64,000 nt of DNA from Nitrospina sp. (GTDB lineage Bacteria > Nitrospinota > Nitrospinia > Nitrospinales > VA-1). A program made the translations under genes and the position numbers. Each line of letters begins with the position of its first letter. Position 1 is the stretch's first letter. The DNA is taken from contig JABHBK010000016.1 of NCBI GenBank assembly GCA_018673915.1, positions 1 to 64,000 of the forward strand, read 5' to 3'. Of the stretch, positions 1 to 64,000 are shown one piece after another. Below the pieces are notes generated by a model. The model worked only from the letters and a program-made list of their open reading frames with translations, was not told the origin of the DNA and did no database searches.

Positions 1-499
1 CACCGGACATCTTGTCTTCAGCACCCTGCACACAAACTCCGCTCCAGAAACCATTACCCGGCTTTTGGACATGGGAATGAATCCGCTCAACTTTGCCGAT
101 GCCTTGCTCCTCATTGTCGCGCAAAGACTGGTTCGTACCCTCTGCAAAAAATGTAAGGAAGACTATCATCCAAATCAGGAAGAGTTTGATGCATTAGCTA
201 AAGAATATGGCGATGGCTTTGAAAATTTAAATATTCAATATTCTGATGACTTAATGCTAAAAAAACCGGTGGGATGCAATAACTGCAATGATACGGGCTA
301 TGCAGGACGTACCGGATTGCATGAGTGCCTTGAAGGAACCGATGATATTAAAAGAATGATCATGAAACAGTCACTAGTCGAAGATTTGCGCAAGCAGGCT
401 ATCAGTGATGGCATGACGACCCTCAAACAGGATGGAATCTACAAAGTATTCAAAGGGGATTGTGACTTGAAACAAGTCATGGCCGTTTGTATTGTCTAA
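1..499 (+). CDS. pilB: Type IV pilus assembly / type II secretion ATPase, C-terminal part (PilB/GspE)
   Basis: This is the 3' end of a gene that begins before the window. The open frame runs from base 2, upstream of the ATG given in the ORF track at 65, and starts with TGHLVFSTLHTNSAPETITR, the His-box of GspE/PilB secretion ATPases. The C-terminal part keeps a zinc-binding tetracysteine (CKKCKEDYHP ... GCNNCNDTGYAGRTGLHE) typical of PilB. Such hexameric cytoplasmic ATPases drive pilus extension. PilB is favoured over GspE only by general resemblance. It is convergent with trmFO. Confidence 0.85.
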   Translation, partial: TGHLVFSTLHTNSAPETITRLLDMGMNPLNFADALLLIVAQRLVRTLCKKCKEDYHPNQEEFDALAKEYGDGFENLNIQYSDDLMLKKPVGCNNCNDTGYAGRTGLHECLEGTDDIKRMIMKQSLVEDLRKQAISDGMTTLKQDGIYKVFKGDCDLKQVMAVCIV

Positions 500-550
500 C
501 TTTAAATTTTACTCTTGAATATACGAAGGTGGGAAAACCCAGTCCGGCTC

Positions 551-1873
551 TTAGTGGACGGCAATAGGATGACCTTCATCCCATTCTTTTATTTTATCTA
601 AAGCATTCATTGCGATCTTCTGATTCCTCAGTTTTTTATCGCGTATCCGCATGTCTTGAACCCAGAATAAACCGAAATTAATATTCATCGGTTGGAATCC
701 TTTACTACCCGATTTCGTTAAATAATTTATCAAAGCGCCCAAAGCGGTATCTGCTGGAGGTGGGCCATAGGAACTCCCTGAAATTTTTGCCACTGCGCTC
801 AAGCCAGCTAAAAGGCCCATCGCAGATGACTCTACATAACCTTCAACTCCGGTAACTTGACCCGCAAAATAAATCCCGGGATGACTCTTCAACTCAAGTT
901 GATTATTCAGGAGACTGGGTGAATTGATATAAGTATTGCGATGGATCGCTCCAAATCGGAAAAACTCAGCATTCTCCAAACCTGGAATCATGGAAAAAAT
1001 CCTTTTTTGTTCAGGGTAAGTGAGCTTGGTCTGAAACCCCACCAAGTTATAGGCAGAACTGTCCCGGTTTTCTCGACGTAATTGCACCACCGCATGAGCA
1101 ATCTTTCCGGTTTTGGGGTTGGTTAAACCAACTGGTTTCAATGGGCCAAATGCCAGAGTGCGGTCTCCCCGCTCAGCCAGTACTTCAATAGGCATACAGC
1201 CTTCAAAGTAAACCGCTTTTTCAAAAGTGGCAAAAGGAACTTTTTCTGAAGCCTTTAATTCCCTGACAAATTCATAATACTGTGCCTCGCTCATGGGGCA
1301 ATTCAAGTAATCCGCATCACCCTTGTCATAACGCGAAGCAAAAAATGCTTTGTCGTAATCTATCGAATCAGCATTAACTATTGGAGATAGCGCATCATAA
1401 AAATAAAGATATTCCTGACCCACCAGTTTTGAAATTTGTTCAGATAGATGCGGGGATGTTAGAGGGCCGGTGGCAATAATGACAGGGCCTTCTTGAGGTA
1501 TTTCTTTGACCTCTTCACGCTTGAAGGTAATATTGGGATGACTGGATAACTTTTCAGTAATTTCCTTCGAAAATAAGTCTCGGTCGACCGCCAATGCTGA
1601 ACCGGCAGGAACGGAGTTATTATCACCAGATGCAATAACAATGGATTTAAAGTGACGTAATTCTTCTTTAAGAATAAATGGTGCGGAATGAGGCAGGTTG
1701 TTGCCTAAGGAGTTACTGCAAACGAGTTCGGCACAATTTTCGGTTTTATGAACAGGAGTTCGAGTTACCGGTCGCATTTCATACAATACAACCTTCACAC
1801 CCCGCTCAGCAGCCTGCCAAGCCGCTTCAGAGCCTGCAAGCCCTGCCCCGATTACTGTTAAATAATCCTTCAC
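551..1873 (-). CDS. trmFO: Methylenetetrahydrofolate--tRNA-(uracil-5-)-methyltransferase TrmFO
   Basis: This flavoprotein makes 5-methyluridine at position 54 of tRNA using methylenetetrahydrofolate. The N-terminus carries the FAD dinucleotide fold GAGLAG (residues 9-14), followed by the family signature around ENCAELVCSNSLGNN. A second conserved Cys lies in FEGCMPIEVLAERG, matching the catalytic Cys pair known for the family. At 440 aa it has the normal family length. It sits 6 bp downstream of topA on the same strand, with dprA further upstream, so these are probably co-transcribed. Confidence 0.95.
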   Translation of the reverse strand: MKDYLTVIGAGLAGSEAAWQAAERGVKVVLYEMRPVTRTPVHKTENCAELVCSNSLGNNLPHSAPFILKEELRHFKSIVIASGDNNSVPAGSALAVDRDLFSKEITEKLSSHPNITFKREEVKEIPQEGPVIIATGPLTSPHLSEQISKLVGQEYLYFYDALSPIVNADSIDYDKAFFASRYDKGDADYLNCPMSEAQYYEFVRELKASEKVPFATFEKAVYFEGCMPIEVLAERGDRTLAFGPLKPVGLTNPKTGKIAHAVVQLRRENRDSSAYNLVGFQTKLTYPEQKRIFSMIPGLENAEFFRFGAIHRNTYINSPSLLNNQLELKSHPGIYFAGQVTGVEGYVESSAMGLLAGLSAVAKISGSSYGPPPADTALGALINYLTKSGSKGFQPMNINFGLFWVQDMRIRDKKLRNQKIAMNALDKIKEWDEGHPIAVH

Positions 1874-1879
1874 AATCGA

Positions 1880-4144
1880 TCAAGCCGCAGCATTTGTTTT
1901 TTTGAAGCCGCAATTTGGACAAAGCACGGAAGGGTCTTCATTCTTTTTCCATTTTTCTATCAAAAATGGATTCTTACACTCTGGGCAAGCTTCACCCACG
2001 GGCTTATCCCAGGATGTGAATTTACAATCTGGATATTTCGTGCAACCATAAAATGTTCTGCCCTTTTTTGAACGGCGGGAAGCAATCTCGCCTTCACAAG
2101 TTTCCTCAGGACAAGCTATGCCAAGCCCAATCGGTTTGGTAAATTTGCATTCGGGATATTTGGAACAAGCAATGAATTTTCCAAAACGCCCTCTTTTCAT
2201 AATTAATGGCGCCTCACACTTGTCACAATTGCCTTCCACCTCATCAGTCTTGGCCCCATCCTCAGAATCACCTTTGTCACCAAGGTCTCGCGTATTTTTA
2301 CACTCTGGATAACCCGAACATGCCATAAATTTTCCAAAGCGACCCCATTTAATAATCATAGGCTGGTCACATTTATCACAGACCTCATCGGTTTCTTCTA
2401 CCTGGGCTTTAAAGTCCTTCATTTTTTCTTCGGCTTTTTCCAAATCTGCTTTAAAGGGGATATAAAAAGAGTTTAGCGCCTCAACCCACCCCAGCTTTCC
2501 TCCTTCAATATCATCCAATTGCTCTTCCATTTTTGCAGTAAACTCTGTGGTCATGATATCTGGGAAGTTTTCAACCAAAAGATCATTGATCATAAATCCA
2601 AGTTCAACAGGTTGCAGGCGCCGCTCTACATTTTGAATATAGTCCCTGTCCTTAATCACACTGATGGTCGCAGCATAAGTACTAGGACGTCCGACTCCTT
2701 TATCTTCCAACTCCTTAACCAGCATCGCCTCAGAAAAACGGGCGGGAGGCTGGGTAAAGTGTTGCTCGGGAAGTATTTCGTGAACTTTTAATACTTCACC
2801 TTTTTCCAATGCAGGAAGCAGGCGATCATCCCCTTTGCCTTCCGGTTTCGATTCATCGCTCTGGTCGTCATCCTGGCTTTCAACATAAACTTTCATAAAG
2901 CCCGCAAATTTCAATATAGAACCGTTACTACGAAACAAATAATTTCCCGACTGAATATCAAATTGGGTGGTATCCAAAACGGCTGGAACCATCTGGCAAG
3001 AAACGAAACGCGACCAAATTAATTGATAAAGCCTGTAGGAATCTTTTTCAAGATTATCTTTGATGGTACTCGGCTCTATTTTTACATCCGTGGGCCGGAT
3101 TGCCTCATGGGCTTCTTGAGCTGACTTTTTACTTTTATACGTATTAGGTGCGGTGGGCAGAAACTCTTTCCCATATCTTTCAGGAATAAACGCCCGAACT
3201 TCTTCAAGAGCCTGATCAGACAACTTTACAGAATCAGTACGCATATAAGTGATGAGACCCACTGTTCCCTTTTTCCCCAGCGTAATTCCTTCATACAACC
3301 GCTGCGCTAACATCATGGTCTTTTTGGGAGAAAAATTTAGTTTTCGAGATGCTTCCTGCTGCAGTGTACTCGTGATAAAAGGCGCGCTGGGATTTCTTTT
3401 CCTCTCTTTTTTAACAATATTTTCGAGAACAGGTTTAGCGCCTTCCATGCCTTTGAGGATTTCATCTGCCTCGGCTTTATTGGCAACCTCAACTTTCTTC
3501 CCAGCAACCTTAAATAGTTTGGCCTGGAATAGAGGCTTCTTGCTGCCTTCCAATTCCAAAGTGATAGACCAATACTCCCGAGGTTTGAAAGCTAGAATCT
3601 CACGTTCCCTTTCACAAACAATCCGTAAAGCAACAGATTGAACTCGACCCGCACTCAGCCCACGATGGACTTTTTTCCATAAGATAGGGCTGATTTTATA
3701 TCCCACCAACCTATCTAGAATCCTACGAGCCTGTTGCGCATTCACACGGTTATTGTTGAGCTCGGTAGGGTTTTTAATAGCATCCAAAACCGCCTTTTTA
3801 GTGATTTCGTTAAACGTCACCCGATAGATTTTGCCCTTGGTGAACCTTGCCACCTCATTGCCAATATGGTGGGCAATAGCTTCCCCTTCACGGTCCGGGT
3901 CCGGGGCGAGATAAATCGTGTCACACTTCTTGGCAGCAGTTTTCAGTTCCTGGAGAATTTTTCCTTTTCCCCGGATGGTGATGTACTCGGGGGCAAAGTC
4001 ATTATCAACATCAACTCCAAGTTTTTTCTTGGGCAAATCTTTGAGATGACCTACAGAAGCCTTTATTATAAAATCCTTGCCAACTATCTTTTTAAGCGTG
4101 TTGACTTTGGTAGGGGACTCAACGATTAATAACGATTTAGCCAT
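1880..4144 (-). CDS. topA: DNA topoisomerase I
   Basis: Type IA topoisomerase that relaxes negative supercoils. The N-terminal Toprim domain begins SLLIVESPTK and has the acidic DPDRE motif near residues 82-86. The catalytic tyrosine is Y300 in GLITYMRTDSV. The C-terminus holds four zinc-ribbon modules; three follow the pattern CxxC..GRFGKF..CSxYPEC or a variant, and the last is CPECKNPF...CPNCG. At 754 aa it has normal length. It lies 15 bp downstream of dprA and just upstream of trmFO, a dprA-topA-trmFO order common in many bacteria. Confidence 0.97.
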   Translation of the reverse strand: MAKSLLIVESPTKVNTLKKIVGKDFIIKASVGHLKDLPKKKLGVDVDNDFAPEYITIRGKGKILQELKTAAKKCDTIYLAPDPDREGEAIAHHIGNEVARFTKGKIYRVTFNEITKKAVLDAIKNPTELNNNRVNAQQARRILDRLVGYKISPILWKKVHRGLSAGRVQSVALRIVCEREREILAFKPREYWSITLELEGSKKPLFQAKLFKVAGKKVEVANKAEADEILKGMEGAKPVLENIVKKERKRNPSAPFITSTLQQEASRKLNFSPKKTMMLAQRLYEGITLGKKGTVGLITYMRTDSVKLSDQALEEVRAFIPERYGKEFLPTAPNTYKSKKSAQEAHEAIRPTDVKIEPSTIKDNLEKDSYRLYQLIWSRFVSCQMVPAVLDTTQFDIQSGNYLFRSNGSILKFAGFMKVYVESQDDDQSDESKPEGKGDDRLLPALEKGEVLKVHEILPEQHFTQPPARFSEAMLVKELEDKGVGRPSTYAATISVIKDRDYIQNVERRLQPVELGFMINDLLVENFPDIMTTEFTAKMEEQLDDIEGGKLGWVEALNSFYIPFKADLEKAEEKMKDFKAQVEETDEVCDKCDQPMIIKWGRFGKFMACSGYPECKNTRDLGDKGDSEDGAKTDEVEGNCDKCEAPLIMKRGRFGKFIACSKYPECKFTKPIGLGIACPEETCEGEIASRRSKKGRTFYGCTKYPDCKFTSWDKPVGEACPECKNPFLIEKWKKNEDPSVLCPNCGFKKTNAAA

Positions 4145-4159
4145 ATTTCCTCACTAGTT

Positions 4160-5275
4160 TTATTCATCACCACAATTAGAAATATACATTTTCCCACTCA
4201 ATTGACGAACCACACCTCGCAATTCCAGTTGCAACAGTGTAGCCGAAACTTGCGCAGGAGACAAATTACTGTTTTCAATCAAATTATCTATATGCCTGCC
4301 TTCCAGTGATAATAATGAGAAAATCTTTTTTTCCTCGTCATTATCAAGCAGGATTTTGGGTTTCTCAATTTCGGCCTGAGCCTTCAAACTTTCACCCAAC
4401 GCAGGCAATAGCTCTTCAAGGATAGATTCTGGACTATCGACCAACTTAGCACCAGACTTGATCAGGTTATTAGTCCCTTTGCTTTTAGGAGAGGTAATAT
4501 TTCCAGGAATCGCAAAAACCTCCCTGCCCTGTTCCAAAGCAAAATCAGCAGTAATCAAGGCCCCACTCTTTTCAGCCGCCTCTACAACCACCGTTCCTAA
4601 TGCCAATCCACTCAAAATTCTGTTTCGTGCTGGGAAATTATTACGGTCCGGTCGCATTAAAACAGGAAACTCAGATAAAATAGCCCCTTGCTCGACTATT
4701 TGTTTCCTTAAATTAAGGTTCTCCGGTGGATAAGTATGCCCCAATCCACAACCAAAGACAGCAATAGTATCTGCACCGGCAGTTAAAGCTGCCTTGTGCG
4801 CCAAAGTATCTATTCCCCTAGCCAAGCCACTGATTATACTAAAACCAGCAGAGGCCAGTTTCAAACAAAGTCTTTCCGCAACTAGTTTTCCATATTCAGA
4901 GGGAGTGCGCGTTCCCACAACCGCCAAAGGCAAAGCAATGGTGTTTAAAGCTTTTCCTTTTATATAAAGAATGGGTGGAGGGTCGTAAATAGACTTCAGT
5001 AAAGGAGAATATTCCGGGCTTTCGAGAGTTAAAACCCGCAAACCTTCATTATCTGCCAACCTTAATTCACGTTCTGCGGCTAAGTCAACATCAAAACGCT
5101 TGATTTCATCCACAACCTTGCGGCCAACACCCTGGATTCTCTGCAAATCTTCTCTTGCTGCGGAAAACACCTCACGAGGTGAACCAAAACCCTGCACAAG
5201 ACGGTGGAATAGAGTTCGACCCACTCCAACAACCATATTTAAAGCCAACCAATATTTCAGGGTCTCTCTATCCAT
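4160..5275 (-). CDS. dprA: DNA processing protein DprA (Smf)
   Basis: DprA loads RecA on incoming single-stranded DNA during natural transformation. A helix-hairpin-helix-like segment (IQGVGRKVVDEI) lies near the N-terminus. The Rossmann-like core follows, with VVGTRTPSEYG, SGLARGIDTLAHKAAL, FPARNRILSGLA and GALITADFALEQGREVFAIPG. A C-terminal winged-helix region precedes the stop. At 371 aa it is full length. Its start overlaps the end of the upstream TolC-like gene by 19 nt, suggesting coupled translation. With the pilus ATPase at the window edge, competence is possible but not shown. Confidence 0.95.
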   Translation of the reverse strand: MDRETLKYWLALNMVVGVGRTLFHRLVQGFGSPREVFSAAREDLQRIQGVGRKVVDEIKRFDVDLAAERELRLADNEGLRVLTLESPEYSPLLKSIYDPPPILYIKGKALNTIALPLAVVGTRTPSEYGKLVAERLCLKLASAGFSIISGLARGIDTLAHKAALTAGADTIAVFGCGLGHTYPPENLNLRKQIVEQGAILSEFPVLMRPDRNNFPARNRILSGLALGTVVVEAAEKSGALITADFALEQGREVFAIPGNITSPKSKGTNNLIKSGAKLVDSPESILEELLPALGESLKAQAEIEKPKILLDNDEEKKIFSLLSLEGRHIDNLIENSNLSPAQVSATLLQLELRGVVRQLSGKMYISNCGDE

Positions 5276-6102
5276 GAGGCTTTTACCCGATTTAAATCTG
5301 CAACAGCCAAGTTAAAGTGATAAACCGAATCATAATAGCCGCTCAACACCCGGGTGTATATAATAAGTGCTTCAAACAAGTCTCCTGCATCTCCAATCCC
5401 AAAATCATAGTTTGCCACTTCACTCACCAGCAAAGCCCGAGTAATTTTACGATTCGATCTGGAAATATTAAGTTTCTCTCGGGTTTCAACAGCTTTTAAA
5501 TAACCCGTCCTGAGTGCAAGCTCTTTACTATTTATTCCCTTTGAAACCATAACAGGGGTCAGCCCAGATTCCTTAAACCATGTATCATAATTTGCAAATT
5601 TGAACTGGACAGGTTCTATCTTGGAATCAAGCATTTCTCTATCTGGAAAAGAACTATCCTTAAAAATTAAAGCCAAGGATAATATCGCAGTCTTTATTTC
5701 ACTTTCCAACTCAATGATGCTATTCAAGGTGCCAGCGAGGCCTAGTTTAAGCTTTGTAATGGCTGATTGACTAACATCCTCTTCACCTAAATCGAATTTT
5801 TCTTCCGCTTTTGTAACCGCCTTTTCAAAATGCCCCTGCACTTCTTTTAATATTTCAAGTTTCTGCGTTTTGCTTTGAACCTGATAATAATATTTCTGGA
5901 CTTGATATTCTTTATCAGCTAAAAACAGAACATCATTTCCCGCATAAAGAGAACTTACTTCATCCACCGCTCTTTGCAAATCAGGCAATGGCTCTAACCC
6001 ACCAGCCATAGAACTAGATAATAAACCTGCATAAACCACAAAAATAACTGCTATATATTTGAGCAAAGGCTTAATTAAATTCCTTTTTGATTTTTTATAC
6101 AT
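5257..6102 (-). CDS. Secreted helical protein with TolC-like C-terminal hairpin
   Basis: The product is 281 aa with a basic N-terminus and a hydrophobic stretch (YIAVIFVVYAGLLSSSMAGG) that looks like a signal peptide. The rest is predicted largely alpha-helical. The C-terminal segment YDFGIGDAGDLFEALIIYTR followed by GYYDSVYHFNLAVADLNRVK resembles the last helical hairpin of TolC-family outer membrane efflux proteins. It is shorter than a normal TolC protomer (about 420-480 aa), so it may be a half-length or divergent relative. No efflux pump gene is nearby. Assignment is by resemblance only. Confidence 0.55.
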   Translation of the reverse strand: MYKKSKRNLIKPLLKYIAVIFVVYAGLLSSSMAGGLEPLPDLQRAVDEVSSLYAGNDVLFLADKEYQVQKYYYQVQSKTQKLEILKEVQGHFEKAVTKAEEKFDLGEEDVSQSAITKLKLGLAGTLNSIIELESEIKTAILSLALIFKDSSFPDREMLDSKIEPVQFKFANYDTWFKESGLTPVMVSKGINSKELALRTGYLKAVETREKLNISRSNRKITRALLVSEVANYDFGIGDAGDLFEALIIYTRVLSGYYDSVYHFNLAVADLNRVKASWIERP

Positions 6103-6530
6103 AAAAATTAGTCTGGTTAATTAATATCATTTAAATATTAAGGGAAAGAGACCGCAGGAAAGAAAAAAGGGGTACTAAACTTCTAAAAAGAAACCTTGAT
6201 GGCAACCAAGAATGTTCTCTTTATTGGAAAATGTCCTGGTTCAGGACAGAAGCTCAGTACCCCAGAATGATCAAAAGGTACCACACGCCCCTACCCCTGT
6301 CAATTTTAATATGGACTCTTCATCCCGATTTTAACAAATTTTTGACAAAATTATGCTTTAATTACATATGCTTACATACCACCCGCCATTTTAGCCCCAA
6401 AACTAAGCAATTTAAAACCATAGTTTTCAACACTTTAAATTTTATTGCATCTCCAATTTTTGCAGCCCCTAAAACACAAATTATGTGCCTAAGAATATTC
6501 ATATTTAACAATATTTCAATAGGTTACCTG
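6103..6530. other. Gene-free stretch around the candidate RNA
   Basis: This 428-bp AT-rich gap separates the TolC-like gene from the M50 protease gene. No ORF here looks real; the 103-aa plus-strand ORF (6231-6542) is low-complexity and has no recognisable domain. The stretch contains the candidate structured RNA at 6169-6263. The remaining part, about 6270-6530, presumably holds the promoter for that RNA, but I see no clear -35/-10 pair. Confidence 0.5.
6169..6263 (-). ncRNA. Candidate structured small RNA with terminal 16-bp helix
   Basis: On the minus strand the 95-nt segment begins GGGGTACTGAGCTTCT and ends AGAAGTTTAGTACCCC. The two ends pair over 16 consecutive positions, two of them G-U wobbles that would be A-C mismatches on the plus strand, so the minus strand is the likely transcript. 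An internal hairpin GTCCTG-AAC-CAGGAC follows the first arm. A run TTTTTTCTTT directly follows the closing helix and would act as terminator. It lies between two minus-strand genes. I do not recognise the family; the SRP RNA tetraloop signature is absent. A small inverted-repeat element (MITE) is the main alternative. Confidence 0.5.
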
Positions 6531-7373
6531 TCATATAAATGAGAATGGAACCGGTATAAACGTTACAACGAAAATGGCTATGGATACCAGCCCCAGAACC
6601 TTTTCCCGATGACTCAAATCTTCAATTTCATCGGTTAACGGGGCTGTTTTAAAACCTACCAGCGCTATCATCACGGCCCAGAAAAACCAACCCGACCAAA
6701 AATAACCCAGCGGAAATAATCCTATATAAAAAATACGTCCCAGCAACCCATGTTTATTCGGGAAAAGAGCAAAAATGATATGCCCACCATCCAATTGACC
6801 TATGGGTATCAGGTTTAATGCCGTCACAAACATTCCTATCCAACCTGCAAACGCTATTGGATGGAGATTGATATTCAAATCGGGGGACTGAGGATTCACT
6901 CCCAAGACCCATTCCGAACAAAGGTTCAACACCAATGAACTGCCAAAATTAACTCCTTCAATACCCAATGCTGGTGACACAGTTGAAAGAGACAAACCGT
7001 ATATCAAAGTGGGTAAGGCCACAATAAAACCCGCTATGGGACCGGCGGAACCAATTTCCATCAAAACCCTGCGGTTAGGAATAACCTGTTTGATCTGAAT
7101 AAAAGCACCAAAGGTTCCAGCAATGAAGACAGGTGGCGCAGGAATAAAATAAGGAAGCGTTGAACGAACCCCATTTCTTCTACTGGCCCAGTAATGCCCG
7201 AATTCATGCGCACCTAATATAAAAACCAAGCTAATTGAAAAGAGAAAACCGCCTGACAGAAATGTCGTTACGAGGGTTGCTGACAATAATAAGGAAAAGA
7301 GCCACCAACCACCTGGCGTGGGGCCAATGGGCAAGGGCTCCTCATGTCGAGATAACTTTTCGCTAGCAGACAC
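6531..7373 (-). CDS. Site-2 protease family (M50) membrane metalloprotease
   Basis: This polytopic membrane protein has the zinc-binding HEFGH motif at residues 56-60 and the third zinc ligand in NLIPIGQLDGGHI, the hallmarks of M50 intramembrane proteases. At 280 aa, with about six hydrophobic segments, it resembles the short, PDZ-less homologues of the EGY1/SpoIVFB-like type rather than RseP. The substrate cannot be predicted. It starts 8 bp downstream of the proA stop and is probably transcribed with it. Confidence 0.88.
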   Translation of the reverse strand: MSASEKLSRHEEPLPIGPTPGGWWLFSLLLSATLVTTFLSGGFLFSISLVFILGAHEFGHYWASRRNGVRSTLPYFIPAPPVFIAGTFGAFIQIKQVIPNRRVLMEIGSAGPIAGFIVALPTLIYGLSLSTVSPALGIEGVNFGSSLVLNLCSEWVLGVNPQSPDLNINLHPIAFAGWIGMFVTALNLIPIGQLDGGHIIFALFPNKHGLLGRIFYIGLFPLGYFWSGWFFWAVMIALVGFKTAPLTDEIEDLSHREKVLGLVSIAIFVVTFIPVPFSFI

Positions 7374-7381
7374 GGCTAGTG

Positions 7382-8680
7382 CTATTCGGCAATCGGCTTA
7401 AGAGTGTGAGTGAATTCGCGGGCATTGTCACCGGAGTAGTCAGCAACGATTTGGCCGTTGCCATGGAGTTTGTATTTATAGATAACCAATCCTTCCAGCC
7501 CTACCGGTCCTCTGGCATGCGTTCTGTTAGTGCTTATTCCTATTTCAGCGCCCAATCCATACCTGAATCCATCGGCAAAACGTGTCGACGCATTCCACAT
7601 AACACTGGCCGAACCCACCTCATTAAGAAACTGCTCTGCCCGGTCACTGTTTTCGGTAATGATCACATCCGTATGCCCAGAACCATGCTTATTGATAAAC
7701 TTCACCGCGTCAGAAAGACTATCTACAGTTTTAATGGACAATTTAAGGTCACTATATTCTAAATCCCAGTCAGCCTCGCAGGCCTCGGCCACCTCAGCAA
7801 CCAAATGACATGTTTTTATGCAACCCACAAGTTCCACCTTTTTTTCTCTAAATTTTTCCACCAAGCCTGGCAAAACCTTATCAGCGATGTCCTTATGTAC
7901 CAGAAGGGTCTCTATTGCATTGCAGGCCGCCGGATATTGCAACTTAGAGTCCAAACATATTCTGATGGCCTTATCTATATCCGCGAATTTATCTATATAG
8001 CCGTGACAAATTCCTTCTGAATGCCCCAGGACAGGGATTCTAGTATTTTCCTGAATGTACCTCACGAAAGAATTACTCCCCCGGGGAACAATTAAATGAA
8101 TATATTTATCTTCCTTAAGCATGTCCGCCACTTCTAAACGCGTCTCAATCATTTGAACCGCCGCTTGGGGAACGCCGGGCACTTTGTTCATGGCTTCCAC
8201 TAAAAGACCAACAATCACCTTATTGGAATTCTGTGCTTCGGTTCCCCCCTTCAAGATGACAGCATTGCCCGATTTAAAACATAGCGAGGAGATTTGAGGA
8301 ACCGCATCGGGCCGAGCTTCAAAAATTGCCCCAATCACGCCAATAGGGCAAGTGACTTGCTCAACCACCAGGTCCTGATCCATCTCCATCACACTTTTCA
8401 CCACCCCTACTGGATCTTGCAACTCCGCTACACTGCGAATACCTTTAGACATTCCCCGAACTTTTTCCTCATTCAAGACCAGACGGTCCACCAATGCCTT
8501 GGGAATTCCCTCATTTTTAGCAAACTCCAGATCTTTTTTATTTGCCGCTAAAATGGAATCGCAATTCGCTTCCAGAGCATCCGCCATCAACCTCAAAGCC
8601 TGATTTTTTAAATCTGTAGAAAGATGGGCTAAAACCAATGCGGAAGTATTAGCATTTTTTGCTATTTCAGAAACATTCAT
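7382..8680 (-). CDS. proA: Gamma-glutamyl phosphate reductase
   Basis: ProA reduces gamma-glutamyl phosphate to glutamate semialdehyde in proline synthesis, using NADPH. The 432-aa sequence matches the family throughout: APIGVIGAIFEARPDA-type nucleotide region (seen as CPIGVIGAIFEARPDAVPQI), the catalytic Cys in LQYPAACNAIETLLVH and the C-terminal HARGPVGLEGLVIYKYKL. The length is normal. No proB is adjacent. The 160 bp upstream have no gene and probably carry its promoter. Confidence 0.97.
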   Translation of the reverse strand: MNVSEIAKNANTSALVLAHLSTDLKNQALRLMADALEANCDSILAANKKDLEFAKNEGIPKALVDRLVLNEEKVRGMSKGIRSVAELQDPVGVVKSVMEMDQDLVVEQVTCPIGVIGAIFEARPDAVPQISSLCFKSGNAVILKGGTEAQNSNKVIVGLLVEAMNKVPGVPQAAVQMIETRLEVADMLKEDKYIHLIVPRGSNSFVRYIQENTRIPVLGHSEGICHGYIDKFADIDKAIRICLDSKLQYPAACNAIETLLVHKDIADKVLPGLVEKFREKKVELVGCIKTCHLVAEVAEACEADWDLEYSDLKLSIKTVDSLSDAVKFINKHGSGHTDVIITENSDRAEQFLNEVGSASVMWNASTRFADGFRYGLGAEIGISTNRTHARGPVGLEGLVIYKYKLHGNGQIVADYSGDNAREFTHTLKPIAE

Positions 8681-8840
8681 ATCTATTTAAAGACTTTCCT
8701 TTTATTAAGCGAGTAGCATTCATTAATCAGCAATAAGTCGCATGTGAAACAAGATTATAGCATCCCTTTCCTTAAATTTTGCTCAGGTTGATCGGAGGAA
8801 AGCAAAATAAGCCCAGGAATATAACTATTAAAATAACGAT

Positions 8841-10976
8841 TTAAGGGAAGTTATGAACGGTAATTTTGACTTCAAGGCCATCCTGCATCCAACCAAAATT
8901 ACCGTGACCCGCAATAGTAGAAATACTTCCTTTCCCGTCTATTTTGCGAATGCGGTTGTTGTCTCGATCGGTAAAGATTAAATTCCCGCTTTTATCAAAA
9001 ACCATTCTGAAAGGTCTTTTCAACTGAGCTTTAGTAGCAAGCCCATTGTCTCCCGTAAAACCCGGTTCGCCAGTACCCGCAACCAGAGAAATAATACCGC
9101 TCGCATCAATCTTTCTAATTCTTGCAGTTTGCTCTTCCGCCAGATACAGGGTTCCATCAGAACTCAAGACTAATCCTCCTGGAGACCTGATGCCCGCATC
9201 TATCGCCAGACCGTTATCCCCATCGTCTTTAAATTCACCGGTCCCACCAACAATTTGAAACTTTCCATCCCTGTCCAATTTACCAATCCGGCTGCTTCCT
9301 GAATCAGAAAAGTAAATCGTCCCTAGATCATCCACTCGAACACTATTGGGATGGAATTCTTCGCCCATTGGCACCATGGTCTCATCCAAAACCTTGTGTA
9401 TGGTGCCATCCTTCTCTATTTTACGGATCGAACGACTTGTAGCATCTGAAATATACACATTCCCGGCCTTATCGGTGGCGATATCACTGATCGTGTAGAA
9501 CGAAGCCGCAACTGCAGGTCCCCCATCCCCATCACTGCCCTGCTGTCCGTTACCGGCAAAATGCGTTATCGTGCCTGCGGCATCTATTTTTCGAATGACC
9601 CAGCCATTGCCAAGACGATGAACAACATAAAGATTGTCCTCATGATCGATGGCAATCGTTGAAGGCATGAATAAGGCTGCAGACAAGGCCGGCCCCCCAT
9701 TACCTTCATTGCCTTCACGCCCGTTTCCGGCAAATGTAGTAATGATTCCATCAGGAGCCAGTTTGCGAATTCTATGGTGTTGCAAATCAGCAAACAGGAT
9801 ATTATCGTGACTGTCTATAACAATTCCCGAAGGAGTATTCAGCGTAGCTCCCCGCCCCGGTCCTCCATCCCCTTTAAAAAGAGACTCACCATTGCCGGCG
9901 AGCGTGGTCACCCTATAATTTTTCAATCCAACACCACGCACGCGAAAATGAGTGCGGTCCACCACCACCAACTGGTTATCGGGATGAATTGCCAGGACCA
10001 AAGGAAGGTGTAAGCTGGTTTCAGGAGCAATTTCATTGTCTCCATTAAATTCGGTCTTACCTATTCCCATTAAAGTTGTGATGACTCCTTGTTGGTCTAT
10101 TTTGCGGATTCGATTATTGTTCCGGTCAGCAATATATATATTGTCTTCAGCATCGACCACCACATCCGTGGGATAAGCCAGATTGGAATAAGAAGCAGGA
10201 CCATAATCTCCACCGAAGGAATGCATGCTGTCACCAGCCAGGGTAGTGATGACTCCCTGGGTATCCACTTTGCGAACGCGATTGTTGCCACGATCAGCGA
10301 TATACAGATTTCCCTGCCGATCCAGTGAAATTCCAAAAGGAAATTTCAGCAAAGCATTTTTGGCCAGACCAAAATCACCGCCAAAACCTTCCAGTCCTAC
10401 CCCTGCTACGGTAGTGATTATTCCCTCCTGATCCACTTTGCGGATTCGATGATTGGATCGGTCAGAAATATAGAGGTCGCCATTAGGCCCAACTTCAATA
10501 TCTGACGGAAAGTGCAACTGGGCTGCCAACGCCGAGCCTCCATCCCCGCCAAAATCTGGCTCGCCGGTTCCCACTAGGGTGGTGATGATGCCATCGGGGG
10601 TAACTTTACGAATCCGGTGATTATTTCGGTCTGCAATGTACAAATTGCCTTCACCATCCAACGCCAAACCCGCGGGGAAATTTAGAGCCGCATCGAGTGC
10701 AGGACCCCCATCGCCAGAAAACCCAGCAATCCCGTTACCCGCAATAGTGGTGATGATGCCATCTGGAGTAACTTTTCTAATCCGGTTTTTCGAACGATGC
10801 GAAAGGTAAATATTTCCATCCCGGTCCACCACAACCCCATCCACCAAAGTCAAAGTGACAGAAGTCGCAAGTTTTCCATCACCCACATCTTTATAGGGAA
10901 AAGATTCAGCGGCTAAAGCCGGGGAGGAAATAGCGAGAACCACAAGTGATATAGTATATATAAGGTAGTTTCTCAT
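8841..10976 (-). CDS. Secreted NHL-repeat beta-propeller protein
   Basis: The mature protein is built almost wholly of about a dozen NHL repeats of the form 'G.LYIADR.NHRIRKV...G.ITT.AG.G...GDGG', predicting a large beta-propeller or two stacked propellers. A signal peptide is visible (MRNYLIYTISLVVLAISSPA). I prefer the ATG at 10976 to the GTG at 10994 used in the ORF track, because GGAG lies 8 nt before it. Its role is unknown; such proteins bind ligands or proteins outside the cytoplasm. It is followed upstream by an LRR gene on the same strand, 16-35 bp away. Confidence 0.85.
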   Translation of the reverse strand: MRNYLIYTISLVVLAISSPALAAESFPYKDVGDGKLATSVTLTLVDGVVVDRDGNIYLSHRSKNRIRKVTPDGIITTIAGNGIAGFSGDGGPALDAALNFPAGLALDGEGNLYIADRNNHRIRKVTPDGIITTLVGTGEPDFGGDGGSALAAQLHFPSDIEVGPNGDLYISDRSNHRIRKVDQEGIITTVAGVGLEGFGGDFGLAKNALLKFPFGISLDRQGNLYIADRGNNRVRKVDTQGVITTLAGDSMHSFGGDYGPASYSNLAYPTDVVVDAEDNIYIADRNNNRIRKIDQQGVITTLMGIGKTEFNGDNEIAPETSLHLPLVLAIHPDNQLVVVDRTHFRVRGVGLKNYRVTTLAGNGESLFKGDGGPGRGATLNTPSGIVIDSHDNILFADLQHHRIRKLAPDGIITTFAGNGREGNEGNGGPALSAALFMPSTIAIDHEDNLYVVHRLGNGWVIRKIDAAGTITHFAGNGQQGSDGDGGPAVAASFYTISDIATDKAGNVYISDATSRSIRKIEKDGTIHKVLDETMVPMGEEFHPNSVRVDDLGTIYFSDSGSSRIGKLDRDGKFQIVGGTGEFKDDGDNGLAIDAGIRSPGGLVLSSDGTLYLAEEQTARIRKIDASGIISLVAGTGEPGFTGDNGLATKAQLKRPFRMVFDKSGNLIFTDRDNNRIRKIDGKGSISTIAGHGNFGWMQDGLEVKITVHNFP

Positions 10977-11010
10977 ATTAGGAACTCCACTCACGCTGGC
11001 CGACGGCCGG

Positions 11011-11805
11011 TCAGCGATAGATAATTTGCACTTTTCCTTTACGGTTGGCCTTGAAAGCCGCCAAGGTGGTCGCTTCCCCCAACAAGTTCATCGCCAAATC
11101 CAAAACTTTTAATTCGGGGAAGTATTGTGACTCAATCAAGGCGATTGCTCCCTGATCGGTAATACTATTTTGCCCCAGATACAACGACTCCAGCTTTGGA
11201 AAACTTTGCGAATTAGCCAAGGCCTGTGCCCCGCCATCTCCAATTTCGTTACGGAACAAATTCAACGTCACTAATTGTGGCAACTCATTGGCAGAAGCAA
11301 GAAACTCGGCCCCCGCCGGGGTGATCAAGTTATCGTTCAGCATCAGGGTTTTCAGGTTCATGAAATTTTTAGAAACCACCATCAACTCGATACTGTCATC
11401 ACTGATTTCGTTCTTCCACAGCTTCAATGATTCCAGCTGCTTCAAATATGGTGAATCCGAAATAGCTTTCAGGCCCAGGTCGCCCAACAAATTCCCCCAC
11501 AAATCCAAATGCTTCAAACCAGCCAGATGCGGAGACTTTGCAAGCGCCTTCATACCCCCAGATCTAATATTATTTCCCTGCAGGTAAAGAGTGGTGATTT
11601 CAGAAAGAGACTCCATCTTAGCCAATTGTTTGGCCCCCTTTTTACCAATTTTCAATCCGCTGAGGTCCAGAGTCTTGCCGTCATGACTGATACGCTTGGT
11701 GATTAAAGTGGAAAAATCCTCAGCCCACACTAACAAGGGGGTAGTCAATATGAAAACCAGAAGGGAAATTGCGCTGAGAAGAGGTTTTATTCGGGGCTCT
11801 AACAT
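11011..11805 (-). CDS. Secreted leucine-rich-repeat protein (RNase-inhibitor-like LRRs)
   Basis: The 264-aa product begins with a signal peptide (LLSAISLLVFILTTPLLVWA). It is followed by about seven LRRs of the type 'L..L.L..N.I.D.G...LA.S..FP', close to the ribonuclease-inhibitor subclass. It lies directly upstream of the NHL protein and is probably co-transcribed with it. A second LRR gene of similar pattern, without a signal peptide, is at 23603-24511. Function unknown; LRRs normally mediate protein binding. Confidence 0.8.
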   Translation of the reverse strand: MLEPRIKPLLSAISLLVFILTTPLLVWAEDFSTLITKRISHDGKTLDLSGLKIGKKGAKQLAKMESLSEITTLYLQGNNIRSGGMKALAKSPHLAGLKHLDLWGNLLGDLGLKAISDSPYLKQLESLKLWKNEISDDSIELMVVSKNFMNLKTLMLNDNLITPAGAEFLASANELPQLVTLNLFRNEIGDGGAQALANSQSFPKLESLYLGQNSITDQGAIALIESQYFPELKVLDLAMNLLGEATTLAAFKANRKGKVQIIYR

Positions 11806-11814
11806 AAAGTCAGG

Positions 11815-11930
11815 TTAACAAATACTTGAAGACAGTGTAAACAGATTTGTTCAGGCTTTAAATGTGCTGGAAAAGGTTCCATTAGTTCTGGCAACCCCCA
11901 CCCTCTCCTGATCCTTAACAGGAATCGTCC
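11815..11930 (-). pseudogene. Relic of a GT2 glycosyltransferase 3' end
   Basis: This segment aligns base for base with the 3' end of the intact glycosyltransferase at 14257-14371, sharing stretches such as TAACAAATACTTGAAGA and GGAAAAGGTTCC on the plus strand. Read on the minus strand it encodes IPVKDQERVGVARTNGTFSS, matching IPVKYRERVGVSKITGTFSG of the intact gene, then hits an in-frame stop. No upstream part of the gene remains. It is a decayed duplicate or the remnant of a replaced gene end. Confidence 0.75.
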
Positions 11931-11982
11931 AATAGCAGGCATTTATCATTCAACCAACGGAAATAATACCTATAATATTAAA

Positions 11983-12510
11983 ATGATTAGCAAAATTGAA
12001 ATTCGCGAAAGTCGCCCCAATGATATCACCGGGATCGAACAACTGTATGTGGACTCCTTCCCCGACGAGGACCTGTTACCGCTTGTTAGGGAACTTCAGG
12101 ATTTTGGGCAGGGCGTGATATCACTCGTTGGGATACGTGAAAAGGAAATCGTAGGGCATATCAGCTTCACGTTTTGCCACGTTGAGGGAGGGAAGAATAG
12201 GGTCGCGCTTTTAGGCCCGCTCGCGGTAACACCACCTTTGCATAAGCAGGGGATCGGAAGCACATTGGTTCAGATGGCTTTTAAGCACTTGGAAAACTCT
12301 AAAGTTGGCTATGTATTTGTTCTCGGTGACCCAGCTTATTACAGTCGCTTTGGATTCAAGGCAGAGGACAAAGTCGTTACACCTTATCCATTACCGACGG
12401 AATGGCAAGGAGCATGGCAGTCCATCCGCCTGTGCGATGCAGAAACGCCTCATGAGGGAAAACTGTCTGTGCCAGAACCATGGCGTCAAATTGCGCTCTG
12501 GACTTCTTGA
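11983..12510 (+). CDS. GNAT family N-acetyltransferase (YhbS-like)
   Basis: The 175-aa product has a complete GNAT fold. Motif A is in LLGPLAVTPPLHKQGIGSTLVQMAF (Q-x-x-G-I-G acetyl-CoA loop) and the C-terminal part has VFVLGDPAYYSRFGFK, the YhbS-type signature. It probably transfers acetyl from acetyl-CoA to an unknown small molecule or protein. It is the only plus-strand gene between 6 kb and 24 kb, and it sits next to a glycosyltransferase relic and a short repeat, which suggests acquisition by transfer. Confidence 0.85.
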   Translation: MISKIEIRESRPNDITGIEQLYVDSFPDEDLLPLVRELQDFGQGVISLVGIREKEIVGHISFTFCHVEGGKNRVALLGPLAVTPPLHKQGIGSTLVQMAFKHLENSKVGYVFVLGDPAYYSRFGFKAEDKVVTPYPLPTEWQGAWQSIRLCDAETPHEGKLSVPEPWRQIALWTS

Positions 12511-12580
12511 CTTACTAACCCCCCTGCTTACCCAAGCCAGAAGCAGACATCATTGAATTCCCCCTTCGTGTCAATAACGA

Positions 12581-12610
12581 CATGTCTCCGTTCGGCCAAA
12601 AGCGGACATT
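12581..12610. repeat. Palindromic repeat, copy 1
   Basis: On the minus strand this reads AATGTCCGCTTTTGGCCG, and the whole segment is an imperfect palindrome (ATGTCCG ... CGGAGACAT). It is related to copies at 13112-13134 and 14209-14231. The three copies bracket the small membrane protein and the secreted protein genes. Confidence 0.55.
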
Positions 12611-12680
12611 CAATTATATTTTAAAAACATTTTAAAAGAATGATGCATTGGGTTTACAAAGGTATGATCAAATTTCCTAT

Positions 12681-13091
12681 TCAGGTTTTTTGTCTTTGGA
12701 ATCCTGTTTTTTTAGGGCCAAAGATTCTATTGTACACCCACCATAATGGGTAAAGAGGGGGGAAGCTGGTCATGATAAACCCTTTATTCGGCTCACGAGG
12801 TTGTTTCATGACCTTGAAACCGACATAACCCAGAAATAATGCAAACGCAAAAAACTCGAAGGAAACAACAATCTCTTCCATTGGATCTGCTATGTATTCA
12901 ACACCATTGACAGTTGCTGCCATATTTCCTTCACTAAAAGGAATTAGCAAACTAATAATAGCAAAACCTATAGATATGATTCTGCAACTGATCCTTAATC
13001 TATTATAAGCTAAAGGATCTTTAGGGATAATTAGCTTCCAAAATTTTCCTGGTAATGTACCCATATGAATTTCCAAGGGTTGGCTACGCAA
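12681..13091 (-). CDS. Small membrane protein of unknown function
   Basis: The ORF gives 136 aa with hydrophobic stretches near residues 35-50 (ISIGFAIISLLIPF) and 75-95 (FFAFALFLGYVGF). A third, weaker one precedes the basic C-terminus. The ATG ten codons in (13064) is an alternative start. I do not recognise a family. It lies inside the patchwork region between two palindromic repeat copies, and its GC is close to its neighbours'. Confidence 0.5.
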   Translation of the reverse strand: MRSQPLEIHMGTLPGKFWKLIIPKDPLAYNRLRISCRIISIGFAIISLLIPFSEGNMAATVNGVEYIADPMEEIVVSFEFFAFALFLGYVGFKVMKQPREPNKGFIMTSFPPLYPLWWVYNRIFGPKKTGFQRQKT

Positions 13092-13111
13092 TTAATTCAT
13101 GTATCACTTAT

Positions 13112-13134
13112 TGTCCGCTTTGGGTCGTTTGCGG
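13112..13134. repeat. Palindromic repeat, copy 2
   Basis: TGTCCGCTTTGGGTCGTTTG followed by CGG. It shares TGTCCGCT(T/A)TGGGTCG with copy 3 and matches the reverse complement of copy 1. The second arm of the palindrome is degraded here. Confidence 0.5.
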
Positions 13135-13222
13135 TCTTACGATTGAATTCTAACTGTTCGGTGAGAAAAATAAAAGTAGGTGCGCAGGAAAGGTCTGTTT
13201 TCGGTTGCCATTGATCAGGTTT

Positions 13223-14050
13223 TTATCGATGTTTCTCCGCTTTGACCGCAAAATCAGCTAGGGTTTCGGTTCCTTCAGCCACGATAATTTCTTGGGTATG
13301 TTCCCCCGCATAGGGGTGCCAGGCTGTCACCTTATACTTCCCCGCCGGAACCTGATCCAATTTGAATGATCCGTTGGCATCGGTAATGAAGAAATAGGGA
13401 TTCCAGATAATTCTCGCCTCTGCCTCCATATAATTATGCTGGCCGCATTGCAAAAAGAAATGTTTGTCTTTCCGCTTAAAACGTTTTAACGATTTTGTCG
13501 CATCCGCGATCAAAACCTCTGAGGATAATGGTTTGTTGAACAGGACTTTTCGACGGGCACCCGATACCAGGTATCCAATAGGGTTATGCAACACGCCTCC
13601 ATCATGGGTAGTCACAGTCAGGTTGCCGGTTTTTTCTCCTTTCCCTGTTTTCCTGATGACGGCAAGGGGGGGGGATATATCACAGTTTTTAAAATGAAAC
13701 ATTGTAAAGCCTTCCGTTTCGCTGTTCCTCCTCCAGGCTTTTCCTTGTCCAATATTTTCTATAAATACCACTGCATTCTGCAACAATCCGTTTGAGCTGA
13801 GAATTTTATGATCAAATCTCACTCCATCTTTAGCCTCTGGATGTTTTGAGCAAGTTTCTCCGTTTTTTTCTTTCATCAGATCTATGCGGACATCCTTGGG
13901 GGGGCCTTCGTATTGAACTACTCCGGAAACTGACCCTCCATTTGCAACCTCTTCTTCAACGTATTTGGATTTCCCGGCAGAAACATCCATCGTCGGTAAT
14001 ATTAATGGCAGGATGAAGGCAACTAATCCTGTTAAAAACTTCCTATCCAT
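13223..14050 (-). CDS. Secreted protein with carboxypeptidase-regulatory-like domain
   Basis: The start at 14050 is preferred to the ORF-track start (14158). It gives a clear signal peptide (RKFLTGLVAFILPLILPTMD) and has AGGAAA upstream, whereas the longer version would read through a tRNA relic. The 275-aa product ends in a beta-sandwich region (FFITDANGSFKLDQVPAGKY, then VTAWHPYAGEHTQEI) typical of carboxypeptidase-regulatory or methylamine-utilisation-type domains. The HFFLQCGQHNYMEAEARI segment contains His and Cys that could bind metal. Probably periplasmic; function unknown. Confidence 0.7.
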   Translation of the reverse strand: MDRKFLTGLVAFILPLILPTMDVSAGKSKYVEEEVANGGSVSGVVQYEGPPKDVRIDLMKEKNGETCSKHPEAKDGVRFDHKILSSNGLLQNAVVFIENIGQGKAWRRNSETEGFTMFHFKNCDISPPLAVIRKTGKGEKTGNLTVTTHDGGVLHNPIGYLVSGARRKVLFNKPLSSEVLIADATKSLKRFKRKDKHFFLQCGQHNYMEAEARIIWNPYFFITDANGSFKLDQVPAGKYKVTAWHPYAGEHTQEIIVAEGTETLADFAVKAEKHR

Positions 14051-14156
14051 ATTGGTTCTTTTCCTGTTTAAACTTTGAAATAAATTCACAGCTTGCCCAG
14101 GGCCAAATATACCAGATTCCTGCAATTTGTGTGAGGTGCGGAAAACAGTTAAAGGC

Positions 14157-14193
14157 ACTCAAGAGGTCACGGGTTCGATCCCCGGCAGCTCCA
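14157..14193 (+). pseudogene. 3' fragment of a tRNA-Ala gene
   Basis: The segment reads ACTCAAGAGGTCACGGGTTC then GATCCCCGGCAGCTCCA. It contains the variable loop, the complete T arm (ACGGG-TTCGATC-CCCGG, one mismatched base pair), the 3' acceptor strand CAGCTCC and discriminator A. This is the usual 3' half of bacterial tRNA-Ala(GGC). No matching 5' half (expected GGAGCTG or GGGGCTG start, D arm or anticodon arm) is found upstream, so it cannot be a working tRNA. Such 3' fragments commonly mark an old integration site. Confidence 0.75.
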
Positions 14194-14208
14194 CTTTGAA
14201 TAAGAAAA

Positions 14209-14231
14209 TGTCCGCTATGGGTCGATAACGG
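14209..14231. repeat. Palindromic repeat, copy 3
   Basis: TGTCCGCTATGGGTCGATAA followed by CGG. It lies 16 bp after the tRNA-Ala relic and just before the glycosyltransferase stop codon (the gene is read on the minus strand). It is the closest relative of copy 2. Confidence 0.5.
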
Positions 14232-14251
14232 AATAGTGTTCGAAAATAAAA

Positions 14252-14935
14252 TCAAACTAACAAATACTTGAAGATCGTATAAATAATTTTAGTGCCGGCT
14301 TTAATGGTGCCGGAAAAGGTTCCGGTGATTTTAGAAACACCCACCCTCTCCCGGTATTTCACGGGAATCTCCATGATTCGCAATCCCTTTTTAACCGCTT
14401 TGATCTGCATCTCCACGGTCCATCCAAAATTAGTATCCTGCATGGCAATGGCTTGCAAGGAATCATAACGAATAGCTCGAAACGGTCCCAGGTCGGTATA
14501 CTGATGTCGGAAAAACAGACGCATTAAAAATACGGCCAGTTGGTTGCCATAACGCGATTGCGGCAATAATGCCAAACGGCTTTGTGGAAGTATCATCCGG
14601 CTCCCCAAAACAAAATCCATTTCTCCGGCCTCAATAGGGGCAATCAACTTAACAATTTCTTCCGGATAATCACTAAAATCTCCATCCAGAAACACCACGA
14701 TATGGGGGCTATCTAATGCAGAAATTCCCTTCAGGCAGGCAGAACCATATCCTCTTCTTTTTTCGGCAACCACCCGCGCCCCCTTATCAAGAGCTGTTCG
14801 GGCAGTATTGTCGGTGGAATTATTATCCACAACAATGACTTCATGAATAAGATTTAACGGTAGAGCATCAAGAACCAGTCCGATGGACTTCTCTTCATTG
14901 AAAGCAGGAATGATAACAGAAATGCGGGAAGGCAT
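14252..14935 (-). CDS. Family 2 glycosyltransferase (polyprenyl-phosphate sugar synthase-like)
   Basis: The 227-aa product opens with the GT2 nucleotide-sugar fold (ISVIIPAFNEEKSIGLVLDA and VVDNNSTDNTARTA) and has the metal-binding VVFLDGDFSDYP. It has no long C-terminal membrane region, so it resembles the dolichyl/polyprenyl-phosphate sugar transferases. It follows trpA by 18 bp on the same strand and is probably the last gene of the trp transcript. A decayed copy of its last 40 codons lies at 11815-11930. Confidence 0.85.
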   Translation of the reverse strand: MPSRISVIIPAFNEEKSIGLVLDALPLNLIHEVIVVDNNSTDNTARTALDKGARVVAEKRRGYGSACLKGISALDSPHIVVFLDGDFSDYPEEIVKLIAPIEAGEMDFVLGSRMILPQSRLALLPQSRYGNQLAVFLMRLFFRHQYTDLGPFRAIRYDSLQAIAMQDTNFGWTVEMQIKAVKKGLRIMEIPVKYRERVGVSKITGTFSGTIKAGTKIIYTIFKYLLV

Positions 14936-14953
14936 GGAGGCACATCCTCCGGT

Positions 14954-15751
14954 TTAAGAACAATTAGTCAGAGATTTTTTAATACCGGATACAAAGTCCG
15001 CAATGTTTCGATTGCGTTCCACCGGGTCGGAATGGGATTCGATCAACTTGACGATAGCGCTTCCAATAATAACACCATCGGAACATTGCGCGGCTTCCTG
15101 AGCCTGCTCCGGTCCGGAGATTCCAAAACCTACCAGAACAGGGAGCTGGACTTTACTTTTTATTTCTGTGACTTTCTCCTCAAGGTTTTTAGAGAGAGCC
15201 GATTGAGTTCCCGTTGTTCCCGTCAACGAAACATAATAAATGAAACCTTTACTTAGCTCACCAATGCGCTCGATCCGCTCCGGGGTACTGGTAGGGGCGA
15301 GAAGAAAAATCATATCCAGTTTTTTTTCGTTCGCATAGCCGAGAAACTCCTCTGCTTCTTCGGGAGGAAGGTCGGGAAGAATCACTCCATCCACACCCGC
15401 CTTGACGGCATCTTCTACAAATGCTTTCTGGCCATAAACAAAAATGGGATTAAAACTGCTCATCAGAACAATCGGCAGTTCAGACTCGCTCCTTATATCC
15501 TTTACCAACTCGATAATTTTTTTCAAGGTGGTTTTATTTTGTAAAGAACGATGCGAAGAAGCTTGAATGATAGGACCGTCTGCAAGAGGATCTGAAAATG
15601 GAACCCCAATTTCGATGAGATCGGCTCCACTTTTTTCTATCACAGAAAAAATTTCTTTAGACGCAGACAGATCAGGGTCCCCTGCCGTAAAAAAAGCAAC
15701 CAGGGCTTTATTGCCATTTAAACTATTGAACCTATCCTGTATCCGACTCAC
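14954..15751 (-). CDS. trpA: Tryptophan synthase alpha chain
   Basis: TrpA cleaves indole-3-glycerol phosphate to indole. The catalytic Glu is in [18 protein letters not shown] and the catalytic Asp in [17 protein letters not shown]. The phosphate-binding loop is [13 protein letters not shown]. At 265 aa it is normal. Its start overlaps the trpB stop by 4 nt (ATGA type), as expected for the coupled synthesis of the alpha2beta2 enzyme. Confidence 0.97.
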
Positions 15752-16947
15752 AACGAAACTCCCATTCTATCCGCCACCTGATTCACATCTTTGTCTCCCC
15801 TGCCTGAGAGACAAACTAAAATGATTTCATCCTTTTTCATAGTGGGAGCTATTTTCATTACATGCGCAATGGCATGTGAAGACTCAAGAGCTGGGATAAT
15901 TCCTTCTTTATGAGAAAGAAGTTTAAAACCTCCCATCGCTTCTTCATCGGTGATCGTTACATACTTAGCCCTGCCCGATTCCCTGAGATAACTATGCTCA
16001 CAACCCACTCCCGGATAATCCAATCCAGCCGATATCGAATGTGCTTCCGTCACTTGGCCATCTTCTTCATGCAGAAGATAACTCATCATTCCGTGCAGAA
16101 CTCCGGTGGACCCTTTAGTGAGGGACGCACCGTGTTTGTCCGTATCCAGCCCCAGACCAGCGGCTTCTACACCTACCAGGTTAACTTCTTCCTTTTCCAA
16201 AAACGGATAAAACAGTCCCATCGAGTTACTGCCTCCGCCTACACAGGCGACACAGGTGTTGGGCAGTCTGCCTTCGACCTCCAAAATCTGTTCGGTGGAT
16301 TCCTCTCCGATAATTTTCTGAAAATCCCTGACAATCATAGGATAAGGATGCGGGCCCACAACTGAACCAATAATATAATGTGTGCTCTCAACGGTGGTGA
16401 TCCAGTTTCTTATGGCTTCGCTGGTTGCATCCTTAAGCGTTCGTGTTCCAGCGGTAACAGGGATAACGTTTGCCCCTAAAAGTTTCATGCGAAAAACATT
16501 GAGTGCCTGCCTGCGCATGTCTTCCTCACCCATGAACACATCGCACTCCAGCCCGAACAAAGAAGCCGCCGTAGCCGTTGCAACACCATGCTGCCCCGCC
16601 CCGGTTTCGGCAATCACCCTCTTCTTTCCCATCCTCATTGCCAACAAGGCACTACCGATGGTGTTATTAATTTTATGTGCCCCGGTATGCGTGAGGTCTT
16701 CGCGTTTCAAATAAATTTTCGCACCACCAAGATGTTCCGTAAGCCGCTCGGCAAAATAAAGAGCAGTCGGACGACCGACATAATGCTTCAGGTAATAGTT
16801 AAGATCCTTTTGAAATTGCGGATCATTTTTTGCCTCCTCATAAACGCGCTCTAATTGTTCCAGAGCGGGCATCAGGGTTTCAATGACATACTTGCCCCCA
16901 AATTTTCCGAAATGCCCTTTAAGATCAGGCAGTTTATGCGGTTTCAT
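15748..16947 (-). CDS. trpB: Tryptophan synthase beta chain
   Basis: TrpB condenses indole with serine. The PLP lysine is K92 in [11 protein letters not shown], and the phosphate-binding glycine loop is [15 protein letters not shown]. At 399 aa it is a standard TrpB1. It overlaps trpF upstream and trpA downstream by 4 nt each. Confidence 0.98.
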
Positions 16948-17582
16948 GATTTACTCCCAGACTTGATATTATTCAAAAACGCTCGAACCTTTTCAGGGTC
17001 TTTAATTCCCGGCGATTTTTCCACTCCAGAACAAACATCAACCCCATACGGGCGAGCCTGACTAATGGCCTGGCGAATATTGCGAGGAGTGAGCCCTCCA
17101 GCCAAAATAACCGGTCCCACTTTTTTAGCAGGATGAACCAGGTTCCAGTCAAAAACTTTTCCTGTACCGCCATGCAGGTTCTCGGTAAATGTATCCAGAA
17201 GAAAACCGCTAACAGAATATTTCTCCAACTGCTTGATAGACTGGAGATCTTTAACTCGAAACGCCTTAATCACGCGACGTTGAATTTTCCGGCAATATGA
17301 CGGGGACTCTTCACCATGCAACTGCACCAAGTCCAGGCCGCAATATTCGGCAACCTTGTTCACCTGGTCAGCACTTTCATTGACAAAAACACCAACCGTG
17401 TCAACAAACGGCGGCAGTTTAGAAATTATTTCTCGAACTTCTTTCATGTTAACCGAGCGCGGACTTTTTTTGTAAAAAATAAAACCTACCGCATCCGCCC
17501 CCTGCTCGACCGCAAGCACCGCATCTTTCAACTGCGTCATGCCACAGATTTTAACTTTAACTTGTGAGTTCAGAGTCGCCAT
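16944..17582 (-). CDS. trpF: Phosphoribosylanthranilate isomerase
   Basis: This TIM-barrel enzyme catalyses the Amadori rearrangement of phosphoribosylanthranilate. The catalytic Cys is in [12 protein letters not shown] and the general-acid Asp in [20 protein letters not shown]. The phosphate-binding end is [12 protein letters not shown] and [16 protein letters not shown]. At 212 aa it has normal length. It is a separate gene from trpC, with a 42-bp gap, and overlaps trpB by 4 nt. Confidence 0.96.
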
Positions 17583-17624
17583 TATTAAAAGTAACTAATA
17601 TATAATTCCATTTTTCAGAGAGCG

Positions 17625-18443
17625 CTATTGCTCATTGCGTTCAGAGTCTTGCTGACCGTTGCCGATAAGTATTTTTAATTTTTCAGGAATGTTTTCCGAG
17701 GTCATCAAACTCTCACCAATTAAAAATGCATGAGCCCCGATTTTTTCAAATTCTTCTATCTCTTCTCTGCCGCGAATTCCACTTTCGCAAACCAGGGTAT
17801 TGCCGGGTTCCTGTAAAGCCATCGGGATAAGTCGTCTGGCGATATTCAAATCTGTTTTACCATTCGTCAGATCGCGGTTGTTGATACCAATCAAGCTGGC
17901 CTTGGCCTCAAAGGCTTTTTCCATATCCCATTCATTATGGGTTTCCACTAATGCTGGCAGGCCCAACTCCTTGCCCAACAAAAGCAAATCAGTCAGCTGG
18001 CTTTGGTCCAGCCAGGTGGCAATTAACAGAAACAGATCTGCTCCATACGCCCTCGACTCATAAACCTGATATTCATCACTGATAAAATCTTTACGGAGCA
18101 ATGGGATCGGGGCAATCGGCCTCACTTCTTCGAGTATTCCTATATTGCTTCCGAAATAATTGCTTTCAGTCAGAATTGATAGGGTGACCGCTCCATGCTT
18201 AACGTAATCGTCGGCGATTTCGCTGGCATTGAAATTTTCACGAAGTTCGCCCTTAAAAGGGGTACACCGTTTAATTTCTGCGATAACTTTTGAATGCTTC
18301 CCCTCATTCAGGGCCTTGAAAACATCCCGGATAGGTGCCTGATCCCCAATGCGCAGCTTGAGCTCAGGCAAAGGCAGGTTACGCTTCGTTTCTGCCAATT
18401 CCTTTTGTTTATCGGCGAAAATTTTATCAAGTATATTCGTCAT
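17625..18443 (-). CDS. trpC: Indole-3-glycerol phosphate synthase
   Basis: TrpC closes the indole ring. The ORF track starts at 18560, but the first 39 residues there are antisense-like sequence inside trpD. The ATG at 18443 gives the usual start (MTNILDKIFADKQKEL) and lies one base after the trpD stop, so I use it (272 aa). Catalytic residues are in VIAEIKRCTPFKG, LLRKDFI, IGINNRDL and LVCESGI. It sits between trpD and trpF in the operon. Confidence 0.96.
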   Translation of the reverse strand: MTNILDKIFADKQKELAETKRNLPLPELKLRIGDQAPIRDVFKALNEGKHSKVIAEIKRCTPFKGELRENFNASEIADDYVKHGAVTLSILTESNYFGSNIGILEEVRPIAPIPLLRKDFISDEYQVYESRAYGADLFLLIATWLDQSQLTDLLLLGKELGLPALVETHNEWDMEKAFEAKASLIGINNRDLTNGKTDLNIARRLIPMALQEPGNTLVCESGIRGREEIEEFEKIGAHAFLIGESLMTSENIPEKLKILIGNGQQDSERNEQ

Positions 18444-18444
18444 T

Positions 18445-19458
18445 TTAAGCGTGGGTGATGCGGCACAAATCTTCCAACTTTTCTCGCGCTTTACCCGATT
18501 CAATGGAATTAGTAGCCAACTGAATTCCTCGTTCGAGAGAGTCGGCTTTTCCTGCGACATAAATTGCCGCCGCAGAATTTATAAGAACGATATCTCTTCT
18601 CGGCCCTTTTTCACCATCCAGTATTTTCTGGATCGTGGTGGCATTTTCCTCCGGGGTTCCCCCCTTGAGGTCATCGGAATCACAATAATTAAAGCCAAAT
18701 TTTTTAGGGTCGAGACTATAACTTGTGACTTCCCCATTTTTCAATTCTGCAACCTGACTTTCGCCGGTAAGAGTAATTTCGTCCAAACCATCGGAGCCAT
18801 GAACAACCAGAGCATGAAGGCAACCCAAATCTCGAAGAACTTCTGCCAGAGGTTGAACCCATTTCACATCAAAAACCCCCAGCACCTGAGCCTGGGCATT
18901 AGCAGGATTGGTCAAAGGGCCCAGTAGATTAAAAACAGTGCGAAAACCTAGTTCTTTCCGAACTCCTGCTGCATGCTTCATAGCTTTATGCATCAAAGGA
19001 GCAAACAGAAAACCAATACCCGCCTCATCCACGCAACGCTTTACAACAATGAGGTTGGCATCCAGGTTCACCCCAAGGCATTTCAAAACATCGGCGCTCC
19101 CGGAACGACTGGATACAGCCCGGTTGCCATGCTTGGCAACAATGACCCCAGCACCTGCCGAAACCAACGCACTGGCAGTAGATATATTAAAGGTGTCAGC
19201 ACCATCTCCACCTGTCCCGCAAGTGTCCACCAGATGGGTCGATTTGATATCGAGTTTTTCCGCTTTTGCCCGCATCACCTTGGCCGCCCCAACAATTTCC
19301 GGAACAGTTTCACCTTTTATATGTAATGCGGTTAAGAAAGCGGCCAATTGGGAGTCTGCCACCTCCCCTTCCATAATCTGAGTCATGGCAGAAAGCATTT
19401 CATCTTCGGATAGATCATTTCCATCCACAAGGGAATGAAGGGAAGCTTTAAACGTCAT
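18445..19458 (-). CDS. trpD: Anthranilate phosphoribosyltransferase
   Basis: TrpD transfers phosphoribose from PRPP to anthranilate. The PRPP/anthranilate motifs are [17 protein letters not shown] and [18 protein letters not shown]. The 337-aa length is standard for a stand-alone, non-fused TrpD. The start overlaps the trpG stop by 4 nt. Confidence 0.97.
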
Positions 19459-20027
19459 GCGTGGTTTCCTTTAATAAAATTCCCCAGCAACTCCTTTCCA
19501 CATGCGGTCAAAATAGATTCCGGGTGAAATTGCACGCCCTCTACCGCAAGCTCCTTATGGCGAATTCCCATTATTTCATTATCATCACTCTCTGCAGAAA
19601 TTTCAAAACAGTCCGGCAGGTTTTTCCGGTTCAATACCAGCGAGTGGTAGCGAGTTGCCTCAAACGGATCGGGAAGATCTTTAAAAAGCGTTTTACCATC
19701 GTGCCGGATCATGGAAGTCTTGCCATGCATCAGGCGACCGGCTTTGATAATTTCTCCGCCAAACGCAACGCCCACCGACTGATGTCCCAGGCAAACGCCC
19801 AAAATCGGAATCTTCCCGGCAAAATGTTTAACCACTTCCACCGATACCCCTGCTTTCGCTGGAGTACAAGGACCAGGGGAAACAACGATCTTTTCTGGGT
19901 TCAGCTTTTCAATTTCCTTCACGCTTATCTGATCGTTTCTATCCACACGAATTTCGGCACCCAGTTCACCCATGTATTGCACCAGGTTATAGGTGAACGA
20001 GTCGTAATTGTCGATCATCAGAATCAT
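19455..20027 (-). CDS. trpG: Anthranilate synthase glutaminase component
   Basis: Class I glutamine amidotransferase that supplies ammonia to TrpE. The nucleophile is C79 in ILGVCLGHQ, and the His-Glu dyad is in VQFHPESI. The [10 protein letters not shown] segment is typical of TrpG/PabA. At 190 aa it is a free-standing subunit; it might also serve PabB. It overlaps trpE and trpD by 4 nt each. Confidence 0.97.
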
Positions 20028-21511
20028 ACCACCAACCCCTTTTCGGCTACTTCAATCGCTTTCAGCAAAGCCCGCCCCTTGTTCATGGTCTCTTCAAATT
20101 CTGTTTTTGGAACCGAGTCGGCAACAATTCCTCCACCCACACCAAGATAAGCTGTGTTTTCTTTAATCAGTAAAGTCCGAATGGCTATGGCCATATCCAT
20201 GTTACCGTTAAAACTGATATAACCCACCGCCCCGCCATAAAGTCCGCGCCGGGTCGGCTCCAACTCATCAATGATTTCCATGGCCCTTATTTTCGGAGCG
20301 CCGGATAGGGTGCCAGCAGGGAAAGCCGCTTGCAGAACATCAAAACAGTCCAGACCTTTTTTAAGTTTTCCGCGAACATTGGAAACAATATGCATGACAT
20401 GGGAATATCGCTCAATAGTAAAGCTTTCGTCCACTTCCACCGTACTGATTTCAGCCACACGCCCAATATCGTTTCTTCCCAAATCCACAAGCATGATGTG
20501 CTCAGCCAGTTCTTTTTCATCCTTTAACAAGTCTTGCTCCAACTCCCTGTCTTCCGCTTCGCTTTTTCCCCGCTTACGGGTTCCAGCTATGGGTCGAACT
20601 TCAACTTTTTCATCCTCCAGTCGAACCAGAACCTCCGGAGAAGAACCCACAACCTGAAGCTCACCGAACTTAAGATAATACATATAAGGAGAAGGGTTGA
20701 TGGTTCGCAGAGCTCGGTAAATATCAAACGGATCCCGGCTAATGGAAAATTTCAAGCGCTGAGAAAACACCACCTGAATGGCATCCCCTTCCAGAATATA
20801 TTGTTTGATCCGAATCACCGCCTGTTTGTGATCTTCCTCTTTCATGTTGGATTCAAAATTCAGCACAGACTCTGCGGTTTCATCAGGCTCTGAACTTCTG
20901 AGAAGAGGAGCTTTTAATTTTTCTTCCAGTGCGGATATTTTCTGGATAGTATTTTCATACACCGCAGATAAATTATCCCCCTCTACAAAAGCGTTCGAAA
21001 CAATTTTAATAGTCTGCGAAACATTATCGAACACCAGCAGAGTATCGGTGATGACGAACTGTGAGTCCGGCACATCAAGATCATCTATCGTTTGTTCGGG
21101 AAGCTCCTCAAAAAAGCGAACCATGTCATAACTGACAAACCCTACCGCTCCGCCTGAAAACCGGGGCAATCCCTCAGAAGGCACCGGCTGGTAGCGGGAC
21201 AAAATCTCCTTCACCGCTGAAAGTGGACTGCCCGACTGAATTTCACTTTCTTCCCGCTTGCCGTTTGCGATGACGGTCAAAGTCCGGCCCTTAGTGCTGA
21301 CAATGACCGAGGGGTCACAGCCCAAAATGCAATAACGCGCCCACTTCTCCCCGCCTTCGATACTCTCCAACAGAAAAGAGTATTCCCCTCCACTGATTTT
21401 CATATAAGCGGATACAGGCGTATCGAGATCAGCCAGAATTTCCTTATAAACAGGAATCAGGTTTCCCGATTTGGCTTTCTCTTTAAATTCTTCTAAAGAA
21501 GGTTTGAACAT
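20024..21511 (-). CDS. trpE: Anthranilate synthase component I
   Basis: TrpE makes anthranilate from chorismate. The N-terminal part contains [15 protein letters not shown], the LLES region that binds tryptophan for feedback inhibition. The chorismate-binding catalytic domain includes [36 protein letters not shown] and [16 protein letters not shown]. At 495 aa it is normal. It is the first gene of a complete trpEGDCFBA operon. A terminator hairpin lies about 25 nt before its start codon. Confidence 0.98.
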
Positions 21512-21533
21512 AACGACTTTATAAGTTCACATT

Positions 21534-21562
21534 AAAATAAAAAAGCACAGGAAACCTGTGCT
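21534..21562 (-). terminator. Terminator hairpin in the trpE leader (possible attenuator)
   Basis: On the minus strand AGCACAGG-TTT-CCTGTGCT is followed by TTTTTATTTT: an 8-bp perfect stem, 3-nt loop and U-run. It lies between any upstream promoter and trpE, so it would reduce entry into the operon unless disrupted. A competing short stem GTGC-TAGA-GCAC overlaps the first arm. A short ORF (21641-21606, MRKNSLSREAY) precedes it but has no Trp codon, so classical ribosome-stalling attenuation is not shown. It could instead terminate a separate upstream transcript. Confidence 0.65.
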
Positions 21563-21762
21563 CTAGCACCCGGAGTTCGGCAATAGCAACGTGTTTATTT
21601 TGCGTTCAATAGGCTTCACGGCTTAATGAATTCTTTCTCATCAGCCCAAAACTAGGGGGAAATATATTTAATATCAATCACTTAGAAACAAGACCTTAAC
21701 ATCACGTCAAAGCCGGTGTCAAGCAGTTTAGGGGGATGGTTTCGAGGGTAAGCGCTGAACTA

Positions 21763-22593
21763 TCAGCCTTCTACGGCTTTCCAATCTTCTCCGTTCCAGC
21801 GCAGGATCAGTCCGTTATCGCCGACGATATAAATATTTTCATCGCTAGTGCCCCAGATGCCGGTGAGATATTCTTTCGTGTTGGATTCTATCCGGGTCCA
21901 TTGATCGCCATCCAGATAAAGAATCATTCCTTCATCGCCAATAGCAAACACCATTTCTGAGGAAGGCCCCCAGACATCAAGAAAAAACTCCATGGTCTGA
22001 GATGGCATTTCAGTCATTTCGACTCCATTGAATTTAAAAATGGCACCATCGGACCCAACTATATATATCTGATCCGGACCAAACCCACATATGCCATAAA
22101 ACTCTGCATTGGAATTAAATGTCATACGAACCCAACGTTCTCCATCCTGCTTGAGAACAAGGCCATCATAACCCACGGCAATCATGCCACCTTCTTTACT
22201 ACCCCATAATCGGGTTATATCCGTATCGGTTCCCGTCTGAGTATACTTCCAGGAACTACCATCGTAGCGAAGGATTTTACCCAATCTGGAACAGGCATAG
22301 ATTTCATCGGGGCCAAGTCCAAAGATCCCCGTCATGGGCGGAAGTTTTTCCGTATCTTCCGGCGTCCAGGTTTTTCCATCGTAATGGAGGATTACGCCAT
22401 CGGTCACCACTGCATAAACATTATCCGGCGCACTGCCCCAGATATCCTTGAAGGTCCAACGTCCACCGGTTTCCATAGGCGACCATTGATTGCCGTCATA
22501 GTGCAGGAGTGTTCCCTCGGCACCGCCGACAAAGATATCATTTTCGTTGAAGCCAAAAATAGATAAAAGATGGCTGGAAGTTAGAGCAGACAT
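21763..22593 (-). CDS. Beta-propeller repeat protein, paralogue 1
   Basis: The 276-aa product has six or seven repeats of about 42 residues following the pattern 'DGxxWxxmexxxxxxLxxIWGxsxdxIYxVGxxGxILrYDG', predicting a beta-propeller. There is no signal peptide, so it is probably cytoplasmic or exported by another route. It lies 40 bp downstream of a paralogue with the same repeats, a likely tandem duplication. Similar WG-x-S-x-x-D/N repeats occur in uncharacterised proteins of myxobacteria and relatives. Function unknown. Confidence 0.7.
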   Translation of the reverse strand: MSALTSSHLLSIFGFNENDIFVGGAEGTLLHYDGNQWSPMETGGRWTFKDIWGSAPDNVYAVVTDGVILHYDGKTWTPEDTEKLPPMTGIFGLGPDEIYACSRLGKILRYDGSSWKYTQTGTDTDITRLWGSKEGGMIAVGYDGLVLKQDGERWVRMTFNSNAEFYGICGFGPDQIYIVGSDGAIFKFNGVEMTEMPSQTMEFFLDVWGPSSEMVFAIGDEGMILYLDGDQWTRIESNTKEYLTGIWGTSDENIYIVGDNGLILRWNGEDWKAVEG

Positions 22594-22633
22594 AATGGTT
22601 CCTCAAGTCTATTTTTGTTTTCTAAATGGTCAA

Positions 22634-23470
22634 TCATATGGACATATCGCTCCATTCCTTGCCATCAAATTTAATCACTGTTCCATTCTCACCCGTTACA
22701 TATACCTGATCCGGTCCGAGTCCCTTAACCTTGGTGAAGTATTCATTCTTGATAGGCTCAATGGTCGACCATTTTTTTCCATCGTAGTGAAGCATAATGG
22801 CGTTATCTCCGACCACATATATATTGTCTTCGGAGGTTCCCCAGATACTCAAAAGATATTCTTCAGTCCCCGATTCCATCGGTTTCCAATCCTCTCCGTC
22901 ACTGCGCAAAATGGTACCGTGGGAGCCGCATATAAAAACATTGTCATTAGAAGTACCCCAGACACCGAACAGGGAGATTTGTTCATCGGTCAAATCTTCA
23001 CGGCGTTGGAATTCTTTGCCATTATAAAATCGATAAATTCCTTCTCCACCCACCGTGTGGATATGTTCAATATCTTCCCCCCACATACCGAACAAGTCAT
23101 GAATGGTATTGGGTTCACGGTAGTCCCATTTTTCACCATTCCAGTAAAGCATTCGGCCGCCAACCCCGTACAGGAACACATTATTTTCATCTATACCATA
23201 TGCTGAGTTGAGTGAGTCGTAACTTCCTGTATCAACCCGTTTCCATTCCTTACCATTATAGAGAAGAACAACACCGCCAATACCCACAGCATAAATGCTT
23301 TGTTCATTCGCCCCCCAAATGCCCATCAGCGGGTTGGTGTTATCCGTGCGAACGGGTAACCACTCCTGCCCATCCCAATGCTGAGGGATGCCATCCTTTC
23401 CAACCACGTAGATACTGTCCTCTCGGAAAGGCATGATATCGAGAAGATCAGGTTTTTCACCTGTAAACAT
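22634..23470 (-). CDS. Beta-propeller repeat protein, paralogue 2
   Basis: Like its downstream neighbour, the 278-aa product consists of about six repeats with signatures such as LSIWGTSEDNIYVVGDNAI and FGVWGTSNDNVFICGSHGT. It starts with MFTGEKPDLLDIMPF and no signal peptide is seen. The pair are on the same strand and probably co-transcribed, downstream of the LRR gene but separated from it by a terminator. Confidence 0.7.
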   Translation of the reverse strand: MFTGEKPDLLDIMPFREDSIYVVGKDGIPQHWDGQEWLPVRTDNTNPLMGIWGANEQSIYAVGIGGVVLLYNGKEWKRVDTGSYDSLNSAYGIDENNVFLYGVGGRMLYWNGEKWDYREPNTIHDLFGMWGEDIEHIHTVGGEGIYRFYNGKEFQRREDLTDEQISLFGVWGTSNDNVFICGSHGTILRSDGEDWKPMESGTEEYLLSIWGTSEDNIYVVGDNAIMLHYDGKKWSTIEPIKNEYFTKVKGLGPDQVYVTGENGTVIKFDGKEWSDMSI

Positions 23471-23542
23471 AATTAAGAGCCTGCAAAGAAGTAATTCACT
23501 ATTATTACTCTTTCCCTTTCAGGAAGACATAAAAACTCTTCA

Positions 23543-23580
23543 AAAAAAGAAAGGGCTCCCGGTCATAAAACCGAGAACCC
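23543..23580 (-). terminator. Rho-independent terminator of the LRR gene
   Basis: On the minus strand GGGTTCTCGG pairs imperfectly with CCGGGAGCCC around the loop TTTTATGA, followed by TTTCTTTTTTT. It lies about 20 bp past the LRR stop and before the propeller genes, which therefore probably have their own promoter in the gap 23471-23542. Confidence 0.75.
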
Positions 23581-23602
23581 CTAATTCGCCGCCACTACCA
23601 AA

Positions 23603-24511
23603 TCAAGCTTCGGCCTTGGCTTTATAAAAATAAACATCCTTCAGTTTGGGAAAATTTTTATTATCCTTGTATAAGGCCTGCACCCCTTCGCTTACATCGT
23701 TATGGATTAAGACCAATGTTTCAAGGTTAGGAAGGTTTGTAGATTCGGATAAGATTCTGGCACCCATACTACCCAATTCCGCCTCATACAAATCGATCAA
23801 GGTGAGGTTTCTAAAATTCTCAGAACTTGCAATGGCTTCAGCACCTCGAAGCCCTATGGGATTAAATGTCAGGGTCAATTGAGTCAGGTTACTCAAATTT
23901 TCCGATGCGGCGAGTGCCTCCACCCCTTCCCCTTCAATAAAATTCCAATTCAAGTTCAATTCTGACAGCTTGCTCAAGTTTTTGGATTCAGCAATTGCGG
24001 TTGCACCTTCATTACCAATATTATTTCTATATAAAGAAAGTTGCGTAATGCGAGTCAGTGTCTCAGAAGTAGCCAGGGCTTTTACGCCTTCATCCCCAAT
24101 CTTGTCTCCCAACCAAAGAGAAACAAGGTTCCCCAGAATATTGGAGGTCGCCACCATCTTGGCGCCTTCAGCAGTGATCTCATTATCGCTTAATATCAAC
24201 TCAGAAAGGTTAAGCATGGTTTTAGCTTCTGCCAAAGCCTTCAGGCCATCATCGGTCACCTTATTTTTAAACAGGTTCAAGGCCGTCAAAAACTTCATTT
24301 TATCACTGGCCGCCAAAGCCTTGAGACCCTCATCCCCAATATCATTGAACTCCAGAAACAGGGCGGTGACACCTTTAACCTTGTCGGACTCAAGAACTTT
24401 TATCAAGTCCTCATCATCCAGTTCCTTTTCCCTCAAATCCAGTTCACTATTATCAGTATTCAGTCCCTGGTCAATGAGGCTGTCAATATCTTTAACTTCT
24501 TTTTCAGCCAT
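23603..24511 (-). CDS. Leucine-rich-repeat protein (RNase-inhibitor-like)
   Basis: The 302-aa product has about nine LRRs of the form 'L..L.L..N.I.DEG..ALA.S..L'. It starts with an acidic segment (MAEKEVKDIDSLIDQGLNTD) and has no signal peptide, unlike the LRR protein at 11011-11805, so it is probably cytoplasmic. Function unknown; a protein-interaction scaffold is likely. Confidence 0.75.
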   Translation of the reverse strand: MAEKEVKDIDSLIDQGLNTDNSELDLREKELDDEDLIKVLESDKVKGVTALFLEFNDIGDEGLKALAASDKMKFLTALNLFKNKVTDDGLKALAEAKTMLNLSELILSDNEITAEGAKMVATSNILGNLVSLWLGDKIGDEGVKALATSETLTRITQLSLYRNNIGNEGATAIAESKNLSKLSELNLNWNFIEGEGVEALAASENLSNLTQLTLTFNPIGLRGAEAIASSENFRNLTLIDLYEAELGSMGARILSESTNLPNLETLVLIHNDVSEGVQALYKDNKNFPKLKDVYFYKAKAEA

Positions 24512-24807
24512 TGGTACAAACTCCAGAAAAAATCACTATTTTTGCTAATTACGGGTAGTCCATTATTTTAAGACAGTATCTGCGCTTGTAAAGCTTAAAA
24601 ATCCAATTTTTTACACCATTAGCCCAAAACTACATAATTCCTTAGATTGTCTTGGAAAATATCAGGATCTAAAAATTCAAAAATTGAAAATTAAAAATTT
24701 TTAATATCATTATTTAGCAAATTAAATTATATTTTCAAAGTTCAATTAAAAAAATTCTTCGCAATTCCCCGATAAATTCAAATCAACTTCACCCAAAGGT
24801 TTTTCTA
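24512..24807. promoter_or_regulatory. AT-rich divergent intergenic region (LRR gene / bat operon)
   Basis: These 296 bp separate the start of the LRR gene (minus) from moxR (plus) and must hold both promoters. The sequence is very AT-rich around 24660-24770, with short near-palindromes such as AAAAATTGAAAATTAAAAATTTTTAA. I see no unambiguous -35/-10 pair and no gene. Confidence 0.4.
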
Positions 24808-25800
24808 ATGCCACAAAAGATTGATGAAATAACAGAGCGAATTAACCAGGCCAGCGGATTTATTCCCCCACTATTGCACGAATTGGAACAAGTCATGGTG
24901 GGGCAAAAATATCTGATCGAGCGTTTGATATTGGGACTCTTAACCGGAGAACATATTCTTCTGGAAGGAGTGCCGGGGCTTGCCAAGACCACTTCAGTAA
25001 AAACCCTGGCCGAAACTGTAAAAGCAGAATTCAAACGCATTCAGTTTACCCCCGACCTGTTACCGGCTGATTTACTGGGAACCCAGATATACCAACCTAA
25101 AACTGGCGATTTCGATATAAAAAAAGGCCCTCTTTTCTCCAACATCATCCTTGCAGATGAAATCAACCGGGCTCCGGCCAAAGTTCAAAGTGCCCTACTC
25201 GAAGCCATGCAGGAAAGGCAGATCACCATTGCCGGTACCACTTTCAAGCTTGAAGAACCGTTCATGGTGATTGCCACCCAAAATCCTATTGAGCAGGAAG
25301 GCACCTATCCCCTGCCAGAAGCTCAGGTGGATAGGTTCATGCTAAAACTTCATATCGACTATCCCACACGGGAGGAAGAAAAAATTATCATGCAAAGGAT
25401 GTCCACCTCCAATAATGCTTATCAGGTCAAGCAGGTGGTATCCCCCGCAGAAATCCTGCAGGCACGGAAAGTGTTCGACGAAATATATATTGATGAAAAC
25501 CTGCAGGACTATATTATCAACCTGGTTGCGGCGACCCGCGACCCGGCAGGCAATCAGATGTCTTCACTAAAAGGAATGATTCAATTCGGTGCATCTCCAC
25601 GGGCATCTATCTTTTTGAACCGCTGTGCAAAGGCCTATGCATTTTTGCAGCGCCGTGGGTATGTCGTTCCTCATGATATTAAAACCATCGGTTTGGATGT
25701 GTTGAGGCACAGGATCATCCTTTCATATCAAGCCGAAGCCGAGAATGTGACTTCAGATGATATTCTCAAGAAAATATTCGACACCCTTGAAGTTCCTTAA
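24808..25800 (+). CDS. MoxR family AAA+ ATPase
   Basis: First gene of the Bat operon. MoxR ATPases act as chaperone-like partners of von Willebrand factor A (VWA) proteins. Walker A is GVPGLAKTT (residues 54-62), Walker B is IILADEINRAP and sensor 1 is FMVIATQNPIEQEGTYPLPEAQVDRF, a family signature. At 330 aa it is full length. The next gene, encoding a DUF58 protein, begins 2 bp after its stop. Confidence 0.95.
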   Translation: MPQKIDEITERINQASGFIPPLLHELEQVMVGQKYLIERLILGLLTGEHILLEGVPGLAKTTSVKTLAETVKAEFKRIQFTPDLLPADLLGTQIYQPKTGDFDIKKGPLFSNIILADEINRAPAKVQSALLEAMQERQITIAGTTFKLEEPFMVIATQNPIEQEGTYPLPEAQVDRFMLKLHIDYPTREEEKIIMQRMSTSNNAYQVKQVVSPAEILQARKVFDEIYIDENLQDYIINLVAATRDPAGNQMSSLKGMIQFGASPRASIFLNRCAKAYAFLQRRGYVVPHDIKTIGLDVLRHRIILSYQAEAENVTSDDILKKIFDTLEVP

Positions 25801-25802
25801 CC

Positions 25803-26750
25803 ATGCTTAAAACCCTGACTCACACATTTCGAGATTGGTTCCAGGAACCCGCTCCGACGCCGGAGCAAGAAAAAAACCTGTCGCCCGAACTTTTGCAACG
25901 GATCAAAGCCATTCAAATTAAAACCAACTATCTGGTCAATGACATCATGGCAGGCGAATATGTTTCTGCATTTAAGGGACGAGGAATGGAATTCAGCGAG
26001 GTACGGGAATACCAGCCTGGGGACGATGTCCGATTGATCGACTGGAATGTAACCGCCAGAATGAATCAACCCTTCATTAAAGAGTTCAAGGAAGAACGTG
26101 AGTTAACCCTCATGCTTCTGGTTGATGTGAGTTCTTCTGGAGAATTCGGTTCTGCTGGAAAACTTAAAAATGAAGTTTCTGCTGAAATTGCCTCGATCCT
26201 CGCTTTCGCCGCCATTAAAAATAACGACAAAATTGGTTTAATCGTTTTCTCGGACAAAATTGAACACACCATACCGCCAAAAAAGGGAAAAGCTCATATC
26301 TGGAATATCATTCGAACCATTCTGGATTTCAAACCAGAAGGAAAAGGCACCGATCTTTCTCTGCCTCTGGAGTATCTTTTGAATATTCAGAAAAGAAAAG
26401 CTACGGCCTTTTTAATTTCCGATTTCCAGGATGACAACTACGAAGAAAAACTGAAACTGGCAAAACAAAAACACGATCTGGTTGCTATATCAATTAGCGA
26501 CCCAAGGGAGGAGACCCTTCCTGATGTCGGCCTGATTCATCTTGAGGATGCCGAGTCAGGAGAAACCTTATTGGTAGACACCAGTGATAATGAAATGACC
26601 CAAAAATATTCCAGGCAATTTCAGGGGAAAAGGGAAAAACGAAAAACATACTTCCAATCCATAGGAATTGATACCATCGAAATCCAAACAGATCGATCCT
26701 TAACCGATCCAATCATCCGCTATTTCAAATTTAGGGAAAAGAAACATTGA
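25803..26750 (+). CDS. DUF58 domain protein (VWA-like, Bat operon)
   Basis: The 315-aa product has the DUF58 signature FSEVREYQPGDDVRLIDWNVTARM followed by a VWA-like fold containing LMLLVDVSSSGEFG, a MIDAS-type motif. DUF58 proteins are encoded almost always next to MoxR. It has no membrane segment and is probably cytoplasmic. It lies 2 bp after moxR and 1 bp before the next gene. Confidence 0.92.
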   Translation: MLKTLTHTFRDWFQEPAPTPEQEKNLSPELLQRIKAIQIKTNYLVNDIMAGEYVSAFKGRGMEFSEVREYQPGDDVRLIDWNVTARMNQPFIKEFKEERELTLMLLVDVSSSGEFGSAGKLKNEVSAEIASILAFAAIKNNDKIGLIVFSDKIEHTIPPKKGKAHIWNIIRTILDFKPEGKGTDLSLPLEYLLNIQKRKATAFLISDFQDDNYEEKLKLAKQKHDLVAISISDPREETLPDVGLIHLEDAESGETLLVDTSDNEMTQKYSRQFQGKREKRKTYFQSIGIDTIEIQTDRSLTDPIIRYFKFREKKH

Positions 26751-26751
26751 A

Positions 26752-27216
26752 ATGAGTCAAACACCCAAAAGTATTCCAGTTGATGGAGTCAGCAAAAAGC
26801 TGAAAACCGTTGTCATTATCCTTACCGTGTTAACCCTTTTTGCTTTTGTGGCCTTGTTCACCAAACTTGCCAGCAAACAACCTACTCCCAAAATAAGCAA
26901 TTCGGCTGTTCGAGCCATTGAATTAAATATGAGTTTGAGCGATGAATATCAAGCTGTGGGAACCCGACTCATGAATTCTGGTTTAAGAGAACAAGCCATC
27001 GATCAGTTTATCCAGGTCTGGGAGATGCAAAAAGTGGGCAGTGCCGAAAGAGCAAAAGCCGCTCATACTGTCGGACGTTTATATGTAGACCTTAATAATT
27101 GTGAGGAAGCTCTGGTCTGGTTGTTTCGCGCTGAGACTTCGAAATCAGACCTGGTGCTGAGTCCGCTAATTGACACATGCCTTGCAAAAGTAAGGAGTAG
27201 TAATCCCGGCCAATGA
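26752..27216 (+). CDS. Membrane-anchored small protein with TPR-like helices (Bat operon)
   Basis: The 154-aa product has a single N-terminal membrane segment (TVVIILTVLTLFAFVALFTKLA, about residues 18-39). The helical C-terminal domain (LMNSGLREQAIDQFIQVWEM, and AAHTVGRLYVDLNNCEEALV) looks like two TPR units. I do not recognise a named family. It overlaps the next gene by 4 nt. Confidence 0.7.
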   Translation: MSQTPKSIPVDGVSKKLKTVVIILTVLTLFAFVALFTKLASKQPTPKISNSAVRAIELNMSLSDEYQAVGTRLMNSGLREQAIDQFIQVWEMQKVGSAERAKAAHTVGRLYVDLNNCEEALVWLFRAETSKSDLVLSPLIDTCLAKVRSSNPGQ

Positions 27217-28193
27217 AAAAAGCAATGAGCCTGACCCATTTTCCAGTTTTTCTTTTTGCCCTTATATTTTTAATAATTCAATTCAACAAACCTGGGGAAA
27301 CCTCTAATCCAGTTTCCGTCACAACCCGCGTTTCTCCCAACGATTTCACGCTGGGTGATATCGCAACCTATATTATCTCTGTCCAGCATGATCCAGACAT
27401 CCAACCTACCGCTCCCGAGGTGATACCACCAAAAGAATTGGAGTTTGTCGACAAAGGGAAAAGTCCGCCCAAAGAATCAAACGGACAAACCGTCCAAGAG
27501 TACTGGTATAAGCTTCGCATCGATGATATTGGCACATTGACACTCCCGCCCCTTCCTGTTTCTTTTGATGCTCCAGACCAAAAGCAAACAGGAAAAACCA
27601 TTCAGGGCACCATTATGGCACCCGAAGTATCTCTTGAAGTTCAATCGCTGGTAAAAATTCAGGGAGACACAAAAGGAATTCGCGACATCAAACCTTTGCA
27701 AGAAATTTCACCTCCCTGGTTTCATTATCTTTGGATGGCTCTTGGGGTTCTAGCTCTTTTAGCGCTATTTTACTTTATCTGGCATAAATGGAAATCCCGA
27801 TCCATCAAGCATGCCAATTCCCCGGCAATTCCAACTTTAACCCCGGAGCAGTTAGCCTATAAAGAGCTTGAAGCTCTCAGAGTTAAGGGGTGGATTCAAA
27901 TTGGGCGCACTCAAGATCATTTTTTTGAGTTATCAGAAATCTTTCGCCGCTACCTGGAGAACCGCTTCCAATTTCCGGCGCGGGAATGGACCACGGAAGA
28001 AATTACAGCCCACTTTAAACATTTTCATGGACTCAATGAAAATCTAAAACATCAGGCCCGAAGTATCTTGACTCAAACGGATCGCATCAAATTTGCAAAG
28101 GCTGAGCTTGCCGAAGGACGGGATGAAATTAAATCAATCATCAACTTTATTCGAGAAGCTTGCCCAACAAAACCAGTTTCGAAACAATCATGA
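27213..28193 (+). CDS. BatD-like/DUF4381-like membrane protein (Bat operon)
   Basis: The 326-aa product has an N-terminal signal/anchor and an extracytoplasmic beta-sandwich resembling the N-terminal BatD domain (VTTRVSPNDFTLGDIATYII). A transmembrane segment follows (YLWMALGVLALLALFYFIWH), then a cytoplasmic helical domain (FFELSEIFRRYLENRFQFPA). This arrangement is typical of the gene between the DUF58 gene and batA. It overlaps batA by 4 nt. Confidence 0.75.
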   Translation: MKKAMSLTHFPVFLFALIFLIIQFNKPGETSNPVSVTTRVSPNDFTLGDIATYIISVQHDPDIQPTAPEVIPPKELEFVDKGKSPPKESNGQTVQEYWYKLRIDDIGTLTLPPLPVSFDAPDQKQTGKTIQGTIMAPEVSLEVQSLVKIQGDTKGIRDIKPLQEISPPWFHYLWMALGVLALLALFYFIWHKWKSRSIKHANSPAIPTLTPEQLAYKELEALRVKGWIQIGRTQDHFFELSEIFRRYLENRFQFPAREWTTEEITAHFKHFHGLNENLKHQARSILTQTDRIKFAKAELAEGRDEIKSIINFIREACPTKPVSKQS

Positions 28194-29182
28194 ACTTTTT
28201 CCAATTTCAAGATCCCTGGCTTCTACTTTTTCTATTAGGGCTACCCCTGCTTGCTTTACAAAGAAAAAAGGAAGCCTCAATACATTTTTCATCCATCCTT
28301 GCGCTGAAAGCTCTTCGCCCATCCCGGGTTGATCTTTACGCTGGGCTTCCCAATATAATTCGTTTTCTGGCATTGGCTCTTTTAATAATTGCTTTAGCCC
28401 GTCCACAGGAGGGACATAAGAGCACCGAGATTCTTTCTATAGGTGTCGATATTATGTTGGCCCTGGATACGTCAGGAAGCATGCGGGCTCTGGATTTTAT
28501 TGAAGATGAGAAACGCATCACCCGGCTTACAGTAGTAAAAGATGTTGTCTCCAAATTTATTGACAACCGGCCCAATGACAGAATCGGCATGGTCGTATTT
28601 GGGGAGCAGGCCTACACCCAATGCCCTTTGACCCTTGACCAGGACATTTTGCAATCGTTTTTGAGCAAGCTGGAAATTGGCATGGCAGGAGACTCTACCG
28701 CCATAGGCTCAGCAATAGGTATCGCGGTAAAACGACTCAAAGACCTGGAGTCAAAATCCAAAGTAATGATTCTGTTAACAGATGGCAGAAGCAATGCAGG
28801 AGCCCTGCCTCCCATTCAGGCCGCCCAGGCGGCCAAAACATTTGGCATAAAAATTTACACCATTGGAGTAGGCACTAAAGGCAAAGCACCCTTTCTAGTC
28901 AACTCTGTTTTTGGCCAACGTTATGTTTATCAGGAAGTGGATATTGACGAAGTCACTCTTAAAGAAATATCCAAAATAACCGGCGGCCAATATTTTCGAG
29001 CTACCGATGTAGAATCTCTTAAAAATATTTATGACCAAATAGATGAAATGGAAAAATCCGAAGTAAAGGTGATTGACCACTCGGAATACAAGGAGCTTTT
29101 TTATTATTTTCTAGTACCTGGGCTTCTGCTTCTGTTACTGGAGGCCGGTCTCTCCAACACCTTATTAAGAAGGGTCCCTTAA
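28190..29182 (+). CDS. batA: VWA domain membrane protein BatA
   Basis: The start at 28190 gives an ATGA overlap with the previous gene and the usual N-terminus (MNFFQFQDPWLLLFLLG); the ORF track's 28160 is less likely. Two N-terminal membrane helices precede a VWA domain with MIDAS motif LALDTSGSM and a later TDGRSNAGAL region. A C-terminal helix (YYFLVPGLLLLLLEAGL) follows. Bat proteins are associated with aerotolerance and envelope stress in Bacteroides and Leptospira, but their exact action is unsettled. Confidence 0.92.
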   Translation: MNFFQFQDPWLLLFLLGLPLLALQRKKEASIHFSSILALKALRPSRVDLYAGLPNIIRFLALALLIIALARPQEGHKSTEILSIGVDIMLALDTSGSMRALDFIEDEKRITRLTVVKDVVSKFIDNRPNDRIGMVVFGEQAYTQCPLTLDQDILQSFLSKLEIGMAGDSTAIGSAIGIAVKRLKDLESKSKVMILLTDGRSNAGALPPIQAAQAAKTFGIKIYTIGVGTKGKAPFLVNSVFGQRYVYQEVDIDEVTLKEISKITGGQYFRATDVESLKNIYDQIDEMEKSEVKVIDHSEYKELFYYFLVPGLLLLLLEAGLSNTLLRRVP

Positions 29183-29185
29183 ATC

Positions 29186-30199
29186 ATGAAATTTGGCGAT
29201 CCAAGCTACCTTCATTGTTTGTGGTTTCTGATTCCATTCCTGTTTTTCATGGTGTGGGGCTTAAAGAAGAAAAAGCAGCTAACTGCAAATTTTTGCGGAA
29301 ATCCTTTGCTTTCAAAATTGGTCCATCCTGGAGTGGAAAAAGCGCGCCGCAAAAAAACCATCTTCATCTGTCTGGCAATTATTTTTATTCTGCTTGCCCT
29401 AACTCGTCCACGCTGGGGTTATCACTGGGAAGATCTGCATCAGCAGGGAGTGGATGTCATTGTCGCCCTGGATGTTTCCAACAGCATGCTGGCAGAAGAT
29501 ATTAAACCCAACCGCCTTGAGAGAGCCAAACGAAAAATCTCAGATCTTCTTAATATGCTAGAAGGCGATCGAATCGGGTTGGTAGCTTTTGCTGGAACTT
29601 CTTTTGTTCAATGCCCTCTGACTCTCGATTACGCAGCGGCCCGGATATTTCTTTCCGCCATTGACACTCAATTAATCCCAGTACAGGGAACAGCTATTGG
29701 CAATGCAATCACAACTTCAGCAAAAGCCTTTCGCACACAGGATAAAAAATCCAAAGCTCTTATTTTGATAACTGACGGTGAAGACCAAACAGGAAAAGCT
29801 CTGTCAGCGGCAAAATCAGCAAAAGACCAGGGCGTTAAAATATACACCATTGGTATCGGAGGAGAAATTGGAGCCCCCTTACCCAACCCTTCTGACAAAG
29901 GGGGATTCAGGAAAAATCAACAGGGAGAAGTGATCCTTTCCAAGCTTGATGAAATCACTTTGCAAAAAATAGCTTTGGAGACAGGGGGCAGTTACGTCCG
30001 CTCTGTAACTGGCGATATCGATCTAAAAACCATTTATAAAGACCAAATAAAAGCACATATCGAGAAAAAAGAGCTTAAGTCAGAACGGCGCAAAATCTGG
30101 CAGGAACGTTTCCAATGGTTTATTTTTATAGGATTATTTTTTCTGGTTATTGAAACCTGCATAGCTGAAAGGAAGCCCCTGGAGAACCCACAAAATTAG
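29186..30199 (+). CDS. batB: VWA domain membrane protein BatB
   Basis: Paralogue of batA, 337 aa, beginning 3 bp after its stop. N-terminal helices (LWFLIPFLFFMVWGL, FICLAIIFILLALTRPRWG) precede a VWA domain with the MIDAS motif VALDVSNSM and ITDGEDQTG. A C-terminal helix follows (WFIFIGLFFLVIETCI). It probably forms a complex with BatA and the MoxR ATPase. Confidence 0.92.
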   Translation: MKFGDPSYLHCLWFLIPFLFFMVWGLKKKKQLTANFCGNPLLSKLVHPGVEKARRKKTIFICLAIIFILLALTRPRWGYHWEDLHQQGVDVIVALDVSNSMLAEDIKPNRLERAKRKISDLLNMLEGDRIGLVAFAGTSFVQCPLTLDYAAARIFLSAIDTQLIPVQGTAIGNAITTSAKAFRTQDKKSKALILITDGEDQTGKALSAAKSAKDQGVKIYTIGIGGEIGAPLPNPSDKGGFRKNQQGEVILSKLDEITLQKIALETGGSYVRSVTGDIDLKTIYKDQIKAHIEKKELKSERRKIWQERFQWFIFIGLFFLVIETCIAERKPLENPQN

Positions 30200-30295
30200 C
30201 CTGCATTCATCATTCAGTTTTTGGTAAAATAACACCAGGCATAGGGCCAACGAGAAATCGGGTCATTGCCAACTGCCTGCTCCTGCTAAGGGGCC

Positions 30296-30324
30296 TTGAC
30301 AATATGGGATTACAATCTTATCTC
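30296..30324 (+). promoter_or_regulatory. Sigma70-like promoter before the BI-1 gene
   Basis: TTGACA (30296-30301), 17-nt spacer, TATCTC (30319-30324). It is in the 176-bp gap after batB and 52 bp before the BI-1 ATG, so the second half of the operon may have its own transcription start. Read from consensus only. Confidence 0.5.
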
Positions 30325-30375
30325 ATATATCAGGCATTGTTTTTGCTGTTTTAATATTTATGAAAGGAAGAAAAA

Positions 30376-31077
30376 ATGCAAAGTTCTCCTAGAACCATGA
30401 GCGTAGATGCCGTTGCCGCAGAGCAACAGCGATTCATGGTACGTGTTTATAACTGGATGGCTGCCGGACTGGGAATAACCGGATTTATGGCTTTATATGT
30501 TTCCAGCAGTGAAACATTGATGAGTATCGTTTTTGGCAACCCCATTATACCTATTGTTCTCATCGTTGCCCAAATCGGACTCGTTTTTTGGCTGGCATCA
30601 AGAGTAATGCAAATGAGCGTGAGCCAGGCAACCGGTGTGTTTATGCTCTATGCCGGGCTGACCGGTGTCACTTTTTCTATTCTTTTCGTGGTTTATACCT
30701 CAGCATCCATTACCTCCACGTTTATGGTCACTGCAGGCACCTTCGGCGCAATGAGCCTTTACGGTTATACAACCAAAAAAGACCTGACCTCTTGGGGAAG
30801 TTTTCTATTTATGGGTTTGATTGGAATCATCATTGCTTCAGTGGTAAATATTTTTATGCAAAGTTCCATGATGCACATGATCATTTCCTATGCCGGAGTA
30901 CTCATCTTTGTCGGGTTGACCGCTTATGATACTCAGAAAATTAAAGAGATGAATATTCTCGGCAATGAAGGCACCGATGAAGATACCAAAGAAGCTATCC
31001 GCGGAGCTCTGACTCTGTATCTGGATTTCATCAATCTGTTTCTAATGCTCTTAAGACTGATGGGAGACAGGAGGTAA
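30376..31077 (+). CDS. Bax inhibitor-1 / YccA family membrane protein
   Basis: The 233-aa product has seven hydrophobic segments and the family pattern, including the C-terminal signature YAGVLIFVGLTAYDTQKIKE and ALTLYLDFINLFLMLLRLMG. Bacterial members include YccA, which modulates FtsH protease, and BsYetJ, a pH-sensitive calcium leak channel. Its position inside a Bat operon, between batB and the TPR gene, is unusual. It has a strong ribosome-binding site (GAAAGGAAG) 6-8 nt before the ATG. Confidence 0.9.
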   Translation: MQSSPRTMSVDAVAAEQQRFMVRVYNWMAAGLGITGFMALYVSSSETLMSIVFGNPIIPIVLIVAQIGLVFWLASRVMQMSVSQATGVFMLYAGLTGVTFSILFVVYTSASITSTFMVTAGTFGAMSLYGYTTKKDLTSWGSFLFMGLIGIIIASVVNIFMQSSMMHMIISYAGVLIFVGLTAYDTQKIKEMNILGNEGTDEDTKEAIRGALTLYLDFINLFLMLLRLMGDRR

Positions 31078-31108
31078 TAACAAGTTGAAATTGGTTCATT
31101 CCAAATCC

Positions 31109-31142
31109 GGGTGTTTCCGGTCCGTTGAGGCCGGAAACACCC
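31109..31142 (+). terminator. Perfect 12-bp hairpin between BI-1 and batC
   Basis: GGGTGTTTCCGG and CCGGAAACACCC pair perfectly around the 10-nt loop TCCGTTGAGG. No long U-run follows (CTTCGTTAATA), so it is a weak terminator or an mRNA-processing/stabilising element controlling batC expression relative to BI-1. Confidence 0.55.
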
Positions 31143-31162
31143 CTTCGTTAATACCTAAAGCT

Positions 31163-31921
31163 ATGGTTTGGAATCTTCAGACCAAAATCCTAATCGTCCT
31201 GTTCATTATTGTTCCTCTACCCTTAACCGGTTATGCAGAATCGGTAGACTCTAAAATACAGAATGGCATCACTCAATATCATGAAGGGCAATATAAAGAA
31301 GCAGGTGAAAACTTCTCTTCAGCACAAACCGATCGTCCTGAGGACAACCGCTTAGGCTACAACTTAGGCAATGCACTTTATAAGGAAGAAAAATTTCAGG
31401 AAGCGTTAAAGACTTATACCCATTCTTCTTTGAACGAAAAAGATCCAGACATCAGAAAAAATTCTATATACAACGCCGGCAACACATTGGTGAAACTGGG
31501 GAAACTGAAAGAAGCTGAGTCGGCATACAAAAAAGTCCTGACCCTTGATGCGAGTGACATGGATGCCAAATATAATCTGGAGTATGTTCGCGAACAATTA
31601 AAACAGAAAGAAGAACAGGATTCCGAGCAGGATAAAAATAAAAACGAAGACTCCGATTCTTCTTCAGAAAATGAACAAGGTGAAAACCAGGAACAAAGCA
31701 AAGATGGCAAGCAACCAAAAGAGGACCCAAATCCGCCGTCAGAAAATGCTGAATCCGAAAATAATGATTCAGAAAACTCTCAAGAGGACGAAAAATCCGC
31801 AATGGATGTCTCTCCGGAAGAAGCGGAGCGGATGCTAAGAGGGCTCACCGAAGATTTAAAAAGCATCAGCCGAATGCAGGCCGGGAAAACAAAATCTACC
31901 TATCAAGGAAACGACTGGTAA
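31163..31921 (+). CDS. batC: TPR protein BatC
   Basis: I place the start at 31163, because the longer ORF from TTG at 31085 would translate a perfect hairpin. The product (252 aa) has a signal peptide (LIVLFIIVPLPLTGYAES). Three TPR units follow (NGITQYHEGQYKEAGENFSS, NRLGYNLGNALYKEEKFQEA, NSIYNAGNTLVKLGKLKEAE). A very acidic, Ser/Asn/Gln-rich low-complexity tail follows. It is probably the periplasmic TPR partner of BatA/BatB. The batD start lies 2 bp after its stop. Confidence 0.85.
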   Translation: MVWNLQTKILIVLFIIVPLPLTGYAESVDSKIQNGITQYHEGQYKEAGENFSSAQTDRPEDNRLGYNLGNALYKEEKFQEALKTYTHSSLNEKDPDIRKNSIYNAGNTLVKLGKLKEAESAYKKVLTLDASDMDAKYNLEYVREQLKQKEEQDSEQDKNKNEDSDSSSENEQGENQEQSKDGKQPKEDPNPPSENAESENNDSENSQEDEKSAMDVSPEEAERMLRGLTEDLKSISRMQAGKTKSTYQGNDW

Positions 31922-31923
31922 CA

Positions 31924-33705
31924 ATGAATAGGGTCCATTTCAAAAAAATAGCATTACTATTCCTTGTTGCCACGCTGAATTTATTAACCGTTTCCCATAG
32001 TTTCGGACAAAATGTTTCCGTCTCGGCAACGGTAGATAAAAATCATTTGTCTTTGGAAGATGTCCTTCAACTATCCATTATTATTAAAGGTACGCAGAAC
32101 ACTCCCCCTCCCGAACTACCTTCTCTACCTGACTTCAGGATTGTTTCCGCTGGCACTTCTTCATCCACTCAATACATCAATACTCAGCGTAGCGTTTCAA
32201 TCACCCACAATTTCAGGTTAACTCCCATGAATACGGGAACCTTTGTTATAGGACCTGCACGGGTGCGAGCAAACGGAAAAACTTATTCTACCCAGCCCAT
32301 AACCATCAAGGTGGAAAAGCCTGCTACTCAGGGAACAATAGGAAATAAGAACGCGTTTGTTGTAACTTCCCTGTCAAGCAAGAAAGCCTATATTGGAGAG
32401 CAACTGATATACACCTTCCGGTTGTTTCATCGTGTGGATGCTAAAAACCTGAATTTAAAATTACCTTTCGATAAGGCCTGGTTTAGCAAAGAGGAACTTG
32501 GAGAGCCTAAGTCATACATTAAAGTTATAAACGGTATGCAGTATCATGTGCAGGAATTATCAACAGCGCTATTCCCATTAAAAGTTGGACAGCATGAAAT
32601 TGCTCCCTCAGTGATCGATTTGGATCTTTTACATCCATCTCAAAGCCGATCACGGCGAGATCCCTTCGGCCAGTTTTTTGGCCGACGTACTCAGGCAGAA
32701 CACAAAGTTCTACGCTCCAAACCTATTCCGATTGAAATTCTATCTCTGCCCGATGGAGCCCCTAAAGGATTTGAAAATTTAATCGGCCAATTTGAGATTT
32801 CCGCCAAACCAGGAAAAAATAATCTGGAAGTTGGAGACACCACCACATTGACCGTAACCATTTCTGGAAAAGGCAATGTTCGGGATATTTCCTTGAAGGA
32901 ACCCCCTTTAAAAGGGTATTTTAAAATCTATCCCGATAAGCCCGAGTTTCATCAAACCGTTCAAGACAATCAAATTTTTGGTAAAAAGGTTTTTAAATTT
33001 GCTCTTGTGCCACTAGAGGCTGGAAATAGAATCCTGCCTAAATTCTCACTCCCCTATTTTGATTCGGCAAAGTCCCAGTATCGTGTCGTGGAGACCCAAC
33101 CCATTTCCTTAACAATAAGGCCTTCTGCTGCAAAAGAAGAGCTCAACCTGGTTCAATCAGGAAAACAAAACATTCCTGCACCCAAACCAGAAATTGAAAC
33201 TCTTGGCAGAGATATTTTGCCCATTTTCACCAAGCTGGAAAAATTTCAAAATACTAGAACCGATCCTCATTCCTTGACCTTTCTGGGCACTGGTTTCGGC
33301 TCTCCTATGATCCTCTTTCTGCTTGCCGCGTTTTTGATTAAACAGCAGAAGCGGATGAAACATGACGTGGCGTATTATCGTCGTCGAAATGCTTATAAAA
33401 ATGCAACGCAGCGTTTAAAACAAATGTCATCCTTTGAGCATTCCGATTCTAAAGAGTTTGGCAGAGTACTATCAGAAATTCTTCGAGAATATATAGGGAA
33501 CAAGCTGAATCTTCCAGGTAAAGCAACTACTGCTGAGGAGGTAGAGATTCGGTTAAAAGAATCGGACTATGAATCTGCCAATATGACTCGAAAGTTTCTC
33601 GATAAATGCGAGACTCTTCAGTTTGCCCCCATAGCCAGCGGTAGCACAAAGGAGTTGCTTGGAGAATCTGAAAACCTGATTAAACTATTGGAGAAACAAT
33701 CGTGA
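31924..33705 (+). CDS. batD: BatD oxygen-tolerance family membrane protein
   Basis: The 593-aa product has a signal peptide (LLFLVATLNLLTVSHSFG) and repeated beta-sandwich domains characteristic of BatD (VSATVDKNHLSLEDVLQLSI, LPSLPDFRIVSAGTSSSTQY, VTSLSSKKAYIGEQLIYTFR). A late transmembrane segment (SPMILFLLAAFLIKQQ) and a helical cytoplasmic tail follow. It overlaps batE by 4 nt. Confidence 0.9.
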   Translation: MNRVHFKKIALLFLVATLNLLTVSHSFGQNVSVSATVDKNHLSLEDVLQLSIIIKGTQNTPPPELPSLPDFRIVSAGTSSSTQYINTQRSVSITHNFRLTPMNTGTFVIGPARVRANGKTYSTQPITIKVEKPATQGTIGNKNAFVVTSLSSKKAYIGEQLIYTFRLFHRVDAKNLNLKLPFDKAWFSKEELGEPKSYIKVINGMQYHVQELSTALFPLKVGQHEIAPSVIDLDLLHPSQSRSRRDPFGQFFGRRTQAEHKVLRSKPIPIEILSLPDGAPKGFENLIGQFEISAKPGKNNLEVGDTTTLTVTISGKGNVRDISLKEPPLKGYFKIYPDKPEFHQTVQDNQIFGKKVFKFALVPLEAGNRILPKFSLPYFDSAKSQYRVVETQPISLTIRPSAAKEELNLVQSGKQNIPAPKPEIETLGRDILPIFTKLEKFQNTRTDPHSLTFLGTGFGSPMILFLLAAFLIKQQKRMKHDVAYYRRRNAYKNATQRLKQMSSFEHSDSKEFGRVLSEILREYIGNKLNLPGKATTAEEVEIRLKESDYESANMTRKFLDKCETLQFAPIASGSTKELLGESENLIKLLEKQS

Positions 33706-34457
33706 AGTTTTCCAATAGCTTTTCATTAATTTTATTATTCGCACTTATACTCTTCACCAGTCTTCCTACGAATGCCTCTGAACATTTGCAAGAAATCGTT
33801 CGCGCCAATGACCTCTATTCTGAAAAAAACTATACAAAGTCCGCCCAAGCTTATGAATCCTTGATTGATAAAGGTGTGCATAACGGATACCTGTATTACA
33901 ACCTGGGCAATACTTATATTCGCATGGGAAAAACAGGACCCGCAGTATTAAATTATATTCGCGCCCGAAAATGGATTCCTCGGGACGAAAATCTTGAAGC
34001 AAATTTAAAGTTTGCCATTCAACAAACTCAGGACAAGATAGAACTCCCCCCTCAGGGAACCCTGGGCACCCTCTTTTTTTGGGTTAACGATTTCAATTTA
34101 AGTGAACTCATCAATATTGCCATGATCTTGAATATGGTTTTCTGGGCCGCTCTTGCCCTGTGGATGTGTTTTCGCATCGCTCCTCTGAAAATTGCCCGCA
34201 ATGCCCTTCTTGGTTTTCTTTTACTTTCATTATTCTCAATCGGAGTTAAACTTATTAACAAATCCGATTTAGATCTGGGAGTGGTTCTGGCAAAAAGAGT
34301 CGAAGTGAAGTCCGGACGTGCTGATGATGCCGTTACCTTATTTCAACTGCATGAGGGCGCACTGGTTAAAATTTCGGACAGTCATGAAAATTGGCTCGAA
34401 GTTCGTCTCAACGATGAACAAAAAGGCTGGGTTCCCAAGACCGCTATTGGAACCTGA
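33702..34457 (+). CDS. batE: TPR and SH3-like domain protein BatE
   Basis: Starts with GTG overlapping the batD stop (GTGA). The 251-aa product has a signal peptide, two TPR units (RANDLYSEKNYTKSAQAYES, YLYYNLGNTYIRMGKTGPAV), two membrane helices (NIAMILNMVFWAALALWMCF and ALLGFLLLSLFSIGVKLI) and a C-terminal SH3-like domain (VEVKSGRADDAVTLFQLHEG ... WLEVRLNDEQKGWVPKTAI). This is the normal BatE layout and ends the operon. Confidence 0.88.
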   Translation: MKFSNSFSLILLFALILFTSLPTNASEHLQEIVRANDLYSEKNYTKSAQAYESLIDKGVHNGYLYYNLGNTYIRMGKTGPAVLNYIRARKWIPRDENLEANLKFAIQQTQDKIELPPQGTLGTLFFWVNDFNLSELINIAMILNMVFWAALALWMCFRIAPLKIARNALLGFLLLSLFSIGVKLINKSDLDLGVVLAKRVEVKSGRADDAVTLFQLHEGALVKISDSHENWLEVRLNDEQKGWVPKTAIGT

Positions 34458-34481
34458 TATCCTTCCCGCAGAGCAGGAGCC

Positions 34482-35039
34482 ATGAGTAACAAATTACCTC
34501 ATACTGTAGGGGGCTGGAGTGCCATACGCTATTCGCTGAAAATGGCGAATCGAGCCGGAGGATTGTGGCCCATGCTTAAAGCACTAGCATCCCGAAATAA
34601 TTGCAAAAGTTGCGCATTGGGAATGGGTGGACAAAAAGGTGGAATGCGGGATGAAAAAGGTCACTTCCCTGCTGTTTGCAATAAATCTTTCATGGCCCAG
34701 GCTTCAGATATGCAGGGAGCCCTGCCCAAAGATTTTTTTAATCAATTCGACATTGCCTCCCTTTCCAAATGGACTCCTCGAGACTTGGAACTGAGTGGCC
34801 GCCTAACTCAACCAGTCCTCTGTGAATCCAAAGATTCGCACTACCGTCCCATAACATGGTCGGAAGCCATGGACCGGGTGGTCAGCAAACTCCAAGCCAC
34901 CTCTGCTGACAGATCTTTCTTTTATGCCAGTGGTCGCTCTTCCAATGAAGCAGGTTTCCTTCTGCAGCTCTTTGCCAGAATGTATGGAACAAATAACGTC
35001 AACAATTGTTCCTATTATCGACATATTTTTACACTCTGA
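34482..35039 (+). pseudogene. Molybdopterin oxidoreductase (FdhF/YdeP type), N-terminal fragment
   Basis: This 185-codon ORF encodes the N-terminus of an FdhF/YdeP-type oxidoreductase alpha subunit: Fe-S region NNCKSCALGMGGQKGGM, RPITWSEAMDRVV and FARMYGTNNVNNCSYY. At residue 179 the sequence enters an integrative element and ends after six foreign codons (RHIFTL). The C-terminal part lies at 38299-39951. Joining codon 179 to base 38299 restores ...NNCSYY-CHQASGVGL..., a 729-aa enzyme of normal size. The enzyme is inactive unless the element excises. It starts 24 bp after batE. Confidence 0.88.
35004..35018. repeat. attL core
   Basis: AATTGTTCCTATTAT, identical to 38284-38298. It covers codons 175-179 (NCSYY) of the oxidoreductase. 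After it attL reads CGACAT where attR reads TGTCAT, so the identical core is exactly 15 bp. Confidence 0.85.
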
Positions 35040-35244
35040 AAGCACATTATTTTTCAATGGGTTATTGACCGTCATTTGGTTGACCATGCGTTTGTAGGAT
35101 GTTTGCAGAGTCACATTCAAAATACTCATTTATTCACCTGCGATAATTAAACATGACTCAAAACCTTATTAATAGTATACGATATGTGCTTAATTATCAA
35201 CCCTTATTATTGATCTTTTTCTTCTTTTATTATGTATTTTATAG

Positions 35245-35273
35245 TTGACATATTGTCTCTTTTATAAGACAAT
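35245..35273 (+). promoter_or_regulatory. Toxin-antitoxin promoter with palindromic operator
   Basis: TTGACA (35245-35250) and GACAAT (35268-35273) are 17 nt apart. A perfect inverted repeat ATTGTCT-CTTTTATA-AGACAAT (35252-35273) fills the spacer and -10, as expected for repression by the HigA-like antitoxin. The toxin ATG at 35280 lies at the predicted transcription start and no Shine-Dalgarno sequence is seen, so the mRNA could be leaderless. Confidence 0.6.
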
Positions 35274-35279
35274 GTGTTT

Positions 35280-35573
35280 ATGGAAATCAAAACAACAACC
35301 GCATACGCAGAATGGTTTTTAGGACTCAAAGATGTTAAAGCTAAAGCCAAAATAGCGGTGCGGGTTAATAGGATTAAAGCGGGAAATTTTGGAGACTGCA
35401 AATCACTAAAAAACGGTGTCTCAGAGTTGAAGATTAATTCTGGCCCCGGATACAGAGTTTATTTTGGAAAACAGGGAAACGAAATAATCATTCTGATTGC
35501 GGGTAGCACAAAAGCCAACCAGCAAAAAGCGATCAATAAAGCAAAAATACTATGGGAGGAAATAAACAAATGA
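35280..35573 (+). CDS. Type II toxin, RelE/HigB superfamily (Gp49-like addiction module killer)
   Basis: I start at ATG 35280 (MEIKTTTAYAEWF, 97 aa) rather than the GTG at 35274. The sequence matches the TIGR02683-type 'addiction module killer protein' group: WFLGLKDVKAKAKIAVRVNR, VSELKINSGPGYRVYFGKQG and IILIAGSTKANQQKAINKA. Such toxins are ribosome-dependent mRNA interferases, here by family inference. The gene precedes its antitoxin, the order typical of higBA-like pairs, with an ATGA overlap. It probably stabilises the element. Confidence 0.85.
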   Translation: MEIKTTTAYAEWFLGLKDVKAKAKIAVRVNRIKAGNFGDCKSLKNGVSELKINSGPGYRVYFGKQGNEIIILIAGSTKANQQKAINKAKILWEEINK

Positions 35574-35881
35574 AATTAATAAACCATGACACATTAATTG
35601 AACAAGCTCTCCAAGACCCTAAATTTTTAGAAGAATACTTAAATGAAGCACTCAAGGAAGATGATGTTGAAACTTTTTTAATTGCCCTTAGACATATTGC
35701 AAAGTCAAAAAGTGGTGGAATTACGGGATTCGCTAAACACGCTGGATTTAGCCGTGGAACAATATACAAAACACTCTCAAAAAAAGGCAACCCTACTATC
35801 GGGAGCTTAAATAATTTTCTTGGTGCGGTAGGATTCCGATTAAAAGTTGAAAAAGTTGAAAAAGAACCGATTCACGCATGA
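35570..35881 (+). CDS. Antitoxin, HigA-type XRE family
   Basis: The start at 35570 forms an ATGA overlap with the toxin stop and gives 103 aa. The sequence matches the addiction-module antidote group: LIALRHIAKSKSGGITGFAK, and the helix-turn-helix FAKHAGFSRGTIYKTLSKKG followed by NPTIGSLNNFLGAVGF. It should neutralise the toxin and repress the promoter at the inverted repeat. Its last 10 bases overlap the last 10 bases of the convergent integrase gene. Confidence 0.85.
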   Translation: MKLINHDTLIEQALQDPKFLEEYLNEALKEDDVETFLIALRHIAKSKSGGITGFAKHAGFSRGTIYKTLSKKGNPTIGSLNNFLGAVGFRLKVEKVEKEPIHA

Positions 35882-36942
35882 TCAAATTTCTTGACCCCCT
35901 CAATAAGTTTTTCCCGGTCAACTCTGGCATAGATGAGCGTGGTATTAAAATCACCATGCCCCATCAACTCCTGAATGGTGGTTAATGGAACCCCCTCTCT
36001 AATCAAGTAGCAAGCTCCAAAATGCCTGAATTGGTGCATGGCCCCTCTAGGCCAGCCTAGCTTTTTAAACGCCCTGCCCACCGTATTAGATACCGCATCG
36101 GCCTTCCAATCAGGGAACCATCTGCCATCTTCTGCCAAAGGTGTAGGGATTCCATCAAAAGCCTTTCTCAATTTATCTGTCATTGGAACAAACAAAGCTG
36201 GCCTGTTTTTATATCTGGTTTTTCTCCGTGCATAAGTAATACCATGATCCAGCGAACCGCTAAAGCGTACATCCTTTTTTCTAAGGTGCAATAAATCGCT
36301 CAATGGCAAGGTTGAGTGCATGGCAACTTCACAAAGGCTGGCATACTTTTTAGAGCGTGGCCCCTTCTTTAATTCCGCAATAACAGCAAGGGCCAATTCC
36401 TCTGAAACGATTTGCGAACCGTCAAAGGTTTCACCGGGAATGAAGGTTAAGGCTTTATAGTCAATTTCAAGCCCCAATTCCCTACCTACCCTCAATATTG
36501 CTAAGGCGGTTGCCTCTGGTTTAGTACTGGCGATTCTCTCAGCCCATTCCTGACTATCAATTTCAGATAATCTTTTGCCTGCAAACTCAGGAACCAAATG
36601 AACCTTTAAATTTCTTAATTTATTTTTTCGGTCAACTTTAGGATCATACTCTTTTTCCAGCTTATCAAACTTGATATGGAATTTTTGATACACGCCCTGC
36701 CTGATCAGCATTTTAATTTCAAACAGGTGTTGCCTTGCCTCATCCTCATTTGCAGTTTTGAGGCTTTGGTATTTAATCAAAGTTCCTTCAAACTTTCGTT
36801 CCTTGGCATACCAGTACCCGCTACGCTTAACAATTTCATCCGGCATAATAAAATCCCCCTTTTCACGGTAACTTGAAACCTTCAAGCTCCACCACTCAGG
36901 TAAAGATTTTAACACGCTTAAATTATTAATGGGTGCAGTCAT
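35872..36942 (-). CDS. int: Tyrosine recombinase/integrase, catalytic arginine apparently lost
   Basis: The 356-aa product has an N-terminal arm/core-binding region and a C-terminal catalytic domain. Visible are the beta-hairpin Lys (RRKTRYKN), HQFRHFG (HxxR box), GHGDFNTTLIYAR (His and nucleophile Tyr). Where the first catalytic Arg is expected (T-G-x-R-x-S-E-L) the sequence is S-T-L-P-L-S-D-L, with codon CCA; one base change from CGA would explain it. The enzyme may be impaired. It would normally catalyse integration at the 15-bp core. It ends inside the antitoxin gene end. Confidence 0.9.
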   Translation of the reverse strand: MTAPINNLSVLKSLPEWWSLKVSSYREKGDFIMPDEIVKRSGYWYAKERKFEGTLIKYQSLKTANEDEARQHLFEIKMLIRQGVYQKFHIKFDKLEKEYDPKVDRKNKLRNLKVHLVPEFAGKRLSEIDSQEWAERIASTKPEATALAILRVGRELGLEIDYKALTFIPGETFDGSQIVSEELALAVIAELKKGPRSKKYASLCEVAMHSTLPLSDLLHLRKKDVRFSGSLDHGITYARRKTRYKNRPALFVPMTDKLRKAFDGIPTPLAEDGRWFPDWKADAVSNTVGRAFKKLGWPRGAMHQFRHFGACYLIREGVPLTTIQELMGHGDFNTTLIYARVDREKLIEGVKKFDHA

Positions 36943-36960
36943 TTATAAATTATTGATTCC

Positions 36961-37107
36961 TTAATTGTTACAAATTCCCAAGTATTTAGAAATAATGCCT
37001 TTCGCTTCCTCATACGAGTGGCAAACAGCGACCTCATAGCCCTGCACAAACAACGCATCTAGCCGTTTTTGTTGATCCTTGGTGGGCTTGTTCTTCCCAT
37101 ATTTCAT
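36961..37107 (-). CDS. Small hypothetical protein of the element
   Basis: 48-aa ORF starting at 37107 (MKYGKNKPTKDQQKRLDALF), with AAGGAG about 8 nt upstream. Its ATG overlaps the stop of the upstream 77-aa ORF (ATGA), indicating translational coupling. Basic N-terminus, no recognised domain. The ORF-track start at 37188 is less likely. Confidence 0.5.
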   Translation of the reverse strand: MKYGKNKPTKDQQKRLDALFVQGYEVAVCHSYEEAKGIISKYLGICNN

Positions 37108-37337
37108 TTCTTTTTCTCCTTCCAGTGGATACAGCCGAAGTCTTTTGCTGATGAGTTCATGTGAATAACAACCCCCTGTATAGAGCAAGTGTTAGAAAAT
37201 GGTGGGCTACCTTTTGTGTCTAGATTCTCACATAAATCGCAAGTTCCTATGACTGATAAGCCTTTAGCTTTATCAAGCCAATGCGTAAAAGCAACTACAG
37301 CTTTCCCTGTGGTTAATAACCAATCTTCAAGTTTCAT
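37104..37337 (-). CDS. Small Cys-containing hypothetical protein of the element
   Basis: 77 aa with AGGAG before the ATG. Contains CDLC, then two later Cys (SNTCSIQG, DFGCIHW), which could form a small zinc-binding site of the kind common in phage-encoded zinc-finger proteins. No named family recognised. Coupled to the downstream 48-aa ORF. Confidence 0.5.
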   Translation of the reverse strand: MKLEDWLLTTGKAVVAFTHWLDKAKGLSVIGTCDLCENLDTKGSPPFSNTCSIQGVVIHMNSSAKDFGCIHWKEKKK

Positions 37338-37628
37338 GTTGTCTCCTTTTTAAGCGAAAGAGAACGGGGCCGGTGGCTCTCGTAACTAGTATGCGAGTCT
37401 TACCTCAACACAACCCCTAACCGTTTAGATGAGAACCCTAGTTGCTAATTCATCACTCACGTTTAAGGGTTCAAACGGCTTCTCTCTATTTCTGCATATA
37501 TACATAATTTTTGGGGATACCACCTTGACCCACTCCCCTGCGGGCTATAGACGCTTCTTGGTGATTAAGAGTCAGAGCCATGATTAAAATATTCCCTTCG
37601 CAAGTAAACATGAAAATTATATTGTGTG
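37338..37628. other. Non-coding stretch in the element with a large stem-loop
   Basis: 291 bp without a convincing ORF, between the HNH gene and the small ORFs. It includes CCGTTT (37421) - GAACCCT (37433) pairing with AGGGTTC (37466) - AAACGG (37473): two stacked stems of 7 and 6 bp with a 6-nt one-sided bulge. It may hold the promoter of the small ORFs and integrase, a small RNA or a replication/recombination site. Confidence 0.45.
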
Positions 37629-38171
37629 TTAGTGCTTATCGAACCCCACCGCACTGGGTTTCATGATGTTTAGAGTCTGATCGATAGCTCCAGACTTGAA
37701 AAGATTTCTTGGTCTAATTACTGTAAATTCTTTCATGCCGTACCTAACCGCCCTTATTAACTGCAAGCCCTTCACATAATTTTTGTATACATCGGGGTTA
37801 TGAGTTTCCATAAAATGAATACCATCCACGCCCGTATGATGATCCTTGCAAAGCCATAAAATATCCACAGGGCGGGTATAATCAGTATGGTGAGCGTGTT
37901 TATCCTTTCTTGTCCGACACGCCAAGCATGGCCTTGGCTTTAGCCTTTGAGCCTCAATCCTAGCCTTTACCTTGACAGGGTTTTGCGCCCTGTACCTTTT
38001 GGCATTTGCCTCTCTTGCAAAAGCCTTATCCTTGAAAGCTCTGGTGGCTTTCTTTCTATCTTCACGCTCCAACTTCTCAGACCTCTCCCTCGCCTCGCAC
38101 TTATGGCAAGGTTTAGGCAGAGTATGTTTTTCAATCAACCTGATCTTCTTTTCCTCTAGCCAAATATCCAT
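37629..38171 (-). CDS. HNH-type zinc-binding protein (phage-like)
   Basis: The 180-aa product has a CxxC pair (PCHKCEARE), a basic Lys/Arg/Ala-rich helical middle and an HNH-like zinc region PCLACRTRKDKHAHHTDYTR then WLCKDHHTG. This HHTDY...WLCxxHH pattern is common in small phage and island proteins annotated as HNH endonucleases. It might cut DNA to help the element spread, but activity is not shown. Confidence 0.65.
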   Translation of the reverse strand: MDIWLEEKKIRLIEKHTLPKPCHKCEARERSEKLEREDRKKATRAFKDKAFAREANAKRYRAQNPVKVKARIEAQRLKPRPCLACRTRKDKHAHHTDYTRPVDILWLCKDHHTGVDGIHFMETHNPDVYKNYVKGLQLIRAVRYGMKEFTVIRPRNLFKSGAIDQTLNIMKPSAVGFDKH

Positions 38172-38250
38172 ATTAATGACACCTTATGATTGTTGGAGCT
38201 TTGTAGGAGAAAATATAGCGAAAATGATTTTCTGACATCATTGTTTTATA

Positions 38251-39951
38251 ATGAGTTATCCCCATTTCATCCCCCATGTAAGTAATTGTTCCTATTATTG
38301 TCATCAAGCTTCAGGCGTTGGGCTCTCCCAGAGCTTGGGAACAAGTACCGCAACGGTTGACCTGGAAGATCTCGATCAGGCCGATCTTGTTTTCCTAATT
38401 GGGGCCAATCCTGCTTCCAATCACCCTCGTTTCATGCGAATTCTCATGGATGTTCGTCGACGCGGAGGTCAAGTGGTCGTGATCAACCCTGCCAGAGAAC
38501 GCGGGCTGGAAAATTTCAGTGTCCCGTCAGATATGCGGAGCCTTCTATTTGGATCAGAAATCTCCAGCCTTTACCTGCAACCTCATATAGGCGGAGATAT
38601 CCCTCTTTTTAAAGCTATTGCAAAAGCCCTTCTGTCGGAAAAGGACCCCGGCATACTAGACCGAGACTTTATAAACCACCACACGCAAAATTTTGAAGAT
38701 GTCGAGAAGGATATCAAATCCGAATCCTGGGAAACATTAGAGTCTGCTTCAGGTATTTCACGAGGGGAAATAGAAAAAACTGCTCAAATTTATTCTAAGA
38801 GCAAAAACACCGTGTTTGCCTGGGCTATGGGTATCACTCATCATGCATTCGGGGTCGACAATGTGCAAGCCATTGTCAACCTGGCACTCATGCGAGGAAT
38901 GGTAGGAAAAAAACATGCCGGGCTCCTACCTTTAAGAGGACATAGCAACGTGCAGGGAATTGGTTCTATGGGTTTCACTCCACAATTGAAACAAGCAGTT
39001 TTAGATAACCTGGAATCTGAATTCCCGGTGACCCTGCCCACCCAACCAGGCCTAGACACCTTGGGCTGTGTGGAAGCTGCAAATAATGGGAAATTTGACT
39101 TTGCCTGGAACCTTGGAGGAAATTTGTATGGTTCTAATCCCGATTCCCGATTTGCCCAGACGGCTCTTTCTAAAATTGGTTTTAGTCTTTTTCTCAATAC
39201 CACCTTGAATCAAGGGCATTTTCTCGGTCGAGGCCAAACCAGCATTATTCTTCCCGTTTCAGCTAGGGATGAAGAGCCGGAACCCACCACACAGGAGAGT
39301 ATGTTTAGTTATATTCGACTCAGTAACGGAGGCCAGCAACGCTATTCGGGACCCAAAAGTGAAGTAAAAATAATCGCAGAAATTGGTCAACGTGTTCTAA
39401 AGGACTCCCCTCTCCCCTGGAAATCATTAAGCGAAACGGGAAATATACGGGAAATCATCAGCACCGTCATCCCAGGGTTCAAGCCCATCAAAAATATTGA
39501 CCAAACAAAGAAGGAATTCCATATTGATGGAAGAATTCTTCATACGCCCAAATTCCCGCTTCCCGACGGAAAAGCTAGTTTTAAAGTCTGCCCCATTCCT
39601 GCCGTTAAAAGAAATAAGGAAAATAGCTTTATTTTAATGACGGTTCGCTCAGAAGGTCAGTTTAATACTGTCGTATATGAACCGGATGATCGCTATCGTG
39701 GCGTCTCTTCACGCAATGTCGTTTTAATGAATGAAGAGGATATTAAAAAAGTCGGCTCCAAAGAAGGCGACCTTGTAACCATAAAAAATGAGACGGGGAC
39801 CATGGCAGGACAAAAGTTACAGGCGTATCCTATCAAACCGGGGAATATCATGATGTATTATCCGGAAAGCAACGTTCTCGTACCACGACAAATTGATCCC
39901 AAATCAAAAACCCCTTCTTTTAAATCGATAGAAGTATTTTTGGAAAAATAG
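38251..39951 (+). pseudogene. Molybdopterin oxidoreductase (FdhF/YdeP type), C-terminal fragment
   Basis: The real gene part starts at 38284 (NCSYYCHQASGVGL). The first 11 codons (MSYPHFIPHVS) are element DNA that happens to give an in-frame ATG. The fragment holds most of the molybdopterin-guanine-dinucleotide-binding enzyme: DLVFLIGANPASNHPRFMRI, AWAMGITHHAFGVDNVQAIV, GNLYGSNPDSRFAQ and the C-terminal MopB-CT domain (FILMTVRSEGQFNTVVYEPD, RYRGVSSRNVVLMNEEDI). Without the N-terminal Fe-S region a product from this fragment would not be active. A POTRA-like gene follows 2 bp later. Confidence 0.88.
38284..38298. repeat. attR core
   Basis: AATTGTTCCTATTAT, the second copy of the 15-bp direct repeat, followed by TGTCAT, which continues the oxidoreductase frame (Cys-His). 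Replacing both copies and the DNA between by one copy restores the full ORF. Confidence 0.85.
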
Positions 39952-39953
39952 TT

Positions 39954-40736
39954 ATGAAACCGAACCATATTCTCAACCGTCCACAATTGTTTTTGCCGTA
40001 TTTTTTATCAGCCCTCTTTCTTTTGACCCCTGCAATACTACTGGCTGGAAATTCTGCCCCCTTTGTGACCAAAATCAGGGTTACCGGTAATACTCTTGTT
40101 GACCCCTTTGATATGGAGGGTTACCTGGATTTAGGAAACGGATTGAACATGACCCCGGAAATCATGGATCTGGTCGTGAGTGAATTGAAAGCTAACTTTA
40201 ATTATCACGGATATCCTTTAATTGGAGCCTATTCCACACTTAAAGTTAGAAAAGGAGTAATGACTATAAAGGTTGATGAAAAGGATGAATACCGGTGGGG
40301 CAAACCTCGTGCTGAAAGAGCTACACTCAAACGTGCTTTTCTTCATGACATGACCCTCAAAGAATCAAAAAAACAAAAAGTCATTAAAACCTTGGTGAAA
40401 GGCTACCAAAAACAAAAATTGATTGAAGAAATCGTGGCTGAATTTCTAGTGGAAAAGCAGAGGAAGCTCATCGAGGAAATCCATTACCAAAGAATAGTGG
40501 CTTTGCGAGAAAAAGTTGTAGATAAGGTCAGAGCGTTTCAGACCATAAAGAGAAATATGGAAGAACAAGAACACCTAAGAGTTGAGGGAATGAAGGATCG
40601 AATAGAATCCGCCGGACTTAAAAAATTTGCTGATCAGGTTGAAGAAGTACCAGAAATGACTTCAGAAGAGTACACCGACCTGGATGAATTTTTAGATAAT
40701 GTTGTTTTTGAAGAAATGCTGAAGCCAGGACTTTAA
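39954..40736 (+). CDS. Secreted POTRA-like domain protein
   Basis: The 260-aa product has a signal peptide (LFLPYFLSALFLLTPAILLA). A domain resembling POTRA of ShlB/FhaC-type transporters follows (FVTKIRVTGNTLVDPFDMEG, LVVSELKANFNYHGYPLIGA). A long charged helical C-terminus (about residues 110-260) replaces the expected beta-barrel, so it is not a transporter itself. It is tightly linked (2 bp) to the oxidoreductase fragment, and insertion of the element may affect its transcription. Function unknown. Confidence 0.6.
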   Translation: MKPNHILNRPQLFLPYFLSALFLLTPAILLAGNSAPFVTKIRVTGNTLVDPFDMEGYLDLGNGLNMTPEIMDLVVSELKANFNYHGYPLIGAYSTLKVRKGVMTIKVDEKDEYRWGKPRAERATLKRAFLHDMTLKESKKQKVIKTLVKGYQKQKLIEEIVAEFLVEKQRKLIEEIHYQRIVALREKVVDKVRAFQTIKRNMEEQEHLRVEGMKDRIESAGLKKFADQVEEVPEMTSEEYTDLDEFLDNVVFEEMLKPGL

Positions 40737-40744
40737 TCCGTCAT

Positions 40745-41185
40745 TTAACTTAAAGCGGAAAGAAAGCCTTGAATCTGGGCTTTTTTCTTGGCGTCCCCAT
40801 CCCTATGAATCCCAATCACTTTTTCGACAACCCCTTTTAATTTCCTGTCCTGCATCATATACATAAAATCTTCATAAAGGCGGGACTGCTCTGTAGACTT
40901 TTCCATATCAGGAGACAATTTCCTGCTTACTGGCCCTTTACCTGTTAATAACCAGAAAATATTTAAATCAGTATGGGTCGACAAATTTGCCAAGGTAGTG
41001 GCCGAAGGCAATGACTTATCGTTTTCCAAGTCAGAAAGCGAGCCCTGTGAAACTTTAATTAAATGAGAAAGTTGCATCAGCTTTAATGGAACGGACTTCC
41101 TCCATGCTCTCAATCGTTTTCCGGTGGTTTTTTGATTTTCCATTTGGCCGCTCATTCTTAATGTTCCTCCGGTTAAAAAATTCAT
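40745..41185 (-). CDS. XRE family transcriptional regulator
   Basis: A helix-turn-helix domain lies in LRAWRKSVPLKLMQLSHLIK followed by VSQGSLSDLENDKSLPSATT, then a C-terminal helical part. I place the start at 41185, six bases after a perfect GGAGG. A second ATG at 41155, with its own GGAGG 10 nt upstream, is also possible. The ORF-track start (41266) has no such support. It follows the truncated response regulator on the same strand. Confidence 0.8.
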   Translation of the reverse strand: MNFLTGGTLRMSGQMENQKTTGKRLRAWRKSVPLKLMQLSHLIKVSQGSLSDLENDKSLPSATTLANLSTHTDLNIFWLLTGKGPVSRKLSPDMEKSTEQSRLYEDFMYMMQDRKLKGVVEKVIGIHRDGDAKKKAQIQGFLSALS

Positions 41186-41294
41186 GCTATTCCTCCATAT
41201 CCGAGAGATAACCTGAACTGCCAAAGTCATGAATCCTTCGAGTACGAACCTTGTCCGCATTGGCATCAGGCAGGTTCATCATAAGGATATTTTG

Positions 41295-41900
41295 TTAAGT
41301 GTCAATAGTTCTTGAAAAAACTCCATCCCCGTACTCCCAAATTTCATCCAGAAGATAATCACGGGTTTTAATTTTTCCTGGGTTTTTAATCAGGTGGGAG
41401 AGAAGTTTAAACTCCGTCAATGTCAATTCCACCACTTGACCATCAACCTGAACCTGATGCTTCCCCAAATCAATGGACAACGGACCCACCTGAATATGTT
41501 CCTGAGTCTCGGGGTTGTCTTGAAAGTGAAATATGCGCTTTAATAATCCCTTAACTCTCAGGATCAATTCTCTAGGGTTATAAGGTTTCGTCACATAATC
41601 ATCCGCTCCAAATTCTAACCCTAAAATTCGGTCCACTTCATCATCCCGGGCAGTCAGCATAATAATGGCAAGATCACGAGTCTTTTCATCGGACCGAAGA
41701 GCTCTGCAAACGTCCATTCCATTCATGCGAGGCATATTCACATCCAAAATGACCAAATCTGGCAAATCAGTTGCAATCATCTCAAGGGCTGCTTCTCCAT
41801 CGGGAGCAGTATCAATCTGGTAGCCTTCTTTACGGAGCTTTACTTCCAAAGCTGCCAATAGTTCCTTGTCGTCATCAACTAAAAGAATTCGGTAGGTCAT
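41295..41900 (-). CDS. OmpR/PhoB-family response regulator, C-terminally truncated
   Basis: The receiver domain has all key residues: acidic pair DDD near the start, phospho-acceptor Asp in LVILDVNMPRMNG, and Lys in YVTKPYNPREL. The winged-helix domain starts normally but stops at FSRTIDT, where homologues continue with 'HVRRLRKKLG...VRGVGYR'. About 25-30 residues, including the wing, are missing, and no other frame downstream supplies them. At 201 aa it is short against about 225-235. No histidine kinase gene is adjacent. It may act without normal DNA binding, or be decaying. Confidence 0.85.
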   Translation of the reverse strand: MTYRILLVDDDKELLAALEVKLRKEGYQIDTAPDGEAALEMIATDLPDLVILDVNMPRMNGMDVCRALRSDEKTRDLAIIMLTARDDEVDRILGLEFGADDYVTKPYNPRELILRVKGLLKRIFHFQDNPETQEHIQVGPLSIDLGKHQVQVDGQVVELTLTEFKLLSHLIKNPGKIKTRDYLLDEIWEYGDGVFSRTIDT

Positions 41901-41922
41901 TATGTTCCCGGTAATTAAATAT

Positions 41923-42576
41923 TTAGCTCGGTACCTGCTTATCAGAAAAAAAGTTCACGCAATCATCAACAATCCAATCAATGCACGAAATAAGGCCATG
42001 GTCGGAATCCAATTCTTTTAATTGGCACCAAGGGCGCGACTTGGCAAAATCTCGGGACTCCTGAATATCCACTGTCTCATCATGAATTCCATGAACTACC
42101 CGGATTGGGATTTTTCGGCTCAATGGTAAGGAGTCCCAGTGTATTGCATCGCGAAATAAATCCGTCTTTAGTGCCATCTCCTTATTGTAGCGGTAATGAA
42201 ATACCTGGATCAAGTACGGAAGCAAATTGAGGGAGTTCTTATCCCAGCCCATATTTTCCATCCAGCGATTGAGGAAATTAAAACCCGGGGCCATCAGATA
42301 TAAGGCCTCTATTTGCGTTCGAGTTTCTGCAGTTAATGCCGCTAAATAGCCTCCCATACTACTACCTATTAGAGCAAAGCGTGCATCAGGCCTTTCATCA
42401 ATAATTTTTTGAACCACCGAAACCTGTTTCGTCAGGGTGAGATTTTCAAAACCACCTTCCTGTAAATCCGGAATCGTGAGGGAAAGGCCAGCTTTCTTGA
42501 AATGATTTTTGAATACAAGCGCTTTTTGGGAGCTTGGCCCTGACGCGAATCCGTGAAGATAAATAAATTCTATCAT
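41923..42576 (-). CDS. YqiA/UPF0227-like alpha/beta-hydrolase (esterase)
   Basis: I start at 42576 (MIEFIYLHGFASGPSSQKAL), just after the upstream permease stop; the ORF-track version overlaps that gene. The 217-aa product has the oxyanion region YLHGFASG, nucleophile elbow IGSSMGGYLA (GxSxGG), a late Asp region (VVHGIHDETVDIQ) and catalytic His (DSDHGLI). This is the YqiA/UPF0227 type of small esterase. Substrate unknown. Confidence 0.85.
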   Translation of the reverse strand: MIEFIYLHGFASGPSSQKALVFKNHFKKAGLSLTIPDLQEGGFENLTLTKQVSVVQKIIDERPDARFALIGSSMGGYLAALTAETRTQIEALYLMAPGFNFLNRWMENMGWDKNSLNLLPYLIQVFHYRYNKEMALKTDLFRDAIHWDSLPLSRKIPIRVVHGIHDETVDIQESRDFAKSRPWCQLKELDSDHGLISCIDWIVDDCVNFFSDKQVPS

Positions 42577-42583
42577 CCCTTGC

Positions 42584-43831
42584 TTATGATGAGACCCGAG
42601 TCTGAAGGTCTTCCTCTTTTTCAAGACCCTGAATCCTATGGCGTATCTTCCACAATAGCACCAGTCCAGGTATCGCTGCTAAAAATGTTACCCCAAAAAA
42701 TAAAAGCCATCCAAAATCATCCACCAGAATTCCCGATGCGGGGCCCACAAACACACGTCCCAAGGAAGCCAAAGCCGATAATAAAGCAAATTGTGTTGCC
42801 GTAAAATTGTGATGACACAATGCCATCAAGAAAGCCACAAAGGCCGCAGTTCCCATACCACCAGCTAGATTTTCAAAGGCAATGGTAAAAACCATCATGG
42901 CATAATTCTTTCCCAACAAAGCTAAAACCATAAATGATAAGTTTGATATCGCTTGCAATAGCCCGAATAATAATAGCGAACGAAATAATCCCAAACGAGC
43001 CATAAGAGCGCCGCCAAACAGAGCGCCTACAATAGTCGCCGCTAACCCCATACCCTTGTTTATGGCCCCCACTTCACCTACAGAAAACCCGACACCGCGA
43101 ATTAAAAAGCTTGTAGTCAGGCTTCCCGCAAACGCGTCCCCCAGTTTATAAAGAATAATCAAAGCCAACATTACCCAGGCACCCTCACGGGAAAAAAACT
43201 CTATTAAAGGCCCACCAATGGCCTCCTTCAAGGTCTTAGGGGGAATGCCAGGATCTTCCGGTTCAGGGCTCATCCAGGTAGCCATCATTCCCACCACCAT
43301 CAAGCCTGCCATAATCATATACGTTAAACGCCACCCTAAAACTTCCGAGAGGATTAAGGCCAAAGCACCTGAAACAAGCATCGCAATTCTGTACCCCGTT
43401 ACTGAAACCGCCGCGCCCAAACCTCGCTCCTTTTCTCTCAACACTTCTGTGCGGTAAGCATCCACAACAATATCCTGAGAGGAAGAGGCAAATGCCAAAC
43501 TAAGGGCAAAAAAAGCAAGAACCCAAGGAGCTTCTTTAGGGGAAACAAAGCTCATTGTAAAAATCGAGGCCAAAAGTAAAAGTTGAAACACAAAAATCCA
43601 ACCGCGTCTTCGCCCAAACAGGGGAATGACATACCGATCCAATAAGGGGGCCCAAATAAATTTCAAGGTATATGGCAAACCCACCAAAGTGAACAGGCCA
43701 ATAGTTTTGATATCCACACCCTCTACCGTCAACCAAGCCTGTAAGGTTCCCCCTGATAGTGCCAAAGGCAACCCTGAGGAAAAACCTAAAAACAAAACCG
43801 CCAACACTCTTCGATTTAAAAATAAATCCAT
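42584..43831 (-). CDS. AmpG-like MFS permease
   Basis: The 415-aa protein has about 12 membrane segments and the AmpG N-terminal pattern FSSGLPLALSGGTLQAWLTV then GLPYTLKFIWAPLLDRY. AmpG imports GlcNAc-anhydromuropeptides during peptidoglycan recycling; members of this family also include other carriers, so the substrate is inferred. It lies 7 bp upstream of the esterase gene on the same strand. Confidence 0.85.
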   Translation of the reverse strand: MDLFLNRRVLAVLFLGFSSGLPLALSGGTLQAWLTVEGVDIKTIGLFTLVGLPYTLKFIWAPLLDRYVIPLFGRRRGWIFVFQLLLLASIFTMSFVSPKEAPWVLAFFALSLAFASSSQDIVVDAYRTEVLREKERGLGAAVSVTGYRIAMLVSGALALILSEVLGWRLTYMIMAGLMVVGMMATWMSPEPEDPGIPPKTLKEAIGGPLIEFFSREGAWVMLALIILYKLGDAFAGSLTTSFLIRGVGFSVGEVGAINKGMGLAATIVGALFGGALMARLGLFRSLLLFGLLQAISNLSFMVLALLGKNYAMMVFTIAFENLAGGMGTAAFVAFLMALCHHNFTATQFALLSALASLGRVFVGPASGILVDDFGWLLFFGVTFLAAIPGLVLLWKIRHRIQGLEKEEDLQTRVSS

Positions 43832-43991
43832 TTTATCGCTTATTTACAGTACTTTATATATAAATTACGAATACTATACATCAATAAATTGCTTAAGATT
43901 TTACATACCTCTAAATTCCTTATATCATTAAACTCTGAGAGTTTCAGGCATTTTACCGAGGGCAATGACTTTACCTAGTCAGTATGGGCAA

Positions 43992-44021
43992 TTGACAAGA
44001 GATAACATCATTAAATAAAAT
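43992..44021 (+). promoter_or_regulatory. Sigma70-like promoter of the motB-cya-motA cluster
   Basis: TTGACA (43992-43997), 18-nt spacer, TAAAAT (44016-44021), about 110 bp before the first ATG. The surrounding 300-bp divergent region (43832-44131) contains no gene. Consensus match only. Confidence 0.55.
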
Positions 44022-44131
44022 TGACCTGCAAGAACACGATCCCAACCTGGGGCAATATCCATAAATTCTTGTTATTATATAACCTTTTCCATCTTTTCTA
44101 CCGATATGCAGGAGAACCAAAAGGCTAAATT

Positions 44132-45727
44132 ATGAAAAACATGGAATCCCTGCAATTGATTAAAGAGCAACTCAAAATAAAGTCAGTCGAGTTGCGCAAA
44201 GCTAACGAGGAAAAGGGGCAAGTCACAAATAAGATCAAAGATCTGATCACCTTTAACCAAGGTGAGGTAAAAAAACTTAAAGAGACTATTAAGAAAACTG
44301 AGGGAGATGTTGCAGAGCAAAAAAGTTTGCTCGATGCGGCCCGTCTCGCAAAAAATATTGGCTTGGATGCCAGCAGAAAGGAAAAAGAAGAAGAGGAGGC
44401 CGAAATAAGCAAGCGTCTTGAGGCCAAAATGGACGATAAAATGAAAAGCAAAATGGCCGAGCTTGCCTCTAAAATGGAAGCCCTCAAGAACCGGGTTGAA
44501 AAAGAAAAGGGAGCAAACAAAAAATTCGGGCGGGAACGAGAAGTTTTGATGAAAGAATTAAAACGCCTTCGACAGGATACTGGAACCACCGACAACTTAA
44601 AGAAGAAGATTGAGAGCCTGAAAGTGGATTTGGCAAAAGCTAAAAAGACATCCATGTCCTCAGGAGTAGTTACAGAAGATATTGTAAAAGAAAAAGACTC
44701 ACTCATCAAAAAGTATGAGGATATGCTTTACGGTGGCATGGATGCAGGTGAAGACGGCATGCTTCCCGCCGAAATCATCCAGGAATTAAAGGAAGAAGTA
44801 GAAGATCTTGAAAAAGAACGGCGCACAATGATCGTAGAGCTGGAAATGCTCAAAGAAGACAATGCTGAAATGGACATGAAAATTGTCCTAATGGAAGAAG
44901 AAAAAGGGCGCGGTGGTAAAGGAGGGGGTGGCGACGGCGGTGATTTTCGCCCTGTAGAAGGCCGTTCAGCGCAGACCTCTGAGTTCTCCGGGGGACTGGA
45001 AAACTTCCTCATCACCTATTCCGATATGATCACACTAATTCTGGTGGTATTTGTTTTGATGTACAGCGTTTCCAAGTTGGATGAAAATAAGTTTGCCGAA
45101 GCACTATCTTCATTCCAGACAAAAAGAATGCGTATTGAAAGTGTCAATGTTCGTTTGAGCAAAGCAGAAATGAAAATGCTGGAGCGAGTAAGAGAACTGG
45201 TTAAAGATAACGTTGATGCGGAAAGCCTCGCACGCAGTGACACGCGTACCATTCTTCATCGCTTACCCACGTCAGACCTTTTTGCTCCCGGCGAAGCATT
45301 CTTTAACGAAGGCGCAGAAGATCTAATCATTTCCACTATAAAAGAAGATATGCAGGAAGGTGTCAGGCAAGTGTTGGTAGATGGTCACACCGACAACGTC
45401 CCGATGAAAAGCGCCAAGTTTCCTTCTAACTGGGAGCTTTCGGCTGCCAGAGCTTCAAAGGTGGCAAGGTTTATTATAGAAAAAATGAGGTTTCCGCCTG
45501 CCCAAATGGTTGTAACAGGTTATGGGGAATTTCGCCCGCTTAAAGCCAACACCGATGACGATGCCCGTGCCGCCAATCGGCGAGTTGAGATTAAAATTTT
45601 GAAAGCGCTCGAAGTAGCAAAAGATGAAGCTAAAGGCACAAAGAAAAAATCTGGCAAGGGGGAAAAACCTGGTAAGGGGAAAAAATCTGGAGCTTCCGCA
45701 GAGTCGGCAATAAGTATAAAGCAATAA
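44132..45727 (+). CDS. MotB-like stator protein with long N-terminal coiled coil
   Basis: The 531-aa product starts with about 270 residues of Lys/Glu-rich predicted coiled coil and a Gly-rich linker (GRGGKGGGGDGGD). A MotB-type membrane helix follows with the proton-binding Asp (D298 in LITYSDMITLILVVFVLMYS). The C-terminus is an OmpA-like peptidoglycan-binding domain (VLVDGHTDNVPMKSAKFPSN, WELSAARASKVARFI, DDARAANRRVEIKIL). Ordinary MotB has only about 30 cytoplasmic residues, so the N-terminal domain is an added cytoplasmic module. The basic tail is GKGEKPGKGKKSG. It heads the cluster with the cyclase and MotA genes; no flagellar genes are in the window. Confidence 0.88.
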   Translation: MKNMESLQLIKEQLKIKSVELRKANEEKGQVTNKIKDLITFNQGEVKKLKETIKKTEGDVAEQKSLLDAARLAKNIGLDASRKEKEEEEAEISKRLEAKMDDKMKSKMAELASKMEALKNRVEKEKGANKKFGREREVLMKELKRLRQDTGTTDNLKKKIESLKVDLAKAKKTSMSSGVVTEDIVKEKDSLIKKYEDMLYGGMDAGEDGMLPAEIIQELKEEVEDLEKERRTMIVELEMLKEDNAEMDMKIVLMEEEKGRGGKGGGGDGGDFRPVEGRSAQTSEFSGGLENFLITYSDMITLILVVFVLMYSVSKLDENKFAEALSSFQTKRMRIESVNVRLSKAEMKMLERVRELVKDNVDAESLARSDTRTILHRLPTSDLFAPGEAFFNEGAEDLIISTIKEDMQEGVRQVLVDGHTDNVPMKSAKFPSNWELSAARASKVARFIIEKMRFPPAQMVVTGYGEFRPLKANTDDDARAANRRVEIKILKALEVAKDEAKGTKKKSGKGEKPGKGKKSGASAESAISIKQ

Positions 45728-45841
45728 ATAAGCAGTTATTGCCAGTTCTAGGATTCTTCTAAATTTTTTGAGTAAGTGTTTTAACAGTTTTTAGAGTAAA
45801 ATGATTATTAAGCAATTGAACCTTCCGTCAAAGCTATTGTT

Positions 45842-48043
45842 ATGGAATCAATCGAAAAACAAATCGCCGAGCAAATGGAAGCAGAGAGCCAGCAAATGGA
45901 AGGGGATGCCCCTGCTCCAGACATACTACCCCTGGAACTTTCGCAAGAAAATATTGCAAAAGCTCGCAAAGTTCTCAACAAAACAGATGCAGAAATGCTC
46001 TTGTCAAACCGGCAGGATTATTTAAGGTTCAACCGCTTCAAAATAGATCGAAACCTGGTCACCCTGTCTGAGATTGATCGCCTGATTTTTCTAGTTGTTC
46101 CACGCCTTCTTCATGTGCACCAGGAAGGCTTGCCAGGTTATTTTGAAGGCGACCCGCCTTGTGGCATCCACAATTTTGTTCTGGATAAAGAAGCCCAAGT
46201 TGCCGCCGAAAAGCTATTTCCCGATATCATCATCCGCAGGAATCCAGAACTGAAGCCCGTCATCCACACCGCATTACTCATGGGTAGTGTGGGTTCCATT
46301 GCCCAAACAGTAAAGTCCGATCTGGATTACACCCTTCTGATAGATAAAAATGATTTCACCGAAGAAAGCATGAAACTGTTCCAGAAAAAACTGAACTTGA
46401 TAGAAACCTGGACCTGGGACAATTACAAGCTGGAAACCCATTTTTTCATCAATGATTTTGAAGAAGTCAAAAATAACATCTTTGGTGAAAGTGACAGTGA
46501 AAGCACAGGGTCCGCCCTGGCAAAACTTCTGAAAGAAGAAATGTATCGAACCATGATCATTGTCACCGGAAAAATTCCCTTCTGGCTGGTTGCTCCCGTG
46601 AGCTGTGATGACAATAGGTATTATGAGTTGTATGAAAAACTTATGTCAGGGGAAACCCTGCTCAGAAAAGAAGAATTTATCGACATGGGCAATGTGGATG
46701 ATATTTCCGATGGAGAATTTTTTGGTGGGTCTATATGGGCCTTGATTAAATCTTTCAAGTCCCCTTTTAAAACACTCATGAAAATGGGGGTGCTTGAAGA
46801 TTATATGTTTGGCGACACCAAATCGAACCTGCTATGCCATCAAATTAAAGATAAATACTATAACGATGTTCCCTACCTGGATATAGACCCTTATCTGGGA
46901 ATGTTCGAGCGGGTACAAAAGTTTTTTGCTGACACAAAATCGGAAGACGATGTCGATGCCCTGAGACATGCATTTTATTTAAAGGTAGGGACACAAGTCA
47001 CTGCCGAAGAGTTTGAAAAGGGTTCCGATGTTTGGAGGAAAAGTACGCTGATCAAAATGCTTAAAGAGTGGGGTTGGACTCCTGATAAAATTGAGAAGCT
47101 GAACAAGTATTCTGGCTGGCAAATGATGCACAAGGTAGACTTGGGAAACCGTATTAATAAAATCTTGATGGCCTCCTACAAAAACATCTCTGAAAAGAAT
47201 AAAACCCTTGACCCGAGCGAGAGCTTAATCACCGAGAAAGATACTCATCTTTTAGGTCGGAAGCTTTTCAGCTTTTACAGGGCCGCCCCTAATAAAGTTG
47301 ATAACCTGGGTGCTTTGGTAGATGGTAAAACCGCTGAAAATGAACTTACTTTCATTTTGGAGCAAAAGGATAAACAAACTAAACCAGAATGGTATCTGGT
47401 TCGAGGCAGAACGCAATCCTTTCTTGAGCAAATTGACAAGGATGATATCATTAGGAAATCAGCAACTCTCCCCTTTCTTCTAGCTTTTACCGTTTTTAAC
47501 CATCTTTACAGTGATAGCACCGAAGTTTTATTAAGAGCAGAGGGAGAATCCATCAAGGAAAATGACCTGGTTTCACTACTCGGAATACTCAAAAGCTTCA
47601 TTGAGTCCGTCAATATCGCCGCATTATCCAATGAAGATTTGTTGAACGAAGCTAAGATTAACCAGTTGTTCATGTTGGTGGACTTTGGCAACCCTCCTCC
47701 ACCCGATATAAGCATGGGAAACATCAGGGATTGTAAAAATAACGATGAATTGACAAAATTTATCAATAAACGAATTGAGAAAGCAAGGAGCATCACAACG
47801 ATTTATTTAACTTCATGGGGCGAACTGTTCTGTAAATCTTATGCAGGGTTAAATTGTATGGCCAGATGTATCTCCGACCTGAGCACCCAACTTACCCCTG
47901 AAAAGGTTGAAAAATCGGATTTTCTTAAGGTTTACATCCCTTGCGGCCGAAAAGAAATACTACAGATACCCTGGCTGAACAATTATATTGTGCGCTCATT
48001 ATTGATTCGAGCCACAGCTAATTTGCAAAAAACAGCCAGTTGA
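45842..48043 (+). CDS. Class I adenylate cyclase-like protein
   Basis: The 733-aa product matches the catalytic region of enterobacterial CyaA: LLMGSVGSIAQTVKSDLDYT (residues 145-164, nucleotidyltransferase GS and D160-x-D162), then ETHFFINDFEEV and SESTGSALAKLLKEEMYRT with KIPFWLVAPV. These residues suggest ATP-to-cAMP activity. The E. coli enzyme is about 848 aa, so the C-terminal regulatory part differs. It lies between the MotB-like and MotA-like genes on the same strand, an unusual position. No cAMP receptor gene is in the window. The ATG lacks a clear ribosome-binding site. Confidence 0.85.
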   Translation: MESIEKQIAEQMEAESQQMEGDAPAPDILPLELSQENIAKARKVLNKTDAEMLLSNRQDYLRFNRFKIDRNLVTLSEIDRLIFLVVPRLLHVHQEGLPGYFEGDPPCGIHNFVLDKEAQVAAEKLFPDIIIRRNPELKPVIHTALLMGSVGSIAQTVKSDLDYTLLIDKNDFTEESMKLFQKKLNLIETWTWDNYKLETHFFINDFEEVKNNIFGESDSESTGSALAKLLKEEMYRTMIIVTGKIPFWLVAPVSCDDNRYYELYEKLMSGETLLRKEEFIDMGNVDDISDGEFFGGSIWALIKSFKSPFKTLMKMGVLEDYMFGDTKSNLLCHQIKDKYYNDVPYLDIDPYLGMFERVQKFFADTKSEDDVDALRHAFYLKVGTQVTAEEFEKGSDVWRKSTLIKMLKEWGWTPDKIEKLNKYSGWQMMHKVDLGNRINKILMASYKNISEKNKTLDPSESLITEKDTHLLGRKLFSFYRAAPNKVDNLGALVDGKTAENELTFILEQKDKQTKPEWYLVRGRTQSFLEQIDKDDIIRKSATLPFLLAFTVFNHLYSDSTEVLLRAEGESIKENDLVSLLGILKSFIESVNIAALSNEDLLNEAKINQLFMLVDFGNPPPPDISMGNIRDCKNNDELTKFINKRIEKARSITTIYLTSWGELFCKSYAGLNCMARCISDLSTQLTPEKVEKSDFLKVYIPCGRKEILQIPWLNNYIVRSLLIRATANLQKTAS

Positions 48044-48078
48044 ACCTAAAATTTAAATTCGCGGTCTAATATAGCTCC

Positions 48079-48906
48079 ATGGCAACAGCAACTCAGGAAG
48101 CTCAAGGTACCGCCGCAGACGCAGCTCAGGAAGAGCGGCAGGATACAGGAATAGACACCGGTACCCTGATGGGTGTACTTTCCGGAGTATTTCTCATTAC
48201 GGTAGCAATTATTCGTGGTGGAGACGCTGGGGTATTTATCAATATCAACAGCGCTTTAATCGTTGTTGGGGGATCGATAGCCACCGCTTTTATAGCATTT
48301 CCAGCAAAGAAGATAACCACACTGATGCCGGTTTTATATAACGCGTTTAAACCCGGCGTTTATGAGCCGGAAGATTATGTCGATGACATTATGAGATTGG
48401 CCTCCAAATATCGTTCTGGGGGCATGAAACAGCTTGAAAATGAAGAGGGCAAAGTAGACAACCGGTTCTTACGGAATGGAATCGCCATGATCGTGGATGG
48501 GTACAACGCCAAGGAAATTCATGAGCTTATGGACAGAGAAATGAACGCTATGCTCGACAGGCACAACTCGGGACAAAAGGTTTTACGATTTATGTCTGTG
48601 CAGGCTCCCGTTTTTGGAATGGCAGGAACCCTAATTGGACTGGTACAAATGTTAATGCATATTGACGATCCATCGACGATTGGGCCCGCCTTGGCCACTG
48701 CTTTGATCACTACATTTTATGGCCTCATGCTCGCCAACCTGGTTCTCACTCCTCTTGCGGCAAAGTTAAGTATGAGAACAGATATGGAGGGCATCTTGGG
48801 CAGATCAATTCGAGTTGGCATCATTGGAATTCATGACAGGGTAAATCCAGCAAAAATTCAGCGGAATATGAATGCGCTTCTTCCACCAGATCAGCAAAGG
48901 GAATAA
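48079..48906 (+). CDS. MotA-like stator protein
   Basis: The 275-aa product has the MotA layout: two N-terminal helices (TLMGVLSGVFLITVAIIRGG, SALIVVGGSIATAFIAFPAK), a cytoplasmic loop (YEPEDYVDDIMRLASKYRSG, MDREMNAMLDRHNSGQKVLR) and two C-terminal helices with the channel region SVQAPVFGMAGTLIGLVQML and ALATALITTFYGLMLANLVL. It should form the ion channel with the MotB-like protein. The length is normal, without the long tail of ZorA. Confidence 0.9.
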   Translation: MATATQEAQGTAADAAQEERQDTGIDTGTLMGVLSGVFLITVAIIRGGDAGVFININSALIVVGGSIATAFIAFPAKKITTLMPVLYNAFKPGVYEPEDYVDDIMRLASKYRSGGMKQLENEEGKVDNRFLRNGIAMIVDGYNAKEIHELMDREMNAMLDRHNSGQKVLRFMSVQAPVFGMAGTLIGLVQMLMHIDDPSTIGPALATALITTFYGLMLANLVLTPLAAKLSMRTDMEGILGRSIRVGIIGIHDRVNPAKIQRNMNALLPPDQQRE

Positions 48907-48912
48907 AAGTAA

Positions 48913-49764
48913 ATGTCAAACGTTGATGAGATAATTGCATTAGTCCTGAGAGAACCCAAACAAGATGGGGGCGATTTTAGCGGCTTTGATTTAAAAGGAG
49001 TGAGTCTTAATGGCGCAAGCTTTGTATACGCCACTCTGATTGGTACCGTTATGGACGACTCCGAATTGCGCGAGGTCGACTTTTCTCAAGCTTCCCTGGG
49101 AAAGACATCCTTTAAGAATGCTAAAATTAAAGATCTGAATTTTACTGGAGCAACTCTCGAAGAATCCAACTTTGAAGGTGCCACCTTGATGGATTGTAAT
49201 TTTAAAAATGCCGATCTATCCAATAGTGATTTCTCACAGACGAAAATAAGCAATTGTGATTTTCAGGGAGCAAATTTAGGTCACGCCAGCTTTTATTCCG
49301 CCACTATAGATGATACCAACATGGGCTTTGCCAGAATGATGTATGTTTTTATGAAGCAAGTCATCATTAATAAATCCCGATTGGGTGGAATCAATGCACG
49401 GGGGTCTGACTTAAGCTTTTCAAAAATGACAGAAGTAGATTTAAAGGGCTCCATTTTGAAATATGCGGACCTTAACTCCTGCACCTTTAAGGACGTCAAC
49501 CTGACCAACTCAAACCTGATAGGCGTGGAGTTGAAAGATGCTCAATGCGCAGGAATCATTTGGGAAGAAGCCAACCTGGAAGGATCTGACCTGACCTACG
49601 CCAATCTGGAAGGAAGCAATCTGAAAAATGCTTTTCTTCTCGAAGCTAATTTGCATGGTACAAATTTCACCAACGCAAACCTTGCCGACGCGTATTTAGT
49701 GGATGCCAACATTGCAAAAGCAATCACCAAAGGTGCCAACCTGGAAAACACCATCCTAGCCTAA
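48913..49764 (+). CDS. Pentapeptide-repeat protein
   Basis: The 283-aa product is built of A(D/N)LXX pentapeptide repeats from about residue 20 to the end (FKNADLSNSDFSQTKISNCD, WEEANLEGSDLTYANLEGSN), which form a right-handed beta-helix. It follows the MotA-like gene by 6 bp and is probably in the same operon. Pentapeptide proteins usually bind other proteins. A role with the stator or cyclase is inference. Confidence 0.88.
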   Translation: MSNVDEIIALVLREPKQDGGDFSGFDLKGVSLNGASFVYATLIGTVMDDSELREVDFSQASLGKTSFKNAKIKDLNFTGATLEESNFEGATLMDCNFKNADLSNSDFSQTKISNCDFQGANLGHASFYSATIDDTNMGFARMMYVFMKQVIINKSRLGGINARGSDLSFSKMTEVDLKGSILKYADLNSCTFKDVNLTNSNLIGVELKDAQCAGIIWEEANLEGSDLTYANLEGSNLKNAFLLEANLHGTNFTNANLADAYLVDANIAKAITKGANLENTILA

Positions 49765-49802
49765 AAATTTCCAAGCTTTATTTTTGCATCATCCTTAAAT
49801 TC

Positions 49803-50693
49803 TCATAGACCCGGTTTTTCATTGATGATTTCTGACGCGCACCGGAATCCCACATTCTCAAAAAAATCATTAGGATTGGCCTCGGTGCGAGTGAACGCAT
49901 ACCGGTAAGCTGGCAAGAAATAATGTCCGGCCTTCTGGAAACCGTTTCCCCTTAAAACTTTTAGCTCTTTGCCGAACCTGGCATCCGGTTTTAAATTTCC
50001 CGGATAAGGAAGATACCAGTCCTGAGTCCATTCCATGACATTGCCAGACAAACCATATATTTTAAATGGGCTAACATCCTCAGGATAGGCAGTGACAGCG
50101 GCTGCTTTTCGATCTCCATCAATCCCCAGATTCGCCTTACCTTTAACAAACTCTTTCCCCCAAGGATAAGGCAAACCATTTGTGCCGCGCGCAGACTTTT
50201 CCCATTGCGCTTCAGTGGGCAGTTGTTTTCCTGCCCAAACACAATACGACCAGCCTTCCCACCATGTAACCTGGGTAACGGGATACAAGCCCTGCCCTTC
50301 AAGATATTTCCCCTTCACCCAGTGGGCAGGAAGATCGGTAAATTGGGTCGCCTTCAAAAACTTATGATATTCCTCATTGGTCACTTCATACCGGTCCATA
50401 TAAAACGATCCGAGAAACAATTTTCTTTCTGGATGCTGATCGAGAAAAAGCGGCTTAACTGCACCAATTTTTTTATGCGTTCCCTCCGTATCCACCATAT
50501 TTGTCCCCATAATGAATTCACCAGATGGAATGAGAATCATTTCTTTCTGGTCTTTCTCAGAAACCTTTATGGCGGACAAAAGATCCATTTCTTTCTCACA
50601 ATCACACACCTCACATCCCCCAAGAAAAAACAAAAGCAATATACAAACTGCTGAGGTATAGTTTACAAAATCAACCCGGGAATTCTTCTTCAT
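49803..50693 (-). CDS. Lipoprotein with formylglycine-generating-enzyme (SUMF1/FGE-sulfatase) domain
   Basis: I start at 50693, giving a lipoprotein signal with lipobox LFFLGGC; the longer ORF-track version would be antisense to the neighbouring gene. The FGE-sulfatase domain includes MILIPSGEFIMGTNM, RKLFLGSFYMDRYEVTNEEY, PVTQVTWWEGWSYCVWAGKQ, LPTEAQWEKSARG, YGLSGNVMEWTQDWY and a C-terminal GFRC. Most such bacterial proteins are not true sulfatase activators. Its start codon overlaps that of the divergent propeller gene (CATG). Confidence 0.85.
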   Translation of the reverse strand: MKKNSRVDFVNYTSAVCILLLFFLGGCEVCDCEKEMDLLSAIKVSEKDQKEMILIPSGEFIMGTNMVDTEGTHKKIGAVKPLFLDQHPERKLFLGSFYMDRYEVTNEEYHKFLKATQFTDLPAHWVKGKYLEGQGLYPVTQVTWWEGWSYCVWAGKQLPTEAQWEKSARGTNGLPYPWGKEFVKGKANLGIDGDRKAAAVTAYPEDVSPFKIYGLSGNVMEWTQDWYLPYPGNLKPDARFGKELKVLRGNGFQKAGHYFLPAYRYAFTRTEANPNDFFENVGFRCASEIINEKPGL

Positions 50694-51864
50694 GCAAAAA
50701 AAACCTTTCAATTTTTCAAATAAATTTAGAGCCATTATATTCCTTTTCATCGCAGTGGCGAGCTTTATCCCTGCAAATACCACCCATGCTTTCAAAATAC
50801 CCGAACAAACCTCAGGAGAATCCTTTCCCCATATTTTGAAGACGCAAACCTTTGACCTCAATACCCGAAACATTAAAGTGTTGACCTCTCAAGGCAAGCA
50901 CCTGTGGATGGGAACCGGAAGAGGCATCATCCATTACGATACCCATACCCGCGAAGATTATGATGTCTATGACAACCAAAACCATTTGCTCAGCAATGGA
51001 ATTTTTGCAATAAGTATGGACCTCAATAACCATCCCTGGATAGGAACCTATGGGGGTGGACTCAGTCATTTTAACGGCAAAAAATGGATCCACTACAATA
51101 CCCCGCAAGGTTTAAACGATGCCTTTGTCTACGACATCAAGTTCGATAGCAATTCTATTTGGCTTGCAACCTGGAGCGGCATTAACCGGGTGACAGGCAA
51201 TCCTGATTCAAGGGAAAACTGGGAAAGTTTTACTGTTGAAAACACAGAAGGCGGATTGATCGATAACTGGGTCTATGCTATCGAAATTGAGCCTTCCGGA
51301 AAAATATGGTTCGGCACAGAATCAGGACTCTCTGCTTATGCTAACGGGAAATGGGAAGCATTCAACCACAGCAACGGACTCGGAGCTGCATACGATCAAG
51401 TAAAGGAAGAAAACAGAGGCATCCTATCGAATTTTCAAGGGCAGCATCATTCTCCCTCCATCCCTAATATGCAGAATTCTGATTATCGCCCCAATTATGT
51501 GATTTCCATGCTGCTGGACAAGAAAAATCGCTTGTGGGTCGGCACCTGGGGTGGAGGCTTAAGCATGCTGGACACCCAAACCCTGGAATTTCGCAATTTC
51601 ACCATGAAGGATGGACTACCGGGAAATTTTATCCTCGCTCTGGAATCAGACGGATCAGACGGATTGTGGATCGGCACCAACAACGGATTAAGCCGTTTTA
51701 ATGGAAAAATCTTTCAAAATTTTTCAGCGATCAACGGTTTGAAGTCAAAGTTTATTTTTAGTATTGAAGCAGCCTCAGACCATTCCCTGTGGGTAGGCGG
51801 TAATCGTTCTCTGACTAGAATGATTCTCGATCCCGAAACCGGAATCCCACTGAATATCAACTAG
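50692..51864 (+). CDS. Secreted two-component-regulator-type propeller protein
   Basis: The 390-aa product has a signal peptide (IIFLFIAVASFIPANTTHAF) and seven or so repeats of the Reg_prop type (LWMGTGRGIIHYDTHTREDY, PWIGTYGGGLSHFNGKKWIH, LWVGTWGGGLSMLDTQTLEF, LWIGTNNGLSRFNG). This is the sensor propeller found in hybrid histidine kinases, here without any kinase. Periplasmic ligand binding is likely. Confidence 0.85.
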   Translation: MQKKPFNFSNKFRAIIFLFIAVASFIPANTTHAFKIPEQTSGESFPHILKTQTFDLNTRNIKVLTSQGKHLWMGTGRGIIHYDTHTREDYDVYDNQNHLLSNGIFAISMDLNNHPWIGTYGGGLSHFNGKKWIHYNTPQGLNDAFVYDIKFDSNSIWLATWSGINRVTGNPDSRENWESFTVENTEGGLIDNWVYAIEIEPSGKIWFGTESGLSAYANGKWEAFNHSNGLGAAYDQVKEENRGILSNFQGQHHSPSIPNMQNSDYRPNYVISMLLDKKNRLWVGTWGGGLSMLDTQTLEFRNFTMKDGLPGNFILALESDGSDGLWIGTNNGLSRFNGKIFQNFSAINGLKSKFIFSIEAASDHSLWVGGNRSLTRMILDPETGIPLNIN

Positions 51865-51881
51865 GCCCAGCATCACGTTAG

Positions 51882-52166
51882 TTAAAAATCCTCGTCATCG
51901 GGGTCATCTTCTACGAACGCTTCATCCACTTGGTCTTGCTCAGCTTTATCTATTAATTCCTTTATTTGTTCATAGCCCGCTGCTAATTTCTGAATATTGA
52001 CCAATAAGTTAATCAAATCAGCTTCCTTGCATTCGCGAATTCCTGCTACAAGGGCACCCCGTTCATCCTCTTCATATTTCTGATCCCATTTGTCAAAAAC
52101 ACTGAGGATCTTATTCTTACAATGAATCAAATCATAAAAAAAACTTTGAATTTCTATTTTTGGCAT
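51882..52166 (-). CDS. Small acidic hypothetical protein
   Basis: 94 aa, helical, starting MPKIEIQSFFYDLIHCKNKI and ending with a strongly acidic tail (VDEAFVEDDPDDEDF). No recognised domain. It is convergent with the propeller gene. Codon usage looks normal for the region, so it is probably real. Confidence 0.55.
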   Translation of the reverse strand: MPKIEIQSFFYDLIHCKNKILSVFDKWDQKYEEDERGALVAGIRECKEADLINLLVNIQKLAAGYEQIKELIDKAEQDQVDEAFVEDDPDDEDF

Positions 52167-52358
52167 AATATTCCTAACATTAAAAATTGAGTTTTACGTG
52201 TTTGAGTAATTCTTTCACTCCCATTATCGGGAACAACCTACTAATCGCACAAGCCTCCTGCTTTTTTATTTACACATTTTTCAACCCTGATATTATAGGC
52301 GGAGTAGTAGAACTGGCAAATAACAATTTCTTTAACTTAAATTATTTAATAGAGTTTT

Positions 52359-52841
52359 ATGTCAAGCGAAGATCGATTTAAAGACAACGGAAATGAAACC
52401 ATTACGGATACCAAGTATAACTTGACCTGGGCGAAGCAAGACAGTTATCAAATGCGCGATAAATGGTGCTCCTGGAAAGGTGCACACAATTATATCAACT
52501 GGCTCAATGAACAAAAGTTTGCCGGTTTTGACGACTGGAGACTGCCTAAAAGCCAGGAATGCAGAAACCTGTATGACCATGACTCTAAAAACACCGACTT
52601 CGATGGAGATATTGTTCATATCGACTATATATTCCCGGAGGGCTGTGGGTCCACATACTGGTGTGTGGAGGATCAGGGAATCAACGCCAATGCTTATAAT
52701 TTTTACAGTGACCGGGCTTATCAAGTAAGAAAAAAAGCCAAGGATGAAGAAAACATGTGCTGCCGAGCTATCCGCACCTCTGGGCCACCCGTGAAAAAAA
52801 GCGGTCGATTATCCAATACGGGCCGTACACGGAGGGAGTAA
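52359..52841 (+). CDS. DUF1566 (Lcl C-terminal-like) domain protein
   Basis: The 160-aa product carries a DUF1566-type fold: FKDNGNETITDTKYNLTWAK, WKGAHNYINWLNEQKFAGFD, DWRLPKSQECRNLY and a late MCCRAIR segment. There is no signal peptide. The DWRLP motif is diagnostic. Function unknown. Its stop codon runs into an inverted repeat. Confidence 0.75.
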   Translation: MSSEDRFKDNGNETITDTKYNLTWAKQDSYQMRDKWCSWKGAHNYINWLNEQKFAGFDDWRLPKSQECRNLYDHDSKNTDFDGDIVHIDYIFPEGCGSTYWCVEDQGINANAYNFYSDRAYQVRKKAKDEENMCCRAIRTSGPPVKKSGRLSNTGRTRRE

Positions 52842-52960
52842 CCGGGCTCCGCCCGGTAGGAACTAGCAATAACTTGTTGCGCCAAAAGAACGATTGCCCG
52901 CAAAATAAACACAATGCTAATCCCCTCCCACGGGAGTGGGTCGGCTGTCGCATTAGCATT
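52841..52960. repeat. Two REP-like inverted repeats before alr
   Basis: ACCGGGC-TCC-GCCCGGT (52841-52857) is a 7-bp hairpin beginning at the DUF1566 stop. A second palindrome has outer arms AATGCTAAT (52913) and ATTAGCATT (52952) with an inner stem CCCAC-GGGA-GTGGG. Neither is followed by a U-run. They may be REP-type repeats or mRNA-stabilising structures. Confidence 0.5.
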
Positions 52961-53009
52961 ATGCTGGCCTCTTAAACAATTAATAACCCAGTATTACACT
53001 GATAACACC

Positions 53010-54155
53010 ATGGCATACCACCGCGCGACTTGCGCTGAAATTGACCTGCAGGCATTTCGACATAACATTCTGACCCTGAGAAAGTATCTCGAGCCTCAAA
53101 CCCAAATCATGGCTGTCGTCAAAGCCGATGCCTATGGCCATGGAGCCATACCCTGTGCCCGTGTAGCCGTTGAAAATGGGGCAGACTCTCTTGGGGTTGG
53201 GGTGATTGAGGAAGGGATCGAACTCAGGGAAAATGGTTTAAATATTCCTATTGTAGTATTAGCCAGCATCTTTCCCAATGAGGCAGAAGACTTGGTAAAG
53301 CACAATCTTGCAACTATACTTTGCACTCCGTCTCTGGCTCAAGCTCTTTCCAAAGAAGCAGAAAAACAAAATAAAATTATCTCAATTCATATCAAGGTAG
53401 ATACGGGGATGAACCGGCTTGGAGTCTCTCCTGAAAATTTACCTGCACTACTGAGCCAGATTCGTAGTTTAAAGAACCTCAAAATCGAAGCTATCTCTAC
53501 ACATTTTTCCTCAGCCGATGATGAAGACCTTTCCATCACTCAGGACCAACTCGAAAAATTTAATTCCGCGCTGACCCTTTTGCAAAAAGAAGGTGTTCCC
53601 ACGCCAATGATCCATTGCGCAAACACATCCGCACTGTTCAAATTCCCAGAAAGCCATTTCGATATGGTCAGACCTGGGCTCATCCTATACGGAGCCCTCC
53701 CCTCTCCTTCATTGCAATCAGTTTTAGACCAGGAAGAAAACCTGAGTCCATTCCAACCCGTAATGCAATGGAAAACTCAGGTCATTATGGCTAAACCTGT
53801 TGCCAAGGGTCAGTCAGTGAGCTATGCAAGGACCTTCACAACACAGAGGGATAGCCTTATAGCCACCCTTCCTATTGGTTATGCGGATGGGCTCCATCGT
53901 ATTCTGGCTAATAATATGGATGTCCTGATTCGAGGGAAACGCGTGCCACAAGTCGGAAATGTTTGCATGGATATGATTCTAATCGATGTTACCGGCATTC
54001 CAGGGGTAGAAACAGGAGATGAAGTTGTTATCTTTGGCAGGCAGGGGGACCAGATGATTTCTGTTGAGGAACTAGCAGTGAGAGGCAAGACTCTTCCCTA
54101 CGAAATTCTTTGCAATGTCGGCAAACGGGTTCCTCGAGTCTATCGCAACGGGTAA
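53010..54155 (+). CDS. alr: Alanine racemase
   Basis: Makes D-alanine for peptidoglycan. I start at 53010 (MAYHRATCAEIDLQAFRHNI, 381 aa), because the ORF-track start would translate the palindrome upstream. The PLP lysine is in VVKADAYGHG and the catalytic Tyr in SVSYARTFTTQ. VDTGMNRLGV and GNVCMDMILIDVT are family motifs. It is convergent with pyrD, with no gap. Confidence 0.96.
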   Translation: MAYHRATCAEIDLQAFRHNILTLRKYLEPQTQIMAVVKADAYGHGAIPCARVAVENGADSLGVGVIEEGIELRENGLNIPIVVLASIFPNEAEDLVKHNLATILCTPSLAQALSKEAEKQNKIISIHIKVDTGMNRLGVSPENLPALLSQIRSLKNLKIEAISTHFSSADDEDLSITQDQLEKFNSALTLLQKEGVPTPMIHCANTSALFKFPESHFDMVRPGLILYGALPSPSLQSVLDQEENLSPFQPVMQWKTQVIMAKPVAKGQSVSYARTFTTQRDSLIATLPIGYADGLHRILANNMDVLIRGKRVPQVGNVCMDMILIDVTGIPGVETGDEVVIFGRQGDQMISVEELAVRGKTLPYEILCNVGKRVPRVYRNG

Positions 54156-55055
54156 TCATTCCATCTTTAATTCTAAAAGATTACTCACTCCATTTGCTGA
54201 GCAGTATTTGCGGATACCTTCAATCACATGAAGAGTTGAAGCCGGATCAATAAAGTTGGCTGTTCCAATTTGGACCGCTTTTGCTCCGGCTAATAAAAAC
54301 TCCACTGCATCTTCTCCGCTCGCTATACCTCCTATCCCAATAACCGGAATTTGCACGGCACGTGCGGTTTGATACACAAGGTTTAAAGCTAGCGGTTTAA
54401 TAGCAGGCCCCGAAAGCCCCCCTGTTTTATTGGCCAAATGGTGCTTTCTGGTTTTCAAGTCAATCGACATCCCGACAAAGGTATTGCACACCGACAAGGC
54501 ATCGGCCCCGGCACTCTCTGCGGCCTTGGCAAGCACGGTAATATCTGTGACGTTGGGGGATAACTTAACAATAAGAAATTTTTGCGTCACCTTTCGAACG
54601 GAAGAAACTACATCCATTAAAACTTCAGGGTCAGAGCTAAATTGCAAGCCGCCTTTTTCCACATTAGGACAGGAAACATTCATTTCCAGAGCATCCACAC
54701 GTTCTACATCGGATAAAGCCTGAGCCATCTCCACATATTCCGGGGTGGTGTCTCCAAAAAAATTGACGATGATTCGAGTATTAAAATTTTTTAGTTGAGG
54801 TAGCTTCTCTGATAAAAAAGCCTCCAGTCCGATATTTTCCAAGCCGATCGCATTAAGCATGCCGGAAGAAGTTTCAATAACTCTGGGCACAGGGTTACCC
54901 ACTTTCGGCTTTAAAGAAAGTCCCTTGGTAGAGAACCCACCAAGAGCATTCAAATCTATAAGAGAACCGTACTCCAGACCATAACCAAAAGTTCCAGAAG
55001 CCGCAATAACCGGATTATTTAAACATAAACTGCCTAATTTGACTGACAGGTCCAT
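54156..55055 (-). CDS. pyrD: Dihydroorotate dehydrogenase, class 1B catalytic subunit
   Basis: The 299-aa FMN enzyme of pyrimidine synthesis begins with LSVKLGSLCLNNPVIAASGT. It has the active-site Cys of class 1 enzymes in ALEMNVSCPNVEKGG and phosphate-binding IPVIGIGGIASGEDAVEFLL. Class 1B enzymes normally pair with the electron-transfer subunit PyrK, which is not adjacent here. Confidence 0.94.
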   Translation of the reverse strand: MDLSVKLGSLCLNNPVIAASGTFGYGLEYGSLIDLNALGGFSTKGLSLKPKVGNPVPRVIETSSGMLNAIGLENIGLEAFLSEKLPQLKNFNTRIIVNFFGDTTPEYVEMAQALSDVERVDALEMNVSCPNVEKGGLQFSSDPEVLMDVVSSVRKVTQKFLIVKLSPNVTDITVLAKAAESAGADALSVCNTFVGMSIDLKTRKHHLANKTGGLSGPAIKPLALNLVYQTARAVQIPVIGIGGIASGEDAVEFLLAGAKAVQIGTANFIDPASTLHVIEGIRKYCSANGVSNLLELKME

Positions 55056-55241
55056 CAGTGGGCCTTTCTTATCTAATTGACAATTAAGGAGTTATCGGAT
55101 ATATTTTGTAAAGATTAATGGTGGACAGGGTTAGACACTCCCTGTTTTTTTATATCCTAACATTCACAACCGAAGTTGTCCCCATTAATTAAAACAGGTG
55201 CAATTTTTATCCACAAACCCACTTAACAGGGGCTCCCAATC

Positions 55242-56225
55242 ATGCTGGAAATTAAGGAACAGGAAAACTCTCCTGTCGAAGAAAACAACCCACCCGAAGT
55301 TAATAAATATCATAAGCGAATTGATGATCTGATTGAAGACGCAGAGATCGAAGCTGAGATCGAAGCAGAAAAAAATATTCGATCTAAAAATTCGCGCATG
55401 TTTTCTATTTCTATGATTGGTATCTGCCTATTAGGGTTGGTCTATTTCCAGATAAATTACCAAGCCGCTCTCTCTCCGGTTGAACCAGAAGCTCCAATAC
55501 AAAAACCGGAAACACCTGAGGAGAGCTTGGCTAAACAGGTTCCTGTAGTCGAAGATGGATCAATCGCTTCTAACCTACCGATTGCGCCCACCGCTAGCCC
55601 AGGAAAGGTTAAAAAGGAGATAAACCCGTTCGTCGCACCGCCAAAACCTAAAAGTATTATTCCTCCAGCCAAAACCAATAAAGTAAAAAAACCAGCAAAA
55701 ATCAAAAAAACATCACAAACTCCAAAACCAAAGCCGAGTCCGATCAAAACACCAGCAGTAAAGCTCAATGAGGACTCGAGGTTCTTTATTCAAGCAGGAG
55801 CCTTCAGCGTCAAGAAAAATGCGGAACTATATTTAAAACAACTCCAAGCCAAAGGCTTTGCACCCTCTATACAGACGCGATCTAACATTAAGAAGCAGCA
55901 TATTGTCACGGTTGGAAGCTTTGCTAATGCAAAAGCCGGAGATAAAAAATTAAGAGAACTTGCAAGCAAAGGATTCAATGCATCGACCTATAAAAACTCC
56001 AAAAACTCCTTTAGCCTTAAAGTGGGTCAATTCATAAACCTGAAAGAGGCTCGAAGCCTACAGGATAAACTGAGTGTGAAAGGATTTTTATCTGAATCAC
56101 GCACAGCGAATGAACCGGCTAAAACCTATATCGTTCAATTAGGAGTTTTCCCCAACCGCGAAAAAGCTCTCCTTGTTAAGGAAAAACTGGCTCGAGCAGG
56201 TTACCCTAAAACATTTCTGCGCTAA
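55242..56225 (+). CDS. SPOR-domain inner membrane protein
   Basis: The 327-aa product has an acidic cytoplasmic N-terminus, one membrane segment (MFSISMIGICLLGLVYFQI), a Pro/Lys-rich linker and two SPOR domains (FFIQAGAFSVKKNAELYLKQ; FSLKVGQFINLKEARSLQDK and YIVQLGVFPNREKALLVKEK). SPOR domains bind denuded glycan strands at division sites, so a role in cell division or wall remodelling is likely. This resembles FtsN-like proteins in layout only. Confidence 0.85.
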   Translation: MLEIKEQENSPVEENNPPEVNKYHKRIDDLIEDAEIEAEIEAEKNIRSKNSRMFSISMIGICLLGLVYFQINYQAALSPVEPEAPIQKPETPEESLAKQVPVVEDGSIASNLPIAPTASPGKVKKEINPFVAPPKPKSIIPPAKTNKVKKPAKIKKTSQTPKPKPSPIKTPAVKLNEDSRFFIQAGAFSVKKNAELYLKQLQAKGFAPSIQTRSNIKKQHIVTVGSFANAKAGDKKLRELASKGFNASTYKNSKNSFSLKVGQFINLKEARSLQDKLSVKGFLSESRTANEPAKTYIVQLGVFPNREKALLVKEKLARAGYPKTFLR

Positions 56226-56402
56226 TCTGAGCGTCTGGCAAGCCACCGTTAGCAACACATGGCTTTGACCCGCACATGAGTCTCAATGACTTATTTGATA
56301 ATTGCTCTTGCTTCCAATGCATGTTATCAATTCATTTGTTTTCTATAGGCGGGTTACCATTTTTTTTCACATCTATTAGCTCAGACTAAATTAAGGCTTA
56401 AA

Positions 56403-57344
56403 TTGCTCGACCTTGTAAAAATCTTTGCCGGACTAGCACTATTGTTTTACGGAGGAAACTACCTGGTAACAGGCAGTGTTCGCCTTGCACGTGTCCTTAA
56501 AATCAGCCCCTTCGTAATCGGAGCTACAATCATTGCATTTGGTACCTCTGCGCCCGAACTTTCCGTCGCTATTCTAGCTTCCTTGCAGGGAACTTCTGAA
56601 CTGGCTATGGGCAATGTAATAGGTAGTAACATTGCAAACATTGGCCTCGTTCTCGGCTTGACGACTCTCATAGCCCCCCTATATATCAAACCTGACCGTC
56701 TCAAGCGGGAATCGCCTCCGTTTCTATTGGCAACTTTCCTCATTTTAGTAATCGCCTGGAATCTGGAGATCGGCAGATACGAAGGACTATTCATGGTTTT
56801 TCTCTTAGGCCTCTATATATTGCGGTCTTTCAGTCATAAAGAAGATTTTAATGAAGAGCTGGAAGATGAAGTTCCTCTTTTTGCAGGTAAGGGTCCCTCT
56901 TATCAAATCTTTCTTATTATCGCGGGGCTGGGTATTCTGGTTGGAGGTGCCAAACTCCTGGTAGCGGGAGGTGTGGGCATCGCCCGTGATCTAGGAATCA
57001 GCGAGTGGTTCATAGGCATTACCATCGTTGCGGTGGGAACCAGCCTTCCAGAAATAGTTTCTTCCGTAATCGCCGCGAAACGAGGACATGGCGAAATGGC
57101 AATCGGGAACATTTTTGGAAGCAATATCTTTAACATTCTGATGGTGTTAGGCCTGACCGCCACCATTCATCCTTTGCAGATAAAAGAACCCATAGAACCA
57201 GACTTGCTCATCGCAACCGCCATTACCCTGTTGTTGCTGGGCATGATAAGATACGGGAACTATTCGCTGGGAAAAGCAAAGGGAGGGTTTTTGATTGTAA
57301 TTTATTGTATTTATATAGGACTGAAAGGGACTGGAACTTTATAA
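56403..57344 (+). CDS. Na+/Ca2+ (CaCA family) exchanger, YrbG-like
   Basis: The 313-aa protein has about 10 membrane segments and two inverted alpha-repeats: VIGATIIAFGTSAPELSVAI with GNVIGSNIANIGLVLG, and FIGITIVAVGTSLPEIVSSV with GNIFGSNIFNILMVLG. These are the ion-binding motifs. It starts with TTG at 56403; no better ATG exists upstream. Confidence 0.92.
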   Translation: MLDLVKIFAGLALLFYGGNYLVTGSVRLARVLKISPFVIGATIIAFGTSAPELSVAILASLQGTSELAMGNVIGSNIANIGLVLGLTTLIAPLYIKPDRLKRESPPFLLATFLILVIAWNLEIGRYEGLFMVFLLGLYILRSFSHKEDFNEELEDEVPLFAGKGPSYQIFLIIAGLGILVGGAKLLVAGGVGIARDLGISEWFIGITIVAVGTSLPEIVSSVIAAKRGHGEMAIGNIFGSNIFNILMVLGLTATIHPLQIKEPIEPDLLIATAITLLLLGMIRYGNYSLGKAKGGFLIVIYCIYIGLKGTGTL

Positions 57345-57352
57345 ACCTGATA

Positions 57353-59359
57353 TCAGGCGGGTGGCTTCGGCTTTACATTTTTAAACTTCCATAATTGTTG
57401 CTTGTAATAAGGGTTGTTGGGCACCAAATTAATGGCTTCTTGAATTTTTGCCATTGCCTTATCACTTTCTCCCTGAACGTAGAGAATTTCTGAAAGAGTA
57501 TCAATAAACTCAGGTCGGCTGGGAAAGGCTTTCAGGGTCTGGCTAGAAAGTTCGAAAGCCTTCGGAAGATTAGAACTTTTCTTTGCATATAACCAAGCCA
57601 GTCTATTCATGGTTTCATAATTTCCGGCTTTCAATTCCAGGGATTTTTCACAATATCCCGTAGCGGCGGTAAAATAACCCTTCTTCGTATAAACATTACA
57701 AATCGCCATAAATATTTCAGAGTTTTTCGCCTCTTTCTTTGAAACAGGAAGAAGTATATTTAACGCCTGGTCCAAATTCTTCTTTTCAACAAGTGCCAGT
57801 GCCAACCCCATAATAAAGTTTGAGTTTTGAGGCTCTAAACCTAAAGCAGTTTTGAATTTTTCTTGAGCCAGTTCGATATTACCTCTTCCCAATAGCACTT
57901 TACCTAACTCATAATGGAAAGCCGCCTGTTTTGCATCCAGTGCAATCGCATTAGATAATAATGATTGGGCACGCCCCCATTTTTCTTCACTGGAAACCAG
58001 TTTCCCCAATTGATAATGGCTTTCTGCATCTTTAGAATTTAGCTTGATAGCTTTTTCCAGTGCCGCTTGAGCTTTTTTATTTTGATTTTTATCTGCATAA
58101 ATTCTGCCTAGCCGCGCCTGCACTACAGGGTTACCGGAGTCAAGATTTTCCGCAACCTCGTAGGTTATAAGAGACTCATCAAGCATCCCTTGAATGTAAT
58201 ACCAATCTGCAAGACGAATTTGAGCTGAGAAGTTTTCAGGAAACAGGTTGGCTGCTTTTTTGAAAGCCGTTAGTGCATCTTCTTCCTTACCGCTTTCCAG
58301 AAGAAGTTTTCCTAAAATCAAATGTAATCGGGGTTCATCACCATTAAACTTTATCGCTTCATTTATCTCTGCAATAGATTTCCCATAATTTTTTTCGCGT
58401 GCGTAAAGGGCACTCAATGCTTCATGGGTCTTAAAATCATCAGGCGCCAACCCGACACCCATTTCAAGTGCTTCATGGGCTTTTTCCAATTCACCCTGCT
58501 CCAAGTATAAAAGACCTAGATTATAGAAGGTCCCTCCATTCTTGGGGTCAATTTCGAGTGCCTGCATATAGGAATCTATAGCTTCTTTTAATTGTCCTTT
58601 AGAAGAATAAGATTTTGCTTGCTTGACACGGTATTCTCCATTGGCGGGATTTAAATCAATAGCTCTCTGGAACTGGGCCAACGAATCATTGTACCGTTTG
58701 TCTTCGAAATAAACTTCCCCGAGTCCGGCATAAACTTTAGGTTCGACCCTGGAAATGGTCAGGGCTTTTTTAAATATCTCCTCCGCATCGGCATATTGCT
58801 TTTCGGCAACAAGGCTGTAGCCTTTTTGGATCAGCGGCTCCAGTTTATCCCCACCCTTTGGATACAGCCAAGTCACCCCTGCAATAGCCAGAACAACAGC
58901 CGCAATTCCTGCGGCCTTTTTCAATTGGAAACCATTCCTGGTTTCTGCACTTGCAGCGGTAGATTTATCGGAAGTAGAAGAAGCTTTGACTTTTTTAGAA
59001 ACAGGGCGTTCCAGGGTTTCCATTTCTTCTTTGATGGTTTTAGGCGCCTCATCAATCATCTTGCAGCGACCTTCAAAGTTGGAACCTTCATCAATGATCA
59101 AATGATAAGTAGATATATCTCCCACCAATCGACTGTCATTCATAAGAGCTACTTTGTTTTCAGCAAACAGGTTCCCCTGCACAAAACCCATATTGGTCAC
59201 ATGATGGGTTTTAATATTGCCTAAAACCTTGCCCGACTTGCCAATTACAAAATGGTTGGTTGAGTATATTTCGCCCTCAAATTCCCCATCAAAATGAACC
59301 GAGCCTTTTACCCACAGGGTACCTTTAAGCCTGATTCCTTTTCCAAAGTAGGAGTCCAT
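57353..59359 (-). CDS. Bactofilin-like domain fused to a membrane helix and TPR array
   Basis: The first 110 residues form a bactofilin/polymer-forming cytoskeletal domain (RLKGTLWVKGSVHFDGEFEG, FVIGKSGKVLGNIKTHHVTN, LVGDISTYHLIIDEGSNFEG). After a Ser/Lys-rich linker, one membrane segment (AAGIAAVVLAIAGVTWLYP, about 150-168) leads to about 13 TPR units to the end of the 668-aa product. The fusion of a cytoplasmic polymer-forming domain with what would be a periplasmic TPR array is unusual. Probably a scaffold linking cytoskeleton and envelope. Confidence 0.85.
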   Translation of the reverse strand: MDSYFGKGIRLKGTLWVKGSVHFDGEFEGEIYSTNHFVIGKSGKVLGNIKTHHVTNMGFVQGNLFAENKVALMNDSRLVGDISTYHLIIDEGSNFEGRCKMIDEAPKTIKEEMETLERPVSKKVKASSTSDKSTAASAETRNGFQLKKAAGIAAVVLAIAGVTWLYPKGGDKLEPLIQKGYSLVAEKQYADAEEIFKKALTISRVEPKVYAGLGEVYFEDKRYNDSLAQFQRAIDLNPANGEYRVKQAKSYSSKGQLKEAIDSYMQALEIDPKNGGTFYNLGLLYLEQGELEKAHEALEMGVGLAPDDFKTHEALSALYAREKNYGKSIAEINEAIKFNGDEPRLHLILGKLLLESGKEEDALTAFKKAANLFPENFSAQIRLADWYYIQGMLDESLITYEVAENLDSGNPVVQARLGRIYADKNQNKKAQAALEKAIKLNSKDAESHYQLGKLVSSEEKWGRAQSLLSNAIALDAKQAAFHYELGKVLLGRGNIELAQEKFKTALGLEPQNSNFIMGLALALVEKKNLDQALNILLPVSKKEAKNSEIFMAICNVYTKKGYFTAATGYCEKSLELKAGNYETMNRLAWLYAKKSSNLPKAFELSSQTLKAFPSRPEFIDTLSEILYVQGESDKAMAKIQEAINLVPNNPYYKQQLWKFKNVKPKPPA

Positions 59360-59548
59360 AGATTATGACGTGATTTCTTAATTAAATTTAAAAGTTAGGA
59401 ATGATTTGGATAGTATCAAATAATAGAACAAGTTACAACCCATACCGATTTTAATGCATGAATGAAACTTGCCACTCACCCTAGCGCTATCAGATGAGCA
59501 CATTCACAATGAATGATTGCGCATAAATTATAACCATCACTCTGGCGG

Positions 59549-59577
59549 TTGAAAAATATGCTTATAACTGGTATTTT
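59549..59577 (+). promoter_or_regulatory. Possible sigma70-like promoter of rph
   Basis: TTGAAA (59549-59554), 17-nt spacer, TATTTT (59572-59577), 69 bp before the rph ATG, in a 286-bp AT-rich divergent gap with no gene. Confidence 0.4.
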
Positions 59578-59645
59578 ATGCGCTTTTACATTTTCTCGTT
59601 TCAGACTTTCATATAAATCAAACACTCAATTTTACTAGGGGAACC

Positions 59646-60365
59646 ATGTCCAGAGATCAAGGCCGCAGCTTCAACGATTGCAGAAAAATCAAGATTACTA
59701 AAAACTACACCATGCATCCAGCTGGCTCGGTTCTTATTCAAATGGGAAACACCAAAGTCATCTGCGCCGCCACAGTTGAGGAAAAGGTACCCTCCTTTCT
59801 TCGAGGCAAAAATAGCGGCTGGGTCACAGCGGAATACTCCATGCTCCCCTCTTCGACCAATACCCGAAGTCCCCGAGAAGCATCTAGAGGAAAACTGTCG
59901 GGGCGGACACAGGAAATCCAAAGGCTAATAGGCCGCTCACTCCGAACAGTTATTGATCTTAAAAAATTAGGGGAACGCACCATTTGGCTCGACTGCGATG
60001 TCATCCAGGCAGATGGCGGTACTCGTTGCGCTTCTATTACAGGGGCCTTTATAGCGGCGGTCATGGCAACGAAAAAATTAAAAAAAGAAAAACTGCTCGA
60101 TGAATTACCGATTAAAGACTATGTTGCCGCTGTGAGCGTAGGAATTGTCAACGGCAAAAAAATGCTTGACCTGGATTACAGCGAAGATTCCAATGCCGAT
60201 GTTGATCTAAATATTGTTAAAACAGGCTCAGGAGGATACGTCGAAATTCAAGGAACCGCCGAACAAGAACCCTTCGATGACAAACAATTGGATGGCCTTC
60301 TAAAAATAGCCGACAAAGGAATTAAAGAACTCATCGCCCTACAGAAAAAAACAGTCGGCCATTAA
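59646..60365 (+). CDS. rph: Ribonuclease PH
   Basis: 3'-end tRNA processing exoribonuclease that uses phosphate. The 239-aa product has the family motifs [59 protein letters not shown] and [18 protein letters not shown]. Full length. It is convergent with nth. Confidence 0.97.
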
Positions 60366-60399
60366 CCCCCGGCTAAGGAAGTCTATCGCAAACTCACCT

Positions 60400-61059
60400 C
60401 TAATGACGCCGAGAGGTTACTCCATTTTTAGGACAGGTCTCTGCGATAGGGCAAGACCCACAAAACGGCGAAACCGGTTTGCAAATATTTTGCCCGAATG
60501 TAACGAGTAAATCGTTATATCCTTTCCAGAACCGTCTCGGCAGTTTGTTTCTCAATACCTTTTCTGTTTCATCAGGGGACTTGGTTTTCACATATCCCCA
60601 ACGATTGGAAATACGGTGAACATGGATATCCACACAAATTCCGGGTTTATCATGCCCTAAAGTCAGGGTCAGGTTGGCAGTTTTTCGCCCTACCCCTTTT
60701 AATTTGAGAAGCTCTTCCAGCTTATCTGGAACCTCTCCTTCATAAATATCTACTAAATCTTTGCAAATTTCTTTTAGGGATTGCGTTTTGTTACGGTAAA
60801 ACGCTGCGGGATAAATAGCCTTTTCTATTTTAGATTTTGAAAGTTTTAATAGTTTCTCCGGGCTATTGGCTAACCCAAGCAAGCGGGTCGAGGCCGTTTC
60901 GGTGACTTCATCACGGGTCCTCAGGCTAATGATACAACTAACCAGCACCGCAAAAGGATCGTGCTTTTGGCTAATGACCGTCACGCTGGGAGTCCGAAAA
61001 CCACGGACTGCCTTTTTCACTGTGGCCAAAGCCTGATTTATAGGAAACTCTTCCGGCAT
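60400..61059 (-). CDS. nth: Endonuclease III
   Basis: DNA glycosylase/AP lyase for oxidised pyrimidines. I start at 61059 (MPEEFPINQALATVKKAV), with AGGA 7 nt upstream, giving 219 aa rather than the 246 of the ORF track. Helix-hairpin-helix with catalytic Lys: LKGVGRKTANLTL; catalytic Asp: CVDIHVHRISNRWG; Fe-S cluster C-x6-C-x2-C-x5-C: CKPVSPFCGSCPIAETC. Confidence 0.95.
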   Translation of the reverse strand: MPEEFPINQALATVKKAVRGFRTPSVTVISQKHDPFAVLVSCIISLRTRDEVTETASTRLLGLANSPEKLLKLSKSKIEKAIYPAAFYRNKTQSLKEICKDLVDIYEGEVPDKLEELLKLKGVGRKTANLTLTLGHDKPGICVDIHVHRISNRWGYVKTKSPDETEKVLRNKLPRRFWKGYNDLLVTFGQNICKPVSPFCGSCPIAETCPKNGVTSRRH

Positions 61060-61138
61060 TCTTAATTCCTGACTTTGTTCAATTTTACTCGCCAAAATAA
61101 TTCTTATTAGTAAAAAAGCGTTGATTTTGCTAGTATAC

Positions 61139-61184
61139 AAGGTTCAAAAAAACCATCCTCCACAAAAGCTTTGTGGTGAACCTT
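61139..61184 (+). promoter_or_regulatory. Structured 5' leader of ilvN
   Basis: AAGGTTCA (61139-61146) pairs with TGAACCTT (61177-61184), and inside it CCACAAA-AGC-TTTGTGG (61160-61176) forms a 7-bp hairpin stacked directly on the 3' arm, leaving a 13-nt one-sided bulge. It ends 19 nt before the ilvN ATG. No U-run follows. Possibly a regulatory leader or mRNA stabiliser. Confidence 0.45.
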
Positions 61185-61203
61185 AAAAGCGGATTTTAGT
61201 AAA

Positions 61204-61692
61204 ATGCAGCATACCATTTCTGTATTAATGAACAATCGATTCGGTGTTTTGTCCCGTGTATCGGGTCTTTTCAGTAGCCGCGGTTTTAACATTGAAAGCC
61301 TGAATGTCGCAGAAACATCCGACCCAAAAGTTTCTCGCATGACTATAGTTACCCGAGGTGACGAGGCTAAAATCGAGCAAATCACCAAACAACTCAATAA
61401 ACTGGTCGATGTTATTAAAGTCGTTGATCTCACTGAGGAAAAATTTGTCGATCGCGAAATAGTATTGATCAAAATGAACGCTGAAGTTCGAGTTCGGGAA
61501 GAAATTCTCCGAATCGTAGATCTGTTTCGGGCCAAAGTTGTCGATGTGAGCCCAAGCACCTACACCATTGAAATAACCGGGGATGAGGGAAAAGTAGCCG
61601 GGTTTCTTGAGCTTCTAACCCCATTGGGAATCAAAGAAATGGTCCGGTCTGGAAGAATTGCTATCAGTCGTGGACAAAAATCGATCAACTAA
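61204..61692 (+). CDS. ilvN: Acetolactate synthase regulatory (small) subunit
   Basis: The 162-aa protein has the N-terminal ACT domain (HTISVLMNNRFGVLSRVSGL, FSSRGFNIESLNVAETSD) and the C-terminal small-subunit domain (VDVSPSTYTIEITGDEGKVA). It gives valine feedback control to the catalytic subunit. No ilvB/ilvI is present upstream in the window, so the large subunit is encoded elsewhere. It is followed by ilvC after 27 bp. Confidence 0.95.
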   Translation: MQHTISVLMNNRFGVLSRVSGLFSSRGFNIESLNVAETSDPKVSRMTIVTRGDEAKIEQITKQLNKLVDVIKVVDLTEEKFVDREIVLIKMNAEVRVREEILRIVDLFRAKVVDVSPSTYTIEITGDEGKVAGFLELLTPLGIKEMVRSGRIAISRGQKSIN

Positions 61693-61719
61693 TATTGCAC
61701 CAAGATAAGGAGAATCATT

Positions 61720-62721
61720 TTGTCGAAGATTTTTTATAACAAAGACGCAGACATTAAAATCTTAAAGAAGAAAACCATTGCCATTATTGGTTACGGAAGT
61801 CAGGGGCACGCCCATGCCCGCAACCTTCACGATAGTGGAATGAAAGTTATTGTTGGACTGAGAAAAGATAGCGCATTCTGGAAACGAGCGCAAAAGGACG
61901 GTCTGAACGTCATGGCTGTTCCAGAAGCTACTAAAAAATCCGACATCATGATGATCTTGATCCCCGATGACAAGCAAAAAGCCATGTATGAAATGGACAT
62001 CGCTCCCAATTTGAAAAAAGGCATGGCTCTGGCTTTTGGGCATGGATTCAATATTCACTTTGGACAAGTAGTTCCCCCAAAAGACGTGGATGTTTTTATG
62101 GTCGCTCCAAAAGGCCCCGGGCATCTAGTCAGAAGAACTTATGAACAAGGCGCAGGCGTTCCTTGTCTGATGGCGGTTCACCAAAACGTCACAAAAAACG
62201 CGAGAAAAATTGCCCTAGCCTATGCAAAAGGTATTGGCGGAACTCGCGCCGGTGTTCTGGAAACTAATTTTAAAGAAGAAACCGAAACCGACTTGTTTGG
62301 GGAACAGGCAGTATTGTGCGGCGGTGTCAGCGAATTGATCCGCGCCGGTTACGACACATTAGTAGATGCCGGATACAACCCAGACCTTGCTTATTTTGAA
62401 TGCCTTCATGAACTCAAATTGATTGTTGATCTCATCTATGAAGGTGGCATTGGCAATATGCGCTACTCTATAAGCACCACTGCGGCCTATGGAGACGTAA
62501 CCCGTGGACCACGAATCATTACCCAGGAAACCCGTGATGAAATGAAACGAATTCTCGGCGAGATTCAGAGCGGAGCTTTTGCCAAAGAATTTATTCTGGA
62601 AAACCTGGCCAACCGCCCTATGTTTAATGCTCGACTGGCACAGGACAAAGAACACCGTATCGAAGTGGTCGGAGAAAAGCTCAGGAAAATGATGCCATTC
62701 GTTGGCAAGAAGGTGCAGTAA
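61720..62721 (+). CDS. ilvC: Ketol-acid reductoisomerase (class I)
   Basis: The start is TTG at 61720 with AAGGAG 8 nt before it. The NADPH-binding fold begins [20 protein letters not shown]; the C-terminal domain has [39 protein letters not shown] and [19 protein letters not shown]. At 333 aa it is a standard class I enzyme of valine/isoleucine synthesis. Confidence 0.97.
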
Positions 62722-62727
62722 GGCCGT

Positions 62728-63357
62728 ATGCGTATACCTATTGCTAATGAAGGGTACATGTTTATCCTTCCCCTTGCTGTTTTAACCGGGGCTTGTTGGG
62801 CTTTATCCTGGTTCTGGGCCACTGGCCTTTTTGGTGGACTGTTTCTTTTTGTCACTTGGTTTTTTCGTGACCCTGAAAGGAGTATTCCCGAAGACCCGAA
62901 GTCCATTGTTTCCCCGGGAGATGGCAAGGTCGTCGAAATTGTGCCAGAAAAAGACCCCTTGCTAGAAGAGTCCTACACACGGATTAGTATTTTCTTGAAT
63001 GTCTTTAACGTTCATGTAAACCGGGTACCCATATCCGGAAAAATACAGGCCACCCGTTATAACCCAGGAAAATTTCTTAACGCAGCCAGTCACAAAGCTT
63101 CTCTGGACAATGAACAAAGCGCTATCCTATTGAATAATGGACATGTTACAATTTTAGTGAAGCAGATCGCCGGGTTGATCGCCCGCAGGATAGTTTGCTG
63201 GGCCAAAGAAGGTGATGAGTATGAGCGAGGACAACGTTTTGGCCTGATCCGGTTTGGCTCTCGAGTAGATATCTTCGTGCCTGAGGGCACCGAAATAAAA
63301 GTAGCCGTTGGCGATATTGTCAGCGGAGGAAGCTCCATCATTGGCTTTCTAAAGTAA
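62728..63357 (+). CDS. psd: Phosphatidylserine decarboxylase (short type)
   Basis: The 209-aa proenzyme has N-terminal membrane segments (FILPLAVLTGACWALSWFWA) and the core motifs FFRDPERSIPEDPKSIVSPG, FLNVFNVHVNRVPISG and the self-cleavage region GGSSIIGFLK, where the Ser becomes the pyruvoyl group. It makes phosphatidylethanolamine. The short form is typical of many non-enterobacterial species. It is followed by pssA 7 bp later. Confidence 0.94.
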   Translation: MRIPIANEGYMFILPLAVLTGACWALSWFWATGLFGGLFLFVTWFFRDPERSIPEDPKSIVSPGDGKVVEIVPEKDPLLEESYTRISIFLNVFNVHVNRVPISGKIQATRYNPGKFLNAASHKASLDNEQSAILLNNGHVTILVKQIAGLIARRIVCWAKEGDEYERGQRFGLIRFGSRVDIFVPEGTEIKVAVGDIVSGGSSIIGFLK

Positions 63358-63364
63358 AACGACC

Positions 63365-64000
63365 ATGGAACCTAAAAAAGGCATTCATATACTACCCAGT
63401 TTGTTTACCACGGGAAACGTGTTCTGTGGTTTCTATTCGATGGTAGCAGTGCTGAATGAAAAATATTACTTAGCCGCCTGGGCCATAGTGATCGGAATGA
63501 TTTTTGATGGGTTGGATGGTCGTATCGCAAGGTTGACAAAAACCACCAGCGCATTTGGCGAGCAATATGACTCATTGGCAGATATCATCTCCTTTGGCAT
63601 GGCGCCGGCCTTTCTAGTCTACTCATGGGTATTGAAACCCTTTGGCCGATTGGGTTGGATGGCCGCTTTCCTTTTTCTTCTATGCGCGGCCCTGAGACTG
63701 GCCCGCTTCAATGTGACCAAGCCGGAAGTTCGCAGTCAACATTTTATCGGTCTGCCAAGTCCTGCAGCAGCTGTTGTGATCGCATCCATTGTGATCGCTT
63801 TTGAAGACTTGTTTGCAACGCGTATGAACCCTTTTATTATGGTAATGGTGGTTTATATCCTGGCGTTTCTCATGGTTAGCAATATTAAATACCCCGCCTT
63901 CAAAAAATTCGACTTAAAAAAACGGGTTGTGTTCTCCCGTTTTCTTTTCGTGATTTTATTCATTTATGTTCTGGCAACAATACCGCGGGTCGCATTATTC
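63365..64000 (+). CDS. pssA: CDP-diacylglycerol--serine O-phosphatidyltransferase (partial)
   Basis: Not in the ORF track because it runs off the window end. ATG at 63365 opens a frame of 212 codons with no stop. It starts MEPKKGIHILPSLFTTGNVF and contains the CDP-alcohol phosphotransferase motif DGLDGRIARLTKTTSAFGEQ-YDSLAD, plus several membrane segments. It supplies phosphatidylserine to the adjacent Psd. Confidence 0.95.
   Translation, partial: MEPKKGIHILPSLFTTGNVFCGFYSMVAVLNEKYYLAAWAIVIGMIFDGLDGRIARLTKTTSAFGEQYDSLADIISFGMAPAFLVYSWVLKPFGRLGWMAAFLFLLCAALRLARFNVTKPEVRSQHFIGLPSPAAAVVIASIVIAFEDLFATRMNPFIMVMVVYILAFLMVSNIKYPAFKKFDLKKRVVFSRFLFVILFIYVLATIPRVALF

Follow-up and report, generated by a model that had tools for sequence, protein, structure and literature searches.

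The trans-encoded, Hfq-dependent sRNAs of enterobacteria have their own promoter and an intrinsic terminator with a U-run, and they pair at the start of the mRNA. Plasmid CopA/CopT and the antitoxin RNAs of type I systems have long, perfect complementarity to their targets, with complementary hairpin loops at which pairing can begin as a kissing contact. In Chlamydia, the sRNA IhtA represses the histone-H1-like gene hctA (Hc1) by means of a loop lying over its AUG, through a contact of 6-7 nt around the AUG that spares the Shine-Dalgarno (SD) sequence (PMC4355289, PMC3469542). For Nitrospina and the Nitrospinota, abundant marine nitrite oxidisers in which regulation by sRNA is nearly unstudied, we found no sRNA descriptions in the openly accessible literature searched.

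Here we analyze an RNA locus in a stretch of 64,000 nucleotides from a Nitrospina sp. genome (contig JABHBK010000016.1, positions 1 to 64,000), referred to as the window. Our main reading, to which we assign a probability of about 0.88, is that the locus encodes a stand-alone, trans-encoded antisense sRNA of ~100 nt that represses translation of an unlinked mRNA for an H1-like protein; transcription and repression are both inferred, as no transcript data are available. Like the enterobacterial sRNAs, the predicted RNA has its own promoter, a U-run terminator and pairing at an mRNA start region, but that pairing is long and near-perfect. An Hfq-dependent sRNA also requires a host that encodes Hfq, and this is not met: our search found no Hfq gene in any of 41 Nitrospinota genomes, while the control search detected Hfq in five control genomes including E. 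coli. Long complementarity and complementary hairpins are shared with CopA/CopT and the type I antitoxins, however, the Nitrospinota RNA is far from its target, chromosomal and vertically inherited. With IhtA it shares a trans-encoded, intergenic position, a loop with the complement of a start codon, and a target that is a lysine-rich histone-H1-like gene with conserved first nucleotides (PMC4355289, PMC3469542). It differs from IhtA in phylum, in genomic locus, and in a pairing of 17-29 contiguous bp (28 here), usually over SD plus AUG, as opposed to 6-7 nt. Thus, one hallmark of an IhtA-type RNA, targeting of an H1-like gene over its start codon, is met, with H1-like judged by composition only, whereas the short interaction sparing the SD is not. 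By analogy the Nitrospinota sRNA would work like IhtA, but we do not file it as IhtA and claim no homology. If correct, our reading adds a new RNA family that extends through the order and whose target can be read off the sequence. It would also be a second and apparently independent example of a histone-H1-like protein under sRNA control. This would suggest that DNA-compacting H1-like proteins have to be tightly controlled at translation, and it opens regulated chromosome compaction in free-living bacteria to direct testing.

The RNA gene and its fold

A preliminary description of the window had proposed an independently ended small RNA with ends that pair over 16 positions, G-U pairs that fix the strand, an internal 6-bp hairpin and a U-run immediately after the helix. 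All of these elements are present, and they fit the minus strand exactly. The 5′ arm of the closing helix, GGGGUACUGAGCUUCU (6263-6248), pairs over 16 positions, two of them G-U, with the 3′ arm AGAAGUUUAGUACCCC (6184-6169), and the U-run of the intrinsic terminator, TTTTTT, follows directly at 6168-6163. The upper hairpin, UGUCCUG AAC CAGGACA (6248-6232, minus strand), has 7 bp, or 6 bp when U6248 is counted with the closing helix. The minus strand from 6263 to 6169 folds with -44.2 kcal/mol (z = -5.8), and none of 200 shuffles was equally stable. An RNA from the plus strand was rejected on account of its weaker fold (-31.9 kcal/mol, z = -3.1) and the absence of a U-run after the helix. Between the arms, also on the minus strand, lie the purine strand UAAAGAGAAC (6214-6223), which in the predicted fold of the free sRNA pairs with the anti-SD stretch in a helix kept in 84% of alignment cells, and the antisense block UUCUUGGUUGCCAUCAAGGUUUCUUUUU (6185-6212). 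Within the latter is a core hairpin, CUUGGU-UGCC-AUCAAG (6195-6210), which carries the complement of the start codon and is invariant in the alignment.

Directly upstream, all 40 homologous loci have an extended -10, sigma70-type promoter consisting of TTGAC[AG], a spacer of 17-18 nt and TGnTAnnnT. In the window these elements are TTGACA (-35, 6298-6303, minus strand) and TGG-TACCTT (extended -10, 6275-6283, minus strand). Transcription is expected to start at about 6263-6268 and to end in the U-run, and we place the predicted sRNA at 6163-6263 on the minus strand. A covariance model built from the 40 homologues scores the window locus at 105 bits. The homologues align with a mean identity of 61%, and the only long invariant block is the antisense core, where 16 nt are identical in 40/40. 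The upper hairpin varies in sequence and could be aligned only in part, while the U-run after the helix is present in aligned homologues as well.

The preliminary description had asked for compensatory changes in related genomes, and the closing helix supplies them. It is paired in 96% of cells, and for 8 of 13 aligned pairs there is at least one sequence in which both partners have changed (9 pairs by RNAalifold). For the whole three-helix structure there are 62 double-change cells, compared with a mean of 31 in column shuffles (0/500 as high), and the covariation signal is lost in slid registers. With promoter, compensatory changes, terminator and conservation through the order in its support, the proposal of an independently ended small RNA stands, with transcription itself inferred. 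As far as sequence evidence can tell, the RNA is a conserved gene with its own promoter, a covarying closing helix and a terminator, and as such satisfies what a trans-acting antisense sRNA requires of a stand-alone transcription unit.

The RNA had been reported as unrecognized, and it remains so: a search of Rfam, including SRP RNA, 6S RNA, tmRNA, riboswitches and others, gave nothing at or above the gathering threshold and only chance-level matches at E up to 10. The other possibility that had been raised, a MITE or similar repeat, is excluded because the genome holds a single full copy of the RNA.

Predicted pairing with the start site of an H1-like gene

The preliminary description had missed the most informative part of the RNA, a 28-nt block complementary to a histone-H1-like gene at its start site. 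In BLAST searches of the RNA against 60 relatives, this start site was the recurrent second place of match. The reverse complement of the core CUUGGUUGCCAUCAAG together with the pyrimidine, anti-SD stretch is found once more in most genomes, and this second site is always AAAGGAGAUCUUG AUG GCA ACC AAG, which comprises the SD and opening codons of a gene for a Lys-rich protein (MATKKKAAKKK...). The gene encodes a long Lys-rich repeat that varies greatly in length and repeat content, and in this genome, where its ATG is at 87629 on the plus strand of another contig (G000:C70), it is cut by the contig end. Its histone-H1-like identity is judged from Lys/Ala-rich composition only; 60 residues of such a protein from a relative matched nothing in Pfam. 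Further short hits of the RNA query (L044, G038:C25:120002-120020, and L050, G057:C29:10461-10489) lie inside unrelated sequence and appear chance-like.

In this genome the cognate duplex has 28 uninterrupted pairs over SD and start codon, with -42.3 kcal/mol. Across 29 cognate pairs from 29 genomes the run is 17-29 contiguous bp, usually covering SD plus AUG, which fulfills the expectation that complementarity to the start region of an unlinked mRNA be conserved. For control start regions of the window (n = 89), the longest pairing run was at most 14; one control with a 70-nt run was set aside, as we take it to be a reading frame that overlaps the RNA from the opposite strand. Longest uninterrupted pairing was adopted as the measure because whole-molecule RNAduplex minima gave poor separation from controls. 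The net gain on cofolding is only 11 kcal/mol, and since the free sRNA is very stable, pairing needs the sRNA to open. In lineages g6, f2 and f3, a single mismatch separates the core from the SD part. The sRNA and mRNA show few compensatory changes with respect to each other, as there is hardly any variation in the paired block. Where perfect pairing with the SD would call for C, the sRNA usually has U; by inference, this would lessen mimicry of the 16S anti-SD. Pattern searches of this genome found perfect complements of the core only in the sRNA itself and the H1-like start site, and the inspected near matches (≤3 mismatches to the 16-nt core complement) were not convincing as SD or start sites of further targets.

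The target sites are themselves unusually uniform relative to the genes they belong to. Using a search pattern that left third codon positions free, we found 44 sites in 43 genomes of the order, and all read ATG GCA ACC AAG, while in the rest of the same genes the frequencies among synonyms are 0.41 for GCA, 0.17 for ACC and 0.34 for AAG. The sole outgroup site found, ATG GCT ACA AAT, is from a genome without the RNA. As the 44 sites come from related genomes, their count is not one of independent events. Because the synonymous codons are identical in 44/44 sites compared with their frequencies elsewhere in the genes, the H1-like start site is, on this codon evidence, constrained beyond the protein sequence, however, its common conservation could partly reflect ribosome or codon constraints.

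From these features we propose the following mechanism. The mRNA start site is predicted to fold as CUUG-AUGGCAAC-CAAG, which places the start codon in the loop and leaves most of the SD exposed, and the sRNA to form a complementary hairpin with the anti-AUG in its loop and the anti-SD stretch held by an A-rich strand. The sRNA hairpin CUUGGUUGCCAUCAAG and the pyrimidine tail UUUCUUUUU would pair with the SD and first four codons, starting at the loops or the exposed SD and spreading to ~28 bp. A duplex over SD and AUG would block binding of the 30S subunit, and we infer that it probably invites cleavage by RNase III, for which a 28-bp duplex is a fitting substrate. Little H1-like protein would then be made while the sRNA is present. 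We infer that a nucleoid-compacting protein is probably kept low in this way during active growth. The lack of an Hfq match is consistent with long, Hfq-free pairing.

Neighborhood, distribution and other possible roles

The gene order proA-M50 peptidase-sRNA-orf281-dprA-topA is kept through the order, with the RNA immediately ahead of orf281 in the same orientation. This arrangement is what would be expected of a cis-acting leader or attenuator of orf281-dprA-topA, whose terminator helix stops transcription unless a signal opens it. We consider such a role improbable, given that the distance to the downstream gene ranges from ~100 to >600 nt, that in lineage L014/L071 orf281 is absent and dprA is next while the RNA is intact, and that the RNA has its own promoter. 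An attenuator would also leave unexplained the exact antisense of a distant start site that is conserved at synonymous positions. For the product of orf281 itself (window 5257-6102, minus strand, immediately 3′ of the RNA), the only match is a weak, outer-membrane-efflux-like (OEP) one.

The sRNA and its target are unlinked, being on different contigs here and far apart on the complete chromosomes G017, G037 and G016. This bears on a second possibility, a trans-encoded type I toxin-antitoxin pair with the basic H1-like protein as toxin and the sRNA as antitoxin. Antisense across SD and start codon is a usual type I arrangement, and chlamydial HctA is lethal if expressed in E. coli, an effect relieved by IhtA (PMC3469542). 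However, in type I systems the antitoxin RNA is adjacent or opposite to the toxin gene, which is not the case for these unlinked genes, and a long Lys-rich repeat stands where a small hydrophobic peptide would be expected. The sRNA also occupies one inherited housekeeping locus across the whole order, and nothing suggests addiction behavior. We give this explanation no better odds than the attenuator, and retain translational repression by a stand-alone sRNA.

With the covariance model, the RNA was found in 52 of 64 genomes of one Nitrospinota order, spanning four families. The 52 include one fragment at contig ends and exclude G035 and G052, in which the only match was the target gene itself. 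In other families of the class, 0/13 genomes had the RNA. Among named GTDB genomes, the RNA pattern gave 27 loci, from Nitrospina, Nitrospinaceae, Nitrospinia or Nitrospinae/Nitrospinota records and one record labeled Nitrospirae. Loss of the RNA in some relatives is unsupported, because in all 12 order genomes without it the neighboring M50 peptidase gene is absent too; owing to gaps, these assemblies probably do not include the syntenic contig, although joint deletion in G009-G011 is not excluded.

The leader loop and the origin of the RNA

Upstream of the start site, a 5′ hairpin in the leader of the H1-like mRNA bears a conserved GGGCGCUGAAAC in its loop, while the stem of this hairpin varies in sequence between lineages. 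In this genome the loop is at G000:C70:87585-87596 (L079, L107) and is the only copy; leaders L080-L156 have it as well. The 3′ arm of the sRNA (GUUCAGYRCCC) nearly complements GGGCGCUGAAAC, with one mismatch here, and does so in collinear antisense order with the core. This match may mark a second contact, or may be left over from an inverted duplication that gave rise to the sRNA; neither is established. Inspection by eye for a 3′ arm that tracks the leader loop of the mRNA did not find one; the arm varies independently of the mRNA.

The collinearity of core and 3′ arm with the antisense of the H1-like leader is also what an inverted duplication would leave behind as a mere relic, a copy of the 5′ region that landed in a transcription unit by chance and has no regulatory role, but such a relic would not keep 16/16 invariant bases, a promoter, a covarying helix and a terminator across four families, and we regard this as the least credible explanation. 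An origin by inverted duplication may nevertheless be compatible with function. We tentatively hypothesize, as a possibility that we think doubtful on present evidence, that an RNA brake on an H1-like chromosome protein evolved in an Hfq-less phylum independently of Chlamydia IhtA, with the sRNA gene arising from an inverted duplication of the 5′ region of its target and still contacting both the start site and the leader loop.

As a separate observation on the window, the minus strand at 8841-10994 encodes a 717-aa protein with repeated units of the YIADRxNNRIRKV type, which by eye resemble an NHL-like beta-propeller.
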